A program made the translations under genes and the position numbers. A DNA stretch of 64,000 nt from Oceaniglobus indicus (GTDB taxonomy: Bacteria > Pseudomonadota > Alphaproteobacteria > Rhodobacterales > Rhodobacteraceae). Location of the stretch: positions 1-64,000 of the forward strand of contig NZ_NMZM01000004.1 in assembly GCF_002751875.1 (NCBI RefSeq). Direction: 5' to 3'. Shown here in pieces: positions 1-64,000 of the stretch; the first letter of the stretch is position 1; each line of letters begins with the position of its first letter. Under the pieces are notes generated by a model. The model did not search any database, was not told the origin of the DNA, and saw nothing but the letters and a program-made list of their open reading frames with translations.

Positions 1-51
1 CCGATGGTACTGCGTCTCAAGACGTGGGAGAGTAGGTCACCGCCAAACCTA
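1..51 (+). rRNA. 5S ribosomal RNA, 3' end (partial)
   Basis: The first 51 bases match the conserved 3' half of alphaproteobacterial 5S rRNA, including the GATGGTACTGCGTC and GGGAGAGTAGGTCACCGCC segments. The gene starts before the window, so an rrn operon lies immediately upstream. No clear terminator hairpin or following tRNA was seen. The next stretch, 52-216, is AT-richer than its surroundings and holds no gene that I recognise. Confidence 0.92.
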
Positions 52-216
52 GAAAGAAACACAAAATCTCTCGATACGTGAAAACAATAATCCCCAAGAT
101 AAATGCTCAAACGGCGCAATAGAACAAGCGTTCCATGGGTAGATAACTCCGGCCGAAGGCAATTTCCGAGGCTGCTCTGCCGCGCGGAATGCGTTTTTCG
201 CAATCCACCTGACCTG

Positions 217-322
217 TGACCTGCTCCCCTGAAAAGTCCTCGACTTGAGGTTAGCCTGTTCTCCAACTGAGGAGACAGATGATGAAGAGAAGCCGTTTCA
301 GCGAAGAACAGATCACGGCGAT
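217..322 (+). pseudogene. 5' remnant of an IS3-family element: end plus first codons of orfA
   Basis: A TGACCTGCTCCCC sequence resembling an IS3 end begins near 217. It is followed by a GGAGACAG ribosome site and ATG at 279, reading MMKRSRFSEEQITA, a typical IS3-family orfA N-terminus. The reading stops abruptly at 322, where the terminal repeat of a second IS begins. The matching C-terminal part of an IS3 orfB lies on the other side of that IS, at 1590-1754. I infer one old plus-strand IS3 element split by a later insertion and missing its middle. Confidence 0.7.
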
Positions 323-340
323 TGACCTGCCACCGAACCT

Positions 341-1270
341 TCAACCAGCCGCGAGCGGAGCCCGGTTGGTGTTTAGGCCGATTTGCGCAGGTTGAGCAGT
401 CGCCCGCCGCGCGGAGCTTTCATCTCGCGCAGCGGGGCGGGCGATTGCGGTGGTGAGGGTGCACGCGTAATCGACCGGGGTCTGGTAACCCAATGCCGAA
501 TGCGGGCGTTCGGTGTTATGGTCGGCAGTCCAGGTGGCGATCACCACGCGGGCATGAGCCAGGTTGCGGAACATGGTCTCGTTGAGCAGTTCGTCGCGCA
601 TGGGGCCATTGAAACTCTCCACGAAACCGTTCTGCATCGGCTTGCCCAGCACGATGGAGTGCCATTCGATCCGTTGCTCGGAACACCAGCGCAGGATCGC
701 GTCATCGGTCAGTTCCGTGCCATTGTCGCTGACAATCATGCCGGGCTTTCCGCGGCGGTCGATCAGGGCCGTCAGTTCACGCGCAACACGGCGCCCCGAG
801 ATCGAGGTGTCAGGGATTGCCGCGAGGCATTCACGGGTGACGTCGTCGACCACGTTGAGCACCCGGAAGCGCTGGCCGCCCGCGAACTGGTCGTGGACGA
901 AACCCAGCGACCAGCGCGCATTGGGCCAAGCCTCGACCAAGATTTGCGCCCGCGTCCCGACGGCCTTGCGTCGCGCCTTTCGCTTGCGCACCGTCAGCCC
1001 TTCCTCGCGGTAGAGCCTGTAGATCCGGACGATGCCGGACGGCTCGCCTTCGCGGCGCAGCAACACGAACAGCCGGCGGCAACCGAACCGCCGTCGCACG
1101 TTGGCCAAGTCCCGCAGCCGACCGCGTAACGCGGTATCCGGCGCGCGTCGAGATCGATGGCGGATCATCGTTCGATCCGCGCCGACGATGTGACAGGCCG
1201 CCGTTCCGACAGGCCATGCTCGGCCCTAAGATACGCAACGGCTTCGCGCTTCCCGGCGGGCCCTACTTTT
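341..1270 (-). pseudogene. IS3-family transposase orfB (DDE integrase), inactivated
   Basis: This is the catalytic half of the transposase. From the Met at 1168 it reads 275 residues with the rve integrase core: VSDNGTEL holds the second Asp and FVESFNG holds the Glu. Two defects are visible. First, upstream of 1168 the frame shared with the orfA slippage product ([18 protein letters not shown]) is lost. Adding one G near 1196-1203 would restore the usual [11 protein letters not shown] continuation, so a one-base deletion is likely. Second, the first catalytic Asp, normally in W-S-x-D-F-V, is Gly (WSLGFVHD, codon at 902-904). The element should not transpose by itself. Confidence 0.8.
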
Positions 1271-1526
1271 TTGAAACCAGATCCTTCATCGCAGCCAGAT
1301 CAAGCATCTGTTCGGCCAGAAGCCTCTTCAGCTTGGCGTTCTCATCCGCGAGCGCCTTCAGCCGCTTGGCCTCCGGCGCCGTCATGCCGCCGAACTTGGC
1401 TTTCCAGTTGTAGAAGGTCTCTTCCGACATGCCGTACTTTCGGCACAGGTCAGCGCACTTCGCACCTGCCTCGTGCTCCACCAGGATGCCTATGATCTGT
1501 TCGTCAGTGAAACTCGTCCGCTTCAT
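1263..1526 (-). CDS. IS3-family transposase orfA (HTH protein)
   Basis: 87 residues starting MKRTSFTDEQIIGILVEHE. It has the helix-turn-helix (CADLCRKYGMSEETFYNWK) and the leucine-zipper-like tail (LADENAKLKRLLAEQ) of IS3-family orfA, which recognises IS ends and forms the N-terminal part of the fused transposase. The gene ends in TTTCAAAAAAGTAG, a run of six A plus G suited to programmed -1 frameshifting into orfB. The orfA itself looks intact, but its partner is broken. Confidence 0.85.
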   Translation of the reverse strand: MKRTSFTDEQIIGILVEHEAGAKCADLCRKYGMSEETFYNWKAKFGGMTAPEAKRLKALADENAKLKRLLAEQMLDLAAMKDLVSKK

Positions 1527-1589
1527 TGTCCGTCCTCAGGTTGGGCCGGACTTTCATCGAGCGTGGAGGAAAAATCCGGTGGCAGGTCA

Positions 1590-1754
1590 TTCCTCGAGAC
1601 AATCAATTCGGAGCTGATCTCGCTGGTCGCGTGGCAAATCCGCCAGCAAGCAGAAAACGCCGTGGCCAGATACATCGACGCGGTCCGACGGCATTCATCG
1701 CTCGGCTTCCAAAGCGCCGTGGCCTCCGAGCGAAAGGCCCGCGAAGCAAGCTGA
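1590..1754 (+). pseudogene. 3' remnant of IS3-family transposase orfB
   Basis: Immediately outside the right end of the inner IS, the plus strand reads a 54-codon C-terminal fragment of an IS3 orfB. It begins SFLETINSELIS, contains the diagnostic RRHSSLGFQSA, and stops at 1754. It has no start and no catalytic core. It is probably the far end of the element whose first codons are at 279-322. No convincing outer inverted repeat was found after it. The stretch 1755-1939 holds nothing that I recognise. Confidence 0.75.
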
Positions 1755-1939
1755 ACGCTCGCCACAAAAGCCGGGCAAATCCATGCCGGGATGCAATACG
1801 CGGGGCAAGCCATCTCTCCCCTTCAGGCACGGACGAAATCTGGTCTTGCTGTCTGCTGATGTTCCAGAAGTGAGAAAGCGGGAAGGTCAACACAAGCTGC
1901 ATGCATTTGAATTCAGGATCATGGTTGCGCGCGCGTGGG

Positions 1940-2821
1940 TCAGGAGCGCCGACTGGGGCGCTCAAGCCGGCGGAACAGCATGGAGAGGCCGAAACACAGT
2001 ACGAAATATAAGGCAGCCGTGGTGATCCAGGCTTCGAAGATCAACCGGGTGGATGCCACCAGTTCGACCGTCTTGTACGTCAGATCCTGCACCGAGATCA
2101 GCGAAATGATGGAGCTGTCCTTGATCAGGCTGATGAACTGGTTGGCCATGGGTGGGGTCACCTTGCGCATTGCCTGGGGCAGGACGACGTAACGCATTTC
2201 CTGGATCGGCCCCATGCCGATGGCGCGGGCGGCTTCCCGTTGGCCGTTTGGCACGGACTGAAGCCCGGCGCGGACGATCTCGCCGACGAAGGCCGATTCG
2301 AACAGGGCCAGAACGATCACGCCCGACACCAGCGACGGAAAGCGACGCATGTCGCCGAAGAAGAATTCCCACACTTCGGCGTTGTCGCCGCGTGCGATGT
2401 CGCGGGCCCAGGCGTTCAGGTCAAGCGCGTCGATCAGTTGCTGGGACAGGAAGAAGAAGAAGATGAAGATGATGACGACGGGCGGGATATTGCGCAACAA
2501 CTCCATATAGGTGCGCGCCAGCAGGCGGACCGTCAGGTTTGTCGCGCAGCGCGCGATGCCCAGCACCACACCCAGCGCGAGCGCCAGCACGCCGGCATAG
2601 AGGCTGATGCGGATCGTGGTGAACAGCCCCTGCAACAGCAGGTTGGCAAACCATTCGCCCCGGTCCTCGCGCCAGCGCAGGATATAGTCGGGGATCAGGT
2701 GCCAGCGCCACTGATAGTTCAGCGTGCCCTCGACCATGACCACGACATAACCGATCCCGCCGGCGAGTACGGCGAGGATCAGGATGTCGGGCCAACGGAG
2801 TTTTCGTAGGAAGGAGGGCAC
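1940..2821 (-). CDS. polar amino acid ABC transporter permease (second permease)
   Basis: 293-residue inner-membrane permease of the His/Glu/Gln/Asp uptake (HAAT) family. It carries the EAA-type loop (SVPNGQREAARAIGMGP) that docks on the ATPase and about five or six hydrophobic segments. It is the last gene of a minus-strand operon ATPase - permease - binding protein - permease and starts 9 bp after the binding-protein stop, so the two probably form one transcript. The start is GTG at 2821. The substrate cannot be read from sequence; the layout suggests an acidic or amide amino acid. Confidence 0.87.
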   Translation of the reverse strand: MPSFLRKLRWPDILILAVLAGGIGYVVVMVEGTLNYQWRWHLIPDYILRWREDRGEWFANLLLQGLFTTIRISLYAGVLALALGVVLGIARCATNLTVRLLARTYMELLRNIPPVVIIFIFFFFLSQQLIDALDLNAWARDIARGDNAEVWEFFFGDMRRFPSLVSGVIVLALFESAFVGEIVRAGLQSVPNGQREAARAIGMGPIQEMRYVVLPQAMRKVTPPMANQFISLIKDSSIISLISVQDLTYKTVELVASTRLIFEAWITTAALYFVLCFGLSMLFRRLERPSRRS

Positions 2822-2830
2822 GCCGGCGTC

Positions 2831-3673
2831 TTAGTTGGCGACCTGATCGGCCCAGTCGTCGCCTTTGAACCAATAATCGTTACGCTCTTTCAGCCAACCC
2901 GAGGCGGTTCGCACGGCGATCCAGTTGTTGAAGAAGTTCAGCGCGTCGGGGTCGCCCTTGCGCACGGCGAAGCCTTCGCCGGTGGCGAGGAAGGTCCGGT
3001 CGAACGGCACGTTGACGACGTCGGGATACTGGCGCGCATCGCTGCTTGGGGTGGGTTCGGCGCCCATGGTGGCGTGGGCGTTGCCGTTCAGCACTTCCTG
3101 GGTGGCCGCGCCGTCCTCGTCGAATTGCAAAAGCTTCGCTTGCGGGAACAGTTGCTGGATCACCGACGACGGCGTGCCGCCGCGCCGGGCCGCGAAGGTC
3201 ACGTCGGGGCTGTTATAGTCTTCCAGCGTGAAACCTTCGGTCAGGGCCGTGTTCGCCAAGATCGTCAGACCGGAATAGGCATAGGGGTTGGTGAAGTTGA
3301 CGGTCAGGTTGCGTTCCGCCGTGATCGACATGCCCGAGATGATGACATCGAAGTTGCCCGCGACAAGGGCCGGGATCACGCCGTCCCATGATGTCGGCAC
3401 GAATTCGACATCGACGCCCATGTCTTCGGCCAACGCCCGGCCCACGTCGATTTCAAAGCCGACAAGTTCACCGTTCAGATCGCGCATGGCCCAGGGCACG
3501 AACACCGACAGGCCGATGCGGATCACGCCGTCCTGCTTGATCGTCTCGATCACGGATTCGCGCGACAATTCCTGGGTGGCCGATTGTGCCAGCGCCGGGG
3601 CGGTGGCGATCGTGCTGGTGGTCGCGGCAAAGGCAAGGCCTAGCAGCATGGCCTTTCTACGGGTGTTCGACAT
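2831..3673 (-). CDS. amino acid ABC transporter periplasmic substrate-binding protein
   Basis: 280 residues. The N-terminal signal peptide has a basic start (MSNTRRK), a hydrophobic core and a cleavage site near ALAQS. The mature part is a family-3 solute-binding protein: GVIRIGLSVFVPW, then ELVGFEIDVGRALAEDMGV and a SWDGVIPALVAGNFDVIISGMSIT segment, the usual ligand-cleft signature. It delivers the ligand to the permeases on either side in the operon. An AGGAGACG ribosome site precedes the ATG. The ligand is probably an amino acid; it is not assignable further by eye. Confidence 0.9.
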   Translation of the reverse strand: MSNTRRKAMLLGLAFAATTSTIATAPALAQSATQELSRESVIETIKQDGVIRIGLSVFVPWAMRDLNGELVGFEIDVGRALAEDMGVDVEFVPTSWDGVIPALVAGNFDVIISGMSITAERNLTVNFTNPYAYSGLTILANTALTEGFTLEDYNSPDVTFAARRGGTPSSVIQQLFPQAKLLQFDEDGAATQEVLNGNAHATMGAEPTPSSDARQYPDVVNVPFDRTFLATGEGFAVRKGDPDALNFFNNWIAVRTASGWLKERNDYWFKGDDWADQVAN

Positions 3674-3697
3674 AGGGACGTCTCCTGAGGTTGCGTG

Positions 3698-4489
3698 TCA
3701 GCCGGTCTTGAACCGTCGTTCCAGCACCGAGACGCCGAACGACAGCAAGAGGGTCAGAACAAGGTATACGGCAGCGACCGTGAACCAGATTTCAAAGCTC
3801 ATGTATGTATCGGAAATAATGTTGCGTCCAACCGTGGTCAGTTCGGCCACCGCGATGACACTGACGATGGCCGAAGACTTGATCAGATGCACGACCTCGC
3901 CGGTCAGGGGCGGCAACATGAAGCGGACGGATTGCGGGATGATGATATGGCGGAAGGCCTGTCCGCGCGACATGCCGATGGCGGCGGCCGCTTCCCATTG
4001 GCCGGGCGCGACCGAGTTTATGCCGGCGCGGAAGATCTCGGAAATCAGCGCCGAGTGGAAGATTGCCAGGGTTATGATCGCCGCGCCCCAGCGGTCGAGC
4101 CCGAAGATCGGCCCGAGGACATAGTAGAACAGGTAAAGCAAAACCAGCAGCGGGATGTTGCGGATCAGTTCGAGATAGACCGCGGCAAGGCCCCGGCCGA
4201 CGATCAGCCCGGACAGCCGCAGCATCGCGATCGCCCCGCCCAGCACGACCGCCAGCGCAAAGGCGGCTGTCGACAGCTTGACCGATGCCCAGAGCCCGAT
4301 CAGAAGTTCGCCAGGCTGAAAGCCGTCGTCGCTGAGCGTATAGAGGTATTGCGGCACGCGATACCATTGCCAGTTGTATCCCATGCGCTGCGCACCGGCC
4401 CAGGATGCCCAGATGATGGTGGCCATGATCGCAAGATACAGCGCGATCGCCACCACCCGCAGGTTCAATATGCGGCGCAGACGGATCAA
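3698..4489 (-). CDS. polar amino acid ABC transporter permease (first permease)
   Basis: 263-residue HAAT-family permease with the coupling loop [19 protein letters not shown] and several membrane segments. Longer upstream reading in this frame only shadows the ATPase gene. I place the start at TTG 4489, where TTGA overlaps the ATPase TGA stop by four bases, giving [19 protein letters not shown]. This suggests translational coupling to the ATPase. A GTG slightly inside (LRVV) is an alternative. The partner permease is at 1940-2821. Confidence 0.85.
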
Positions 4490-5229
4490 TGGCCGAGGAT
4501 CTGGTTCAGAAACCTCTGCGCGCGCCGGGTTTCGGGATTGCTGAAGAATTTCTCGGGTGGCGCGATCTCGACGATCCTGCCGGCCTCCATGAACACCATG
4601 CGGTCGGCCACCTTGCGCGCGAACCCCATTTCGTGCGTGACGACCACCATGGTCATGCCCGACTGGGCCAGGTCGACCATGACGTCCAGCACCTCGCCGA
4701 TCATCTCGGGGTCCAGCGCCGACGTGGGTTCGTCGAACAGCATCACGCGCGGCTCCATGCACAGCGCCCGGGCGATGGCGACCCGTTGCTGTTGACCACC
4801 CGACAATTGCTCGGGCTTCTTGTCGGCCTGCTCGGGGATGTGCACGCGATCCAGATAGGTGCGGGCCAATTCTTCGGCCTTGTGCCGCGACAGGCCGCGC
4901 ACCTTGCGCGGGCCGATCATCAGGTTTTCCAGCACCGTCAGATGCGGGAACAGGTTGAACTGCTGGAAGACCATGCCGACGTCCTGGCGAAGCTGTCGGA
5001 TATGGGGCGAACCCTCGGACATCTCGCGCCCGTCCACGGTCAACTTGCCGTCATCGTGGGTTTCAAGACCGTTGAAGCATCGGATCAACGTCGACTTGCC
5101 CGATCCCGACGGCCCGCAGATCACCACACGTTCGCCCGGATCGACCGTCAGGCTGACCCGGTCGAGCGCCTGAAAGTCGTTGAAACGCTTGCTGATGTCC
5201 TGCGCGATGATGACTGGCTGCTGCGTCAT
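4486..5229 (-). CDS. amino acid ABC transporter ATP-binding protein
   Basis: 247-residue ATPase of a polar amino acid importer (GlnQ/AapP type). It has Walker [11 protein letters not shown]-loop [14 protein letters not shown], signature LSGGQQQR, Walker [14 protein letters not shown] and an H-loop in VVVTHEMGF. It is the first gene of the minus-strand operon. The start is MTQQPVII at 5229, with GGGGA about 10 bases upstream; a Met three codons earlier (5238) is too close to that site. It is divergent from xylB, with about 195 bp between them for both promoters. Confidence 0.92.
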
Positions 5230-5424
5230 GAAATGCATGTCCCCGTTCGGTCTGACACAAATAGACCTTTGCCGCCCAAGGCAACCGCGAAACCGGAACT
5301 GTCGCCGCGCCGGCCCGGCCGCTGCGACAATGTCCCCGCGATGGGCGGCGGGATCATCACGATCCGCTGTTGACGCCGCGACAGTGGCGACAATACCTTG
5401 CGCGCGGCAGAGCGGGAGAATTGC

Positions 5425-6867
5425 ATGTATCTGGGACTGGATCTGGGAACATCGGGATTGAAGGCGATCCTGACGGATGCAGCCGGCCGCGTGATCGAAA
5501 GCGTCGAGCGGAGCTATCCCAATCCGCACCCGCACCATGGCTGGTCCGAACAGGATCCCGCCGACTGGATCGCCGCCTGCGAAGCCGCGCTGGACGCGCT
5601 GAAGGACCGCGCCCCCGACGCCCTGGCCGATCTGCGTGGCATCGGCCTGTCGGGCCAGATGCACGGGGCGACGTTGCTGGACGCGGCCGACCGGGTTCTG
5701 CGCCCTTGCATCCTGTGGAACGACACGCGTTCGGCCGAACAGGCGGCGATGCTGGACGTCACGCCGCGGATCCGCGAGATCACCGGCAACATCGTCTTTC
5801 CGGGCTTCACCGCGCCCAAGCTGATGTGGGTCGAACAGAACGAACCCGAGATTTTCGCCGAGGTCGCCAAGGTTCTTCTGCCCAAGGATTACTTGCGCCT
5901 GTGGCTGACCGGCGGGCATGTCGGCGAAATGTCCGACAGTGCCGGCACCGCGTGGCTGGACGTGGCGGCGCGCGACTGGTCCGATGCGGCGCTGGCCGCC
6001 GGGCACATGCGCGCCGACCAGATGCCGGCGCTGGTCGAGGGCAGCGCGCCCAGCGGCGATCTGCGCGACACATTGGCGGAACGCTGGGGTATTCGCGGCC
6101 CGGTGGTCGTTGCGGGCGGCGCGGGCGACAACGCCGCCGCGGCCTGTGGCGCGGGGTGTTTCCGCGAGGGGCAGGGGTTCGTGTCGCTGGGCACCTCGGG
6201 CGTTCTGCTGGCGGCCAAGGACGCCTGCGCGCCTGATCCCGCCTCTGCGGTGCATACCTTCTGTCACGCGGTGCCGGGGCGCTGGTATCAGATGGGCGTC
6301 ATCCTGGCCGCGACCGATTGCCTGAACTGGCTGTCGCGCAACACCGGCCAATCCGCCGGCGATCTGGCCGCGCAACTGCCCGACACCATCGACGGCCCCT
6401 CGGACCTTCTGTTCCTGCCCTATCTGTCGGGCGAACGCACGCCGCACAATGACGCGGGCGTGCGCGGCGCCTTCATCGGGCTGGACGTGGGCCATGGCCC
6501 CGCCGATCTGACCCGCGCGGTGATCGAGGGCGTGTCCTTTGCCCTGCGCGATTGCCTGTCGGCGCTCGAGGGCACCGGCACCATCCTGACATCGGTGATC
6601 GCCATGGGGGGCGGCGCGCGCTCGCCGTTCTGGCTGCAAACGCTGGCCAGCACGCTGGGCACGCCGCTGTCGATCCCCGCGGGCGGTGAATTCGGCGCCG
6701 CGCTGGGGGCCGCACGCCTTGCCATCGCCGCCGATACCGGGGGCGACCCCGCCGACATCATGACGCCGCCCCACATCGGCGAAACCATCGATCCGGTCGC
6801 AGGATTGCAAAACCGGTACACCGAACGCTGGCAGCGCTATCGCGCGCTGTATCCGGCATTGCAGTAG
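5425..6867 (+). CDS. xylB: xylulokinase
   Basis: 480-residue FGGY-family carbohydrate kinase that phosphorylates D-xylulose to xylulose 5-phosphate. The N-terminal phosphate loop is [20 protein letters not shown] (about residues 75-80) and the LWNDTR segment are characteristic of XylB. The C-terminal half has the nucleotide-binding [10 protein letters not shown] chose ATG 5425 because GGGAGA lies just upstream. The gene is 30 bp before xylA, so the two should be co-transcribed. Together they convert xylose to a pentose-phosphate intermediate. Confidence 0.95.
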
Positions 6868-6897
6868 ACATCAGACACCACAGCAAAGAGACAGCAG

Positions 6898-8205
6898 ATG
6901 AGCACAGGATTCTTCGACGGTATCGAGCCGGTCAAATTCGCCGGCGGCGACAGCACGGACCCGATGGCGTTCCACCATTACGATGCCGATGAAACGGTCG
7001 GGGGCAAGCGGCTGGAGGATCAACTGCGCTTTGCCGTGGCCTATTGGCATTCCTTCGCATGGGAAGGGGGCGATCCGTTCGGCGGGCAGACGTTCCAGCG
7101 CCCGTGGTATCCCCAGGATTCCATGGCCAACGCCAAGTTGAAGGCCGATGTGGCGTTCGAGATGTTCGAGATCCTGAACGCCCCGTTCTTCTGCTGGCAC
7201 GACGCCGACTTGCGCCCCGACCAGGGCAATTTCGCCGACAACCTGTCGACGCTGGAAGAGATCACCGATTACATCGGCACCAAGATGGAAGGCGCGAAGA
7301 CCAAACTCCTCTGGGGCACCGCCAACATGTTTTCCGACCGCCGCTGGATGTCGGGTGCGTCGACCAACCCCGACCCCGACGTGTTCGCCTTTGCCGCCGC
7401 CACGGTGAAGGGGTGCATGGATGCGACGCACAAGCTGGGCGGTCAGAACTATGTGCTGTGGGGCGGGCGCGAAGGCTATGAAACCCTGCTGAACACCGAC
7501 ATGGGGGCCGAGTTGGACCACATGGGCCGGTTCCTGAGCATGGTTGTCGACTACAAGCACAAGATCGGCTTCAAGGGACAGATCCTGGTGGAACCCAAGC
7601 CCCAGGAGCCGTCCAAGCACCAATATGATTACGATGCCGCCACCTGCATCGGCTTCCTGCGCAAATACGGGCTGGAGAATGAGGTCAAGCTGAACCTCGA
7701 ACAGGGGCACGCAATCCTTGCCGGCCATTCGTTCGAACACGAGATCGCCGTGGCCTGCGCCGAAGGGATGCTGGGTTCGATCGACATGAACCGCAACGAT
7801 TACCAGTCCGGCTGGGACACCGACCAGTTTCCCAACAACGTGCCCGAGGTCGCGCTGGCCTATTACCATATCCTGAAGGCGGGTGGTTTCACCCAGGGCG
7901 GCACCAACTTCGACGCCAAGCTGCGGCGCCAGTCGCTGGATGCGCGTGACCTGATCGCCGCCCATGTCGGCGGCATGGATGTCTGCGCCCGCGGGTTCAA
8001 GGCGGCGGCGGCCATGCTGGAAGACGGTGGACTCGAAAATGCGCTGGCCGAACGGTATGCCGGCTGGCAGGACGACCGCGCGCGCGCGATGCTGGACAGC
8101 GATCTGGCATCGATCCAGAAACGCGTGCTGGACGAAGGCATCAACCCGCAGCCGAAGTCGGGCCGCCAGGAAATCCTCGAAAACTGGGTCAACCGTTTCG
8201 TGTGA
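6898..8205 (+). CDS. xylA: xylose isomerase
   Basis: 435-residue class II (long) xylose isomerase, converting D-xylose to D-xylulose. The catalytic His is in [15 protein letters not shown] and the His-Asp pair is in [10 protein letters not shown]. Metal-binding residues are in the [17 protein letters not shown] stretch (about residues 230-245) and in [19 protein letters not shown]. The length matches the class II family. It lies directly behind xylB in a two-gene operon. The 284 bp after it (8206-8489) hold no recognisable gene. Confidence 0.97.
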
Positions 8206-8489
8206 TCCCGCGGTCGCCGGCCTGACACTGCTGCGCGACGTGGCCCGGGCATCGGTCGGGAACGTCGCGCAGGGGGCCGGCGCCTTGCTCGACCTCGCAA
8301 CCGTCGCTGGCGGCAGGAACATTCAACCGTTCGAATGCGCCCGCCAATGTGACATGGAACAAGGACAGGCCATCGCTTTGATCCGATACTGACGTCCATC
8401 GGCACGTCCTGCGCCCCATTTTGGTGGTGGCGGCAACCGTTCCTTGTCGGACGGTGCGTGCCGGGACTTCGAAACAGGAGACACAAGCG

Positions 8490-9638
8490 ATGAACGATAC
8501 ACCGACCCCTGACTGGGATCCCCGATCGCAAGAGGTTCAGTCAGATCAACGTGTCGCATACGACCACATGCGCGAAACCTGCCCGGTGGCCTTCAGTGAT
8601 TACATGCACTGGTCGCTGTTCCGCCATGGCGATGTCATGCGCGCGGTGCAGGATCACGAAACGTTCAGCAATGTCGTCTCGCAACGGCTTACGGTGCCCA
8701 ACGGCATGGATCCGCCCGAACACACCGCCTGGCGGCCGATCGTCGAAAAGTATTTCACGCAAAGCCGCGTTGATGCGTTCGAGCCGACCTGCCGCGAGAT
8801 CGCGGTCGACCTGATCGACGCGCAACGCGGCAAGGTCGAGTTGATGGGCGCATTGGCGCATCCGTTCGCGGTGCGCGTGCAATGCGCCTTCCTCGGCTGG
8901 CCCGAAGACCTGGCCCAAGCCCTGCGCGACTGGGTCGCCCGCAATCACCAGGCGACGCTGGCGCGTGACCACGCCGCGATGACCCGCATCGCCGGCGAGT
9001 TTCAGACCCTGATCCGCGATACGATCGCCGCGCGCGTCGCCGCCGGCGCGACGCCCGAAACCGACGTGGCCGTGGCCCTGACCCACGAAACCGTGCACGG
9101 TCGCCCCCTGAACGAGGATGAGCTGACCAGCATCCTGCGCAACTGGACCGTGGGCGAAATCGGCAGCATCGCCGCGTCGGTCGGGATCATCGCCGAATAC
9201 CTCGCGGCCAACCCCCAGGTTCAGGACCGTCTGCGCGCCGATCCCGCCCTGGCCGAAGCGGCTGCGGACGAGATCCTGCGCCTGCACGGCCCCTTGGTGA
9301 CGAACCGTCGCGTCACCACCTGCCCGGTCGAGATTGGCGGGCGCACCCTGGAAAGCGGCGCGCGCGTCACCGTCAACTGGGTCGCGGCGAATCGTGACCC
9401 CCGGGTGTTCGACGATCCCGATGCCTTCCGACTGGACCGGAACCCCGAAGACAACCTGCTTTACGGCGCGGGCATCCATGTCTGTCCGGGTGCTGCGCTG
9501 GCGCGCATGGAATTACGGGTGGTCCTGGAAGAACTTCTGGCCCGCACGTCAAGCATCACCTGCGATCCCGACCGCCCGGCCCGGAAGGCCGTGTATCCGG
9601 CCAGCGGTTTTCACGAGGTGCATGTTCTGATGCGGTGA
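8490..9638 (+). CDS. cytochrome P450
   Basis: 382-residue soluble bacterial P450, a heme monooxygenase needing ferredoxin or another redox partner that is not encoded nearby. It has the K-helix ExxR (DEILRLHGP) and the heme-Cys loop YGAGIHVCPGAALARMELR near the C-terminus. The I-helix region reads NWTVGEIGSIAASVG and lacks the common A-G-x-D-T, so oxygen activation may differ. I chose ATG 8490, preceded by CAGGAGACAC. It sits between xylA and an antisense secreted protein, with no sugar-related logic evident. The substrate is unknown. Confidence 0.9.
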   Translation: MNDTPTPDWDPRSQEVQSDQRVAYDHMRETCPVAFSDYMHWSLFRHGDVMRAVQDHETFSNVVSQRLTVPNGMDPPEHTAWRPIVEKYFTQSRVDAFEPTCREIAVDLIDAQRGKVELMGALAHPFAVRVQCAFLGWPEDLAQALRDWVARNHQATLARDHAAMTRIAGEFQTLIRDTIAARVAAGATPETDVAVALTHETVHGRPLNEDELTSILRNWTVGEIGSIAASVGIIAEYLAANPQVQDRLRADPALAEAAADEILRLHGPLVTNRRVTTCPVEIGGRTLESGARVTVNWVAANRDPRVFDDPDAFRLDRNPEDNLLYGAGIHVCPGAALARMELRVVLEELLARTSSITCDPDRPARKAVYPASGFHEVHVLMR

Positions 9639-9669
9639 TGCGAGGGGCGGAGCGGCGCCCGCGATCACG

Positions 9670-11196
9670 TCAGGGGGCGGCTTCCGGCTGGCCGCCCTGC
9701 CGCCAGCGCACAGTGCGATTCGCGTCCATCGCCTGCCACCCCGTGGCGCTGCCGTCGGGCCAGATCACGCGCGCCTCGGCGTGCGTCGCGCGGCCCAGTC
9801 CGAAATGGCGGGGCAGGGCGCTGCCCGAGACGTGACCGCCGCCGACGGTGATTTCCTGTGTCTGCACCCGGTCGCCCGTGCGCACCTCGACAATCGCGCC
9901 GACGGCGCGGGTGTTCGGGGCCGCGCCCCGGATGTCGAGCATCAGCCAGTTGCCGGCGTCGGGCGTGACGTTCTGCCAGACCTCCAGAGGGGCGCGACGG
10001 TTGACGACGACCAGATCCAGCCGCCCATCGCCGTTCAGATCGGCCAAGGCGGCCCCACGCGAGCGTGCGGTGGTCGCCACGCCCGCCACGTCGGCCTTTT
10101 CGACGAACCGACCGTCCGCCCCTTGCATCAGCAGGTTGTTGGGATCGCGTGTGGCCATGCCCGGCATCTGGTCGACATTGCCCTTGGCGATGAACAGGTC
10201 GGGCCGGGCATCGTTGTCGATATCGCCGAATTCGGCGTGCCAGCCGGTGGACGGGCGGCCATCGTCGCCGGTGAACGGCCGCTGGGCATAGGTGCCCGTG
10301 GCATAGGGCACCATGGTGAAGCCGGTGCCGTCGTTGGTCATCAACATCTGATCGCCCATGGAGGTCAGCATCACCTCGGGCAGGCCATCGCCGGTCAGGT
10401 CACGGCTGGCGATGCCCATGCCCCACAGATGCAGGCGCGGCCAGCCGTCTTCTTCGTCCAGTTCGCGCAGGGGATCCAGCGCATACATCTGTTCGTAACC
10501 GTCGCGGATATAATAATGTCGATCGTTCGAGATCCGCAGCATCGGCGCGCCGTCCCGCCGCCAGTCGGTGAACAGCATCGACAGTGCGCAATATCCCGGC
10601 TTCAGGGGCATCGGTGGGCCATACCGGTCGCCGTCGGGGCGGATCAGGTGATTGATGTCGCAGGTGCCGAAGGGGCCATCAGGATTGGTGGCATCGACAT
10701 AATTGCCCACGGCCAGGGTGGGCAGGGTATTGCCGCCCTCCCAGGTGGCGGAAAACGCGGTGGACCAGCGGGCGTCGTCGGGCAGGTTCAGCGCCGCGGT
10801 GGCGTCGGTAAAGGTGCAGTCGCCGGTGCCGCGCAACAGCAGGTTGGCGCCGTTGCGCAGAACGAACAGGTCCAACAGGTCGTCACCGTCCAGATCCAGC
10901 GGATAGGCCCCGGTGACGCCGGTGATGTCGTCCAGCGGCGCGATGGCAAAGGTGATGTCGCCCGCCGTCGTCGTGACGTTGCGCAGCAGCACCGCGGGCG
11001 TCTCGCCGCCCGCCGCGAACAGATCGGCGCGACCGTCATCGTCGCAATCGAACACCGCGACGCCGCCGCCGACGAAATGCGACCAGCCACCGGAATAGAC
11101 GTGGCGCACGGGCAGGGCGGCGCCGCGATCGGTGAAGGCCGGATCTGCGAGGGCGGGACCGGCGGCCAACAGCAGGGCGGACAGCAGGCGGATCAT
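9670..11196 (-). CDS. secreted CRTAC1-family beta-propeller protein (FG-GAP/VCBS repeats plus ASPIC/UnbV)
   Basis: 508 residues. A signal peptide (MIRLLSALLLAAGPALA) is followed by repeated calcium-loop FG-GAP/VCBS motifs such as DCDDDGRADLF, DLDGDDLLDLF, DIDNDARPDLF and DLNGDGRLDLV, which form an integrin-like beta-propeller. The last about 90 residues (NWLMLDIRG through VIWPDGSATGWQ) match the ASPIC/UnbV domain. It is likely exported. The function of such proteins in proteobacteria is not established. The start overlaps the 3' end of the ROK regulator gene by 4 bp, so the two are probably co-transcribed. Confidence 0.85.
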   Translation of the reverse strand: MIRLLSALLLAAGPALADPAFTDRGAALPVRHVYSGGWSHFVGGGVAVFDCDDDGRADLFAAGGETPAVLLRNVTTTAGDITFAIAPLDDITGVTGAYPLDLDGDDLLDLFVLRNGANLLLRGTGDCTFTDATAALNLPDDARWSTAFSATWEGGNTLPTLAVGNYVDATNPDGPFGTCDINHLIRPDGDRYGPPMPLKPGYCALSMLFTDWRRDGAPMLRISNDRHYYIRDGYEQMYALDPLRELDEEDGWPRLHLWGMGIASRDLTGDGLPEVMLTSMGDQMLMTNDGTGFTMVPYATGTYAQRPFTGDDGRPSTGWHAEFGDIDNDARPDLFIAKGNVDQMPGMATRDPNNLLMQGADGRFVEKADVAGVATTARSRGAALADLNGDGRLDLVVVNRRAPLEVWQNVTPDAGNWLMLDIRGAAPNTRAVGAIVEVRTGDRVQTQEITVGGGHVSGSALPRHFGLGRATHAEARVIWPDGSATGWQAMDANRTVRWRQGGQPEAAP

Positions 11197-12491
11197 GCCG
11201 CGTCCAGCGCACCGGGCGCGCCCAGGCGGTCGGTCGTGACCTGCTGCAACGCCAAAGCGGCCGCGCCTCGCGCCCAGATCAGATCGCCCCAGACGTGGAT
11301 TTCGACCCGGGGCGCGGGGCGGTCGACCTGGATCGTGGCCAGTTTCATGTCGCGCAGCACCTCGTCGGCGTAAAGATAATCGAACTCCATCCGTTCGCCG
11401 GACAGGATGATCAACTCGGGATCGAACAGGTTGCTGACGTTGGCCAGACCCAGCGCCAGATAGCGTCCCGCGCGCCGGAAGATCGACCGCGCGGCACCGT
11501 TTCCGGCCTTGGCGTTCTCGTAAAGCTGCGACAGGATCGCGCCCGACCCGCCGCCCTGCGAGGCGTTCCAGTCCAGCGCGGTCGAGGCTTCGCGCACCAG
11601 GGCGTAATCGGCGACATAAGCCTCAAGGCATCCGCGTTGCCCACAGCGGCACAGGGCCCCGTCCAGATGCACCTTGGTATGGCCCAGCTCGGTGCCGAGG
11701 CCACGCGCACCGCGATACAGCCGGTTGTTCAGCACCAGCCCCATGCCGACGCCGTGTTCGATCGTGACGACGGCAAAATTCGCCACGTCGCGCCCGTCGC
11801 CGAACCACAGTTCGGCCAGGGTCAGCAGATTGGCGTCGTTGTCGATCATCACCGGCAGGCGCAGGTGGTCCGACAGCATCGGTCCAAGCGCGACATCACG
11901 GGTCTTAAGCAGCGGCGACCACAGCGCGCTGCCGCGCGCGCCATCGATGAAACCGGGCAGTCCGACCCCCACCGCCAGAACATCGGTGCGGTCATGACCC
12001 GTCTGCGACAACAGCCGCGCGAGAAGATCGTCGATCAGCGCCGTGATCTCGGGCGGTGACATCGGCTGTGCGCTGCCCGGCATGACGACGTCGGCCAGAA
12101 CCTCGCCGGCGAAATCCAGCAGGATTGCGGAATGGGCGACCTCGGCGATCTTGATGCCGGCCACCAGTCCGGCGCGTGGGCAGACGGCAAGCGCCACGGG
12201 TGGGCGACCGCGCACCGAGGGTTCGCCGTCGCGCGGCGATGCCGTGATTTCTTCCAGGTATCCCGCGGCGATCAGGTCGGTGGTGGCCGTGGTGACCGAC
12301 CCGGGGCTGACGCCGAGGATGCGCGCGGCTTCGACCCGCGACAGGGTGCCGGTGGCGCGCACCGCTTCGAAGATCTGCTGGCGCAGGGGTGTGGTCGCTT
12401 CGTCGCCGACGGTGCGAATCGGGCGCAGTGGCCCGCACCCCTGGCGATCAGTCGCCGTCTCATCGGTCGCCGTCATTCTTTCGACAGCCAT
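11193..12491 (-). CDS. xylR: ROK-family transcriptional regulator, probable xylose repressor
   Basis: 432 residues. An N-terminal winged helix-turn-helix (about 35-95; LSRVEAARILGVSPGSVTTAT) is followed by a ROK sugar-kinase-like domain with the structural zinc motif CRCGQRGCLEAYV. ROK regulators of this length are NagC/Mlc/XylR-type repressors released by sugar. It is divergent from xylFHG with 193 bp between them. That intergenic region has a dyad over the xylF promoter, which points to xylose control. The ligand is inferred from the neighbours, not from residues. Confidence 0.85.
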   Translation of the reverse strand: MAVERMTATDETATDRQGCGPLRPIRTVGDEATTPLRQQIFEAVRATGTLSRVEAARILGVSPGSVTTATTDLIAAGYLEEITASPRDGEPSVRGRPPVALAVCPRAGLVAGIKIAEVAHSAILLDFAGEVLADVVMPGSAQPMSPPEITALIDDLLARLLSQTGHDRTDVLAVGVGLPGFIDGARGSALWSPLLKTRDVALGPMLSDHLRLPVMIDNDANLLTLAELWFGDGRDVANFAVVTIEHGVGMGLVLNNRLYRGARGLGTELGHTKVHLDGALCRCGQRGCLEAYVADYALVREASTALDWNASQGGGSGAILSQLYENAKAGNGAARSIFRRAGRYLALGLANVSNLFDPELIILSGERMEFDYLYADEVLRDMKLATIQVDRPAPRVEIHVWGDLIWARGAAALALQQVTTDRLGAPGALDAA

Positions 12492-12590
12492 AATAACTCT
12501 CGCGATTTACTGGCCGAGTTCCGAAAACCGCCCCGGATCCACCCGTTTTCACAACAAAGGTTATGAAAAAATTGCCGCTGCGCAATGATT

Positions 12591-12624
12591 TTATTTTGAC
12601 AGGTGAAATAAGTCGCGCCATGCT
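12591..12624 (+). promoter_or_regulatory. candidate xylF promoter with overlapping operator dyad
   Basis: A -35-like TTGACA at 12596-12601 is followed after 17 bp by CATGCT (12619-12624), a weak -10. The arms TTATTT (12591-12596) and AAATAA (12606-12611) form a perfect 6-bp inverted repeat with a 9-bp spacer. This overlaps the -35 box, the right place for a repressor such as the divergent ROK protein. This is a reading of the sequence; binding is inferred. Confidence 0.5.
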
Positions 12625-12684
12625 GCCGTCTTATAAAGCAACGGACTGCCGCGCCTGAAGCGGCAGCATTTTTGGAGGAACCCC

Positions 12685-13710
12685 ATGCGTCTTACCTTGC
12701 TCGCAGCCGCCGCGCTGTCCACGTCGCTTACATCCATGGCCTTTGCGGCCGACATGACCGTCGGTGTCAGCTGGTCGAACTTCCAGGAAGAACGCTGGAA
12801 AACCGACGAGGCCGCCATCAAGGGCGCGCTGGACGAGGCAGGCGCGGCATACCTGTCGTCGGATGCGCAATCGTCGTCGGCCAAGCAGCTTTCGGATGTC
12901 GAATCGCTGATCTCCCAGGGGGTTGATGCGCTGATCATCCTGGCCCAGGACACCCAGGCGATCATCCCCGCCGTTCAGGCCGCCGCCGATGCGGGCATTC
13001 CGGTCATCGCCTATGACCGCCTGATCGAGGATCCGCGCGCCTTCTACCTGACCTTCGACAACATCGAGGTCGGCCGGATGCAGGCCCGCGCCGTGCTTGA
13101 GGCCGCGCCCGAGGGCAATTACGTGATGATCAAGGGCTCGCCCACCGATCCCAACGCCGATTTCCTGCGCGGCGGTCAGCAGGAAGTGCTGCAGGAGGCC
13201 ATCGATTCGGGCAAGATCACGATCGTCGGCGAGGCCTATACCGACGGCTGGCTGCCCGCCAACGCACAGCGCAACATGGAACAGCTGCTGACCCAGAACA
13301 ACAACGAGGTCGACGCCGTTGTCGCATCGAACGACGGCACGGCCGGCGGCGCGGTGGCCGCGTTGACGGCGCAGGGGCTGGACGGGATCCCGGTATCGGG
13401 TCAGGACGCCGATTTCGCCGCGCTGAACCGTGTCGCCCAAGGCACCCAGACGGTCAGCGTCTGGAAGGACAGCCGCGATCTGGGCCGCAACGCCGGTGAA
13501 ATCGCGCTGATGCTGGCCGGCGGTGGCAAGATGTCCGACGTCGAGGGCGCCGAGGAGTGGACGTCGCCCGCGGGCACGACCCTGTGGGCCGAATTCCTCG
13601 AGCCGGTGCCGGTGACCGCCGACAACCTGTCGGTCGTGGTCGATGCCGGCTGGATCAGCCAGGAAGAGCTGTGCCAGGGCGTGTCGGACGGTCCGGCCCC
13701 CTGCAACTGA
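12685..13710 (+). CDS. xylF: D-xylose ABC transporter periplasmic binding protein
   Basis: 341 residues. The signal peptide MRLTLLAAAALSTSLTSMAFA is followed by a family-1 sugar-binding protein fold: MTVGVSWSNFQEERWKTDE, the hinge region AYDRLIEDPRAFYLTFDN, and a C-terminal TVVVDAGW-like strand. The W-S-N-F-Q-E-E-R-W-K-T-D-E segment is characteristic of XylF. The ATG follows a TTTGGAGGAA ribosome site. It is first in xylFHG, and a strong hairpin follows before xylH. It captures xylose in the periplasm for XylH/XylG. Confidence 0.95.
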   Translation: MRLTLLAAAALSTSLTSMAFAADMTVGVSWSNFQEERWKTDEAAIKGALDEAGAAYLSSDAQSSSAKQLSDVESLISQGVDALIILAQDTQAIIPAVQAAADAGIPVIAYDRLIEDPRAFYLTFDNIEVGRMQARAVLEAAPEGNYVMIKGSPTDPNADFLRGGQQEVLQEAIDSGKITIVGEAYTDGWLPANAQRNMEQLLTQNNNEVDAVVASNDGTAGGAVAALTAQGLDGIPVSGQDADFAALNRVAQGTQTVSVWKDSRDLGRNAGEIALMLAGGGKMSDVEGAEEWTSPAGTTLWAEFLEPVPVTADNLSVVVDAGWISQEELCQGVSDGPAPCN

Positions 13711-13742
13711 TCCGCTGACGGGGCATTCCGCCTCACAGCATC

Positions 13743-13773
13743 CGGCCCCTGCCCACACGCGGCGCAGGGGCCG
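13743..13773 (+). terminator. hairpin between xylF and xylH (attenuator or mRNA stabiliser)
   Basis: CGGCCCCTGC at 13743-13752 and GCAGGGGCCG at 13764-13773 form a perfect 10-bp stem with an 11-base loop in the 96-bp gap between xylF and xylH. No U-run follows, so it is a weak terminator or an RNA-stability hairpin. Such hairpins commonly let the binding protein be made in excess over the membrane parts. Confidence 0.6.
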
Positions 13774-13806
13774 TTCCATCCCTTCCGCCACGTCCGGAGC
13801 ACCCCC

Positions 13807-15096
13807 ATGACCGACACGACAGGCCCGCACCCAGGCCGGTCCCGCAGTCTCTTCGCCCAACTTGAACTCGACCTGCGCCTGTTGGGCATGATCGGGGCGT
13901 TCGCGGTGATCTGCGTTCTGTTCAACATCCTGACCGGCGGCAACTTCCTGACCCCGCGCAACCTGTTCAACCTGACGATCCAGACGGTGTCGGTGGCGAT
14001 CATGGCGACGGGGATGGTGTTCGTCATCGTCACCCGCCACATCGACCTGGCGGTGGGGTCGCTGCTGGCGACCTGTTCGGCGGTCATGGCGATGACCCAG
14101 ACGGCCTGGGCGGTCGATCTGCTGGGCCTCCCGCTGGGCTCGCCGGCGCTGGCGTGGATCGCGATCCTGGCCGGGCTGCTGACCGGGGCCGTCATCGGTG
14201 GCTTTCAGGGGTGGCTGGTCGGCTATCTGTCGATTCCGGCGTTCATCGTCACGCTGGGGGGGCTTCTGGTCTGGCGCAACGTCGCCTGGTATCTGACCAA
14301 CGGCCAGACGATCGGGCCCTTGAACGAGACGTTTCAGCTGTTCGGCGGCATCAACGGCACGCTGGGCGCGACGTGGTCCTGGATCTTCGGCATCCTGGCG
14401 TCGGTCGCGGCGGTCCTGGCCCTGTTCGCGTCCCGGCGCGCCAAGCTGCGCCACGATTTTCCGGTCAAACCGATGTGGGCCGAAGGCGCGGTGGCGGCGA
14501 TTTTCGTGATCGCGATCATGGGCTTCATCGCCATCCTCAACGCCTATACCATCCCCGCGCGGGTTCTGGCCCGCCAGTTCGAAGCGCGCGGACTCGCGGT
14601 GCCCGAAGGCTTTACCGCATCCTATGGCCTGCCGATTTCGGTGTTGCTGCTGATCGCGGTGGCCGTGGTCATGACGGTGATCGCGCGCAAGACGCGGTTC
14701 GGCCGCTATGTCTTTGCCACGGGCGGCAACCCCGACGCGGCGGAACTTTCCGGCATCAACACCCGCCTTCTGACGGTAAAGGTCTTTGCGCTGATGGGTG
14801 TGCTGGTCGGCATTGCCGGGCTGGTCGCGTCGTCGCGCCTGACATTCCATTCCAACGACATCGGCACGCTGGACGAACTCCGCGTGATCGCCGCGGCCGT
14901 GATCGGCGGCACCGCGCTGGCCGGTGGGATAGGCACGATCTATGGTGCGATCCTGGGCGCGCTGATCATGCAGTCGCTGCAATCGGGCATGGCGATGGTC
15001 GGCGTTGACGCCCCGTTGCAGAATATCGTCGTGGGATCGGTCCTGGTCGCCGCCGTGCTGATCGACATCATCTATCGCCGCCGCGTGGGAGGGTAA
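13807..15096 (+). CDS. xylH: D-xylose ABC transporter permease
   Basis: 429-residue inner-membrane permease of the sugar (CUT2/RbsC-like) family with about ten or more hydrophobic segments. Recognisable stretches are TRHIDLAVGSLLA near residue 75, the long central loop FEARGLAVPEGFTASYG, and YVFATGGNPDAAELSGIN. The longer size and extended central region fit XylH rather than RbsC. It follows xylF after a hairpin and is 4 bp from xylG. It forms the xylose channel energised by XylG. Confidence 0.94.
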   Translation: MTDTTGPHPGRSRSLFAQLELDLRLLGMIGAFAVICVLFNILTGGNFLTPRNLFNLTIQTVSVAIMATGMVFVIVTRHIDLAVGSLLATCSAVMAMTQTAWAVDLLGLPLGSPALAWIAILAGLLTGAVIGGFQGWLVGYLSIPAFIVTLGGLLVWRNVAWYLTNGQTIGPLNETFQLFGGINGTLGATWSWIFGILASVAAVLALFASRRAKLRHDFPVKPMWAEGAVAAIFVIAIMGFIAILNAYTIPARVLARQFEARGLAVPEGFTASYGLPISVLLLIAVAVVMTVIARKTRFGRYVFATGGNPDAAELSGINTRLLTVKVFALMGVLVGIAGLVASSRLTFHSNDIGTLDELRVIAAAVIGGTALAGGIGTIYGAILGALIMQSLQSGMAMVGVDAPLQNIVVGSVLVAAVLIDIIYRRRVGG

Positions 15097-15100
15097 CGCC

Positions 15101-15874
15101 ATGGCCGAAGACATAGACCGCAGCGGCACGCCGCTGGTGGAAATGCGCGACATCTCGATCGCATTTGGTGGTGTGCAGGCGGTGGACCGGGTGTCGATCG
15201 ACGTGTTCCCCGGCGAGGTCGTCGGATTGCTGGGCCACAACGGCGCGGGGAAATCGACGCTGATCAAGATCCTTGCCGGTGCCTACAAGGCCGATTCCGG
15301 TGAAATCCTGATCAACGGGCAAAAGGTCGACATCCGCAGTCCGGCCGACGCGCGGACCCACCATATCGAGACGATCTATCAGACGCTGGCGCTGGCCGAC
15401 AACCTGGATGCGTCGGCCAACCTGTTCCTCGGGCGCGAGATCGTCGGCGCCTTCGGGCTGGTCGACGATTCCGCGATGGAGGCCGAGACGCGCAAGATCA
15501 TGGCGCGGCTGAACCCCAACTTCCGGAAGTTCAGCGTGCCGGTGTCGGCCCTGTCCGGCGGCCAGCGCCAGTCGGTCGCCATCGCCCGCGCGGTGTATTT
15601 CAATGCGAAGATCGTCATCATGGACGAACCCACCGCTGCGCTGGGCGTGCATGAGACCGAAATGGTCGCGGATCTGATCAAGGAGTTGAAATCGCAAGGC
15701 CTGGGCATCTTCCTGATCTCCCACGACACGCGCGAGATGATGGACCTGTGCGACCGGGTGTCGGTGATGAAGAACGGCGCACTGGTCGGCACCGAGCGGG
15801 TCGAGGACGTGACCGAGGACGACATCCTGTCGATGATCATCCTCGGGAAGAACCCCAAGCGCGAGGCGGCCTAG
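15101..15874 (+). CDS. xylG: D-xylose ABC transporter ATP-binding protein (single NBD)
   Basis: 257 residues with one nucleotide-binding domain: Walker A GHNGAGKST, Q-loop ETIYQTLALADNL, signature LSGGQRQ, Walker B IVIMDEPTAALG and H-loop LISHDTREM. Enteric XylG is about twice as long, with two fused NBDs. This half-size form must work as a homodimer and is common among alphaproteobacterial sugar importers. It is the last gene of xylFHG. The 74 bp after it precede the manganese-transporter promoter. Confidence 0.93.
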   Translation: MAEDIDRSGTPLVEMRDISIAFGGVQAVDRVSIDVFPGEVVGLLGHNGAGKSTLIKILAGAYKADSGEILINGQKVDIRSPADARTHHIETIYQTLALADNLDASANLFLGREIVGAFGLVDDSAMEAETRKIMARLNPNFRKFSVPVSALSGGQRQSVAIARAVYFNAKIVIMDEPTAALGVHETEMVADLIKELKSQGLGIFLISHDTREMMDLCDRVSVMKNGALVGTERVEDVTEDDILSMIILGKNPKREAA

Positions 15875-15927
15875 CCCGCGACCGGGCAGGCGTGCCCCGC
15901 GGGGCGCGCCGTGACGATTGCCGCAGG

Positions 15928-15977
15928 TGAGAATCGTTCGCATTTTGCTTGACACTTGCGAGTGAGTTGCATTTACA
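15928..15977 (+). promoter_or_regulatory. candidate metal-regulated promoter of sitABCD
   Basis: A consensus -35 TTGACA (15949-15954) and TTTACA (15972-15977) are 17 bp apart. The spacer contains TTGCGAGTGAGTTGCA, an imperfect dyad similar to Fur-family Mur boxes of alphaproteobacteria. Just upstream, TGAGAATCGTTCGCA (15928-15942) is a second imperfect palindrome. I infer manganese repression by a Mur/Fur-type protein; binding is untested. Confidence 0.5.
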
Positions 15978-16014
15978 AGGCGGCATGAATGTTTTCGCGC
16001 GAAGGAGGTGCACG

Positions 16015-16920
16015 ATGCCGTCACGACTGATCGGGATGATTTCGACGACCGCGATGATTGCGCTGGTGGCCGGTGGCGCCGCGGCCGCCGATGACCGGCT
16101 GAAGGTCGTGACGACCTTTACCGTGCTGGCCGACATGGCGGCGAACGTCGCGGGGGATGCCGCCGATGTCGTGTCGATCACCAAGCCGGGCGCCGAAATC
16201 CACGGTTATGAACCGACCCCCCAGGACATCGTGCGCGCCTATGATGCCGACCTGATCCTGTTCAACGGTCTGAACCTGGAATTGTGGTTCGAACAATTCC
16301 TGTCCAACCTCGGCGATATCCCCTCGGTCACCCTGACCGAAGGGATTGATCCGATTTCCATCAACTCGGGCAGCTATGAGGGCAAGCCGAACCCCCATGC
16401 CTGGATGGGTCTGGATAATGCCCTGATCTATGTCGACAACATCGCGGCGGCGTTTTCGGAGGCCGACCCCGACAACGCGGCGCTCTATGCGGCCAACGCC
16501 GAGACCTACAAGACGCGGTTGCGCGACACCATCGCGCCCCTGCGCGAACAGATCGCGGCCATCCCCGAGGATCAGCGTTGGCTGGTAACCTGCGAAGGGG
16601 CCTTCAGTTATCTCGCGCGGGATTTCGGGCTTAGGGAATTGTATCTCTGGCCGATGAATGCCGACCAGGTGGGCACGCCGCAACAGGTGCGCGCCGTGAT
16701 CGACGGGGTGCGGAACAACGACATCCCCGTGGTGTTCTGTGAAAGCACGGTGAACACCGCCCCCGCCCAGCAGGTCGCGCGTGAAACCGGTGCGGCCTAT
16801 GGCGGCGTGCTGTATGTCGATTCACTGAGCGCGCCGGATGGTCCGGTGCCGACCTATCTGGATCTGCTGAAGGTCACGTCGGACACGGTGGCGAAAGGTC
16901 TGACCGGGGCGCCGCAATAA
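16015..16920 (+). CDS. sitA: manganese (or zinc/iron) ABC transporter binding protein
   Basis: 301-residue cluster A-I metal-binding lipoprotein-like protein (ZnuA/PsaA/SitA family) with signal peptide ending near GGAAA. The four expected ligands are visible: His63 (GAEIHGYEP), His128 (PNPHAWM), Glu194 (TCEGAFSYL) and Asp269 (YVDSLS). The His-His-Glu-Asp set and the lack of a His-rich loop favour manganese over zinc. ATG 16015 follows a strong GGAGGTG. It is first of four genes SBP-ATPase-permease-permease. Confidence 0.9.
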
Positions 16921-17000
16921 CGCGGCAAAGTCCGGCCTGCGGCAAATCCGTCGCGGGCCACCATGGGATGAACGCCCGGATCGGGCAAGAGGGGCGACGG

Positions 17001-17879
17001 ATGCGGGACGAACGGACCGGGGCAAACGACGACGCGGGCATCATGGCGCGCGACGTGACCGTGACCTATCGCAACGGGCACACCGCCCTGTGGGACGCGA
17101 GTTTCGCGATCCCGCGCGGCACCATCACCGCGCTGGTCGGGGTCAACGGTGCCGGCAAATCGACGATGTTCAAGGCGATCATGGGCTTCGTGCCCGCCGC
17201 CGCCGGTGAAATCCGCATTCTCGGGCTGACCGTGAAAGAGGCGCTGTCGCAGAACCTGGTCGCCTATGTGCCGCAATCCGAGGATGTCGATTGGGCCTTC
17301 CCCGTGCTGGTCGAAGACGTGGTGATGATGGGGCGCTATGGCCACATGGGGTTCCTGCGCCGCGCGAAACCGGCCGACCATGCCGCCGTCGATCAGGCCC
17401 TGCGGCGCGTCAACATGCAGGAGTTCCGGCATCGCCAGATCGGCGAACTGTCGGGCGGGCAGCGCAAGCGCGTGTTCCTGGCCCGGGCGTTGGCGCAGGA
17501 CGGACAGGTGATCTTGCTGGACGAGCCGTTCACCGGCGTCGACGTCAAGACCGAGGACCAGATCGTGAACCTGTTGCGCGATCTGCGCGACGAGGGCCGC
17601 GTGATGCTGGTGTCGACCCACAACCTGGGGTCGGTCCCCGAATTCTGCGACCGCTGCATCCTGGTGAAGGGAACGGTGCTGGCCCATGGTCCGACCGAAA
17701 CCACCTTTACCCGGGCCAACCTGGAACAGGCGTTCGGCGGTGTGCTGCGGCATTTCACGCTGGGCGGCACCGATCTGCATGACGACGAGGACGCGCGCTC
17801 GGTATCGATTTTCACCGACGATGAACGCCCGCTGGTGCAATACGGCGACAAGACGCGGCGCATCGAGGAAAACCAATGA
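17001..17879 (+). CDS. sitB: manganese ABC transporter ATP-binding protein
   Basis: 292 residues: Walker [11 protein letters not shown]-loop [10 protein letters not shown], signature LSGGQRKR, Walker [14 protein letters not shown]-loop LVSTHNLG. The Q-S-E-D-V-D-W stretch is typical of SitB/MntA metal ATPases. I chose ATG 17001 because AGAGGGG lies at the right distance; an ATG at 16968 has no ribosome site. The stop overlaps the sitC start by 4 bp (ATGA). Confidence 0.92.
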
Positions 17880-18754
17880 TCGACCATCTGCTGTTGCCGT
17901 TCACCTATGGCTACATGACCAATGCGATGTGGGTGTCGGCGCTGGTCGGCGGCGTTTGCGCCTTTTTGTCGTGTTACCTGATGTTGAAGGGTTGGTCGCT
18001 GATCGGCGATGCGCTGTCCCATTCGGTGGTGCCGGGGGTTGCGGGGGCCTATATCCTGGGGCTGCCGTTTGCGCTGGGCGCGTTCGTGGCGGGCGGGCTG
18101 GCGGCGGGATCGATGCTGTTCCTGTCTGAACGCTCGGGGTTGAAGGTGGACGTGATCATCGGTCTGATCTTCACGGCATTCTTCGGTCTTGGCCTGTTCA
18201 TCGTGTCGGTCAACCCGATGTCGGTGTCGATCCAGACGATCACCATGGGCAACATCCTGGCCATCACGCCGGGCGATACCCTGCAACTGGCGATCATCGG
18301 TTTCGTGTCGCTGGCGATCCTGCTGGCCAAGTGGAAGGATCTGATGGTCACGTTCTTCGACGAAAGCCACGCGCGCACCATCGGGCTGCGCCCCGGCCTG
18401 CTAAAGGCGGTGTTCTTCGTCTTGCTGTCGGCGTCGGTGGTCGCAGCGATGCAGACGGTCGGTGCGTTCCTTGTCATCGCCATGGTGGTGACACCGGGGG
18501 CGACGGCGTATCTGCTGTGCGACCGGTTTCCACGGCTGATCATGGTGTCGGTCGCCATCGGTGCGATCACCAGCTTCCTCGGCGCCTATGTCAGCTTCTT
18601 TCTCGACGGGGCGACGGGAGGCGTGATCGTGGTCTTGCAGACGCTGATCTTCCTTGCCGCGTTCATCTTTGCGCCGAAACACGGAATCCTGGCGGCCCGG
18701 CGCAAGGCGGCGGCGGCGCTGGACGGGCGCGCACCAGGCGCCGAGGTATCGTGA
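17876..18754 (+). CDS. sitC: manganese ABC transporter permease 1
   Basis: 292-residue ABC-3 family permease with about eight membrane spans. [30 protein letters not shown] is the family's conserved N-terminal region (positions 21-50). It overlaps sitB by 4 bp and sitD by 1 bp, so it is translationally coupled on both sides. With SitD it forms the heterodimeric channel for metal uptake. Confidence 0.91.
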
Positions 18755-19602
18755 TGGATATCGAAACCCTGATGCTGCCGTTCCGCTTCGGCTTCATGCA
18801 GAATGCGTTTCTGATCTCGATGATCGTGTCGGTGCCGACGGCGATGCTGTCGTGTTTCCTTGTGCTCAAGGGGTGGGCGCTGATGGGCGACGCGGTCAGC
18901 CATGCGGTGCTGCCCGGGATCGTCGCGGCCTATATCTTCGGGTTGCCATTGATCGTCGGCGCCTTCGCCGCCGGGATGCTCTGTGCGACGGCCACGGGAT
19001 ACCTGGCGTCGAACAGCCGGGTGAAACAGGACACGGTGATGGGCGTCGTGTTCTCGGGGATGTTCGGGCTGGGGATCGTTCTCTATGTCTCGATCGACAC
19101 CGACATGCATCTGGATCACATCCTGTTCGGCAACATGCTGGGGGTCGAGCGTCACGAGATGCTGACCTCCGGTGTCATCTCCGCCGCGGTCGCCCTGCTG
19201 CTGGGTCTGAAGTGGCGCGACTGGCTGCTGCACAGCTTTGATCCGGTGCAGGCGCGCACGTCGGGGCTGTGGGTGGGCTGGCTGCACTATGGGTTGCTGG
19301 CGATCCTGTCGCTGACCATCGTGGCGACCCTGTCGGCGGCGGGGCTGATCCTGGCCGTGGGCCTGCTGATCGCACCGGGGGCCATCGCGTTCCTGCTGGT
19401 GCGCAAGTTTTCCACCATGCTGTGGGTGTCGGTGCTGGTGTGCATGGCGTCGATGCTGGCCGGCACCTACGCCAGTTTCTTTCTCGACAGCGCGCCGGCG
19501 CCGACGATCATCCTGATCCTGACGGCGGTCTTCCTGATCGCCTTCGTGCGCCGCCAGATCGTCACCCGACGGGCGTCCCGCCTGCGCCGCGCCGGGGCCT
19601 AG
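18754..19602 (+). CDS. sitD: manganese ABC transporter permease 2
   Basis: 282-residue ABC-3 family permease, paralogous to sitC (LVLKGWALMGDAVSHAV near residue 35). The ATG at 18754 shares its A with the sitC TGA. The ORF can be extended far upstream in this frame, but that only shadows sitC. The last 4 bp overlap the 3' end of the convergent GntR gene. Confidence 0.9.
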   Translation: MDIETLMLPFRFGFMQNAFLISMIVSVPTAMLSCFLVLKGWALMGDAVSHAVLPGIVAAYIFGLPLIVGAFAAGMLCATATGYLASNSRVKQDTVMGVVFSGMFGLGIVLYVSIDTDMHLDHILFGNMLGVERHEMLTSGVISAAVALLLGLKWRDWLLHSFDPVQARTSGLWVGWLHYGLLAILSLTIVATLSAAGLILAVGLLIAPGAIAFLLVRKFSTMLWVSVLVCMASMLAGTYASFFLDSAPAPTIILILTAVFLIAFVRRQIVTRRASRLRRAGA

Positions 19603-20249
19603 GCCAGCAGCAGCCGCAACCCCTGTGTGACGTCGCTGCGCACCGCCAGGCGCAGTCCCGGTTCGTCACCGGCCCGCAGCGCGGCCAGGATCAGGCGGTG
19701 GCCCGTCGGAACGTCCGTGCGCATCAGGCGGCCATACAACCGCCGCATGGTCGGCCCCAGTTGCAGCCAGACCGTTTCGCACATCGCCAGCATCGCCGGG
19801 GCCTGTGCGCGCAGATACAGCGTGCGGTGAAACTCCAGGTTGGTGCGGATGTATCCGACCGCATCATGGCGCGCGATCACGCCGGCCAGCGCGTGGTTGA
19901 TCGTCGCCAGCCGGTCGATCAGTGCGATGTGGGCGCGGGGCAGGGCGCGTGACGCCAGCTCGACCTCCAGCAGGGCGCGCAATGCGCCCAACTCCTCGAT
20001 CCGCTCGCTGGACAGTTCGGGGGTGGACACACGCCCCGACGACGACAGCGTCAGCGCACCCTCGGCCACCAGGCGGCGCACCGCCTCGCGCGCGGGGGTC
20101 ATCGACACGTCGAACTGTCGCCCGATGCCGCGCAGGGTCAGGGCGACGCCGGGCGCGATCTCGCCATGCATGATCTGGCCGCGCAGGGCACGATAGACGC
20201 GGTCATGGGCCGCCATGCCGCTGTCGGCGGGACGCGGGTTCAGCAACAT
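19599..20249 (-). CDS. GntR-family transcriptional regulator (FCD-type)
   Basis: 216 residues: an N-terminal winged helix (about 15-75; LRGIGRQFDVSMTPAREAVRRLVAEGAL, the recognition region) and an all-helical C-terminal FCD ligand domain (EFHRTLYLRA). FadR/VanR-subfamily members usually sense small organic acids. The gene lies 13 bp after the metalloprotease gene on the same strand. It converges on sitD, so it is probably not the metal regulator. The target is unknown. Confidence 0.88.
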   Translation of the reverse strand: MLLNPRPADSGMAAHDRVYRALRGQIMHGEIAPGVALTLRGIGRQFDVSMTPAREAVRRLVAEGALTLSSSGRVSTPELSSERIEELGALRALLEVELASRALPRAHIALIDRLATINHALAGVIARHDAVGYIRTNLEFHRTLYLRAQAPAMLAMCETVWLQLGPTMRRLYGRLMRTDVPTGHRLILAALRAGDEPGLRLAVRSDVTQGLRLLLA

Positions 20250-20262
20250 GGCTGGGCTCCGT

Positions 20263-20952
20263 TCATGCCCGGAACCGCCAGCGATGCAGGCCCGCGCCGT
20301 TGATTTTCAGCCAGCCGCGCGGCCGGTCATAGGTCGGCATCAGTTGCGCGACCACGGCCCAGAACGCGGCCGAGTGATCCATCCGCACGCGGTGCGCGAT
20401 TTCATGCGCCGCGACATAGTCCAGCACATCGGGCGGGGCCAGGATCAACCGCCAAGAATACATCAGATCCCCCTGCGACGAACATGACCCCCAGCGCGAG
20501 CGGGTGTCGCGCAGGGTCAGGCGGCCATACCCGACCCCCAGCGTCGCGGCATGGCGATCCGATGCCGCCGCCAGCCGGTCGCGCGCCACCTGCCTCAGAT
20601 AGCCTTCGACACGCGCACCGGTTTGCCCGCCGGCAGGCACGTGCAGCACCGCATCGCCCAGCCGAACGCCCCGTCCGCCGTCCGCTTCGATCCGCCGCTC
20701 GCGCCCGTCGATGGGCAAAACGGTGCCGGGGCCCACCGTCACCGATACAGGCTGTCCGGCCAGCTGGCGGCGGATCCAGTCTTCCTTCTGGCGCACGAAC
20801 CCCATGGCTTCGGCCACCGGCACGCGCGGCGGCAGGGTCAGCGTCACCCGACCGTCCAGCCCCGACACCCGCAGCGAGATCCGCCGCGCGCGCGTCGATT
20901 TGCGCAACGTGATGCCGATCGGCGGCGTGCCGGGCAGAACCGCCTCTTGCAT
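20263..20952 (-). CDS. YgjP-like (DUF45) metallopeptidase-domain protein
   Basis: 229 residues with the zinc-protease motif HEIAHRVRMDHS (HExxH plus a downstream His) close to the C-terminus and the RSRWGSCSSQGDLMYSWRLI segment typical of the DUF45/YgjP (SprT-like) family. The start is MQEAVLPG at 20952, with GGAGA upstream; longer reading is shadow. Biological substrates of this family are not well known. It is probably co-transcribed with the GntR gene 13 bp downstream and divergent from the FYDLN gene. Confidence 0.85.
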   Translation of the reverse strand: MQEAVLPGTPPIGITLRKSTRARRISLRVSGLDGRVTLTLPPRVPVAEAMGFVRQKEDWIRRQLAGQPVSVTVGPGTVLPIDGRERRIEADGGRGVRLGDAVLHVPAGGQTGARVEGYLRQVARDRLAAASDRHAATLGVGYGRLTLRDTRSRWGSCSSQGDLMYSWRLILAPPDVLDYVAAHEIAHRVRMDHSAAFWAVVAQLMPTYDRPRGWLKINGAGLHRWRFRA

Positions 20953-21106
20953 CTGTTCGTCTCCGGTGGTTGCGCGCGTCACGATATACCTTGCACGTCG
21001 CATCGGGCCAGTGCAATCGCACGCGTGGCGGGCTTTGACACGCGCGCCGCGCTGTGGCATGTCGCAGCGATTCAGACGCAGATCCATCACCAGGAAAGGG
21101 TATTCC

Positions 21107-21427
21107 ATGCCCAAGGAAGAATGGGGCACCAAGCGGGTGTGCCCGACAACCGGCAAGCGGTTCTACGACCTCGGGAAAGATCCCGTGATCAGCCCCTACA
21201 CCGGCGAGGTCGTGGTCCTGGACACCGGCAAGGGGTCACGCACCATGCTGGCCGACAAGGCCGACAAGGAATCGGCCAAGAAGGACGTCAACGAAGACGA
21301 GGATGTCGTTCTGGACGATGACGACGACAGCAAGGACAACAGCCTTGGTGACGACGTTCTGGAAGACGACGATGACGATGACGTGTCGCTGGACGACATC
21401 GCGGATGTCGCATCGGACGACGACTGA
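21107..21427 (+). CDS. TIGR02300 / FYDLN-acid family protein
   Basis: 106 residues. The N-terminus MPKEEWGTKRVCPTTGKRFYDL matches the FYDLN signature, with a Cys-Pro-x-x-G zinc-ribbon-like half. The C-terminal half is a low-complexity acidic tail, mostly Asp. This family is widespread in alphaproteobacteria with no assigned function. The gene is solitary and divergent from the YgjP-like gene. The 155 bp after it precede tRNA-Ala. Confidence 0.9.
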   Translation: MPKEEWGTKRVCPTTGKRFYDLGKDPVISPYTGEVVVLDTGKGSRTMLADKADKESAKKDVNEDEDVVLDDDDDSKDNSLGDDVLEDDDDDDVSLDDIADVASDDD

Positions 21428-21582
21428 CCCGGCGTTCCGGCCATTTCCGGCCGGTGCGTCGCCGCGCGAACGGGGTGCGGCAGGGGGCGCGAAAAACAGT
21501 GACGACGGCGTCGCTTTTTCGCTTGAACTGCCCCGCCGCATCCCATAAACCGCGCCTGTAACCGTCGCAAGGCGGTCACAAC

Positions 21583-21658
21583 GGGGCCTTAGCTCAGCTG
21601 GGAGAGCGCCTGCATGGCATGCAGGAGGTCAGCGGTTCGATCCCGCTAGGCTCCACCA
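21583..21658 (+). tRNA. tRNA-Ala (anticodon GGC)
   Basis: 76 nt with a complete cloverleaf. The acceptor stem GGGGCCT pairs with AGGCTCC, the D arm contains AGCTCAGCTGGGAGAGC, the anticodon arm is CCTGC-ATGGCAT-GCAGG (anticodon GGC), the T arm contains GGTTCGATCC, and CCA is encoded. It marks the left edge of a region of foreign-looking genes, so its 3' end is a candidate integration site. Confidence 0.96.
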
Positions 21659-21826
21659 ATTCCTTCGTGAAAAGCACCGGTTGGGATTGTTTTTGTCGAC
21701 AGGGAGTTTTCTCTGCCACATCGACGGGTGCTGGTTTCCCTGAAAAAATCCATGCTGCCTTGATCCACGCCTTTCGGCGTATTGATTGCTTCGCAGCCCT
21801 TCTCCTGTCAAACCCGAGGATGGCCG

Positions 21827-22052
21827 ATGGGCGGCCGTTTCTGCGTCGTGACGGGCGGTCCGGGTGCGGGCACGACAAGCCTGATCACCGAGATTGCCCG
21901 CTGCGGCTTCCACACAATTCCCGAATCCGGACGCGCGATCATCCGCGAGGAGCTTCTGAGCGGCCGAGACGCGCTCCCTTGGGCGAAACCCATGATCTGC
22001 GCCGAACGGATGCTGGAGCGGGACCTGTGCGCCTATGGCGCCGCACAGATGT
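21827..22052 (+). pseudogene. truncated AAA NTPase (ATP-binding protein) fragment
   Basis: The plus strand reads MGGRFCVVTGGPGAGTTS, followed by an EIARCGFHTIPESGRAIIREE-like stretch and RDALPWAKPMICAERMLERD. This is the N-terminal half of a family of small AAA-type ATP-binding proteins. The P-loop reads G-G-P-G-A-G-T-T, with Thr where the essential Lys should be. Similarity stops near 22050, where antisense transposase sequence begins, so the gene is 3'-truncated and probably dead. 21659-21826 holds nothing recognisable. Confidence 0.6.
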
Positions 22053-22215
22053 ATCGACCCAGCGGAATCGGCTCAGGGGAGGCCGCTGATCTGAATGTGT
22101 CGGCAGGCGTGCGCATGGCAAGCTTTTGATAAGAGCGGCGGTTGTTATAATGGGCCACCCAGTCATCGATGACTTGCAGCGCGTGTTGGATGCTTTCGAA
22201 GCGGTGGTGATGGGA
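22053..22215 (-). pseudogene. C-terminal remnant of an IS3-family transposase (minus strand)
   Basis: Reading the minus strand from about 22212 gives HRFESIQHALQVIDDW, then VAHYNNRRSYQKLAMRTPAD. This is the C-terminal signature of IS3-family orfB proteins (usual form D-W-x-x-x-Y-N-x-R-R-x-H-Q-x-L-x-x-x-T-P). It has no start and no catalytic region. It replaces the end of the AAA gene and abuts a second, oppositely oriented transposase remnant. Confidence 0.65.
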
Positions 22216-22220
22216 CTTCA

Positions 22221-22790
22221 GGCAGCAACCGCATCTATCGGCTCATGGCGAAGAAGGGCTGGCGGTGCGCAAACTGCGCGCCACGCGCAATGCCGCGGGA
22301 GCCCGGGCACCGATCCTGGTCGAGGTCCGGGCCAATGCCCGGTGTTCGCTGGATTTCGTGCAAGACCCGCGTGCCTGTGGTTGACGGTTCCGTATCCTGA
22401 ACGTGACCGACCATGCCGCCCGGGAAAGCCTCGGGGTGCTTCCGCACAGGTCGATCTCGGGCAGAAGGGTGGCGTGGGAACTGACAGCTCTGATCGCGCG
22501 CCGCGGAACGCCCTGCATGATTGTCAGCGACAACGGCACCGAAGTGGCAAGCAACGCGATCTCAACCGTCGCTACTGAAGCCTAGATCGAATGGCATTAC
22601 ATCGCGCCGGGCAAACCGATGCAGAACGACTTCGTGGAAGGTTTCAGCGGGCGGGCGCGCGATGAGCGTCTGAACGAGACCACGTTCCGGAACATGGCCC
22701 ACGTCGGGGCTGTGATCCGGGCATGGGCCGCCGACTTCGACGAAATGCACGCGGGCGCCTGGCGATCAGACACCAGAAGCATTTGTGAAA
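22221..22790 (+). pseudogene. IS3-family orfB remnant with frameshift and stop codons
   Basis: In three pieces the plus strand reads NRIYRLMAKKG, then (shifted frame) LAVRKLRATRNAAGARAP through ARCSLDFVQD and a TGA, then [14 protein letters not shown] with VSDNGTE, a TAG, and IEWHYIAPGKPMQNDFVEGF. These are consecutive parts of an IS3 orfB like the one at 341-1270. There is at least one frameshift and two stops, so it is a relic. 22791-22865 is unremarkable. Confidence 0.75.
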
Positions 22791-22865
22791 CACCTCACCA
22801 ACGCAACCCATCGGCGTTCGCGCTCTTCAGCAGCGGTGTGGGCGGGCCTTGCGGCCCGCACCCGG

Positions 22866-23351
22866 TCAGGCGGATTTTACGTCGATCCTTTTGACACGCG
22901 CCTTGGCCTCTTCGGTTTTCGGCAGCGTAACCGTCAGCACGCCGCGCTTGAATTCGGCCTCGGCTTTTTCGGGGTCCACGCCCGGCGGCACCGGGATCAT
23001 CCGGTGGAAACTGCGCCGCGACTGTGCGGAGAAGCCGTCCTTGTCGGTCTTTTCCGCACGCTCGCCGCGGATCGTCAGCATGTCGTCGGTGACGTTCACC
23101 TCGATATCCTTGTCATCGAGGCCCGGCAGATCGACCGAGACCAGCATCGCCGCGTCGGTTTCAGAGACGTCGGTGTGCGGGCCGCCCGCCGTCAGGCTTC
23201 CGGCGAACGGGTTGTCGAAACGCCCCCAGAAATCCTCGAATACGCTGTTCAGGTCGCGCTGCAGGGATATGAGGGGATTGTCGTCGTTCCCTCTGCGCTC
23301 GCTCACCCGGTTGCGGTCCCGAGCCCAAGGAATGAGATCACTGAATGCCAT
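22866..23351 (-). CDS. Hsp20 family small heat-shock protein (third of three)
   Basis: 161 residues. An N-terminal arm (FSDLIPWARDRNR) leads to an alpha-crystallin domain (about 45-150; MLVSVDLPGLDDKDIEVNV, VDPEKAEAEFKRGVLTVTLP). The tail KRIDVKSA carries an I-x-V motif used in sHsp oligomer assembly. It acts as an ATP-independent holdase. It is the last of three consecutive minus-strand hsp20 genes, 37 bp after the second. An AAAGGAGGAAA ribosome site precedes the start. Confidence 0.92.
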   Translation of the reverse strand: MAFSDLIPWARDRNRVSERRGNDDNPLISLQRDLNSVFEDFWGRFDNPFAGSLTAGGPHTDVSETDAAMLVSVDLPGLDDKDIEVNVTDDMLTIRGERAEKTDKDGFSAQSRRSFHRMIPVPPGVDPEKAEAEFKRGVLTVTLPKTEEAKARVKRIDVKSA

Positions 23352-23388
23352 TGTCGTTTCCTCCTTTCTACGCGCGGGCCATGGCCGC

Positions 23389-23790
23389 TCATGCGGCCTT
23401 GACCTTGATCTGTTTCGGCTTGGCGGCCTCGCTCTTTTTCAGGGTCAGCGTCAGCACGCCATCGCGGTGCACGGCGTCGATCGCACCTGCGTCGATCGTA
23501 TCGGGCAGGCTGAACGCGCGCTCGAACGTGCCCGGCGCGTATTCGGCGTAGATGCGCCGATATCCTTCGGGGGCGGGTGCGTTGAACGTGCCGCGCACAG
23601 TGAGCGCGCGGTTCTCGAGCGAGACATCGACACTGTCGGGGGTGACACCCGGCATGTCGATGACCACCGTCACCATGTCGCCCTTCTCGAATATGTCCGT
23701 TGCGGGGCGGAAGATCGGGCCGCTGTCGCGGGTGTTCTCGCTGTCGGTCCTGGCCACATCACCGCCGGTTCTTGTAACTTCGTTTGTCAT
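23389..23790 (-). CDS. Hsp20 family small heat-shock protein (second of three)
   Basis: 133 residues with an alpha-crystallin domain (DMVTVVIDMPGVTPDSVDVS; RDGVLTLTLKKSE) and the tail KQIKVKAA. It belongs to the short class-A/HspA-like type and differs clearly from its two neighbours, so the cluster is not a recent tandem duplication. It is 26 bp after the first hsp20 gene, so probably part of one transcript. Confidence 0.92.
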   Translation of the reverse strand: MTNEVTRTGGDVARTDSENTRDSGPIFRPATDIFEKGDMVTVVIDMPGVTPDSVDVSLENRALTVRGTFNAPAPEGYRRIYAEYAPGTFERAFSLPDTIDAGAIDAVHRDGVLTLTLKKSEAAKPKQIKVKAA

Positions 23791-23816
23791 TGCCTCTGCT
23801 CCTCTTTGCAGCTGGG

Positions 23817-24257
23817 TCAGATTGCCTTGACCTTGATCTTGCGGGGCCGTTCGGCGTCGGGTCGGCCCATCTCGATCTCGAGGATGCCATTCTTCGCCCG
23901 CGCCTCGACCTTGTCGGGATCGACGCGCAGCGGCAGACGGATGCTGCGCGAAAATTCGCCAAGGGGGCGCTCGCGGCGGTGCCAGGCGGCATCCTTGTCG
24001 TCGGTCGTGGCTTTGCGTGTGCCTGCGATGATCAGGGTGTTCTCGCGCACCGTCAGGTCGATATCGTCCTGCGCGACGCCCGGCATTTCGGCGGTGACGA
24101 CCACGCTGTCATCGCCCAGCCACATGTTGACGGGCGGCCAGTTGCCGGTCCGGGCGTCGCGCGCACCGGTATCGAACATGCGGTTCATCTGCGATTGCAG
24201 TTGCCGCAACTCGGCGAAGGGGTCCCACTGGGCGGGGGACAATCCATGACTCAACAT
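23817..24257 (-). CDS. Hsp20 family small heat-shock protein (first of three)
   Basis: 146 residues: MLSHGLSPAQWDPFAELRQL arm, alpha-crystallin domain (VVVTAEMPGVAQDDIDLTV; AKNGILEIEM), tail RKIKVKAI. It is preceded by AAGAGGAGGAAACG and is the promoter-proximal gene of the minus-strand hsp20 operon, divergent from ftsH with a 336-bp shared regulatory gap. Three sHsps beside a membrane protease point to proteotoxic-stress defence. Confidence 0.92.
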   Translation of the reverse strand: MLSHGLSPAQWDPFAELRQLQSQMNRMFDTGARDARTGNWPPVNMWLGDDSVVVTAEMPGVAQDDIDLTVRENTLIIAGTRKATTDDKDAAWHRRERPLGEFSRSIRLPLRVDPDKVEARAKNGILEIEMGRPDAERPRKIKVKAI

Positions 24258-24593
24258 CGTTTCCTCCTCTTGTGGTCACAACATCGGGCATCCGCATCGG
24301 GGCGGCCGAGCGGTCTTCGTGCGGGATGTCGCGAAGGGAGGGGGTCGGAGACGACCCGGCACGAAGACGCATGGCGGCCACGTGTGTCGAGACGCAAGGT
24401 CGCAAACCGTACCTTGCGGTCGATGACGGGGAGAACGCGTTGCACCATGCACCCGCATTCGATCGCACCAGCATCTTCGGGGACCCTTGCAGCGGCATCC
24501 CGCATACAACCAGCTGGGAATGGTTGAAAATCTTGTCAAGAGGGTAGTTATGATTTTATTGTGAGAACGTGAAACGGCACGGCGGGGGCGGCG
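24258..24593. promoter_or_regulatory. divergent regulatory region between hsp20 operon and ftsH
   Basis: 336 bp without a gene. Near ftsH it turns AT-rich. TTGAAA at 24524-24529 and TATGAT at 24549-24554 (19 bp apart) make a plausible but over-spaced promoter, and CTTGTCAAG at 24532-24540 is a near-palindrome that could also serve as a -35. I could not fix a heat-shock (RpoH) promoter for the hsp20 side with confidence. Confidence 0.35.
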
Positions 24594-26423
24594 ATGGACA
24601 AGAAGGCACAGATCAATTTCTGGTATGTCCTGCTGGCGGTCTTCGGCATCGTGCTGCTGCGCGATCTCTGGGTGGAAAGCCAGACGATCGAGGCGATCCC
24701 CTACAGCCAGTTCGAGACCTATCTCGACAACGGCGAGATTGCCGAGATCTTGGTGGGCACCGACACGATCCGCGGCACCTTCAAGGAGGCGCAGGATGGC
24801 AAGACGGGTTTCGTGACCACGACGGTGCCGCCGGACATGGCGGCGCGGCTGGAGGGGCGCGACGTCACCTTCACCGGCGCTGTCGAGAATACATGGTTCA
24901 CGACCCTTTTGTCCTGGGTGCTTCCGGCGCTGATCTTCGTCGGCATCTGGGTCTTCTTCATCCGCAAGTTCACCGAAAGACAGGGGATGGGCGGGTTCAT
25001 GTCCATCGGCAAGAGCCGCGCCAAAGTCTATGTCGAAAGCGACACCAAGGTCAGTTTCGATGACGTGGCCGGCGTCGACGAGGCCAAGCAGGAACTGGAG
25101 GAGATCGTCGAGTTCCTGAAAGATCCCGACGGCTATGGCGGTCTTGGCGCGCGGATGCCCAAGGGTGTGCTGCTGGTCGGACCGCCCGGTACCGGCAAGA
25201 CGCTGCTGGCGCGTGCCGTGGCGGGCGAGGCGGGTGTGCCGTTCTATTCGATTTCCGGTTCGGAATTCGTGGAAATGTTCGTGGGTGTTGGCGCGGCCCG
25301 CGTGCGTGATTTGTTCGAACAGGCCCGCAAGTCCGCACCCGCCATCATCTTTGTCGATGAACTGGATGCACTTGGCCGCTCGCGCAGCGCAGGCCAGCAA
25401 CCCGGTGGCCATGACGAACGCGAACAGACGCTGAACCAGCTGCTGACCGAACTGGACGGGTTCGATCCCTCGGAAGGCGTGGTGCTGCTGGCCGCGACCA
25501 ACCGCCCCGAAATCCTCGACCCTGCGCTGTTGCGCGCGGGCCGCTTCGACCGGCACGTTCTGGTGGATCGCCCCGACCGGGTCGGGCGGGTGCAGATCCT
25601 CAACGTTCATGCGAAGAAGATCAAGATGGCCGACAACGTCGACCCCGACCAGATCGCGGCGCTGACCACCGGATTTTCCGGTGCCGATCTGGCAAACTTG
25701 GTCAACGAGGCGGCGCTGATGGCCACACGGCGGCGCGCCGACAAGGTCGAGATGAAGGATTTCACACAGGCGGTCGAGCGCATCGTCGCCGGGCTGGAGA
25801 AGAAGAACCGCCGCCTGAACGAACGCGAACGCGAGATCGTCGCGCATCACGAGATGGGCCATGCCATCGTCGGCATGGCGCTGCCCGGCGTGGACGAGGT
25901 GCACAAGGTCTCGATCATCCCGCGCGGGATCGGCGCGCTTGGCTATACGATCCAACGGCCCACCGAGGACCGTTACCTGATGACCCGCAAAGAGCTTGAG
26001 AACAAGATCGCGGTGTTGCTGGGCGGGCGTGCGGCAGAAAAGATCATCTATGGCCATCTGTCCACCGGCGCCTCCGACGATCTGGCGCGCGCCACCGATA
26101 TCGCCCGCTCGATGGTGGCGCGGTATGGCATGGACGACGATCTTGGCCATGTCAGCTATGACAGCGAGCGCCCGAATTTCCTGGGCACCACGGACGAGGG
26201 GTCGTGGCTGACACGGCGTTACAGCGATGCCGCCGCCGAGCGGATGGACCACGCGGTAAAGGGCGTGATCGACAGCATTTTCGAGCGCACCATGACATTG
26301 CTCGATGAAAACCGTGCGCTGTTGGAAAAATCCGCCGCCGACCTGTTGGAGCGTGAAACGCTGGAGGATGCCGATCTGAAGCGCATCGCCGCCGAAGTCG
26401 TGCGACCCGCCGAAGCGGCCTGA
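24594..26423 (+). CDS. ftsH: ATP-dependent zinc metalloprotease FtsH (accessory copy)
   Basis: 609 residues. Two membrane segments (about 9-23 and 102-123) flank a periplasmic FtsH-extracellular domain. The AAA module has Walker A GPPGTGKT (near 196-203), Walker [12 protein letters not shown] and the second region of homology [20 protein letters not shown]. The protease site is His419-Glu-Met-Gly-His423. It degrades damaged membrane and cytosolic proteins. The Met in HEMGH (usually Ala) and the sHsp neighbours suggest an accessory paralogue, with the housekeeping copy elsewhere. It starts a plus-strand run of three genes. Confidence 0.93.
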
Positions 26424-26647
26424 GCAGCGGTGCGTCACCGATGCGCCGCTTTACCGCCAAGGCAAAGTGGCATCGCGTAATCCCAATGCATTCGGTGGGT
26501 GGGCTTCGTGCCTCGTGCCCCCCACGACCGGCCCCCCGTCGTGTTGATGCCGATCTTGACTTGTCCGACCGATTGCCTGTCCCATCCCCGGGGCGCCCGG
26601 CGATCACGCGACCGGGCTGCGACATCGATCCTGAGGAGGAGGAAAAG

Positions 26648-28447
26648 ATGGGTGAGGTTGATCAATCTGCGACAACGCAGGCAGAACGCTGGGTGACATC
26701 CTTCGCGGATGCGCTGGAGCGGGGTGATGTCGCGGCGGTGACGGCGTTGTTCGGAGACGAGTGTTACTGGCGCGATCTTGTGACGTTCACCTGGAACATC
26801 GCCACCTTCGAAGGCCGCGATGCGATTGCCGACATGTTGCGCGACACCCTGAACGCCACCGCGCCCACCGACTGGAACGTCAGCGAGGCGGAAACCGACG
26901 CGGACGGCACGGTATCGGCGTGGCTGACGTTTCAGACCGCCACGGCCCGCGGCGAGGGCCATGTGCGGTTGCGCGACGGGCGTGCGCGAACGCTTCTGAC
27001 GGCGATGAGCGAATTGAAGGACCACGAGGAGCGGCGCGGCCCCCGGCGCCCCAAGGGCGTCAGCCACGGCGTTCACGCGGGGCGCAAGACGTGGTCGGAA
27101 ACCCGCGAGGCGGAAGCCCGCGACCTGGGATACCGGACCCAGCCCTATGTGGTGATCATCGGTGGCGGGCAGGGTGGGCTGGCCCTGGGCGCCCGGTTGC
27201 GCCAGATGGATGTTCCGACGATCATCATCGAGAAGAACGCCCGCGCCGGCGACAGTTGGCGCAATCGCTATCGTTCGCTCTGCCTGCATGATCCGGTCTG
27301 GTATGACCACATGCCTTACCTGCCGTTCCCCGACAACTGGCCGGTCTTCACCCCCAAGGACAAGATCGGCGATTGGCTGGAAATGTATGCCAAGGTCATG
27401 GAGCTGAACCTCTGGACCTCGACCGAGGCGCTGGGCGCCAGTTACGACGACGCATCGGGCGAATGGACCCTGCGCGTGCGCCGGGACGGCGAAGAGGTGA
27501 CGTTGAACCCGCGCCATCTGGTGCTGGCCACCGGGCTTTCGGGGATGCCCAACATTCCCGATTTTCCGGGGCGCGCGCGTTTCAGGGGCACGCAGATCCA
27601 TTCCAGCGCCCACAAGGGCGGCACCGGTTGGGAGGGGAAGAAGGCGGTCGTCATCGGATCGAACAATTCGGCCCACGACATTTGCGCCGAACTCTGGGAA
27701 CACGGCGCGGATGTCACGATGGTTCAGCGGTCTTCGACCCTTGTAATCCGCAGCGAAACCCTGGTCGATCTGGCCATGAAGGATCTTTACAGCGAAGAGG
27801 CGCTGGCCGCCGGAATCACGACCGACAGGGCGGACATGACATTTGCGTCGCTTCCCTATGCGCTGACGGCCGGGGCGCAGACGCCGATCTATGACAAGGC
27901 GAAAGAGCGCGACGCCGACTTCTACAAGCGGCTGGATGCGGCGGGGTTCAAGCTGGATTTCGGCGAGGACGACTCGGGTCTGCTGCTCAAGTATCTGCGG
28001 CGCGGGTCGGGGTATTACATCGACGTCGGCGCCTCGGAACTGGTCGCCGAGGGCAAGATCAAGGTCCGCCAGGGGCAGGTGTCCGAGCTGACGGAAACCG
28101 GCGTGAAGCTTGAGGACGGCACCGAACTGCCCGCCGACCTGGTCGTTTACGCCACGGGATACGGCCCGATGAACGGCTGGGCCGCGCAACTGATCAGCCA
28201 GGAGGTCGCCGACAAGGTCGGCAAGTGCTGGGGCCTCGGATCAGGGACCACAAAGGATCCGGGGCCATGGGAGGGCGAGCTGCGCAACATGTGGAAGCCC
28301 ACCGCACAGGACGGCTTGTGGTTTCACGGCGGCAACCTGCACCAGTCGCGTCATTATTCCCACTACCTTGCGCTGCAACTGAAGGCGCGGATGGAGGGGA
28401 TCGATACGCCGGTGACGGGCCGCCAGCCGGTGCACCACCTGGCGTGA
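26648..28447 (+). CDS. flavin-containing monooxygenase with N-terminal NTF2-like domain
   Basis: 599 residues. Residues 1-130 look like an NTF2/SnoaL-type cone domain (WVTSFADALERGDVAAVTAL, FEGRDAIADML). From about 165 it is a two-dinucleotide-binding flavoprotein: FAD loop VVIIGGGQGGLALG, an FMO-like FRGTQIHSSAH, NADPH loop VVIGSNNSAHDI, and a C-terminal VVYATGYGPM. It probably oxygenates a small organic compound using NADPH. ATG 26648 follows GAGGAGGAGG; longer reading lacks a ribosome site. It lies 224 bp after ftsH and 41 bp before an AhpD-like gene. Confidence 0.88.
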   Translation: MGEVDQSATTQAERWVTSFADALERGDVAAVTALFGDECYWRDLVTFTWNIATFEGRDAIADMLRDTLNATAPTDWNVSEAETDADGTVSAWLTFQTATARGEGHVRLRDGRARTLLTAMSELKDHEERRGPRRPKGVSHGVHAGRKTWSETREAEARDLGYRTQPYVVIIGGGQGGLALGARLRQMDVPTIIIEKNARAGDSWRNRYRSLCLHDPVWYDHMPYLPFPDNWPVFTPKDKIGDWLEMYAKVMELNLWTSTEALGASYDDASGEWTLRVRRDGEEVTLNPRHLVLATGLSGMPNIPDFPGRARFRGTQIHSSAHKGGTGWEGKKAVVIGSNNSAHDICAELWEHGADVTMVQRSSTLVIRSETLVDLAMKDLYSEEALAAGITTDRADMTFASLPYALTAGAQTPIYDKAKERDADFYKRLDAAGFKLDFGEDDSGLLLKYLRRGSGYYIDVGASELVAEGKIKVRQGQVSELTETGVKLEDGTELPADLVVYATGYGPMNGWAAQLISQEVADKVGKCWGLGSGTTKDPGPWEGELRNMWKPTAQDGLWFHGGNLHQSRHYSHYLALQLKARMEGIDTPVTGRQPVHHLA

Positions 28448-28488
28448 CCCGGGCAAATTCGACATGGACGAGAAAGGATGATCCCTTC

Positions 28489-28821
28489 ATGAGCACACCG
28501 AAGGAACAACTGAACGCCGCCAAGCTGCGCATGGGGAGTTTCGCAAAGGCGACCCCCGACATGATGACCGCCTTCTCGAAGGTGTCCCGGGTCGCCACCC
28601 AGGCGGGCGCCTTTGACACCGGCCAGCGCGAATTGATCGCGGTGGCCCTGTCGGTGGCGAAGGGGTGTGACGATTGCATCCTCTATCATGTCGATGCGGC
28701 CAAGCGTCAGGGCGCCAGCCGTGACGCGCTGATCGAAGTGCTGGAAATCGCGGTGGAAATGGGCGGCGGCCCGGCGGTCATGTATGCCGGTCGCGCCCTG
28801 AACGCCTGGAATGAACTTTAG
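28489..28821 (+). CDS. carboxymuconolactone decarboxylase / AhpD-like protein
   Basis: 110 residues, all-helical CMD family. KGCDDCILYHVDAAKRQG contains the C-x-x-C plus His of AhpD-type peroxidase/disulfide reductants, so a redox role is more likely than a decarboxylase. It is preceded by GAAAGGATG-rich sequence and is 41 bp after the flavin monooxygenase, probably in one operon. It may detoxify a by-product (inference). Confidence 0.88.
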   Translation: MSTPKEQLNAAKLRMGSFAKATPDMMTAFSKVSRVATQAGAFDTGQRELIAVALSVAKGCDDCILYHVDAAKRQGASRDALIEVLEIAVEMGGGPAVMYAGRALNAWNEL

Positions 28822-28835
28822 GGCGAACGACCCTG

Positions 28836-28857
28836 CCGCGCCGAATTGTCGGCGCGG
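28836..28857. terminator. bidirectional hairpin terminator
   Basis: CCGCGCCGA (28836-28844) and TCGGCGCGG (28849-28857) form a perfect 9-bp stem with a 4-base loop, exactly between the convergent AhpD-like gene and kdsD. There is little U-run, so termination efficiency is uncertain. It also marks a plausible right boundary of the accessory region. Confidence 0.6.
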
Positions 28858-28862
28858 TCGGA

Positions 28863-29834
28863 TCATGCGGCGCCGATGCGCAACAGGTCGTGGATGTGCA
28901 GGATCCCCAGGGGCTTGCGATCTTCGCCCACCACCAGCAGCACGGAAATCTTGCGCGCGTTCAGAATGGCCAGCGCCTCGGCCGCCAGGGTGGCTGGGCC
29001 GATGGTGACGGGGTCTTTCGTTGCGACCTCGCCGGCCGAGCGGTTCATCAGGTCGGCCATGTTCCGGCGCAGATCGCCATCGGTCACGATCCCGGCCAGG
29101 GTGCCATCGGCGGCCACAACGGCCGCGATGCCGAACCCCTTTGACGTCATCTCGATCAGGGTGTCGCCCATGGCCATCCCGGGCGCCACCAGCGGCAGAT
29201 CGGCGGGCCCGTGCATCAGCCGGTCGACCCGCGTCATCTGTGCGCCCAGCTTGCCGCCGGGGTGAAAGTCGTGGAACCGGTCGGCGGCAAAGCCCCGCGC
29301 CTCCATCAGGGAAATCGCCAACGCGTCGCCAAGGGCCAGGGCCATGGTGGTCGATGTCGTGGGCGCCATGCCGATGGGGCAGGCTTCGGGCGCGTCGGGC
29401 AGCAACAGGCACAGATCGGCGGCCAGCATCAGGGTGCTGTTCGCACGCCCCGACACCGCGATCAGCGGGATCGAAAAGCGCCGCGTGAAGGTGATGATAT
29501 CGCCCAGTTCCGATGTCTCGCCCGAGTTCGAGATCAGCAGGCAGGCATCGTCGGGGTCGATCATGCCCAGATCGCCGTGGCTGGCCTCGGACGGATGGAC
29601 GAACATCGCGGGCGTGCCGGTCGAGGCCAGGGTCGCCGCGATCTTGCGCGCGACATGTCCCGATTTGCCGATCCCCGACACGATCACCCGCCCGGTCAGC
29701 TTGATGATCCGCGCGACGACACGCTCGAAATCGGGCGGCAGGTCGTCGGCCAGGCGGTTCAGCGCCGCGGCCTCGGTGTGCAGGACACGGGCGGCGATGG
29801 TGCGGGCGTCGGGGTTGGGCAGGGGCATCGGCAT
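28863..29834 (-). CDS. kdsD: arabinose-5-phosphate isomerase (KpsF/GutQ family)
   Basis: 323 residues. An N-terminal SIS sugar-isomerase domain (IVSGIGKSGHVARKIA; HPSEASHGDLGMI; ISNSGETSEL) is followed by two CBS domains (from about 205). It interconverts ribulose 5-phosphate and arabinose 5-phosphate, the first step toward KDO of lipopolysaccharide. The start is MPMPLPNP at 29834, with ATG 29828 as alternative; longer reading is shadow. It is divergent from ltnD with 135 bp between, so it is functionally separate from the threonate operon. Confidence 0.9.
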   Translation of the reverse strand: MPMPLPNPDARTIAARVLHTEAAALNRLADDLPPDFERVVARIIKLTGRVIVSGIGKSGHVARKIAATLASTGTPAMFVHPSEASHGDLGMIDPDDACLLISNSGETSELGDIITFTRRFSIPLIAVSGRANSTLMLAADLCLLLPDAPEACPIGMAPTTSTTMALALGDALAISLMEARGFAADRFHDFHPGGKLGAQMTRVDRLMHGPADLPLVAPGMAMGDTLIEMTSKGFGIAAVVAADGTLAGIVTDGDLRRNMADLMNRSAGEVATKDPVTIGPATLAAEALAILNARKISVLLVVGEDRKPLGILHIHDLLRIGAA

Positions 29835-29969
29835 ACTCTGGACGGTTCGGGTCCGACAGCGTCTAGCCGGTCTTTCCCGGCGATCAAAGCGCGGAATGAC
29901 TTGCCCTTTCGCGCTGTCTGGGGTGGTATGGGCATCGGACCAATCAGCACACCAAACAGGAGAGAGCGC

Positions 29970-30872
29970 ATGACAGACAGCAGATCGGTGGCGGTCTTCG
30001 GCCTGGGTTCCATGGGGTACGGAATGGCGCAATCGGTGTTGCGCGCCGGACACCGGACGCACGGCTTCGATATCGCGCCGGCGCAGGTCGAACGCTTCCA
30101 GGCCGAAGGCGGTGAACCCGGTGCGCTGGACGATATCGCCGGCGCTCTGGACGCGGTCGTCGTGGTCGTGCTGAACGCGGCGCAAACCGAAGAGGTGCTG
30201 TTCGGCGATTCGGGCATCGTGGCGCAGCTGAAACCCGGTGCCGTCGTCATGGCCTGCGCCACCGTTCCGCCCGATTTTGCCCGCGCCATGGCGGCGCGCT
30301 GCGCCGAAACCGGTGTTCTGTATCTGGATGCGCCGATCTCGGGCGGCTCGGCCAAGGCCGCGTCGGGGGATTTGTCGATCATGGCGTCGGGAACGCCCGA
30401 GACCTTTGCCGCCGCGCGCCCGGTGCTGGATGCCTGCGCCGCCACCGTGTTCGAACTGGGCGACGAGGCGGGCGCGGGATCGGCCATGAAGGCGGTGAAC
30501 CAGCTTCTGGCGGGGGTCCACATCGCCGCCATGGCCGAGGCGCTGACCTTCGGCATGACCCAGGGCGTCACACCCGAGAAATTCCTCGAGGTGATCCCGA
30601 AATGCGCGGGGACCTCGTGGATGCTGGAAAACCGCGCGCCCCATATTGCATCGGGCGATTACACCCCTCATTCGTCGGTCGATATCTGGCCCAAGGATCT
30701 GGGCATCGTCTTGGATATCGCCAAGGGGGCGAAATTCGGTGCGCCCGTGACCGCCGCCGCGCTGCAACAGTTCCTTGCGGCATCCGGGTCCGGATTGGGG
30801 CGCGAGGATGACGCCGCTGTCGCGAAAGTTTACGCCCGCAATGCCGGGATCACGCTGCCGGGAGGGAAATGA
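29970..30872 (+). CDS. ltnD: L-threonate (or D-erythronate) 2-dehydrogenase
   Basis: 300-residue beta-hydroxyacid dehydrogenase: NAD loop VAVFGLGSMGYGMA, substrate loop DAPISGGSAKAASGD and catalytic Lys in MKAVNQLLAG. With OtnK, OtnC and OtnI directly behind it this is the LtnD type, oxidising L-threonate to 2-oxo-tetronate. GGAGAGAGC precedes ATG 29970. Its TGA overlaps the otnK start (ATGA). The stereochemistry of the substrate is not decided by sequence. Confidence 0.88.
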   Translation: MTDSRSVAVFGLGSMGYGMAQSVLRAGHRTHGFDIAPAQVERFQAEGGEPGALDDIAGALDAVVVVVLNAAQTEEVLFGDSGIVAQLKPGAVVMACATVPPDFARAMAARCAETGVLYLDAPISGGSAKAASGDLSIMASGTPETFAAARPVLDACAATVFELGDEAGAGSAMKAVNQLLAGVHIAAMAEALTFGMTQGVTPEKFLEVIPKCAGTSWMLENRAPHIASGDYTPHSSVDIWPKDLGIVLDIAKGAKFGAPVTAAALQQFLAASGSGLGREDDAAVAKVYARNAGITLPGGK

Positions 30873-32122
30873 TGCTGTTGGGTTGTATTGGCGATGATTT
30901 CACCGGCTCGTCCGACCTGGCCAACACGCTGGCCAAGCAGGGCATGAAGGTGGTGCAATACACCGGCGTGCCGTCCGGACCCGCCGATGATGATGTGGAA
31001 GCGGGGGTCGTCGCGCTGAAATCGCGGTCGATCGACCCGAAAGAAGCGGTGCGCCTGTCGCTGGAAGCGCTGGAATGGTTGCAGGCCCAGGGGTGCGAGC
31101 AGTTCTTCTTCAAGTATTGCTCGACCTTCGATTCCACCGCCGAAGGCAACATCGGTCCGGTGGCCGAGGCACTGGCCGAACGTCTGGATGCGCACAAGGT
31201 CATCGTCTGCCCGGCTTTTCCCGGCACCGGGCGGTCGATCTATCAGGGGCATCTGTTCGTCAAGGACAAGCTGCTGAGCGAATCCGGCATGGAAAACCAT
31301 CCCCTGACCCCAATGACCGACCCCGACATCCGCCGCTGGCTGGCGCCCCAGACGTCGCTGGCGGTGGGCCACGTCAGCGCTGAATCGGTGTTCGCGGGGG
31401 CCGATGCCATCCGCGCCGCGATGGAGGCCGAAGACAACGCAGGCAAGCGCCTGCTGGTGGTGGATGCCCTGCGCGACGCCGATCTGATGGAAATCGGCGC
31501 AGCGGCCGATGGCCTGTCGCTGATCACCGGAGGCTCGGGCGTGGCGCTGGGCCTGCCGGCCAATTTCGAACGCCGCGGCAAGATAGGCGGGGCAGGGGCG
31601 GCATGGACACCGCAGCCCGGCCGCTGCATCGCGCTGTCGGGGTCGTGTTCCAACGCGACGCGGGCCCAGGTGAAAAAGCACGCCGAGACCAATCCGACGT
31701 TCGAGATCGTCGCCGAAGAAGTCATCAACGGCACCACGACACCCGAGACGGTGGCGCAGTGGCTGACGTCGCAGGACGGCATTCCGCTGGCCTATTCCTC
31801 GGCGGATCCGGCTGTCGTCAAGCGGGTGCAGGAACAGTTCGGTCGTGAAAAATCCGCCGAGGCGATCGAGGGGTTGTTCGCGGCCACGGCACAGCTTTGC
31901 CGCGCCATGGGCGTGGGTGCGATCCTGACGGCGGGCGGCGAAACCTCGGGCGCCGTGGTCGAGGGGCTGAAGCTGGAACGGCTTGAAATCGGGCCGGAAA
32001 TCGACCCAGGCGTGCCGGCGTTGCGCGCCGGTCCGGATCTGGTCATCGCCCTGAAATCAGGCAATTTCGGCGGCGAGGATTACTTCGTCAAGGCCGCCGC
32101 CATCCTGACGGGCGCGCCATGA
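30869..32122 (+). CDS. otnK: 3-oxo-tetronate kinase (DUF1537 family)
   Basis: 417 residues. The N-terminal LLGCIGDDFTGSSDLANTL is the hallmark of the DUF1537 four-carbon acid-sugar kinases, and the Gly-rich C-terminal ATP region is LTAGGETSGAVVEGL. It phosphorylates 3-oxo-tetronate at C4. It overlaps ltnD by 4 bp and otnC by 4 bp, so it is tightly coupled. ATG 30872 is a possible alternative start. Confidence 0.92.
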   Translation: MMLLGCIGDDFTGSSDLANTLAKQGMKVVQYTGVPSGPADDDVEAGVVALKSRSIDPKEAVRLSLEALEWLQAQGCEQFFFKYCSTFDSTAEGNIGPVAEALAERLDAHKVIVCPAFPGTGRSIYQGHLFVKDKLLSESGMENHPLTPMTDPDIRRWLAPQTSLAVGHVSAESVFAGADAIRAAMEAEDNAGKRLLVVDALRDADLMEIGAAADGLSLITGGSGVALGLPANFERRGKIGGAGAAWTPQPGRCIALSGSCSNATRAQVKKHAETNPTFEIVAEEVINGTTTPETVAQWLTSQDGIPLAYSSADPAVVKRVQEQFGREKSAEAIEGLFAATAQLCRAMGVGAILTAGGETSGAVVEGLKLERLEIGPEIDPGVPALRAGPDLVIALKSGNFGGEDYFVKAAAILTGAP

Positions 32123-32766
32123 CGGACACCGCGCTGCGCGAGCAGATCTGCCTGTTGGCGAAATCCATGTTCGATCGCGGGCTGACTGGGGGCAGCACGG
32201 GCAACATTTCGGCCCGGACCGACGATGGCGGCTTGCTGGTTTCGCCCACGGGCACCAGTTTCGGCCGGCTCGATCCCGGCCGGTTGTCGCGGTTCGACGC
32301 CAAGGGCACATTGATCGACGGCGATCCGCCCACCAAAGAGATGCCGCTGCACGCGGCGTTCTATGACACGCGCAGCACGGCCGGGGCCGTCGTGCATCTG
32401 CATTCCTGTCACTCGGTCGCGTGGTCGATGATGCCGGGTGTCGATAAAGACAACTTTCTGCCCCCGATGACGCCCTATGCGATCATGAAGATGGGAAAAG
32501 TGAAACTTCTGCCGTTTTTCCGCCCGGGTGATCCGGCCATGGGCGACGCCGTGCGCGGCCTCGCCGGCAAGCGGTCTGCCGTGATGCTGGCCAATCACGG
32601 GCCGGTTGTGGCCGGCAAGGATGTCGAAGCCGCGTGCAACGCCATCGAAGAGCTTGAGGATACGGCCCGTCTGGCGATCTTGATGCGCGGGTTCTCTCCG
32701 ACCATGCTGAGCGATGAACAGGTCACCGATCTGGTGACACATTTTGATGTGGAGTGGGACGATTGA
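32119..32766 (+). CDS. otnC: 3-oxo-tetronate 4-phosphate decarboxylase (class II aldolase fold)
   Basis: 215 residues of the class II aldolase/adducin family: GGSTGNISARTDDGG near residue 25 and zinc ligands in VVHLHSCHS (His-x-His) plus a later LANHGPV. In this operon it should decarboxylate 3-oxo-tetronate 4-phosphate to dihydroxyacetone phosphate, joining glycolysis. It starts on the ATGA of the otnK stop. Confidence 0.9.
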   Translation: MTDTALREQICLLAKSMFDRGLTGGSTGNISARTDDGGLLVSPTGTSFGRLDPGRLSRFDAKGTLIDGDPPTKEMPLHAAFYDTRSTAGAVVHLHSCHSVAWSMMPGVDKDNFLPPMTPYAIMKMGKVKLLPFFRPGDPAMGDAVRGLAGKRSAVMLANHGPVVAGKDVEAACNAIEELEDTARLAILMRGFSPTMLSDEQVTDLVTHFDVEWDD

Positions 32767-33527
32767 CCAAACTATCCGCGAACCTGGGGTTTCTTTGGGC
32801 TGACCTGCCCTTGCCCGATGCCATCCGTGCCGCCAAGGCCCATGGGTTCGACGCCGTGGAATGCCATTGGCCCTATGATGTGCCCACGGCCGATGTGATC
32901 GCGGCATTGGAAGAAACCGGGCTTTCGATGCTGGGCCTGAACACCAGCCGTGGCGATGTCGCTGGCGGCGAAAACGGACTCTCCGCGCTTCCGCGGCGCG
33001 AGAAGGACGCAAGGAAAGCCATTGATCAGGCTGTGGAATATGCAAAAGCCATAGGATGCGGCAAGATCCACGTCATGGCGGGTTTTACCAGCGATCTGTC
33101 GGCCCATGCCACGTTCGTCGACAACCTGCGGTATGCGTGCCGGGCGGCGGCCCCCCATGGCATCTCGATCCTGATCGAACCCCTGAACCGGTATGACGCG
33201 CCGGGATATTTCCTGAAGACCACTGCCCAGGCGCGCGCCATCATTGAAGAGGTGGACGAGACGAACCTGGCCCTGATGTTCGATTGCTATCATGTGCAAC
33301 TGACCGAAGGTGACCTGTCGCATCGGCTGGAACAGAACCTGGATATCATCGGCCATATCCAGTTCGCCGGTGTTCCGGCGCGGGGCCGTCCGGACGTGGG
33401 CGAGATCAACTTTTCCCATGTGTTCGACCATATCGCGTCGTTGGGCTATACCGCCCCGCTGGGTGCCGAATACAAGCCCGGCGGCCCGACCGAACCCACG
33501 CTGGACTGGATGACGTCGCTCTCTTGA
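32763..33527 (+). CDS. otnI: 2-oxo-tetronate isomerase (hydroxypyruvate isomerase-like)
   Basis: 254-residue AP-endonuclease-2-type TIM barrel: LSANLGFLWADLP, the IEPLNRYDAPGYFL segment with a metal Glu, LMFDCYHVQLTEGDL, and a C-terminal GAEYKPGGPT. It converts 2-oxo- to 3-oxo-tetronate. I prefer TTG 32763, whose TTGA overlaps the otnC stop and which has GGAG 8 bases upstream; GTG 32754 is the alternative. It completes the LtnD-OtnI-OtnK-OtnC pathway. Confidence 0.88.
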   Translation: MTKLSANLGFLWADLPLPDAIRAAKAHGFDAVECHWPYDVPTADVIAALEETGLSMLGLNTSRGDVAGGENGLSALPRREKDARKAIDQAVEYAKAIGCGKIHVMAGFTSDLSAHATFVDNLRYACRAAAPHGISILIEPLNRYDAPGYFLKTTAQARAIIEEVDETNLALMFDCYHVQLTEGDLSHRLEQNLDIIGHIQFAGVPARGRPDVGEINFSHVFDHIASLGYTAPLGAEYKPGGPTEPTLDWMTSLS

Positions 33528-33653
33528 TCGGGTGGTGACGCAACGCCGAATTGTTGCAAAAGTGCGATTGATATGCGCCATCGGGGGCGCCTGCGAACCA
33601 AAAATGATCGATAAGTGCTGCCGTGTGTCGGCTGTCGTGAAGGATTGAAACGG

Positions 33654-34397
33654 ATGGCCGAGCTTGTTCTTTTTTTCGTGGCGGGAATCGTGGGGGGTAT
33701 CGTGAACGCCGCGGCGGGCGGCGCCAAGCTGTTCGTGTTCCCCATGCTGTTGGCCGCTGGCTTGCCGCCATTGGCCGCCAACGCCACCGGGGCGGTGGCG
33801 ATGTGGCCGGCCCAGATCGCGGCTGTCTGGGTCAATCGCAAGGGAATGTTCAGCGATCCCCGCGCCTTGGTCCGCCAGATGGCGCCGGCGCTGGTCGGTG
33901 CGTTTTTCGGGGCGATCGCCCTGATCTTTTCGTCGGAAAAGGCCTTTCTGGCCGTTATTCCCTTGTTGTTGTTGCTGGCGGTGGGCGCCATTGTCCTTGG
34001 CCGCCAGTTGACGGTCCTGATGCAGCGCGCGTTTCCCGGCGGGCGTCTTCAGAAAGCGTCGGACGTGCTGATGTTCGCCGTGGGTTTTTACGGCGGCTAT
34101 TTCGGTGCGGGCCTTGGTTTCATGCTGATCGCCGTGCTGTCGGTTGCCGGGGGTCTGACCTTGCAGCGGGCCAACGGCATGAAGAACCTGATCGCCTTCT
34201 TCATCTATTCCGTCGCCGTTGTCCCGCTGAGCCTGTCGGGACTTGTCGATTGGCGCGCCGCGGGCACCGTGCTGATCGGCGGGCTGATCGGCGGCTTTCT
34301 GGGCGGTCACCTGATCCAGTATGTGCCGGAAAAGCCCATGCGATACGGCATTGCCGGGCTGGGGCTGGTGCTGGTGATTTCGTTTCTGTTCACCTGA
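33654..34397 (+). CDS. TSUP-family membrane transporter (TauE/SafE/YfcA-like)
   Basis: 247 residues, about eight hydrophobic segments. AGIVGGIVNAAAGGAKLFVFP at the N-terminus and YGGYFGAGLGFMLIAVLS in the second half are the paired TSUP repeats. The family moves sulfur-containing or organic anions. It follows otnI after 126 bp on the same strand and might export or import an organic acid of that pathway (inference). No dedicated threonate importer is seen elsewhere in the cluster. Confidence 0.85.
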   Translation: MAELVLFFVAGIVGGIVNAAAGGAKLFVFPMLLAAGLPPLAANATGAVAMWPAQIAAVWVNRKGMFSDPRALVRQMAPALVGAFFGAIALIFSSEKAFLAVIPLLLLLAVGAIVLGRQLTVLMQRAFPGGRLQKASDVLMFAVGFYGGYFGAGLGFMLIAVLSVAGGLTLQRANGMKNLIAFFIYSVAVVPLSLSGLVDWRAAGTVLIGGLIGGFLGGHLIQYVPEKPMRYGIAGLGLVLVISFLFT

Positions 34398-34431
34398 CCT
34401 TAATTCTGGCGCGGCAGGCTCGGAAGCGCCG

Positions 34432-35403
34432 TCAATCCAGAAGCGCCAGCGCTTCGACAAACCGGCCGGTATCGACGTTGCCGCCCGAGGCCACAGCGAT
34501 CACGTCGGATCCCATGTCGTCGCTGCCCCGAAACAGCGCGGCCGCCAGGGCGACGGCCCCTCCCGGCTCCAGCACGATCCTCAGATGGGCGAAGGCCAGC
34601 GCCATGGCGCGCAGCGCCTCATGGTCGGACACAGCCATCCCCGCCCCGCACAGCCGTTGCAGGATCGGAAACGTCAGGTTGCCGGGCTGCGGCGTGATGA
34701 TTGCGTCACAGATGCTGCCGGTCAGGGCGGGGTTGCGTTCGATGCGCCCGGAGGAAAGTGAGCGGGCGACATCGTCAAAGCCTTCGGGTTCGACCGTGCG
34801 GACCGTCATGTCAGGCGCGAGATTCTCCAAGGCTGTGGCAATCCCCGCCGTCAGCCCGCCACCGCCGCAACAGACCAGAACCTGGGCGGCGCCGATACCG
34901 ATCGCATCCGCTTGCGCGGCGATTTCCAGTCCGACGGTGCCCTGGCCGGCGATGACCTCCGGGTCGTCGAAAGGTTTGATCAAGGTCAGACCGCGCGACG
35001 TGGCCAGTTCGGCGCCAATGGCGTCGCGGTCCTCGGTTGCCCGATCGTACAGGATCACCTCGCCGCCCAACGCGCGTGTGTTGGCGATCTTCACCGAGGG
35101 CGCATCGGATGGCATGACGATGACCGCCGGCGTGTCCATCAGGCGGGCGGCGCGGGCGACCCCCTGGGCATGGTTTCCCGATGAAAAGGCGATGACGCCG
35201 GCGGCGCGCTGCTGCGGCGTCAGGGCCGAAACCGCCGCCCAGCCGCCGCGTGCCTTGAAACTGCCGGTGTGTTGCAGGTTCTCGGCCTTGATCCAGACCC
35301 GCCGACCGGCGATTTCGTCCAGGAAAGGCGATGACAGAAGCGGGGTTTCGCGAATGTGGCCGCGGGCGCGGGCGGCGGCGGCGTGAATGCGTTCGATGTT
35401 CAT
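34432..35403 (-). CDS. threonine/serine dehydratase-like PLP enzyme
   Basis: 323-residue fold-type II PLP enzyme. The PLP Lys is in HTGSFKARGGW, the substrate loop is SSGNHAQG, and the phosphate-binding loop is CCGGGGLTAG. The length without an ACT domain fits catabolic threonine ammonia-lyase or serine racemase/hydroxyaspartate dehydratase types. It overlaps the alpha/beta hydrolase stop by 4 bp and is the last gene of a three-gene operon. Confidence 0.87.
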   Translation of the reverse strand: MNIERIHAAAARARGHIRETPLLSSPFLDEIAGRRVWIKAENLQHTGSFKARGGWAAVSALTPQQRAAGVIAFSSGNHAQGVARAARLMDTPAVIVMPSDAPSVKIANTRALGGEVILYDRATEDRDAIGAELATSRGLTLIKPFDDPEVIAGQGTVGLEIAAQADAIGIGAAQVLVCCGGGGLTAGIATALENLAPDMTVRTVEPEGFDDVARSLSSGRIERNPALTGSICDAIITPQPGNLTFPILQRLCGAGMAVSDHEALRAMALAFAHLRIVLEPGGAVALAAALFRGSDDMGSDVIAVASGGNVDTGRFVEALALLD

Positions 35404-36218
35404 AGGCGGCGGGTCCAATCCTGCAATGCGCGCACGGCTTCGGGCTCATCGAGAAACGGGATGTGCCCGCGATCCGGCACCTCGGCGAAGATCATGTCGG
35501 GCCGGCGACGGCGCATTTCCTCGGCCGTCTCGCGGCTGAGCAGGTCCGAATTCGCGCCCCGGATCAAGGCCAGCGGCAGGCCCGCCGTCGCGTCGAACAA
35601 TGGCCACATGTCGGGAATCGGCTGGGGCTGGCCTGTGCGAAAGGCGTTGGCCATGGCGGTGTCATAGTTCAACGCCAACCCCTCGGATGTGGCGATGAAA
35701 TGCTTGCGTGCCTCTTCGGCCCACCGCTCGTCCGGCACGTTGGCAAAGCCCGACATGCGTTCGCCCATCAGCGCCGCCGCCTCGGCATGCGTGCGCGCCG
35801 CGGGGGTGCGCCCGATGTATCCCTGGATCGCTTTCAGGCCCTCGGGATCTATTTCCGGCCCGATGTCGTTCAGGGCGATGCCGAGCAGGCGGTCGTGGTG
35901 CGACGCCGCCAGCATCAGGGCCACCAGACCGCCCCGCGACGTGCCCAGAATCCCCGTTCTCCGAAGGCCGAGATGATCCAGCAATTCGACCGTATCGCGT
36001 GCTTCGACAGGCAATACATATGTGGCCGGGTCGGTGTGGCCGGATTTTCCGCGCCCGCGGAAATCAAGCCGGATCAACCGGTTGTCCGAGAGGTATGGCG
36101 CAACGTAATCGAAATCGGTGCCATTGCGGGTCAACCCGGGCAGGCACAGGATCGGCGTGCCCGCTCCGCTGTCGGTATAATGAAGCGACACGCCGTCGGA
36201 GGTCGTGAAACTGGGCAT
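35400..36218 (-). CDS. alpha/beta hydrolase
   Basis: 272 residues. An N-terminal HYTDSGAGTPILCLPGLTRN holds the oxyanion hole, the nucleophile elbow is GTSRG (Ser near residue 93), and the catalytic His is in DRGHIPFLDEP. The substrate is unknown. The ATG shares its A with the TGA of the upstream haloacid dehalogenase gene, and its stop overlaps the dehydratase start, so the three are translationally coupled. Confidence 0.88.
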   Translation of the reverse strand: MPSFTTSDGVSLHYTDSGAGTPILCLPGLTRNGTDFDYVAPYLSDNRLIRLDFRGRGKSGHTDPATYVLPVEARDTVELLDHLGLRRTGILGTSRGGLVALMLAASHHDRLLGIALNDIGPEIDPEGLKAIQGYIGRTPAARTHAEAAALMGERMSGFANVPDERWAEEARKHFIATSEGLALNYDTAMANAFRTGQPQPIPDMWPLFDATAGLPLALIRGANSDLLSRETAEEMRRRRPDMIFAEVPDRGHIPFLDEPEAVRALQDWTRRL

Positions 36219-36898
36219 CAGGCGGCAAGCTCCGGAATTTCGGTCAGGTCTTTCAGGATCGTGCCGGGGCGGGCGGACAGCCGGTCGGTCGGCTCGCCTG
36301 CGCGGTTGACCCAAACGGTCGCAAATCCGTAGTGCGCCGCCGATGCCACGTCCCAGCCGTTGGAGGATACGAACAGGACATCCGCCGGCACACAGCCGAA
36401 CCGGGCGCCCACCAGGTCATAGACGCGGCGGTCGGGCTTGAACACGCCCACCGATTCGACTGACAATGTGTCATCCAGCAAATCACCGATCCCGGCCGAT
36501 GAGACGGCGGCTGCCAGCATGTCGGGCGTGCCGTTGGACAGGATCGCGGTCGTTTTCCCCGCCGCCTTCAATCGGCCCAGCATCTTGGGAACCTCGGGAA
36601 AGGCATCGAGTTCGCGGTAAAGCGCCAGAAGCCGGTCGCGCAGGGCGGGATCGGTCAGATCGGCCTGTTCCAGCGCCCAGTCCAGGCCGTCTTGTGTGAC
36701 CTGCCAGAAATCGCGATGATCGCCGGTGACGGCCCGCAACCAACTGTATTCCAACTGTTTGCGCCGCCACGTGGCCGCCAGATCCTGCCACGTTCCGGCC
36801 AGCGCTTCGTATCCAGGTTCGGCGGCTGCGCGCCGGGCCGCGGCGCTGACGTCGAACAGCGTGCCATAGGCGTCGAAGATGCAGGTGGCGATCGTCAT
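36218..36898 (-). CDS. haloacid dehalogenase type II (L-2-haloacid dehalogenase-like)
   Basis: 226-residue HAD hydrolase: nucleophile Asp in CIFDAYGTLFDV, Ser/Asn in AILSNGTPDML, Lys and acidic residues in VGVFKPDRRVYD and VSSNGWDVASA. The S-N-G-W-D-V-A-S-A stretch is typical of (S)-2-haloacid dehalogenases. It may instead be a general phosphatase-like HAD. It starts at MTIATCIFDAYG and is the first gene of the three-gene minus operon. 207 bp separate it from the divergent FKBP gene. Confidence 0.87.
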   Translation of the reverse strand: MTIATCIFDAYGTLFDVSAAARRAAAEPGYEALAGTWQDLAATWRRKQLEYSWLRAVTGDHRDFWQVTQDGLDWALEQADLTDPALRDRLLALYRELDAFPEVPKMLGRLKAAGKTTAILSNGTPDMLAAAVSSAGIGDLLDDTLSVESVGVFKPDRRVYDLVGARFGCVPADVLFVSSNGWDVASAAHYGFATVWVNRAGEPTDRLSARPGTILKDLTEIPELAA

Positions 36899-37105
36899 CA
36901 CGCGCTCCGCTTGTTGCTTTTTGCATTTGTGGCACAAGCCGTCAGCGGTGGAAAGGCGGGCCGGTTTGCCCCGGTTTTCGTGGCGCGCACCGGTTTTTTT
37001 CGGCGTTTGGGGTTGGGGTTTACATTCGGAACCCCATTTGAAACCCTCACGACCGACTTGGCGGCTCAATTCGGAGCCGCAGCAAAGATCGAAAGGATAT
37101 ATACG

Positions 37106-37534
37106 ATGGCACAGGCCAAAGCAGGCGATACCGTAAAGATGCATTACACCGGCTCGCTCGCGGACGGTTCGGTTTTCGACAGTTCGCAAGGGCGTGACCC
37201 GCTGGAGTTTCAGCTGGGGTCCGGTCAGATTATCCCCGGTCTCGATGCAGCCGTTCAGGGCATGGCCGAGGGTGAGGAAAAGACCGTGACCATCCCCGCC
37301 AACGACGCTTACGGCGATCACCAGGCCGAGCGTGTCCAGGCGGTTCCGCGCGCCCAGTTCCCCGACCACATCCCGACCGAAGTCGGCACCCAACTGCAGG
37401 TTCAGACCCCCGACGGTCAGGCGATGCCGGTTGTCGTGGCCGAGGTCACCGACGAGGAAGTCACCTTGGACGCCAACCATCCGCTGGCCGGCAAGGACTT
37501 GACCTTCGCGGTCGAAATTGTCGGGATTTCCTGA
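37106..37534 (+). CDS. FKBP-type peptidyl-prolyl isomerase (SlyD-like)
   Basis: 142 residues: VKMHYTGSLADGSVFDSS and LEFQLGSGQIIPGLDAAVQG form the FKBP core. NDAYGDHQAERVQAVPRAQF begins the insert-in-flap chaperone domain. The His-rich tail of enterobacterial SlyD is missing. It is a cytosolic folding helper. A GAAAGGA ribosome site precedes the ATG, and a hairpin follows the stop. Confidence 0.92.
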   Translation: MAQAKAGDTVKMHYTGSLADGSVFDSSQGRDPLEFQLGSGQIIPGLDAAVQGMAEGEEKTVTIPANDAYGDHQAERVQAVPRAQFPDHIPTEVGTQLQVQTPDGQAMPVVVAEVTDEEVTLDANHPLAGKDLTFAVEIVGIS

Positions 37535-37541
37535 TTTATTA

Positions 37542-37577
37542 CCGGCATTTTGCGGGATTTGTCCTGTAAAATGTCGG
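37542..37577. terminator. bidirectional hairpin after the FKBP gene
   Basis: CCGGCATTTTGC (37542-37553) pairs with GTAAAATGTCGG (37566-37577) apart from G-U wobbles, giving a 12-bp stem between the convergent FKBP and serine hydrolase genes. The A/T content of the stem sides supports rho-independent termination in either direction. Confidence 0.6.
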
Positions 37578-37590
37578 AAATCTGAAAGTT

Positions 37591-38604
37591 CTATCCGCCC
37601 GTCACAGGGCGGGTAACGGGCAGGACGGCCCCTGAAAACAGCGCGTGCAGGGTTTTCAGGTGGCCGTCCACCCGCGCCGGGCGCGTGCTGTCCGAGGTCA
37701 TGACCACCGTCAGCTGGCGCTGGGGCACGACATAGACCATCTGGCCGCCATACCCTCTGGCATAGTTCACGCGCACGCCGTCAACGTCCCACAGGAACCA
37801 CGACAACCCGTATTGATGGTTCGGCACGTCCGCCATCGTGCGCGGCTCCCAGCTTTGCGCGATCCAATCGGGAGAAGTCAGGCGTTCGTTCTGCCACATG
37901 CCGTCCTGCCGATAGGCCTCGCCATAGCGCATCAGACCCATGGGCGACACGCGCATGTCATTGCCGCCCAGGTAATTGCCCTGCGGATCCTTCGTCCACG
38001 GATCAAGGCGCAGGTCCAGCGGGCCGCCGATCCGTTCATTCGCCAGTTGCCACAGATCCATGCCGGCCGCATTGGCCAATGCGGTGCCCAGGATATGGGT
38101 GTTGGCCGTCGAATACAGCCGGACCGTGCCCGGATCGGCCTGCATCGGGGCGGCAAACGCCTGATAGATCCAGTGATCGCCAGCGGTCCACGCGCCATAG
38201 GTCGATCCGGCAAACGGCGTCAGCCCCGATTGCATGGCCAGCAGGTGTTCGAACGTGATGGTCCGCACCCGCTTGTCCGCGCGCCGCGGGATGGTGCGTT
38301 TCAGGAACGGGGCGACGGGCGTGTCGATGCCGTCGATCTCACCACGCTCCACTGCTGCGCCCGCCAAGGTCGAGACCAGCGATTTGGAGACGGATTTGAC
38401 ATTCACCGGCGTGTCCAGCGACGGACCACGAAACGCCTCGGCGGCGTGAACCTCGCCTTTCCAGGCAATGACGATGCTGTGCAGTTGGTTGATGTGACGG
38501 GCCAGGGTCAGGGCCGGCGCAAACCCTTCGTCCAGCGCAAGGGCAGGGCGCGCGAACGCCCCCGCCAACAGGCCGAGGGCGTGGCGGCGCGTCAGCCCGC
38601 GCAT
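37591..38604 (-). CDS. serine hydrolase (beta-lactamase class C family), exported
   Basis: 337 residues. The twin-arginine-like start (MRGLTRRHALGLLAGAFARPALA) suggests export. The S-x-x-K motif is SVSK (about residue 71), and a Tyr motif region follows in the LYSTANTHI segment. This is the family of esterases, peptidases and penicillin-binding-like hydrolases; resistance activity is not implied. Its ATG lies on the stop of fabI (1-bp overlap), so it is read from the fab operon. Confidence 0.85.
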   Translation of the reverse strand: MRGLTRRHALGLLAGAFARPALALDEGFAPALTLARHINQLHSIVIAWKGEVHAAEAFRGPSLDTPVNVKSVSKSLVSTLAGAAVERGEIDGIDTPVAPFLKRTIPRRADKRVRTITFEHLLAMQSGLTPFAGSTYGAWTAGDHWIYQAFAAPMQADPGTVRLYSTANTHILGTALANAAGMDLWQLANERIGGPLDLRLDPWTKDPQGNYLGGNDMRVSPMGLMRYGEAYRQDGMWQNERLTSPDWIAQSWEPRTMADVPNHQYGLSWFLWDVDGVRVNYARGYGGQMVYVVPQRQLTVVMTSDSTRPARVDGHLKTLHALFSGAVLPVTRPVTGG

Positions 38605-39392
38605 CAGAGGTTTTCGGGCTGCGGCATCCCCAGAACGTGATAGCCACCGTCGACACGGATGATCTCGCCGGTCGTGCAGGCCCCCGCGTCGGACGCCAGA
38701 TAGACGGCGGTGCCGCCCACCGCCGCTAGGGTGGCGTTGGCGCGCAGTGGGGCGTTCGCCTCGGTCTGGCGGAACGTCTTGCGCGCGCCGCCGATGGCGG
38801 CCCCGGCCAGGGTTTTCATCGGGCCGGGCGACACGGCGTTGACCCGGATACCGTCAGGCCCAAGGTCATTCGCCAAATAACGCACCGCCGATTCCAGCGC
38901 CGCCTTGGCCACGCCCATCACGTTGTAGAACGGTGTCACCCGGTTCGACCCCTGATAGGTCAGCGTGATCAGCGATCCGCCGTCGGGCATCAGTTCGGAC
39001 GCGCGCTTGGCCACGTCGATGAAGCTGTAGCACGATATCTGCAACGAATTGGTAAAGTTCGCCCGTGTCGTGTTGGTGAACCGCCCGGTCAGCTCGGCCT
39101 TGTCGGAAAACGCGATGGCGTGGACGACGAAATCCAATGTGCCCCATTGCTCCTTGATCCGGGCAAAGGCCGCGTCCATCGATGCGTCGTCCGACACGTC
39201 CACATCCAGCAGGAACGACGATCCGACGCTGGCCGCCAGGGGTTCGACACGCTTCCCGAAGGCTTCGCCCTGATAGGAAAACGCCAGTTCCGCCCCCTCG
39301 GCCGCCATGGCCGATGCGATGCCCCAGGCGATGGAATTGGCGTTGGCCACCCCCATGATCAGCCCGCGCTTGCCCTTCATCTGCTCGCCCAT
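38604..39392 (-). CDS. fabI: enoyl-[acyl-carrier-protein] reductase (NADH)
   Basis: 262-residue SDR-type enoyl reductase: cofactor region GLIMGVANANSIAWGIASA, HAIAFSDKAELTG, catalytic Y-x6-K in YNVMGVAK, and SPGPMKTLA. It performs the last reduction of each fatty-acid elongation cycle. It is third in fabA-fabB-fabI, 9 bp after fabB. It is the target class of triclosan-type inhibitors. Confidence 0.95.
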   Translation of the reverse strand: MGEQMKGKRGLIMGVANANSIAWGIASAMAAEGAELAFSYQGEAFGKRVEPLAASVGSSFLLDVDVSDDASMDAAFARIKEQWGTLDFVVHAIAFSDKAELTGRFTNTTRANFTNSLQISCYSFIDVAKRASELMPDGGSLITLTYQGSNRVTPFYNVMGVAKAALESAVRYLANDLGPDGIRVNAVSPGPMKTLAGAAIGGARKTFRQTEANAPLRANATLAAVGGTAVYLASDAGACTTGEIIRVDGGYHVLGMPQPENL

Positions 39393-39401
39393 GTGCGGTT
39401 C

Positions 39402-40631
39402 CTATTCCTTGAATTTCGACAACAGCATCGAGCCGTTGGTGCCCCCGAAACCGAAGCTGTTGGTCATCACGGTGTCCAGCCCCGCATCGTCCACGCGCGC
39501 GGTGGCGATCTCGTCCGCCGACAGGGCAGGGTCCAGCGTTTCGACATTGATCGACGGCGCAATGAAATCGTGCTTCAGCATCAGCAGGCAGAAGATGGCT
39601 TCAAGGGCGCCGGCCGCCCCCTGTGCATGGCCGGTCATCGACTTGGTCGAGGACACGGGCGGCGTCGATCCCGTGCCGAAGACCCGGCGCACGGCCTCGA
39701 TCTCGCCCACGTCTCCCACGGGGGTCGATGTGCCGTGGGCATTGATATAGCCGACGCGGCGCCCTTCGGGCAGGGTTTCCAGCGCCAGCCGCATGGCCCG
39801 TTCGCCGCCTTCGCCCGAAGGCGCCACCATGTCGTGCCCGTCCGATGTCGCGGCATAGCCCGTGACTTCGGCATAGATCGTCGCACCGCGGGCGCGCGCA
39901 TGTTCCAGTTCCTCAAGCACGACGATGCCGCCGCCGCCTGAGATTACGAACCCGTCGCGGTTGGCGTCGAAGGCGCGCGATGCCTTTTCGGGCGTGTCGT
40001 TGAACTTGGACGACATCGCGCCCATGGCGTCGAACAGGCACGACAGCGTCCAGTCCAGCTCCTCGCCGCCGCCGGCGAACATCACGTCCTGCTTGCCCAG
40101 CATGATCTGTTCGGCCGCGTTGCCGATGCAATGCAGCGATGTCGAACAGGCCGAGGTGATGGAATAGTTGATGCCCTTGATCTTGAATGCCGTCGAAAGA
40201 TTGGCCGAAATCGTCGAGGACATGCATTTGGGCACCGCAAAGGGGCCGATGCGCTTGGTCGCCTCGGTTTTCAGCACCGTCTGGTGTGCCGCGAACATGG
40301 CCGAGGTCGACGGCCCGCCGGACCCCGCCACCAGCCCGGTGCGCGGGTTGACGATGTCCGACTCCGCAAGCCCCGCGTCGGCGATGGCCTGTTGCATGGC
40401 GATATGGGCATAGGCGGCACCCGGCCCCATGAAGCGCAGCGCGCGCTTGTCGATATGCTCGGCCGGATCGATCTTCAGCGTTCCGGCAACACGTGAGCGA
40501 AAGCCGTGTTCGGCCATCTCCGGCGATGCCTCGATCCCCGAGCGGCCCGCCTTCAGCGACGCCAGAACCTCGTCCGCGTTGTTTCCGATGGACGACACGA
40601 TGCCCAGTCCGGTGACGACGACACGTCTCAT
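39402..40631 (-). CDS. fabB: 3-oxoacyl-[acyl-carrier-protein] synthase I
   Basis: 409-residue condensing enzyme with the Cys-His-His triad: [25 protein letters not shown] and [11 protein letters not shown]. FabB with FabA makes unsaturated fatty acids anaerobically. It lies 39 bp after fabA and 9 bp before fabI, all on the minus strand, a standard alphaproteobacterial operon. [16 protein letters not shown] is a normal start. Confidence 0.96.
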
Positions 40632-40670
40632 GGGCGAACCTCCGGTTTGACACGTCTCATGGCGTTCCTC

Positions 40671-41183
40671 TCAGCTGCTGGCGGTGGCAAGACCGACCTT
40701 CATGTCCTTGACGGCATAGATCTCTTCCCCGTCGGCGACAACCCGGCCGTCGGCCACACCCATCTTCAGGCGCCGGTCGATGACGCGGGTGAAATCGACG
40801 TAATAGGTCAGCATCTTGCGGTCCGGCTTGACCATGCCGGTCAGCTTCACCTCGCCCACGCCCAGGGCCATCCCCTGGCCCTGCCAGCCGCGCCAGCCCA
40901 GATTGAAACCGGTCAGTTGCCACAGGCCATCCAGGCCCAGACAGCCGGGCATGATCGGGTTGCCGGGAAAGTGGCATTCAAAGAACCAGAGGTCGGGGTG
41001 GATGTCGAACTCGGCCACGACATGGCCCTTGCCGTGGGCGCCGCCATCGGCCGAAATGTCGGTGATCCGGTCCATCATCAGCATCGGCGGCAGGGGCAGT
41101 TGTGCGTTGCCGGGGCCGAAAAGCTCGCCACGGGCGCATTTCAGCAGGTCGTCCTTGTCGAAACGTGTCGGATAGTCGGCCAT
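40671..41183 (-). CDS. fabA: 3-hydroxydecanoyl-ACP dehydratase/isomerase
   Basis: 170 residues. The catalytic His is in [20 protein letters not shown], with the Asp of the same stretch. It dehydrates the C10 intermediate and isomerises it to the cis-3 form, starting unsaturated fatty-acid synthesis. GAGGGG lies upstream of the ATG. It is first in the fab operon and divergent from irr with 131 bp between. Confidence 0.96.
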
Positions 41184-41314
41184 CGGGCGTGCCCCTCTCT
41201 GGTCGTGGCAATATGGTGGTTGCCTTTACCATTCACGCCACGCGTCCCGCAACACCCCAAAGGTGCGAACGGATTGCAATTGAAAATCGCCCTCGCCGCG
41301 CTTTATAAGAAGGT

Positions 41315-41752
41315 ATGGAACAGGCTGAGACGGAAATGACGGATATCGCGCTGGAACGGGGGGCTCAATGGCTGTCCGGGTCCGAGTTGCGGCCGACCAA
41401 GCAACGCGTGTCGCTGGCGGCGCTGCTGGTGGGCGACGGCGAAAACCGCCATGTGACGGCCGAAAGCCTGTATGCCGCGTCGCGCCACGCCGGCGAAACG
41501 GTATCGCTTGCCACGGTTTACAACACGTTGCGCGCGTTCTGCGATGCCGGGTTGATGCAGGAAGTGACCGTTGACGGAACCAAGTCGTATTTCGACACCC
41601 GGATGGACGATCATCCGCATTTTTATTGGGAAGACAGCGCCCGCCTGACCGATGCGCCCGCCGACCAGCTTGAGATTTCGAGCCTGCCCAAGGCACCCGA
41701 CGGCACCGAAATCGCCAAGGTCGACGTCGTGATCCGGTTGCGCCGCACTTGA
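41315..41752 (+). CDS. irr: iron response regulator Irr (Fur family)
   Basis: 145 residues with a winged helix (LRPTKQRVSLAALL through ETVSLATVYNTLRAFCDAGL) and the Irr-type metal/heme region DDHPHFYWEDS. In alphaproteobacteria Irr represses heme and iron-demanding genes when iron is low. I keep ATG 41315, with AAGAAGG upstream; ATG 41336 is an alternative. Its place divergent from fabA is widely conserved in Rhodobacterales. Confidence 0.92.
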   Translation: MEQAETEMTDIALERGAQWLSGSELRPTKQRVSLAALLVGDGENRHVTAESLYAASRHAGETVSLATVYNTLRAFCDAGLMQEVTVDGTKSYFDTRMDDHPHFYWEDSARLTDAPADQLEISSLPKAPDGTEIAKVDVVIRLRRT

Positions 41753-41842
41753 TCCCGGACCACAGGCGCGGATTGCCGCGCCCGCCGTCAGGGCAGTCCT
41801 GTGCCCCGCGCACAAAGCGGAACCGGCGATACACCGATCCGT

Positions 41843-42556
41843 CTATCGGCGCTTGAACACCAGGTAATGGGGGCGCCTGTTCTCGCGCAGGGCCTTCTGC
41901 TCATATCGCGTCGACAGCCAGCCGTCCCAGGGTTCGCGCCAATCCCGTGCGCCTTGCGCCAGCCACTGAAACCCGTGGCGCGGCACCTCCTCCAGCGTCT
42001 GGCGGACATAGTCGGGAATATCGGTGGCGACATGGAACAACGCCCCGGGCGCCATGACCCGGGCGAGGGGCGCCAGGTGCTCGGGGGTGACGAAGCGCCG
42101 GCGATGGTGGCGCGCCTTCGGCCAGGGATCGGGATACAGCAGATATGCCCGCGTGATCGACGCGTCGGGCATGACGTCGAACAGATCCCGCACGTCACCT
42201 GGATGAACGGCGATGTTGTCGGTTCCGGCGGCGCGGATCTTGCCCAGCAGCATCGCCACGCCGTTGATGAACGGCTCGCAGCCGATGATCCCGGTGTCGG
42301 GGTTGCGGGCGGCCAGATGCACCAGATGCTCGCCGCCGCCGAAGCCGATTTCCAGCCACAAAGGCCGCCCGCCCAGGATCGCGCCCGGCTCCAGCGGGGT
42401 GCGTTCAGGGTTCACGTCCCAGCCCACCGGCCCCGGTGAGAGGGCGGCCAGATCCTCGTCCAGATAGGCCTTCTGGCTGTCGCGCAGGGTCTTGCCCTTG
42501 AAGCGGCCATAGAAATTGCGCCACGGGGCGCCCGAAGGATGTCGTCTTTCAGTCAT
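41843..42556 (-). CDS. trmB: tRNA (guanine-N7)-methyltransferase
   Basis: 237 residues with the SAM motif LEIGFGGGEHLVHLA and the catalytic DPWPKARHHRRRFV stretch. It methylates G46 of many tRNAs. It is next to metK on the same strand (136 bp apart), so the SAM supplier and a SAM user may be co-transcribed. Confidence 0.95.
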   Translation of the reverse strand: MTERRHPSGAPWRNFYGRFKGKTLRDSQKAYLDEDLAALSPGPVGWDVNPERTPLEPGAILGGRPLWLEIGFGGGEHLVHLAARNPDTGIIGCEPFINGVAMLLGKIRAAGTDNIAVHPGDVRDLFDVMPDASITRAYLLYPDPWPKARHHRRRFVTPEHLAPLARVMAPGALFHVATDIPDYVRQTLEEVPRHGFQWLAQGARDWREPWDGWLSTRYEQKALRENRRPHYLVFKRR

Positions 42557-42692
42557 GCCCGCCTGATGCCGTCACGGCGTGCCAAGGTCAATGCGGCCGA
42601 TGCGGTAATCCGCCCGGCCCCCCTTCTTACCGACCGAAATACTCCCGCGCGGAGCGCTCCCGCACCCTCGGCGGGTGCCGGAGCGTCCGGGA

Positions 42693-43874
42693 TCAGAGCG
42701 CGGCCTTCAGCGCATCCACCAGGTCCGTGCGTTCCCAGCTGAATCCGCCGTCCCCATCGGGCGCGCGGCCGAAATGGCCATAGGCGGCGGTGCGGGCATA
42801 GATCGGACGGTTCAGCTTCAGATGCTCGCGGATGCCGCGGGGGGTCAGATCGATGATCTTCGGAATTGCGGCCTCGATCGCTTCGGGATCGACCCGTCCT
42901 GTGCCGAAGGTATCGGCATAGATCGACAGCGGCCGGGCGACGCCGATGGCATAGGACAGCTGGATCGTGCACTTTTCGGCCAGTCCGGCCGCGACCACGT
43001 TCTTGGCCAGATACCGCGCCACATAGGCGGCCGAGCGGTCGACCTTGGTGGGATCCTTGCCGGAAAACGCACCACCGCCGTGGGGGGCTGCGCCGCCATA
43101 GGTGTCGACGATGATCTTGCGTCCGGTCAGGCCCGCGTCGCCGTCGGGTCCGCCGATGACGAAGACACCGGTCGGATTGACGTGCCAGACGGTGTCATCG
43201 TCGATCCAGCCATCGGGCAGAACCTCGCGGATATAGGGCTCGACGATGGCGCGGATATCGGCGCTGGTCTGGGTCTCGAAGGCGTGCTGGGTCGACAGCA
43301 CGATGGAACTGACGCCCACCGGCTTGCCATCCTCATAGCGGACTGACAACTGCGACTTGGCGTCGGGGCGCAGGGTGGGTTCGGTGCCGTCCTTCCTGAC
43401 CTCGGCCAGCCGTTTCAGGATGGCATGGGAATACAGCAGCGGCGCGGGCATCAGTTCGGGCGTCTCGTCGGTGGCAAAGCCGAACATGATTCCCTGGTCG
43501 CCGGCGCCTTCGTCCTTGCCCTCGCGGGCATTGACACCTTGGGCGATATGGGCGGACTGGGAATGCAGAAGGTTGGTGATCTCGCAGGTGGCGTGGTGGA
43601 ACTTGTCCTGCTCGTATCCGATGTCCTTGATGCAGGCGCGGGTGATGTCCTCGATGTTGCCCATCACCTCTTTCAGGCGGGACTTGTCGTTCAATCCGAC
43701 CTCGCCGCCGATGACGACGCGGTTGGTCGTCGCAAACGTCTCACAGGCGACGCGCGCCTCGGATTCCTCGCTCAGCAACGCGTCCAGCACGGCGTCTGAG
43801 ATCCGGTCACAGACCTTGTCGGGATGCCCTTCGGAAACGGATTCCGAGGTGAAGGTATAGCTCTTGCGTGTCAT
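42693..43874 (-). CDS. metK: S-adenosylmethionine synthetase
   Basis: 393 residues: [30 protein letters not shown] (methionine loop) and [19 protein letters not shown], the three MetK signatures. It makes SAM from methionine and ATP. A SAM/SAH riboswitch lies directly over its ribosome binding site, so translation should fall when SAM is plentiful. Confidence 0.97.
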
Positions 43875-43877
43875 GGG

Positions 43878-43928
43878 GCGTGCTCCGTTGAAAAATCACC
43901 CGGTCGCGTCAGGAAGCCGTTGCGGCGG
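43878..43928 (-). promoter_or_regulatory. SAM/SAH riboswitch upstream of metK
   Basis: On the minus strand the leader reads CCGCAACGGCTTCCTGACGCG, about 22 bases of loop, then AACGGAGCA and the metK start codon. AACGGCUUCCUG and a 3' GGAGCA are the conserved core of the SAM/SAH riboswitch (RF01727). There the GGAG ribosome site pairs with the GGCUUCCU loop as a pseudoknot. Ligand binding hides the ribosome site. The class is known only upstream of metK in Rhodobacterales, which matches exactly. Confidence 0.88.
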
Positions 43929-43943
43929 GCATGAGCGGAGCAT

Positions 43944-45494
43944 CTATATCCCGTCCCGGCGAAGATCAATGGCCGCGCGGCGGCGATGCCACCACAGTGC
44001 GCCGCACAGCGCGATCAGCAACACCGCCAGCGGCATGTCACCGCTGCGGGCATAGGGCGTCGGCGGCCCGGCCGGCGGCAGGGCGACATCCAGAAATCCG
44101 GCCTGGCCCAGCGGCAGATGTGCCACCATGCGGCCGCGATCGTCGATCAGCCCGGAAATGCCGGTATTGGCCACCCGCACCATCGCCAGACCCTGTTCGA
44201 TCGTACGCATCCGGGCCTGTGCAAGGTGCTGATAAGGCCCGGAAAAAGTGCCGAACCAGGCATCGTTGGTAATCTGGAGCAGCCAGTCGGGGCGCGGGGT
44301 GCCGCGCAGATCCTGCGGAAAGATCGCCTCGTAACAGATCAGCGGCAAGGCGTGGCCCAGCGCACCAAAATCGATCAGATGCGGCCCCGGTCCAGCCGAA
44401 AACCCGTATCCGTCCCGTGCGGCAAACGAACGCAGGCCGATCAGCCGTGCCAGACCGCCGAACGGGATGTATTCGCCGAACGGAACCAGGTGGTGCTTGT
44501 CATAGGTGTCGGTGACGATTCCGTCCTGTCCCAGCACCAGAAGGCTGTTGAACGCTTGCGGCCCCTCCATGCGCTGGGCGCCCACCGCGACCGGGCGGCC
44601 GGCGCCCTGGGCGGATATCTCGGCCAGCGCGGGATGGCCCGAGTCGGCAAGGAACGGGATGGCCGTTTCGGGCCAGACGATCAGATCGGGCCGGCCGTCT
44701 TCACCGGGCGCCCCGGTGAAATCCAACTGGCGTTCGAAAAAGAACATCGCGCGGTCGGGATCCCACTTTTCGCCTTGCGGCGCGTTCGGCTGAACCACCC
44801 GGATCAACGACGCATCTGCATCGGGTTGCGTCACGGGGGTCAGCCGCAGCGCGCCGATGCCGAGCGGCAGCAGCCACAAGGCGATCAGCCCCACCGCACC
44901 CGCCCAGTGCCGCCGTTGCGCCACCAGCACGGCCAGCGCCGCGCCCAGCAGCGTCAGCACGCCAAGCGCGAAGGATCCGGTCCAGGCGGCGATCTGCGCG
45001 CCGGCGGTTTCGCTCCAGACATATCCGATCAGCGCCCAGGGAAACCCGGTCAGCACATACGAGCGCAGCATCTCTGCCCCGCCAAGGCACACCGCAAAGG
45101 CCAGCGCGCGTGACCATCCGGGCCGCGAGATCCGGTGTGCCAGCGCGAAAGCGCCCCCCCAGAACAACGCGAACCCCGTGGCCATGAACACCAGCGCGAA
45201 AGGCGCCATCCATCCGGTCGCGGCCAGGTCGATCAGGAATGGCTCGACGATCCAGTGCAGGGTCGTGGCGAAATACCCGGTGCCGATCCACCAGCCCATG
45301 ATCGCCGCCTGTCGCACGCTCGCGGACCGCGCGAGATGCAGGAAAGCCAGCGCAAAGGCCAGCAGGGACAGCGGCAAAAGCGAGAACGGCACATGCCCCA
45401 GGCCCGCGGCGACACCCGTCAGGCAGGCGGCGATCCGCGACCGGCCGACCGCCGCGTCGATCTGTCCGAAAACCACGCCGCCCGTGTCAGCCAA
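43944..45494 (-). CDS. lnt: apolipoprotein N-acyltransferase
   Basis: 516 residues. N-terminal membrane segments are followed by a nitrilase-like periplasmic domain with the Glu-Lys-Cys triad: IVWPETAIPF, DKHHLVPFGEYIP and PLICYEAIFP. It adds the third acyl chain to lipoproteins. The start is uncertain. TTG 45494 overlaps the corC stop by 8 bp and has no clear ribosome site; GTG 45476 would give 510 residues. It follows corC in the ybeY-corC-lnt operon. Confidence 0.92.
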   Translation of the reverse strand: MADTGGVVFGQIDAAVGRSRIAACLTGVAAGLGHVPFSLLPLSLLAFALAFLHLARSASVRQAAIMGWWIGTGYFATTLHWIVEPFLIDLAATGWMAPFALVFMATGFALFWGGAFALAHRISRPGWSRALAFAVCLGGAEMLRSYVLTGFPWALIGYVWSETAGAQIAAWTGSFALGVLTLLGAALAVLVAQRRHWAGAVGLIALWLLPLGIGALRLTPVTQPDADASLIRVVQPNAPQGEKWDPDRAMFFFERQLDFTGAPGEDGRPDLIVWPETAIPFLADSGHPALAEISAQGAGRPVAVGAQRMEGPQAFNSLLVLGQDGIVTDTYDKHHLVPFGEYIPFGGLARLIGLRSFAARDGYGFSAGPGPHLIDFGALGHALPLICYEAIFPQDLRGTPRPDWLLQITNDAWFGTFSGPYQHLAQARMRTIEQGLAMVRVANTGISGLIDDRGRMVAHLPLGQAGFLDVALPPAGPPTPYARSGDMPLAVLLIALCGALWWHRRRAAIDLRRDGI

Positions 45495-46434
45495 TTGATT
45501 TCGACTGGCTCGGCGCGACGGCGCCGGGGGTCGGCGCCGGACGCTCGGCCCCGGCCATGCGCACGCGGATCCGCTTGATGCGGCGCGGGTCGGCATCGAC
45601 GATTTCGAATTGCGGGCCGGCGGGGTGGGGGATCACCTCGCCGCGGGCCGGCACGCGGCCGGTCAGCACGAAGACGACACCGCCCAGCGTGTCGATCTCT
45701 TCCTCGTCCTCGGGCTCGACCAGCTTCATGCCGATCTCGTCCTCGAATTCGTCCAGCGGCGTCTTGGCCTGTGCCAGATAAACGCCGGGTTTCTCCTCGG
45801 TCCAGTTCTTGCCCTCGGCGATGTCATGCTCGTCCTCGATCTCGCCGATGACCTGTTCGATCAGATCCTCGATGGTGACCAGGCCGTCGACCCCGCCGTA
45901 TTCGTCGATCACCAGGGCCATGTGCATCCGGTCGTTCTGCATCTTCTGAAGCAGCACGCCGATGGGCATCGACGGCGGCGCATAGATCAGCGGGCGCAGC
46001 ATCGACTTCAGATCGAACGGGGTTTCCCCCCCGTTGAACCCATGCAACAGCGCGAAGTCCTTGAGGTGGATCATGCCCACGGGATGATCCGGCGTGTCGG
46101 CATAGACGGGCAGACGGGTCATGCCGCTGTCGCGGAAAACGCGGACCAGTTCGTCTTTCTCGATGTCCTGCGAGACCGACACGATTTCGACCGTCGGGAT
46201 CGCCACGTCGTAAACGCGCATCCGTCGCAGGTTCGAAAGGCCCAGGGACTGGGGCGTCGTGCCCCGGTCATCGCCTTCGTCGGCGTCGTTCTCGGATGCG
46301 CTGTCGGCGGGGCCGAAGGCTTCGAACAGGCGACCGAAAAATCCACGACTGTTCGGTTGCTCGGTGTCGTCCATGGGGTCGGCCTGCACGTCCCGTGCGG
46401 CCAGCCTCGAACTCTCGTCTTCGTCGCCCATCAT
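45487..46434 (-). CDS. corC: CorC/HlyC-family CBS-domain protein
   Basis: 315 residues with an acidic N-terminal region, a CBS pair (about 85-200; [33 protein letters not shown]) and a C-terminal CorC_HlyC domain ([18 protein letters not shown]). It is linked to magnesium/cobalt efflux in enterics. MGDEDESS at 46434 follows GGAAAGG; ATG 46431 is equal. It is between ybeY and lnt in the conserved order. Confidence 0.9.
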
Positions 46435-46495
46435 GCCTTTCCAAAATATCGCGCCTGCAAGAGGCACTTACGTCTACCGCCCGGTGACGGTCGCG

Positions 46496-46981
46496 TCATC
46501 CCCTATATGGGTCGGCGATCCCCAGGGTGGCCAGGATTTCCGTTTCCAGCCGTTCCATCAGATCGCCGTCCGCGTCGTCTTCATGGTCGAACCCCAGAAG
46601 ATGCAGGGTGCCATGGATCAGAAGATGGGTGACATGGTCGGCGAACGCAACACCGCCGGCCCGTGCTTCTGCAACACAGGTGTCGAATGCGATGGCCAGA
46701 TCGCCCAGTTCGGGATCCTGCGGATCGGGCAGGGCAGGCATCGCGCCGGGTGCAGCGGCGCCGCGTTCATCCGATGGCCATGACAACACGTTGGTGGCAA
46801 TCGCCTTGCCGCGGAAAGTGGCGTTCAGCGCCGCGATGCGCGTATCGTCGCAGGCCAGCAGCGACACCTCCCACGATCCGGGCGCCAGGCGCGCCAGCGC
46901 CGCGGCGACCGCGCGTTCGGCCAGATCGGCGATGCCGACGTCGTGCCAGCGTTCATCCTCGATCATCGTTTCGACTGTCAC
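46496..46981 (-). CDS. ybeY: endoribonuclease YbeY
   Basis: 161 residues ending with the zinc site HLLIHGTLHLLGFDHEDD (H-x3-H-x5-H). It is a 16S rRNA maturation and quality-control RNase. I chose GTG 46981 (MTVETMIEDERW) because GGGGGA lies just upstream; ATG 46966 is an alternative. It is normally directly after phoH, but here an oppositely oriented channel gene lies between. Confidence 0.93.
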   Translation of the reverse strand: MTVETMIEDERWHDVGIADLAERAVAAALARLAPGSWEVSLLACDDTRIAALNATFRGKAIATNVLSWPSDERGAAAPGAMPALPDPQDPELGDLAIAFDTCVAEARAGGVAFADHVTHLLIHGTLHLLGFDHEDDADGDLMERLETEILATLGIADPYRG

Positions 46982-47071
46982 GGTATCCCCCGGCGCGGTT
47001 TCGTGTTTGATTTCGTGCGCCCATGCCACAAGTTCAAGCCGTAAACACGCCCGAACCGCCGGAGATCTCAT

Positions 47072-48166
47072 TTGCCTTCTGTCGCACGTATCCTGTCCTG
47101 CCTTGCCTTCTTCATCGCGCTGTCGCTGGCGCCCGTCCTTTCGGCCAGCGCCCAATCCGCGCCGGACCCCGCGCAGGGGGGCGAACCGGAACGGCTGCGC
47201 GTCGGGGTCGAACATCTGCCGCCCTTCGCGGTCAACATGGGCGATGGCGCCAGCCTGGGGTTGGCGATGGACATCTGGCGGTTGGCGGCGGAACGGCTGG
47301 ATCTCGACTGGACCACCGTCCCGCTTGAGCCGGGAACCGCGACCGATGCGCTGTTGGCGGACCGGATCGACGTGGCGCTGCCGATCAACGCGACACCGGA
47401 ACGGGCCCAGGCGGTCGACCTGACCCAGCCGATCTATACGGCGACCATGGGCATCGCGACGACTCGCGATCCGCTGCTGAGCAACCTTCTGTTCGCCTTC
47501 CTGTCGCTGGAGTTCCTGGCCGTCGTCCTGTGGCTGTCGGCACTTCTGTTCGCGGTCGGCGCGCTGGTCTGGCTGTTCGAGCGCAAGAAGAATCATGAAC
47601 AGTTCGGCGGCGGTCGCACGCTGGACGGGCTGGGCGACGGGTTCTGGTGGGCCGGCGTCACGCTGACCACCATCGGTTACGGCGACAAGGCGCCGATCAC
47701 CCTGCCGGGGCGCGCGGTGGCGATGTTGTGGATGCTGGTCGGTCTTGCGGTCAGTTCGGCCCTCACGGCCAGCATCGTCACCCTGACCGACGCCAACCGC
47801 GGCGCCCATCTGCCCGAGGATTTCGTCGGGCGCAGCGTCGCGGTGGTCGAGGACAGCACCGCCGAACTCTACCTTGCCGACAAGCGGGCCGAACTGCATC
47901 CCTATGTCACGATCGAAGAGGCGCTGCAGGCGCTGGACGCCGGCATCGTCGAGCGGGTCGCCTTCAACGCGCCGGCCCTGCGTGCCGCGATCGATCGGCT
48001 GGATTACACCGATCTGCATGTGGTGACGACGCGTTACGATCCGCACTATGTCACAATGGCGCTGCCCGCGGACTCCGGGTTGCGCGCGCCGCTTGACGCA
48101 ACTGTGCTGGCGATCCTGTCCAGCGAAACGGGCTGGACGCTGATCGACCGCTACCTGCCTGAATGA
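47072..48166 (+). CDS. GluR0-like ligand-gated potassium channel (binding lobes split by a K+ pore)
   Basis: 364 residues. The signal peptide (1-28) is followed by half of a family-3 solute-binding fold (about 42-130; LRVGVEHLPPFAV, DRIDVALPI). A membrane helix spans about 138-169, and a pore loop carries the potassium filter TTIGYGD (199-205). A second helix (about 213-236) leads to the second binding half (FVGRSVAVVEDSTAELYL onward). This is the prokaryotic ionotropic glutamate-receptor layout. TTG 47072 is the start, with GGAGAT upstream. It lies alone on the plus strand between ybeY and phoH. The ligand is unknown, probably an amino acid. Confidence 0.87.
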   Translation: MPSVARILSCLAFFIALSLAPVLSASAQSAPDPAQGGEPERLRVGVEHLPPFAVNMGDGASLGLAMDIWRLAAERLDLDWTTVPLEPGTATDALLADRIDVALPINATPERAQAVDLTQPIYTATMGIATTRDPLLSNLLFAFLSLEFLAVVLWLSALLFAVGALVWLFERKKNHEQFGGGRTLDGLGDGFWWAGVTLTTIGYGDKAPITLPGRAVAMLWMLVGLAVSSALTASIVTLTDANRGAHLPEDFVGRSVAVVEDSTAELYLADKRAELHPYVTIEEALQALDAGIVERVAFNAPALRAAIDRLDYTDLHVVTTRYDPHYVTMALPADSGLRAPLDATVLAILSSETGWTLIDRYLPE

Positions 48167-48173
48167 GACGCGC

Positions 48174-49181
48174 TCAGCCGTCGGCCTCGTAGGCCTCGAT
48201 GATCCGCGCCACAAGCGGGTGGCGCACGACGTCCTTGGCGGTGAAGTAGTTGAACGAGATCCGGGGAATGCCGTTCAGCAACCGTTCGGCGTCCTGCAAC
48301 CCGCTGCCGACGCCGCGCGGCAGGTCGACCTGGGTCCGGTCGCCGGTGACGACCATGCGCGATCCCTGGCCCAGCCGGGTCAGGAACATCTTCATCTGCA
48401 TGGTCGTGGCGTTCTGCGCCTCGTCCAGCACGACGAAGGCGTTGGACAACGTGCGCCCGCGCATGAAGGCCAGCGGCGCGATCTCGATCCGCTTCTCCTC
48501 GATCAGCTTGGCCGCCTGTTTTCCGGGCAGGAAATCGTTCAGCGCGTCATAGAGCGGCTGCATGTAGGGATCGACCTTGTCCTTCATGTCGCCCGGCAGA
48601 TAGCCTAGCTTTTCACCCGCCTCGACGGCGGGGCGCGACAGGATGATCTTGTCGACGTGGCCTTCGATGAACATGTTCACGCCCACGGCGACGGCCAGAT
48701 AGGTCTTGCCGGTGCCCGCCGGGCCGATGCCGAAGCACAGCTCGTTGTCGAACAGGCTGCGGACATATGCTTTCTGCGCCTCGGTGCGCGGTTCGACCAG
48801 CTTCTTGCGCGTCTTGATCTCGATCAGGCCGCTCTTGAACATCTCGATCTGGTCGCCATCGCGCACGCCCTTCTGCTGGCGCGACGGTCCCATGCGCAGT
48901 TCGGCCTCGATGTCGCCGGGTTCGATGGTTTTGCCCGCTTCGAGGCGGGTATAGAGGGCGCGCAATACCTCGGCGGCGCGCGCCTGCGCATCGGCGTCGC
49001 CGACCAGCGCCAGGTCATTGCCCCGGCGCATGATCTGAACGTCGAGCGCGTGTTCGATCGCCGCGATGTTGCGGTCGAATTCGCCGCAAAGTTCGATCAG
49101 CAGTCGGTTGTCTTGAAATTCGACATGCTGCTCGGACGGCATGCCGGTTTTTTGCGGGGGGGTCGGCGGGATAAGGCCCAA
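48174..49181 (-). CDS. phoH: PhoH-family ATPase
   Basis: 335 residues: N-terminal KH-like region, then Walker A GIGPAGTGKTYLA, AVEAGEKLGYLPGDMKDKVDPYMQP (the PhoH signature, near 175-200) and Walker B AFVVLDEAQN. It is an RNA-related ATPase. I prefer TTG 49181, with GGAG six bases upstream; ATG 49142 (MPSEQHVEF) would give 322 residues. Its 3' end is 7 bp from the convergent channel gene. Confidence 0.9.
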   Translation of the reverse strand: MGLIPPTPPQKTGMPSEQHVEFQDNRLLIELCGEFDRNIAAIEHALDVQIMRRGNDLALVGDADAQARAAEVLRALYTRLEAGKTIEPGDIEAELRMGPSRQQKGVRDGDQIEMFKSGLIEIKTRKKLVEPRTEAQKAYVRSLFDNELCFGIGPAGTGKTYLAVAVGVNMFIEGHVDKIILSRPAVEAGEKLGYLPGDMKDKVDPYMQPLYDALNDFLPGKQAAKLIEEKRIEIAPLAFMRGRTLSNAFVVLDEAQNATTMQMKMFLTRLGQGSRMVVTGDRTQVDLPRGVGSGLQDAERLLNGIPRISFNYFTAKDVVRHPLVARIIEAYEADG

Positions 49182-49319
49182 CACTTGCTCCAGACGATTT
49201 GTGTTGTTCGTATGGTGGTCATCCGTTGCGCCGGGTGCAAGCCCTGCACGCCAAACCGCGCGAATTATCCCTGAATTTGCCGGTTTTACGCCTTGCGCGG
49301 ACACAAGCCCCCAACGCAA

Positions 49320-49346
49320 ACGGGCCGTCCTGTGCCGGACGGCCCG
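49320..49346 (-). terminator. hairpin terminator after the lipoprotein gene
   Basis: CGGGCCGTCC (49321-49330) and GGACGGCCCG (49337-49346) form a perfect 10-bp stem with a 6-base loop. On the minus strand it is followed by TTTGCG, a short T-run, 24 bp after the lipoprotein stop. It separates that gene from phoH. Confidence 0.65.
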
Positions 49347-49370
49347 CGCAGCGGAAGCTGAAGCTCCCGA

Positions 49371-49667
49371 TCAGATGGGGTCGACCACGGTCGAGCCGGC
49401 GCGATCCGGCCCGTTGATCGTGAACGGCGGCAGCAGGCCGCAGATCGGCTTGCCCGTGCGGTCGAGACGGTTGTCCTGATAACCTTCGATGCCGTCGTCG
49501 ATGGCCCAGTGTTCGCACCCGTCCCCATCGACCCAGATGCCCGGTGTCCGGGTCAGGTTCGAGAGGCTCTTGGTGTCAAAGCCGCGGTCGACGGTCTGGT
49601 CGATTTTCTGGCCGCACCCGGCCACCGCCAGAGCGCCTGAAATCAGAACGAAAGAAATGAATCTCAT
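49371..49667 (-). CDS. small lipoprotein with the C-E-H-W motif
   Basis: 98 residues. The signal peptide ends in the lipobox AVAGC (Cys18), so it is a lipid-anchored envelope protein. The mature half (about 43-78) reads IWVDGDGCEHWAIDDG, then EGYQDNRLDRTGKPICG. The same pattern occurs at the N-terminus of the OmpA-like protein encoded 5 bp upstream, so the two share a small domain with two conserved Cys. I do not recognise the domain. It is probably co-transcribed with that gene. Confidence 0.82.
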   Translation of the reverse strand: MRFISFVLISGALAVAGCGQKIDQTVDRGFDTKSLSNLTRTPGIWVDGDGCEHWAIDDGIEGYQDNRLDRTGKPICGLLPPFTINGPDRAGSTVVDPI

Positions 49668-49671
49668 GGCG

Positions 49672-50223
49672 TTACCTTACACAAATGATTTCGACGCGAC
49701 GGTTGGCCTGCATGCCCGCCGCCGTCTGGTTCGATGCGCGGGGCTGGCGTTCGCCCATGCCGCGCACGTCCATGATCGGCGCCCCGACACCGGCCGCCAG
49801 CGATGCGACGGAATTGGCGCGGTTGTAGGACAGGCGCAGGTTGTATTCATCCGATGCGCGGCTGTCGGTGTGGCCGATGATCGTATAGGCCCGCGCGCCC
49901 GCCGAGCGGAAGAAGCTGGTCAGGCGCTGTTTGCCGGCGTGATTGATGTGATAGCTGTCGGTCGCGAACAACTGGTCGGAATTCATCACGGCGCAGGTTT
50001 CGACCTTGTGGCAGACCGGCTTGCCCTGGCGGGTCAGTCGCGCGCTCATGTAGCCTTCCCAGCCGTCGTCGCGCACCCAGTGTTCACACCCGTCGGGGTC
50101 GATCCAGATGGTGCCGATCGCGCGGCGCTGCTGCGCTTCGGCGGGGGCGGCCATCCCCAGCGTGGTGGCGGCGATCATGGCGGCCCCGAAGGCGGCGCGT
50201 GCGAAATTGATGTGTCTCGACAC
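49672..50223 (-). CDS. OmpA-family outer-membrane/peptidoglycan-binding protein
   Basis: 183 residues. After the signal peptide (MSRHINFARAAFGAAMIAAT to AEAQ) comes IWIDPDGCEHWVRDDG and EGYMSARLTRQGKPVCH, the motif shared with the next gene. A C-terminal OmpA domain follows (YTIIGHTDSRASDEYNLRLS, RGMGERQP, NRRVEIICV). I read GTG 50223 as the start, with GGGAGAAC upstream; longer reading has no support. It likely anchors the outer membrane to peptidoglycan. Confidence 0.87.
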   Translation of the reverse strand: MSRHINFARAAFGAAMIAATTLGMAAPAEAQQRRAIGTIWIDPDGCEHWVRDDGWEGYMSARLTRQGKPVCHKVETCAVMNSDQLFATDSYHINHAGKQRLTSFFRSAGARAYTIIGHTDSRASDEYNLRLSYNRANSVASLAAGVGAPIMDVRGMGERQPRASNQTAAGMQANRRVEIICVR

Positions 50224-50652
50224 ACTGTTCTCCCTTGAAAATCGGAGCACCGGGCCAGTATGGCAGCCGCCCGCGCATCCCCCGTTTTTTGTATGCTCTT
50301 GAACAATACTGCAATTCGGCATGTTGGAAAGCCTGATTCTGCGTTCTTCCCCGCCAGATCGCCCCGTTTGCGCGGGTCGATCGCCTTGCCGGAATCGGAA
50401 CACCCTGCTTGCTGGCCAATCCTGTTGGAATGCGCAGCTTTGATGCCCAGGCGTGAACAAAGCGCCTGTCTTGAGCCCAATTTCTTGCCAAAAGCTTAAT
50501 TCTGCCCGATGGTTTATGGCAGAAACATGTCGATCCCGTGCCCAAATTATCGAACCGTGGGCCGGACAAGACAGCATGGCACCCGCCGATCGGGCGCAGG
50601 AACATCGGTTGCCGCCGGCAACCCTCGAATGGAACACCGAAGGGAAAACGAC

Positions 50653-51000
50653 ATGAAAACAGGAATGCTGTGTGCAGGGCTTCTGGTTGCGGCGGCCACC
50701 CAGGCGGGGGCGTCGAACTATCACGGGCACCATCATGGAAACCATGCGCATAACACGCTGAACGGTTATGCGTGGAACGGTCAGACGATCATCGTCAGCT
50801 GCTATCGCGGGCCCTGGCGCGAGGTGATCTGGGATCGCCCCAACGGCAAGTTCATCGACAGCCTGGTGGCCGTCGGATATTCGCAGCCCGCCGCACAGGC
50901 CATCGGCGAGCGGGTCTGCCGCGACCAGAACCTGGTCGGCAACCTTCAGAACATGCTGGCCGAGGTCAAGCGCATCATCCGCAACGCGCCCAAGAACTGA
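50653..51000 (+). CDS. small exported His-rich protein, unknown function
   Basis: 115 residues. The signal peptide MKTGMLCAGLLVAAATQAGA is followed by a His-rich stretch, NYHGHHHGNHAHN (residues about 22-34). The rest is a compact region with two Cys (VSCYRGPW and ERVCRDQ), possibly a disulfide. I do not recognise a family. The His cluster suggests metal binding (inference). It is divergent from the OmpA-like gene with a 429-bp gap that holds nothing clear, and convergent with miaB. Confidence 0.75.
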   Translation: MKTGMLCAGLLVAAATQAGASNYHGHHHGNHAHNTLNGYAWNGQTIIVSCYRGPWREVIWDRPNGKFIDSLVAVGYSQPAAQAIGERVCRDQNLVGNLQNMLAEVKRIIRNAPKN

Positions 51001-51046
51001 ACCGTGTGCCACCGCCATGCCCCGCTTCGGGGCGTGGCGCCATCGC

Positions 51047-52351
51047 TCAGATCAGCTCGCCCGACAAGGAATTCGCCGCGCTGCCGGTGATGCGCACCCG
51101 CGACAGCGTGCCGGGGGCGACATCGGCCTGAACGTGAACGGCGTGCAGATGGTCCGATTTGCCGCCCATCTGCCCGGCGCGCCGGCCGGGTTTTTCGAAC
51201 AGAACGCCGACCTCGCGCCCGATCATCGCATCCTGGCTGGCCCGCTGCTGTTCACCCAGCAATGACTGCAACCGTTTCAGACGGTCGGCCTTGGCGTCCT
51301 CGTCGACCTGCGGGCGTTCGGCGGCGGGGGTTCCGGGGCGGGTGGAATACTTGAAACTGTAGCACTGGCCGTAGTGCACGGCGCGCACCAGGTCCATTGT
51401 GGCGTCAAAATCGGCCTCGTCCTCGCCCGGGAAGCCGACGATGAAATCGCCTGAAAACAGGATGTCGGGGCGCATGGCGCGGATCCGCTCGATCAGGCGC
51501 AGGTAAGATTCGGCGGTGTGCTTGCGGTTCATCGCCTTCAACACCTTGTCGCTGCCCGATTGCACGGGCAGGTGCAGATAGGGCATCAGCTGTTCGACCT
51601 CGCCATGGGCGGCGATCAGGGCGTCATCCATGTCGTTGGGGTGACTGGTGGTATAGCGGATGCGCGCCAGCCCGTCGATGCCGGCCAGATCGCGGATCAG
51701 CCCTGCAAGCCCGCCATCGTGCCCGTGATAGGCGTTCACGTTCTGCCCCAACAGCGTGATCTCGCGCACACCGCGTTCGACCAGATCGCGGGCTTCCTCG
51801 ATGATCCGCGCGGCCGGGCGCGATACCTCGGCGCCGCGGGTATAGGGCACGACGCAGAAGGCGCAGAACTTGTCACAGCCTTCCTGCACCGTCAGGAACG
51901 CCGACGGCGCGCGCTGCGCCTTGGGGCGGGCCGCCAAGTGGGCGAACTTGTCTTCCTCGGGAAAATCGGTGTCCAGGGCGCGTTCGCCGCGTGCCAGTGC
52001 GTCCGACATCGCGGGCAACCGGTGATAGCTTTGCGGCCCCACCACCAGGTCGACCATCGGCGCGCGGCGCATGATCTCGGCCCCTTCCGCCTGGGCCACG
52101 CAGCCGGCCACGCCGATCTTCAGGTCGGGGCGGCCGACCTTCAGCGCCTTCATGCGGCCCAGTTCGGAATATACCTTTTCGGCCGCCTTTTCGCGGATGT
52201 GGCAGGTGTTCAGCAGGATCATGTCGGCATCGTCAGGCCGGTCGGTCAGGGCATAGTCGCGGGTGCCCATCGCCTCGGCCATGCGTTCGCTGTCATAGAC
52301 GTTCATCTGGCACCCGTAGGTCTTGATGAACAGCTTCTTGCCCTGGCCCAT
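51047..52351 (-). CDS. miaB: tRNA-2-methylthio-N6-dimethylallyladenosine synthase
   Basis: 434-residue radical-SAM methylthiotransferase. The N-terminal UPF0004 domain ([19 protein letters not shown]) binds one Fe-S cluster. The radical-SAM motif is [17 protein letters not shown] (C-x3-C-x2-C), and a TRAM domain ends the protein. It modifies A37 of tRNAs. GGAGACGGGC precedes ATG 52351. In many relatives it leads the phoH-ybeY-lnt string; here envelope genes intervene. Confidence 0.95.
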
Positions 52352-52461
52352 GCCCGTCTCCTGTCGCTTGCGCCGGTGACTATCGCATCGGTCGCGGGCT
52401 TGCAATCGGCGGCCGGTCCGGGCCACCCTGCGCCGACATCGCGCAACGCCGGAATCCGCCC

Positions 52462-53355
52462 ATGCACCACCGATCGCTCGCCGCGTTCAAATCCGCCCGG
52501 TTTCCGCTGGGCAAGGGTCCGGTTGCCATCCTGCTGGCCGAGGATCCGGTCGAGATCGACAGCACCATCGCCCACCACCTGCGCGCCGGTTTCGCCACCA
52601 TCATGGTCTTCGCCCCCAGCGAAACGACGTTCGAGGTCGCACCCCAGGGCCGGCCCATGGCCGACGGCGCCACGCCCGTGATCATCCGCGTCGATCACGA
52701 CCCACGCGGCGCCGATGCCATGCTGGCGGCCGTGAACGCGGTGATTGCGAAGGGGCCGGGGATCTGGATGTATTACGGCTTCAACGCGGAATACCTGTTT
52801 CATCCTTTTGCCGAAAGCCGGTCGGTCGGCGAGATGTTGACCTTTCACACCGAAGAGCGGCGCGATGCTCTGCTGACCTATGTGATCGACCTTTACGCCG
52901 GCGATCTGGCCGCACATCCCGATGCGGTCGATCCCGGCGATGCCTGGCTGGACAAGTCGGGATATTACGCGTTGGCGCGCAAGGATCCCGACAATGACTG
53001 GGCGCCGATGGAAAGGCAGCTCGACTTCTTCGGCGGATTGCGCTGGCGTTACGAAGAGCATGTTCCCTGGAAACGCCGCAAGATCGACCGGATCGGCCTG
53101 TTCCGCGCGCGCCCCGGTCTGGCGCTGCGGGCCGATCACACCTTCAACGTGCCCGAATACAACACCTATGCCTGCAAATGGCACAACAACCTGACCGCGG
53201 CGATCTGTTCGTTCCGGACGGCCAAGGCGCTGCGTCTCAACCCGGGGTCACGCGACGGCATCGAAAGCTTCAAATGGCGCAACTCGGTCCCGTTCAGCTG
53301 GGAAAGCCAGCAACTCATGGATCTCGGACTGATGGAACCCGGGCAGTGGTTTTAG
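52462..53355 (+). CDS. conserved protein of unknown function (glycosyltransferase-like)
   Basis: 297 residues, no signal peptide. The N-terminal strand-helix pattern ([20 protein letters not shown], then [11 protein letters not shown]) and the later VDHDPRG and [12 protein letters not shown] parts resemble a glycosyltransferase-2-like Rossmann fold, but no certain catalytic motif was found. It is Trp- and Tyr-rich in the second half. It is divergent from miaB with 110 bp between. The next 194 bp (53356-53549) hold nothing clear. Confidence 0.75.
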
Positions 53356-53549
53356 GACCCGGCCGCGGCTGGTGTCATCTGCGGGCAAACTTGCCGCAAT
53401 TGACAGGTTTCGGACCGCAATTGCCATAGCATACGTCCGCAGTTGGCTTCGGGGCGCGCAACACGGAGGTAATACATTCAGGATTTCGAGGGCAACGACC
53501 GGCGCTTTCGATATGAATGGGTCAAATCCCTTGCGTCGCCGATGCGGGT

Positions 53550-53897
53550 TCAGGCGCCATCCAGCAAGCCGACCGTATTTCCTTCGGGATCGGTGAATTC
53601 GACATAGCGCAAGGTGTCGAAACCCTCGATCGTCACCGGTTCCGGCAGGTCGATCCCGACCGTCGTCAGCCGTGCGATCTCGGCATCGAGGTCGGGAACA
53701 TGCATCGTCACGGTCGCGCGGCCGTGGCCCTCGGCGCTGTCGAGCACCTGAAACAGGACATGCCCGGTCAGGTCCCATTCATGGCATGACGGCATCGGCA
53801 CGCGGTCCCGGGGGCGGGATATCAGCCTGGCCCACCAGTCGGACTGGGCGATGAAATCTGCCGCGTGGATGCTGATGAACACATGGTTGACCTTCAT
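53550..53897 (-). CDS. VOC-family protein (glyoxalase/bleomycin-resistance fold)
   Basis: 115 residues with paired beta-alpha-beta modules: VNHVFISIHAADFIAQSDWW at the start and YVEFTDPEGNTVGLLD at the end, typical of small vicinal-oxygen-chelate proteins. It lies at the end of a run of VOC and glutathione-transferase genes and overlaps the GST stop by 4 bp. The substrate is unknown. Confidence 0.87.
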   Translation of the reverse strand: MKVNHVFISIHAADFIAQSDWWARLISRPRDRVPMPSCHEWDLTGHVLFQVLDSAEGHGRATVTMHVPDLDAEIARLTTVGIDLPEPVTIEGFDTLRYVEFTDPEGNTVGLLDGA

Positions 53898-54517
53898 GCC
53901 TGCATCTCTTCGATCAGCCTGTTGTCGATCGCCTTCGCCGCCTTGTAGGCAGGGCGTTCGACAATGCGTGCCTGGTAGTCGGAAAAGGCCGCGCGTTCCG
54001 GCAGCGATTTGAACTGAAGGCCCCAGTCGACCGCGCTGCCGACATAGACATCCGCCAGGGTAAACCGCACGCCACAGACGTAATCGTGGGCTGAAAACCA
54101 GTCTTCCAGCGCATCGACCGTCCGCGCATAGCTGCCGAACCCGGCCATGACCTGCTGCTCGTCGCTGACCGTCCAGCCAAGCGCCTTTGCGGTGATGGCC
54201 TGCTCCAGCGGGCCGGCGGCGAAGAACAGCCAGCGGAAATAATCGGCCTTCTCGCTGTCATTCGGCAAGAGGTCCGGCGCTTCGGCCTCGGCCAGATAAT
54301 GGCAGATGGCGGCCGCCTCGCTGACGGTCCGGTCGCCGTCGGAATGGTGGTGGATGATCGTCGGCACCTTGGCCATGGGGTTCGCATGGATCAGCGCCGC
54401 GGGTTTGTCCTCCCATGGCACCATGACGGGATCATAGTCCGCGCCTGCTTCGTGCAGGGCCCAGCGGGCGATCTGTGCCCGGCTCATCGGGTTGAAGAAG
54501 AAGGTGTAGTCGGCCAT
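53894..54517 (-). CDS. glutathione S-transferase family protein
   Basis: 207 residues. The thioredoxin-like N-domain (YTFFFNPMSRAQIARWALHE; NPMAKVPTI with the cis-Pro; SEAAAICHYLAE) is followed by an all-helical C-domain. The active residue appears to be a Ser in NPMSRAQ. It conjugates glutathione to electrophiles. It is part of the detoxification cluster. Confidence 0.9.
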   Translation of the reverse strand: MADYTFFFNPMSRAQIARWALHEAGADYDPVMVPWEDKPAALIHANPMAKVPTIIHHHSDGDRTVSEAAAICHYLAEAEAPDLLPNDSEKADYFRWLFFAAGPLEQAITAKALGWTVSDEQQVMAGFGSYARTVDALEDWFSAHDYVCGVRFTLADVYVGSAVDWGLQFKSLPERAAFSDYQARIVERPAYKAAKAIDNRLIEEMQA

Positions 54518-54621
54518 GGCGTTCCTGCTCCGTCTTGTCGCGCTGTGGTCAATACCGTTGACGGTTCGACCTTATACCTTGCTGTTCCGGCCAATCACGG
54601 TCTTTTCCATACCGTCCCGCT

Positions 54622-55293
54622 TCAGGTCGCATCTTCATATTTCGCGGCGTTCTCAACGAATGGCTTCATCTGCCCGGCCAATGCTGTCTTGAATGCCGGC
54701 CGGGATGTGTGCCGCTCGACATAGGCGTGCAGTGATGGACGTTCGTTCAGCAGATCGGCGGGCACATCGCGCAGCACCGTCGTCAGCACGATATCGGCGA
54801 CCGAGAAATCGCCGACGATATGTGGCGCGTCTGCCAGGGCGGCGACGAACCTGTTCAGAACGCCGGCGACCATGGCCGCGATTTCCGGGCGCAGCCGCGC
54901 GGCGGCATCCTTGTCGGTCACGAACAATTCCAGCGTTGCAAGCATCGCGATCGGCGGCTCGATCGTGTTGAGGCCGGCGAAAACCCACGAAAGCACCTGG
55001 TCCCTGGCCGCACCATCGCCCGGCAGCAGGGCAGAGCTTGCCTCGGCGATACGCCAGACGATCGCGCCGCTTTCGAACATGCTGCGACCATCGATTTCAA
55101 GTGTGGGGATTTGCCCGAACGGTTGTCGCTTCAGATGTGGAGGCTTCTTCTGTGTCCCTTGCGGCATGACTTCGACGTTGTAGGAAAACCCTGCCTCCTC
55201 CAGTGCCCACCGGACACGCAGGTCGCGCACGTGGCCCTGTGCAAAATGGGGCACCCAGTCGTAGGCCGTGACGGTGAGGTTGCTGTCCTTCAT
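54622..55293 (-). CDS. glutathione S-transferase family protein
   Basis: 223 residues: N-domain with RDLRVRWALEEAGFSYNVEV, the cis-Pro loop FGQIPTLEIDG and MFESGAIVWRIAE, then a helical C-domain. It differs clearly from the neighbouring GST, so it is not a tandem copy. The ATG overlaps the stop of the VOC gene before it by 1 bp. 104 bp separate it from the next GST gene. Confidence 0.9.
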   Translation of the reverse strand: MKDSNLTVTAYDWVPHFAQGHVRDLRVRWALEEAGFSYNVEVMPQGTQKKPPHLKRQPFGQIPTLEIDGRSMFESGAIVWRIAEASSALLPGDGAARDQVLSWVFAGLNTIEPPIAMLATLELFVTDKDAAARLRPEIAAMVAGVLNRFVAALADAPHIVGDFSVADIVLTTVLRDVPADLLNERPSLHAYVERHTSRPAFKTALAGQMKPFVENAAKYEDAT

Positions 55294-55775
55294 CACGCGT
55301 CTCCGTTTGCGGCTGCCTCGATCGCGGCCACATCGATCTTCACCATCTGGCCCATCGCCTCCATCACCCGCTTCGCCTTTGCCCGGTCCGGATCGGCCAG
55401 AAGTTGCGGCAGTATTCGGGGCGTGACCTGCCAGGAGAGGCCGAAACGGTCCCTGATCCAGCCGCACATCACCGGCTCACCGCCCTCGGCCAGCGCGCCC
55501 CAGTAGCGATCGACTTCGGCCTGATCGGCACAGTCGATGGAAAGCGAAATCGCGTCGGTGAAGGGATGGTCAGGGCCGCCGTTCATGGCGATGAAACTGC
55601 GGCCCGATAACGTGAAGTCGACGGTAATCACATCACCTTCATTGCCGCCGGGATAATCCATCGGTGAACGGGTCGTCTGGTCGATGCGGCTGTCGGGAAA
55701 CAGGCCGGTATAGAATTCCGCCGCCGCCTCGGCTTGCCCGTCGAACCACAGGAAAGTGCTGATCTTGTCCATCAT
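55293..55775 (-). CDS. PhnB-like VOC-family protein
   Basis: 160 residues beginning MMDKISTFLWFDGQAEAAAEFYTGLF and with RFGLSWQVTPRILPQLLADPD at the end, the signature of PhnB/3-dmu-9 3-mt type VOC proteins (homodimers of uncertain function). It overlaps the upstream two-domain VOC gene by 4 bp and the downstream GST by 1 bp. Confidence 0.9.
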   Translation of the reverse strand: MMDKISTFLWFDGQAEAAAEFYTGLFPDSRIDQTTRSPMDYPGGNEGDVITVDFTLSGRSFIAMNGGPDHPFTDAISLSIDCADQAEVDRYWGALAEGGEPVMCGWIRDRFGLSWQVTPRILPQLLADPDRAKAKRVMEAMGQMVKIDVAAIEAAANGDA

Positions 55776-56566
55776 TCGGCTCCTTGATTGCGCTTGCCGA
55801 CGAACATCGCCTTGGCCCCCTGCGGATCGTTCGTCTGGATCAGCCAGTCACCTTCGTCGCCCGGCAACTCCATCGGCCCATGGGTGACGATGCCGCCGCC
55901 CGTCTCGACCGCCGCTTTCGCCGTGTCGATGTCGGGCACGTTGAAGGCAAAGTTCCAGAACGGCGCTTCGCCCACTTTTTCCGCGTTCATCATCGCGCCG
56001 ATCATGTCGATATTATCTTGCCCGAAGAACGTATAATCTCCGTTCGGCCCCATCGGCATCGCGCCGGTCTTTTTCCAGCCGAAAAGCTTGCCATAGAACT
56101 CCAGCGCCGCCACCTGGTCGGAGGTGACCAGTTCGTTCCAGCTGCAATGCCCGACCTTCATCGGCGCAAAGGCGGTGCTTTGGCCGTCGCTGTCGCCCCG
56201 CATCAGATAGAACGTGGCGCCCCGGGGGTCGGAGACAAAGGCAAAACGGCCGACGCCGGGGATGTCCTGCGGCTCCATGTGGATGCGGCCGCCCAGTTTC
56301 TTGACCTTGGTTGACATGGCGTCCACGTCCGCCACGCCGAAATAGACGTCCCATTTGGCGGGCCGTCCCTTCGCATGATCTGGCGTGCGCATCACGCCGC
56401 CGACGCCTTCGCCATCCGGTGTGGAAAAGATGCGGTAATCCCGATCCAACCCGCCGGGCGGTTTCCGGAATTTCCAGCCCATGACGCTGCCATAAAAATC
56501 CTGCGCCGCATCCGGCGCGTCGGTCATCAACTCATACCAGATCGGGGTTCCGTCGCGGTTGGCCAT
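55772..56566 (-). CDS. two-domain VOC-family protein
   Basis: 264 residues made of two VOC modules (about 8-120 and 135-255): PIWYELMTDAPDAAQDFYGS and WNELVTSDQVAALEFYGKLFGW start the repeats. Duplicated proteins of this kind are often annotated as glyoxalase or 27-kDa antigen CFP30B-like. It is 72 bp after the first VOC gene of the cluster. Confidence 0.9.
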   Translation of the reverse strand: MANRDGTPIWYELMTDAPDAAQDFYGSVMGWKFRKPPGGLDRDYRIFSTPDGEGVGGVMRTPDHAKGRPAKWDVYFGVADVDAMSTKVKKLGGRIHMEPQDIPGVGRFAFVSDPRGATFYLMRGDSDGQSTAFAPMKVGHCSWNELVTSDQVAALEFYGKLFGWKKTGAMPMGPNGDYTFFGQDNIDMIGAMMNAEKVGEAPFWNFAFNVPDIDTAKAAVETGGGIVTHGPMELPGDEGDWLIQTNDPQGAKAMFVGKRNQGAE

Positions 56567-56638
56567 GGACGTTCTTCCTTGTTTTCAAAATGCTTTATCT
56601 CGCAAAGGACGTTGTCGCACCCGGGTGCCTCGGGACAT

Positions 56639-57064
56639 TCAGCGTTCGGCGGCCATGGACCTTTCCATCCCCGCGCGATCCATCCACATCACCTCCCAGA
56701 TGTGTCCGTCAGGATCCTCGTAGGACCGGCCATACATGAAGCCGTGATCCTGTTTCGGGACGGGGTCGGCAACGCCGCCGGCCTTGACCACGGCGTCAAC
56801 TGCCGCGTCGCAGGCCGCGCGGCTTTCCATCGAAAGACACAGCAACACCTGCGCGGATGTCTTGGCATCCGGTATCTGCTTCGACGTGAAATCGCGCCAA
56901 CGGCCGTGCGACAGCAGCATGGCGGTGATGGTGTCGCTGATCAACATGCTCGCGCAACTCTCGTCCGAGAAGGTGTCGTTTCTCGTTGCGCCGACCGCCT
57001 CGTAAAAACGCGCGGAGGCGTCAACATCTGCAACCGGAAGGTTGATGAAGATCATCTGGGTCAT
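56639..57064 (-). CDS. VOC-family protein (glyoxalase-like)
   Basis: 141 residues: MTQMIFINLPVADVDASARF at the start and SYEDPDGHIWEVMWMD at the end, a lactoylglutathione-lyase-like VOC fold. It is first in the minus-strand detoxification run and divergent from the MarR regulator across 196 bp that contain a perfect palindrome. Confidence 0.9.
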   Translation of the reverse strand: MTQMIFINLPVADVDASARFYEAVGATRNDTFSDESCASMLISDTITAMLLSHGRWRDFTSKQIPDAKTSAQVLLCLSMESRAACDAAVDAVVKAGGVADPVPKQDHGFMYGRSYEDPDGHIWEVMWMDRAGMERSMAAER

Positions 57065-57237
57065 GGCGTTTCCTTTTCCGTCGGCAGCATGAAACGTCTG
57101 GCATCAAAGTGTCGGATACCGACCGGCCCCGCCGTTCGGGTCAGTGTCGCGCAGAATGGTCTTTCGACCTCACAGCTTGATCCGCGCCCGGATCGGCCTG
57201 TCGCCATCCCCGATCCGCGAGTCGTTTGACTATTAAG

Positions 57238-57247
57238 TTGATATCAA
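57238..57247. promoter_or_regulatory. candidate MarR operator palindrome
   Basis: TTGATATCAA is a perfect 10-bp palindrome 13 bp before the marR-type start and in the gap shared with the VOC/GST run. MarR proteins usually bind such AT-rich dyads and repress both themselves and the divergent genes. Binding is inferred. Confidence 0.5.
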
Positions 57248-57260
57248 GGTAAATCGCGTC

Positions 57261-57743
57261 ATGTCAAATCCCGTTTCCAAACACGCCACTTTCGGCATGA
57301 CATTGCGCGTGCGGGACAGTTGCCTGTGCCTGCACGCGCAACGCGCGGCCCGTGCCGTCGCGCGCCGTTTCGATGAGGCGCTGCGCCCTGTCGGGCTGCG
57401 CAGCGGGCAATTCTCGATCCTGATATCCTTGAACCGGCCCGAACCGCCGACGGTCGGATCGGTCGCCGACCTGCTGGCGATGGATCGCACGACGCTGACG
57501 GCGAACCTCAAACCGCTGGAGCGTCGCGGATTGCTGCGGGTCACACCCGACGCAAGGGACCGCCGTGCCCGCCGTTTGACCCTGACCGACGATGGCCTGT
57601 CCTTGCTGGAACAGGCCATTCCGATCTGGATCGCGACCCACGATGAAATCGAGCGCAGGCTGGAGGGCGATACAGATGCCCTTCGGCAAGACCTGAACGC
57701 CCTGACAAAGGTTGCGGGCAGCGAACCTGAAAAGCGATCGTGA
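57261..57743 (+). CDS. MarR-family transcriptional regulator
   Basis: 160 residues. The winged helix (about 45-115) includes VADLLAMDRTTLTANLKPLERRG-type recognition and DARDRRARRLTLTDDG, the beta-wing. Cys residues near the N-terminus (DSCLCLHAQRAARAV) might sense oxidants or electrophiles. It is divergent from the glyoxalase/GST cluster, its probable target. Confidence 0.9.
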   Translation: MSNPVSKHATFGMTLRVRDSCLCLHAQRAARAVARRFDEALRPVGLRSGQFSILISLNRPEPPTVGSVADLLAMDRTTLTANLKPLERRGLLRVTPDARDRRARRLTLTDDGLSLLEQAIPIWIATHDEIERRLEGDTDALRQDLNALTKVAGSEPEKRS

Positions 57744-57869
57744 GCGTGGCGAAATGCCGTCGAAGACTGCACCGCGCGACCAGATTGACCGCCCGAATAA
57801 AAGGAACACCTTGATTGAATTATAAAATGATCAGAGCGGACTTGTTAAGGGTCCGGGCTCGTTCCTGGT

Positions 57870-57992
57870 TCATAGCCAGAACATGACGATGGCGGCGAGA
57901 GCGATGGCAGACAAGAACACCCCAAGGCATCTGTCGTATCGGGTTGCCCCACGCCGCCAGTCGCTGGGCTTGTGCTGTAACTGGTGAATCAT
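57870..57992 (-). pseudogene. C-terminal remnant of an IS5-family transposase
   Basis: The minus strand reads MIHQLQHKPSDWRRGATRYD, then RCLGVFLSAIALAAIVMFWL and a stop. The D-W-R-R-x-A-T-R-Y-D-R-C segment and the hydrophobic end are the usual C-terminus of IS5-group transposases. Only about 40 residues survive and no inverted repeats were found. It is too short to be functional. Confidence 0.75.
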
Positions 57993-58063
57993 CCATGCCT
58001 AGTGCACCGAAGAAGGTTCACCTGGCACATATCGTTCGCCCCGCGGTCAGGCCGGGGTCATGT

Positions 58064-59008
58064 TCATGCGCTGGTTTCGCCCAGCCGGTCCGCTTTCTCG
58101 GCGCCGCGCGCGCCCATCGGTTCGCGCGTGCCGGTTGTCGTGTCGCGGGCGGTCTGGGCTTCGATTTCGGCGTTCAACTCGGCCCCCATCAGCACGACAT
58201 AGGCCGACAGCCACAGCCACATCAGCAGGATGATGACCCCCGCCATGCTGCCGAAACTTTCATTGTAGCTGGCGAAATTCGCGACATAGACCGAGAACGC
58301 GAGCGAGCCGATGAGCCAGAGCGCACAGGCCGCCAAGGTGCCGGGAGCAAGCCATTTCCACTGTGCATCCTCGCGCGACGGACCCCAGCGGTAAAGCGCG
58401 CCCAGCCCGCCGAGGGTCAGCACCCCCAAGATCACCCAGCGCGCAAGGCCCAGCACCGTGTTCAACCAATCCGGCAGGTTGAGGAACGACAGCACGGCGG
58501 GCAGGGCCAGTGTCGCGCCAAGACCGGCCACCAGCCCGACGATCAGCAACAGCGTCAGCCCCAGCTTGACCAGCGTGAGCTTGATGAAACCGCGGCTTTC
58601 GTCTTCGTCATAGGCGACGTTAAGACCCTCCATCAGGCTGCCGACGCCCTTCGATGCGGAATAGAGGGCAAGCCCGAGGCCGAGCAGAAGCGCAAGACCA
58701 AGACCGCCGTTCTGCGAGCCCGCAACCTCGACCGCCTGGCCGATTATGATGTCGGCGGCCTGGTCCGGGATGACGGTGGCGAGGCTTTCGATTTGCGCCG
58801 TGACTTCGGAGGGCTCAAGCACCAGGCCGGCCAGCGCCATCAGGGCGGTGATGGCCGGGAACAGGGCCAGCAGGCCATAGAAAGCGACGCCGGCGGCGAT
58901 CAGTCCCACGTGATCCTTCGCGATCTCGTCCTTGACCCGCAGAAGGATATCCTTCCAACCCGGCTTGGGAATTTCATTGGGGGTTTCGGCGTCGCGTCCG
59001 CGTGTCAT
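58064..59008 (-). CDS. YihY/virulence factor BrkB family membrane protein
   Basis: 314 residues with six hydrophobic segments. AAGVAFYGLLALFPAITAL near residue 40 and the LALYSASKGVGSLMEGLNVAY region are typical of YihY/BrkB. The start is MTRGRDAET at 59008, with GGAGAAA upstream. The family's role is unclear (envelope integrity or efflux has been suggested). It is the last gene of a minus-strand membrane-stress cluster. Confidence 0.9.
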   Translation of the reverse strand: MTRGRDAETPNEIPKPGWKDILLRVKDEIAKDHVGLIAAGVAFYGLLALFPAITALMALAGLVLEPSEVTAQIESLATVIPDQAADIIIGQAVEVAGSQNGGLGLALLLGLGLALYSASKGVGSLMEGLNVAYDEDESRGFIKLTLVKLGLTLLLIVGLVAGLGATLALPAVLSFLNLPDWLNTVLGLARWVILGVLTLGGLGALYRWGPSREDAQWKWLAPGTLAACALWLIGSLAFSVYVANFASYNESFGSMAGVIILLMWLWLSAYVVLMGAELNAEIEAQTARDTTTGTREPMGARGAEKADRLGETSA

Positions 59009-59082
59009 GGAAGGGTATTTCTCCGGCTGGATTGCATGACGGCCCACCCGGATCCGGGCGGGCCGCTGGCTTGGTCGAAAGC

Positions 59083-60333
59083 TCAGGTCCGGGGCTTGCC
59101 CAGATCCTGCTTGTCGGCCTCGGCGCTTGCCGCGTCCGCGACGCGCTGGCCAGCCTCCTTGGCACGGTCGGCGACGGCCTGGGCGGCGGTGTCGGCCGGC
59201 GCCTTGTCGTCAGCTTCGGCCTTGGCGTCCGCGGCCTTCTGCTTGACCTCGGCCGAGGCTTCCCTGGCGACATCGCGGACCTCGTCCATGGCGGCGCGGG
59301 CGACCTTCGTGGCCTTGTCGCGCTCTTCCGCATAGATGCGTTCGGCCTCGTCGATCAACTCATCGCTGGTCTCGCCCATATAGGCGTCTTCCATGCGGGT
59401 GCGGGGCAGGGCCGCACCGATGGCCGCACCAAGGGCAAGCGCCAGAGCACCGCCGATCAGCGGTTGTTCATCGAACAGGTCTGCCGCGCGATCACGCCCC
59501 TGCCGGGCATAGCCGGCTGCCGCGTCGCGCGCTTCGATGGCGCGTTGGCGGGCCGCGATCACCCGTTCACGGGCCTCTTCGCTCAGGCTTTCGGTGCCTT
59601 CGGACAGGCGGTCGCGCAGGTGTGCTGCGCGGTCTGCGGCATGGCTGGCGGCCTCACCCGCGCGGGCGCCGACATCCTTGACGCCGGCTGCCACCCGTTC
59701 GCCTGCACCGCGTGCCTTGTCGGCGGCATCCGACGTGGCGCCGGATACGGCACCGGCAGCCGCCGATGCGCTGTCCGAGACGGAACCGGCGGCCGAGGTG
59801 ACGCGCTGTCCGGCCTTTTCGCGGGCTGCGCGCACCTGGTCCCCAAGGCTGTGATCGTCGTCTTGGTCGTGGTAACGGCCGTGCAGATCGTGATCGTCGT
59901 CATCGTCGCGCAACCAGGCCGGCGTATTGCCGGGCCCTGCGATGCCACGTGCGCGGCCGGGGCGGCTGTCGTGGCTGGGCTCGTTCTCGAACGGATCCTG
60001 CCGGCCGTAATCCACCCGGCGCCGCGTGTGGCTGACCGTCCGGTGGGGGCGTGCAGGGGCGCGATCGCGGCCACTTTCGGCGCCGTCGCGGTTGCCGAAA
60101 ATCATCCAGGCCAGACCGACCCCGGTCAGCGCCAGCGCCATGGGGTTTTCGCGCACGGATCGCGAGATGGATGCGCCGATGTCGCCGCCATGTTCACGGA
60201 ACTGGTCGCCGACCTGGCGCACGATGCCATCAATGGAAAAGCGGTCCTGAAGATCGTCAAGGGTGTCGGTCAGACCGGCGCGCTGACGTTCGATGTCGCG
60301 TTCGATCTCTTCGGGGGAGCGGTGATCAGTCAT
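59083..60333 (-). CDS. DUF3618-domain membrane-anchored Ala-rich protein
   Basis: 416 residues. The N-terminal SPEEIERDIERQRAGLTDTL is the DUF3618 signature. A membrane segment lies near 66-80 (LALTGVGLAWMIFG), followed by a long Ala/Glu/Lys-rich helical region with LEA-like repeats and a second hydrophobic patch (GALALALGAAIGAALP). It is probably a stress-related envelope protein; no enzyme motif is seen. It overlaps the holin-like gene by 8 bp. Confidence 0.87.
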   Translation of the reverse strand: MTDHRSPEEIERDIERQRAGLTDTLDDLQDRFSIDGIVRQVGDQFREHGGDIGASISRSVRENPMALALTGVGLAWMIFGNRDGAESGRDRAPARPHRTVSHTRRRVDYGRQDPFENEPSHDSRPGRARGIAGPGNTPAWLRDDDDDHDLHGRYHDQDDDHSLGDQVRAAREKAGQRVTSAAGSVSDSASAAAGAVSGATSDAADKARGAGERVAAGVKDVGARAGEAASHAADRAAHLRDRLSEGTESLSEEARERVIAARQRAIEARDAAAGYARQGRDRAADLFDEQPLIGGALALALGAAIGAALPRTRMEDAYMGETSDELIDEAERIYAEERDKATKVARAAMDEVRDVAREASAEVKQKAADAKAEADDKAPADTAAQAVADRAKEAGQRVADAASAEADKQDLGKPRT

Positions 60334-60715
60334 TGTAGGTTTCCTTTACAGCGTTGGCGTCGCGCTTCACGTTCTTGGCGGTCCGGGTGGGAGCGAGCGA
60401 GCTGAGCTTGAGGTCATTGGTGCCCTTCTTCAGCATGCCGTAACCGATGACGGCGAAGATCACGCCGACGATCAGGGCCGACCAGCCGCCGGGAATTCCC
60501 GCTTCGGTCAGGCCCGCGACGACGGCCGCCGACAGCACGTTCAGGGCGGTCAGAAAGACGACGACGGCGCCGACGATCATGCCCAGGGCCACGGCGGCCT
60601 GGTTGAGGTTCTCGTTGATTTCGGCCCGGGCCAGATCGACCTCGTTGCGCACGAGGCTGCTGACCTGGGTCAATGCATCACTCAGAAGATTACCTGTGGA
60701 TTTTTCGGTGGTCAT
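60326..60715 (-). CDS. DUF1469 (phage holin superfamily III-like) membrane protein
   Basis: 129 residues: amphipathic N-terminus (SSLVRNEVDLARAEINENLN) then two membrane helices (about 36-62 and 70-93). Despite the holin name, chromosomal DUF1469 proteins sit in stress or envelope clusters and not in prophage. It lies 2 bp after the anchored Ala-rich gene and overlaps the DUF3618 gene. Confidence 0.87.
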   Translation of the reverse strand: MTTEKSTGNLLSDALTQVSSLVRNEVDLARAEINENLNQAAVALGMIVGAVVVFLTALNVLSAAVVAGLTEAGIPGGWSALIVGVIFAVIGYGMLKKGTNDLKLSSLAPTRTAKNVKRDANAVKETYND

Positions 60716-60717
60716 GT

Positions 60718-61341
60718 TCAGGCTCCGGTCTTGTTCGTGGTGGCGCCGCCGGAAGACGGCGTCGTCGGATCGGTTGCGCGGAACGCGGCCGAAGAGGGGG
60801 CCGCCGATGGCGTTGCCGTAACGCCGGCGGGCGCGGGCCGGACCGGGTCGGATGCGCGGCTGGCGGGTGCACGGGCACCTGACGTTCTAGAACCGGAGGT
60901 GGCTGATCCCCGGGCGTCGGATGCGCTGGCCTTGGCGAACCGGGTGGCGGCGAAGCCAAGCAATGCGGCACCTCCGAGGAAAATCATCGGGTTGCGACGG
61001 GCGAAGCTGTTCACGTCGCTCATCATTTCACCGAAGTCCTTGTCGCGCAGCGTTTCCGACACTTCGGCCAGGCCATCGGCCATCTGGCTGAACGTGCGTT
61101 CCTGCGGCGATCCACTGCGCAGCTCGTCTGCGGCAGTGCGCAGGGCCGACGCGACGTCCTTGACCTCGCCGGCGGCGTCGTGCTGCATCTTGTGGGCGGC
61201 GCGGGATGCTTCGCCGGTCGCCTTGCCGACCATTTCCTGCGCATCGGATTTCAGGGTTTCGGCCACGTTCGACGCGGCGTCTTTGGTATCGGCGATGGCT
61301 TCGTCCGTCGTCGATCCGGGTGTCGTGTTGGAAGGGGTCAT
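60718..61341 (-). CDS. Ala/Ser-rich membrane-anchored stress protein (nutrient-deprivation type)
   Basis: 207 residues. The N-terminal 110 residues are amphipathic and LEA-like, with heptad-type Ala spacing (DEAIADTKDAASNVAETL). One membrane helix follows near 118-133 (MIFLGGAALLGFAATRF), then a Ser/Ala/Pro-rich tail. It resembles proteins called nutrient deprivation-induced in alphaproteobacteria. The start is MTPSNTTPG at 61341. It is first of the main genes of the cluster. Confidence 0.82.
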   Translation of the reverse strand: MTPSNTTPGSTTDEAIADTKDAASNVAETLKSDAQEMVGKATGEASRAAHKMQHDAAGEVKDVASALRTAADELRSGSPQERTFSQMADGLAEVSETLRDKDFGEMMSDVNSFARRNPMIFLGGAALLGFAATRFAKASASDARGSATSGSRTSGARAPASRASDPVRPAPAGVTATPSAAPSSAAFRATDPTTPSSGGATTNKTGA

Positions 61342-61358
61342 GTGGACGGTCCTTTCGG

Positions 61359-61427
61359 TTATGCAATAAGGCTGAGGATGGCGACGACGATCACGACGAG
61401 GCCAATCAGATAGATGAGTCCGTTCAT
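61359..61427 (-). CDS. 22-residue hydrophobic membrane peptide
   Basis: ATG 61427 to stop 61359 encodes MNGLIYLIGLVVIVVAILSL plus IA, a single membrane helix with almost no soluble part. GAGGACAAG precedes the start. It lies 17 bp before the anchored stress protein on the same strand, so it is probably translated from the same transcript. Peptides like this occur in many Rhodobacterales; the function is unknown. Confidence 0.65.
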   Translation of the reverse strand: MNGLIYLIGLVVIVVAILSLIA

Positions 61428-61617
61428 GGTCTTGTCCTCTCGACATGCCTGCTGCTGTTTCATGGAAACTAACTGACGATGTCGTGATATGTTCCGGGTT
61501 TTCTGCGCGCGTGGGCTGGAAACACTTCGCCCCGCCGCAGGGTGCGTTTCATGCCAAAAACCCCGCACGTGGAAACGGGCGGGGTTTCAGAAAAACAGTG
61601 GTATTTGCGGATCGGGA

Positions 61618-61914
61618 TCAATCCTTGTGTTCGGGAAGATCCTTCAGTTGGTCCTTCGTCATCGTGGTCGTGGCGTGGACCTTACCGTTTTCGTCGCGCA
61701 TGAAATTCAGGCTGCTTGCCGGCAGGGCCACCGGCTTGGCGCCCAATCCCAGAAAACCACCCACATCGACCACCACCTGTGCGGCGGCTCCGGTTCCGTG
61801 AAGGTGGGAGACCGTTCCGATGTTGTTGTCGTCAGGGCCGTAGACGTCGGCGTCGGTGACGGTTGCAGCATTCAGCTCATGCGTGCCAAGCGGCGTATGT
61901 TTCGAATGATCCAT
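61618..61914 (-). CDS. PRC-barrel domain protein
   Basis: 98 residues with the PRC-barrel pattern: ADVYGPDDNNIGTVSHLHGT, then AAQVVVDVGGFLGLGAKPVA and a conserved VALPASSLNFMRDENGK. It is a small soluble protein often found in stress clusters. GAAAGGAGGTTGCC precedes the ATG. It is 190 bp before the 22-residue peptide gene. The 265 bp beyond (61915-62179) hold no gene that I recognise. Confidence 0.88.
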   Translation of the reverse strand: MDHSKHTPLGTHELNAATVTDADVYGPDDNNIGTVSHLHGTGAAAQVVVDVGGFLGLGAKPVALPASSLNFMRDENGKVHATTTMTKDQLKDLPEHKD

Positions 61915-62179
61915 GGCAACCTCCTTTCGGTTGTGTGTCGGTTGCAGCTACAACCTCCGCCATGCGCCAAAGTTCCGGTTGTCGGATCATCACGTGATGT
62001 TTGGGCGGGACATCGCCGCATTTAAGGCGGGTGGCTAATTCGAACCATCGATGCCCGAATGTATGATAACCTGAATAAACGGAATTGGCGTTCTCGTGCG
62101 ATGCAATGGCGCTTGTCCCGCGTGATCGGATCCGTGCCGGTCATTCACCGAAGGCAGCAAGCGATTCCGATATATTCCG

Positions 62180-63079
62180 TCAGGCGTTCCACCCGACTTC
62201 GCCAAATACGCCGATGTCATAACCGCCGTATTCCTTTGCGCGGGCGGCGAATTGCCGATCCGAACAAAACGCGACGAGGGTCTGCACCGGTGTGTCGAAC
62301 CATGACTTGCGATCGATCAGCAGGGCGAATTCCTCTTCGATGATCGGCGCGAATTCCAGGCCATAACTGTGCGCCACCGCTTCCAGGCCGAATGCCGCAT
62401 CGGCGTGGCCGCGCCTAACCGCCTCGACGGCGGCGTCTTCCGTGCGGGCCACTTCGCTGAACTCCAGGTCCGAAAGCGCGAGGTTTTCCTTGCCGGCCAA
62501 TTCGCGGAACAATGCGTCGGTGCCGGATTCCGCCTGGCGCGGGACGACGCGGCGGCCCGCCAGGTCGGACAGCCGCGCCAGCGCCTTTTCCCCGGCCCGA
62601 TAGACCAGGCCACGCCGCCGCCTGGCGAACGAGATCAGGACCGCGTTCTGGTCGGCGGCGACACGCGCCGCGGCCGCCGTGTTCCAGCGGTCCGAAGCCG
62701 CGTCGTGGATGTGCAGACCGGTGATTACGCCTTCGCCCCGGACGAAACGCGCCAGTCCGTCGAGCGAGCCGTCGTAGAAGGTGGCAAGCCCACAGCGCGA
62801 TTGCCGGATCGCCCAATCAAGAAGGGGATCGTGGCTTCCCAACACGATCGGCGGACGGGCAAGGGGACGCGCGGCGGCGACCGAGGGGCCGCCCGACTGG
62901 CCCTGTGCGATCCACTGCCGGATCTCGGCGGCCGGGAACAGCAGCTTGCCGGTGGCTTTCGAGCAGGGAACAGCCCCCGACGCCGCCAGGTCGTAGACCT
63001 TGCGTTCTTTCAGGCGCAACAGTTCGGCCAGTTCCCTGACGGTCAGATATTCGTGGTCCGGCACGGCAGGGTCTGGCAT
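62180..63079 (-). CDS. HTH (excisionase-type) plus substrate-binding-domain regulator, probably tungstate/molybdate linked
   Basis: 299 residues. The first about 60 residues are a MerR/excisionase-like DNA-binding helix-turn-helix (YLTVRELAELLRLKERKVYD, WIAQGQSG). The rest is a periplasmic-binding-protein type domain (GSHDPLLDWAIRQ, NAVLISFARRRRGLVY, SGTDALFREL, GHADAAFGLEAVAHSYGLEF). This is the layout of one-component regulators next to molybdate/tungstate uptake genes. It is 54 bp after tupA on the same strand. Confidence 0.85.
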   Translation of the reverse strand: MPDPAVPDHEYLTVRELAELLRLKERKVYDLAASGAVPCSKATGKLLFPAAEIRQWIAQGQSGGPSVAAARPLARPPIVLGSHDPLLDWAIRQSRCGLATFYDGSLDGLARFVRGEGVITGLHIHDAASDRWNTAAAARVAADQNAVLISFARRRRGLVYRAGEKALARLSDLAGRRVVPRQAESGTDALFRELAGKENLALSDLEFSEVARTEDAAVEAVRRGHADAAFGLEAVAHSYGLEFAPIIEEEFALLIDRKSWFDTPVQTLVAFCSDRQFAARAKEYGGYDIGVFGEVGWNA

Positions 63080-63133
63080 TGCGATCCGTTCGGTTTGTCG
63101 GGGCAGGGCAACGGCACCGCCCCAACAAGCCTA

Positions 63134-63952
63134 TCAATTGTCCGGTGCGTTTGGAAAGAACAACTGCTGATCGGCGATCTTGAAGCCCGCGATCGTGTCC
63201 TGTCCCTTGTCCGAGATCAGCCAGTCGGCAAAGGTGCGCGCGGCCTCGGCGTTGACCGACGGGCATTTTTCCGGGTTTACCGGGATCACGCCATACTGGT
63301 TGAACATGTCCTCGTCACCCTCGACGTGGATCGCGTAATCCTGCTTGTTGTCGAAGCTGATCCAGGTGGCGCGATCGGTCATGACATAAGCGCCCATGCC
63401 GATCCCCGCGTTCAGCGTGGCCCCCATGCCCGAGCCGGTTTCGCGATACCAATCGCCCGAAGCGGTGGTCGGATCGACGCCGCTGTCCTTCCACAGCGCC
63501 ATCTCCTTCTTGTGGGTGCCGCTGTCGTCCCCGCGTGAGGCGAACAACGCGCCCTGTTCGGCGATCTTGCCCAAGGCGGCCTGAACGTCGGTCATGCCGC
63601 CCACGCCCGCCGGATCGTCGCCTGCGCCGACGATGACGAAATCATTGTACATCAGGTCGGTGCGATCGGTGCCGAAGCCCGCCTTGACGAACGCCTCCTC
63701 CGATGGCTTCGCATGCACCAGAAGCACGTCGCCGTCGCAGTTTTCGGCATTCTTGATCGCTTGGCCCGTGCCGACCGCCACGACGTTGACCTGGATGCCG
63801 GTGTCCTGCTGAAAGATCGGCAGGAGGTAATCATAGAGGCCGGAATTGGCGGTGGATGTGGTGGACTGGACGATGATCGACTGGTCCTGCGCCCACGCGG
63901 CCCCCCCGAGAAGCAATGCGACGGTGGCCGCCCCGAGTGTTCTTGCAAGCAT
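63134..63952 (-). CDS. tupA: tungstate ABC transporter substrate-binding protein
   Basis: 272 residues: signal peptide MLARTLGAATVALLLGGAAWA, then IIVQSTTSTANSGLYDYLLP, whose TTST motif is diagnostic for TupA. Further SRGDDSGTHKKEMALWK and WYRETGSGMGATL are the oxyanion contacts. It binds tungstate (less molybdate) in the periplasm. GGGAGACACC precedes the ATG. The permease and ATPase are not in the window; they are probably just upstream. Confidence 0.92.
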   Translation of the reverse strand: MLARTLGAATVALLLGGAAWAQDQSIIVQSTTSTANSGLYDYLLPIFQQDTGIQVNVVAVGTGQAIKNAENCDGDVLLVHAKPSEEAFVKAGFGTDRTDLMYNDFVIVGAGDDPAGVGGMTDVQAALGKIAEQGALFASRGDDSGTHKKEMALWKDSGVDPTTASGDWYRETGSGMGATLNAGIGMGAYVMTDRATWISFDNKQDYAIHVEGDEDMFNQYGVIPVNPEKCPSVNAEAARTFADWLISDKGQDTIAGFKIADQQLFFPNAPDN

Positions 63953-63976
63953 TTGGTGTCTCCCTTCCTTGCGTGT

Positions 63977-64000
63977 TCAGACGACAATCCTGCCGTTCAG
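63977..64000 (-). CDS. possible C-terminal end of an upstream gene (partial)
   Basis: At the window edge the minus strand reads LNGRIVV and a TGA stop (63977-63979), 24 bp before the tupA start. A same-strand gene ending here would fit a TupB/TupC partner, but seven codons prove nothing. Confidence 0.2.
   Translation of the reverse strand: MNGRIVV

Follow-up and report, generated by a model that had tools for sequence, protein, structure and literature searches.

Between phoH and ybeY, the window (the whole stretch of 64,000 nucleotides of Oceaniglobus indicus DNA that was analysed) carries an inverted gene for a glutamate-receptor-like channel with a K+ selectivity filter. The features of the locus, with residue numbers of the encoded protein, are as follows:

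45487 to 46467, minus strand: corC-like gene, downstream of ybeY (PF03471, PF00571)
46496 to 46975, minus strand: ybeY (PF02130, 8.4e-29)
46976 to 47071, no strand: divergent region between ybeY and the channel gene, 96 bp, no sigma-70-like site by scan
47061 to 47064, plus strand: Shine-Dalgarno-like GGAG in the sequence, 7 nt ahead of the TTG start
47072 to 48166, plus strand: K+-filter glutamate-receptor-like channel gene, 364 codons, TTG start, TGA stop
47072 to 47155, plus strand: N-terminal hydrophobic segment, probable signal peptide (residues 1-28, end presumed)
47189 to 47470, plus strand: S1 lobe (residues 40-133; SBP_bac_3 and model; aligns to the GluR0 ligand-binding domain, 1ii5/1iit)
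47402 to 47404, plus strand: Arg111 codon, aligned with the carboxylate-binding Arg of GluR0
47507 to 47581, plus strand: first transmembrane helix (residues 146-170; model)
47618 to 47665, plus strand: pore helix (residues 183-198; model)
47666 to 47686, plus strand: K+ selectivity filter TTIGYGD (residues 199-205; invariant in 30/30 clade members)
47702 to 47800, plus strand: second transmembrane (gate) helix (residues 211-243; model)
47813 to 48163, plus strand: S2 lobe (residues 248-364; Pfam and model)
47966 to 47968, plus strand: Asn299 codon, aligned with the amine-binding Asp of GluR0
48174 to 49319, minus strand: phoH (PF02562, 1.2e-91; start codon uncertain)

The channel reading frame is without an internal stop and encodes 364 amino acids. 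Its best SBP_bac_3 stretch in Pfam covers residues 42-309 (1e-13), and the Ion_trans_2 match (residues 184-237, 2.2e-14) sits inside that span; a Lig_chan match stayed under its cut-off (25.7 versus 30.8 bits). Pfam and the translation thus bear out the original prediction of a solute-binding domain split into two lobes with TTIGYGD between them. The gene is not a chance reading frame, since a single pattern scan of 84,980 species genomes returned 34 related loci and the filter is invariant in all 30 clade members. Orthologues are up to 54% identical. A second gene of this kind was not found in the same genome, where the two other matches at E<=10 were weak and partial (E 3.9e-4 and 0.014). 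The hydrophobic N-terminus, modelled as a helix at residues 5-17 at low pLDDT and hence with low confidence, is probably a signal peptide; two Group 1 members of Ger et al. 2010 are reported to have none (PMC2950845).

An AlphaFold model of the channel, computed from a 35-sequence alignment, reached a mean pLDDT of 88 and a pTM of 0.75. It places the pore helix between the two transmembrane helices and the filter directly after it, so that the proposed channel does not fail for lack of a re-entrant pore. In a Foldseek search against the PDB, all of the best 50 matches listed were chains of AMPA- or NMDA-type receptors; the alignments span 364-409 columns, with E values of 1.4e-17 to 2.9e-16 and TM scores to the query of 0.43-0.59. 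The rmsd of these matches was 6-11 Å, which suggests that the modelled domains match those of the animal receptors while their relative arrangement is not closely alike. Lys and Arg abound in the loop leading from the first helix to the pore helix, as would be the case for a cytoplasmic loop, from which we infer that the lobes lie in the periplasm. PhoA fusions of GluR0 back the same topology, with several values not statistically significant (PMC13099474).

To place the channel among its relatives, loci from the scan and from genome searches were sorted into a core clade (30 rows including the window), four loci of the L042 type and other prokaryotic channels. Seven near-duplicates (L004, L046-L051), which show the same states as the loci they duplicate, were dropped before counting; L009 was left out of the alignment and of a wider 59-row tree, remaining in the column statistics, and the tree of the core with controls does not include L055. 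In the latter tree, built with seven K+-filter controls, the core forms one side of a branch with 100/100 support. In the 59-row tree, a branch with an SH-aLRT of 100 separates the core plus the L042 type (34 rows) from the other 25. Most core members (24/30) are Paracoccaceae or Roseobacteraceae (Limimaricola, Jannaschia, Wenxinia, Palleronia and others); the remaining rows are three Parvularcula, one Salinarimonas, one alphaproteobacterial MAG and the window genome.

Such channels had been described as rare, which roughly holds for the core type: judged on the best 30 loci, which were the only ones taken, it is present in 8/394 genomes of the family sample, including that of the window. However, any match at E<=1e-20 occurs in 78/394. 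Matches were also found in 5/385 genomes of the class sample and 20/398 of the phylum sample, counts that include the window genome and some genomes already counted, and none of the 23 further loci read from these two samples was of the core type. Five genomes of the same genus, one of them only 75% complete, gave no channel match at E<=1e-10.

Conservation within the core is concentrated in the pore. Invariant columns make up 21 of 26 positions in the pore (183-208), compared to 2/94 in S1 and 1/117 in S2, and the mean column entropy is 0.24 for pore helix and filter, 1.69 for S1 and 1.86 for S2. The filter TTIGYGD was retained by every one of the 30 clade members, so that the proposed channel does not fail on unconserved filter residues either. 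Pore conservation is lower in the mixed controls (mean entropy 1.42), 18 of which have no GYG filter. Judged by these columns, the K+ pore is under strong constraint and the amino-acid site is not, a pattern that does not look like a decaying gene.

In GluR0, the alpha-carboxylate of the amino acid is held by an Arg in S1 and its alpha-amine by an Asp in S2; we take these to be the Arg and the Asp in the aligned motifs of the ligand-binding domain (LBD). Pairwise alignment to the LBDs of GluR0 (1ii5, 1iit) and of the bacterial homologue 2pyy pairs Arg111 with the S1 Arg and Asn299 with the S2 Asp, with a common x-P following. Aligned alone, the S2 stretch scored weakly against GluR0 (i-E 5.9) and better against 2pyy (0.0012), with the same residues paired. 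A common proline two positions further along (Pro301, in 27/30 core and 26/26 control rows) and the lack of an adjoining gap speak for the register at 299. Both anchors were reported as totally conserved in the 22 prokaryotic channels of Ger et al. (PMC2950845).

Column statistics compared the 30 clade rows with 26 controls, 18 of them without a GYG filter. Asp at position 299 is found in 0/30 core rows versus 26/26 controls; the core has Ala (17) or Pro (5) there, and otherwise Asn, Gly, Ser, Thr or Glu. Arg at position 111 is kept in 4/30 (the window, L015, L021 and L040) versus 25/26 controls and is replaced most often by Leu (13) or Ala (6); in Limimaricola, both anchor positions carry Ala. 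Tyr at position 327 is likewise absent from all 30 core rows and present in 25/26 controls. Position 106, five residues ahead of the Arg, is the most variable of the 209 LBD columns in the core and ranks 39 in the controls. Positions 106 and 327 are presumed to contact the ligand because they map to 480 and 732 of animal receptors (numbered as in PMC12226733); the assignment does not come from a structure of the channel itself. On the tree of the core with seven controls, the Asp requires one change and the Arg five.

Among the columns that vary little or not at all in the controls, 51, 63, 116, 120, 301 and 346 show the control residue in 27-30 core rows (29 or 30 have a letter there), and 117, 125 and 250 are changed in the core. 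Conversely, Arg70, Glu74, Thr320 and Pro324 are fixed or nearly fixed in the core and vary in the controls; Thr123-Ala124-Thr125 and Asp323-Pro324 are specific to the clade and largely conserved in it. Of the 30, the window protein shows the least erosion: it keeps Arg111, Thr108 and Ser262-Thr263 and has a polar rather than hydrophobic residue, Asn, at position 299. Since Arg111 is kept and position 299 is Asn, weak binding of a carboxylate or even of an amino acid is possible for this member. By alignment and tree, the channel belongs to a well-supported clade in which the K+ filter never varies and amino-acid-holding residues are lost. The likeness to GluR0 put forward in the original prediction therefore holds for the layout and for the K+ filter, seen in Pfam, in the model and in 30/30 members, but a GluR0 with an unknown ligand understates the difference, given the Asn at the S2 Asp position and the loss of this Asp throughout the clade.

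The control set was extended by 23 loci from the class and phylum searches, ten of which have a GYGD filter; these ten keep the Arg in all cases and the Asp in nine. Taken together, the 18 K+-filter channels outside the core and the L042 type (8 + 10) keep the Arg in 17 and the Asp in 17. L055, a K+-filter channel outside the clade, lacks the Arg, and L115 lacks the Asp. Another such K+-filter channel, L113 (genome G935), keeps the Arg and has Tyr at the S2 Asp position, as in placozoan AKDF1. We also considered whether the loss of anchors is unique to the core clade, which had to be rejected: the four L042-type loci (L042-L045; Aurantimonas and Erythrobacteraceae), with the filter TTIGYGDLVP and a somewhat shorter S2 lobe, lack both anchors too. 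These loci, which are outside the counts of 30 and 18, fall inside the core on a long branch of the 59-row tree and may represent either another group of eroded K+ channels or a rapidly evolving part of the clade itself. Both anchors are also absent from L100, which has no GYG filter. Four glutamate-receptor-like matches lie in tandem in another genome (L101-L104; G530, contig C64, 3957-9694); the two distinct sequences read have neither anchor and, instead of a GYG filter, unusual filter regions (NEAGDVS, SANIDEG).

With respect to its location, the channel gene is inverted between phoH and ybeY, as first noted, with a gap of 7 bp to phoH; the gap to ybeY is 96 bp, counted from the ybeY start at 46975, and not the 90 bp first given. 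Scanning of this region (46976-47071) gave no sigma-70 match, and comparison with L015 revealed no clear conservation beyond the ybeY start. The two flanking genes are indeed usually adjacent: in 23/27 genomes they lie close together, with match ends 13-207 bp apart by subtraction, and in four a gene lies between them, the channel in the window and in G339 and other genes in G005 and G011. In G005, from the same genus, an inverted TetR-family gene separates phoH from an unusually divergent ybeY (L093, 763-1401 and 1489-1989). Identity to the window is 53-55% for this ybeY, 94% for the aligned part of phoH and 81% for that of corC; a divergent ybeY next to close phoH and corC suggests a replacement at the junction. 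G011 carries an ORF6N-domain gene at this position (684-1499 of L079). The ORF6N domain is common in phage antirepressor-like proteins.

The proposed break in a conserved operon thus applies to the window, but the channel occupies this site in only two of the 30 clade members, the other being Pseudoroseicyclus aestuarii (L015, the only one of the 29 other clade loci with phoH and ybeY in the flanking DNA covered; the flanks of L026, L027 and L031 are short). As G005 and G011 have other genes between phoH and ybeY, little about channel function can be read from the location. From these comparisons, the phoH-ybeY site appears to take in single genes now and then and gives no clear hint to what the channel does. 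We also considered whether phoH, channel and ybeY had recently moved as one segment between the window genome and P. aestuarii; this is not supported, because the window phoH is 71% identical to that of P. aestuarii and 80-94% identical (part aligned) to those of the five same-genus genomes. Sisterhood of the window and L015 channels is neither shown nor rejected (AU p 0.44). As a crude measure of foreign composition, codon usage of the channel differs from that of its neighbours by 0.11, with 0.067-0.090 for five of six neighbouring genes and 0.139 for the short ybeY.

A functional partner common to the clade was not found by Pfam on the neighbours of at most 20 of the 34 loci, covering one or two genes each. 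A mipA-like gene is near the channel in six loci (Pfam-checked in L017 and L031); in L017, L023, L024, L031 and L037 this outer-membrane gene lies just upstream on the same strand, and the two genes possibly form an operon in part of the clade. Near the channel are further pyrG in nine loci (Pfam-checked in L023), an rlmN-like gene upstream in L022 and L025, and a TRAP DctM gene in L012. In two Wenxinia species (L018, L021), the channel adjoins glutamine-synthetase-like genes, and in L018 two ABC permease genes precede it as well; these neighbours may point to nitrogen or polyamine metabolism. Elsewhere in the window, two adjoining minus-strand reading frames (49371-49667 and 49672-51018) have the common motif GCEHW..DDG.EGY...RL.R.GKP.C; the second continues into an OmpA-like C-terminus, as judged by eye.

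How might such a channel work? Having lost the canonical amino-acid anchors, the clade is probably not gated by glutamate in the manner of GluR0. Our favoured reading, tentative and somewhat short of an even chance, is a tonic or ligand-blocked K+ leak. The gene product would assemble, presumably as a tetramer, into a K+ channel with the inverted topology of glutamate receptors, its two-helix pore (with a canonical K+ filter) interrupting a periplasmic clamshell. As the amine anchor is missing and most members have another residue, mostly Leu or Ala, in place of the carboxylate anchor, the clamshell would rest in an active state or reach it easily. The resulting tonic K+ leak might set K+ content, turgor or membrane potential, and any ligand still bound would block or modulate the channel instead of opening it. 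This leak is favoured by analogy with placozoan AKDF1, which is reported to lack the equivalent Asp (D705) and to carry constitutive leak currents that ligands block, glycine most strongly (PMC12226733, citing Seljeset et al. 2024). Against it speak that the window protein has eroded less than any other of the 30, that the changes are not limited to the supposed ligand contacts (columns 117, 125 and 250), and that the precedent is an animal receptor with Tyr at the Asp site. Moreover, GluR0, for which the K+-uptake-deficient strain LB2003 was used, complements K+ uptake in E. coli with its Asp retained, so that such a phenotype needs no loss of the Asp, and its soluble domains are needed for function there (PMC13099474). 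The residues fixed in the clade (Arg70, Glu74, Thr320, Pro324) could also reflect a new regulatory input instead of a leak. More doubtful still is the broader form of the idea, in which the whole clade dropped the amino-acid site, froze the pore and works as a tonic, ligand-blocked K+ leak, a bacterial receptor-turned-leak-channel parallel to AKDF1 and insect ionotropic receptors (IRs).

The main rival to a leak is a K+ channel that is still ligand-gated, the clade having switched to other, maybe species-specific ligands as a bacterial counterpart of insect IRs; we regard this as a serious possibility, if a doubtful one. The chemically diverse residues at position 106, where variability peaks, would fit such a switch, as would the largely conserved clade-specific Thr123-Ala124-Thr125 and Asp323-Pro324 and the Wenxinia neighbourhoods with their glutamine-synthetase-like and, in one case, ABC permease genes. 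However, high variability equally fits relaxed constraint, no conserved neighbour among those scanned points to one ligand across the clade, and columns 106, 111 and 299 show no new consensus beyond Ala299 in 17/30 and Leu111 in 13/30. The data part the two readings poorly, as the pocket has no clear new consensus and 30 sequences are too few for a selection test. Gating by amino acids with lowered or altered affinity, for which Asn299 and Arg111 would suffice, draws on the residues that the window protein keeps (Arg111, Thr108, Ser262-Thr263); it appears unlikely in view of the clade as a whole, with no Asp against 26/26 in the controls, the Arg missing from 26/30, Tyr327 lost in 30/30, and both anchors totally conserved in the 22 channels of Ger et al. 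(PMC2950845). Least probable, and by our estimate improbable altogether, is a clamshell serving for assembly or mechanics only, in a channel that would sense membrane tension, K+ or pH like an upside-down KcsA. For it speaks that the pore is far more conserved than the lobes and that a link between GluR0 and cell volume following a KCl upshock has been reported, with a response to membrane tension suggested by the authors (PMC13099474); specific residues in both lobes nevertheless stay conserved in the clade.

Among the titles and abstract openings listed from the openly licensed PMC literature, we found no prokaryotic K+-filter glutamate receptors without the Arg and the Asp; such reports may exist elsewhere. 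GluR0-type K+ channels are already known; new here is a well-supported clade with an invariant K+ filter and lost amino-acid anchors. With some 30 small natural channels, each encoded by a single short gene, it lends itself to asking how a clamshell without ligand anchors controls a K+ gate.

Among known systems, GluR0 is the best-studied prokaryotic glutamate receptor; this K+ channel is gated by amino acids and is considered to be related to the ancestor of the animal receptors. GluR0 (Slr1257, Synechocystis) and Group 1 of Ger et al. share with the window channel the order S1-M1-P-M2-S2, the K+ filter, the absence of M4 and an LBD alignable to 1ii5/1iit. Among the features of Group 1 (Ger et al. 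2010), the window protein has the K+ filter and the S1 Arg, which only 4/30 clade members retain, and it lacks the S2 Asp. It thus differs from GluR0 and Group 1 by the Asn at the amine-binding position, and the clade differs by the missing Asp, the absence of the Arg in 26/30 and of Tyr327 in 30/30. Channels like those of Group 2 of Ger et al. (e.g., L007, L011 and L058) have the same architecture by alignment and come from the same bacterial family; in contrast to the window channel, they lack the GYG filter, with GGFEER in the filter region of 15/18, and keep both the S2 Asp and the S1 Arg in 18/18.

Animal receptors provide the other comparison. Insect IRs are olfactory and taste receptors of animals and are not known to be K+-filter channels. 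Like the clade, they are relatives of glutamate receptors, with divergent LBDs reported to lack some or all of the glutamate-interacting residues (PMC2924276). Placozoan AKDF1 likewise combines a glutamate-receptor fold with loss of the amine-binding Asp; unlike the clade, it is an animal receptor, has Tyr in place of the Asp and is described, in the part of the report drawn on here, with no mention of a K+ filter (PMC12226733). If the clade does pair an unchanging pore with a lost amino-acid site, sensor and pore modules would have parted ways in bacteria too.
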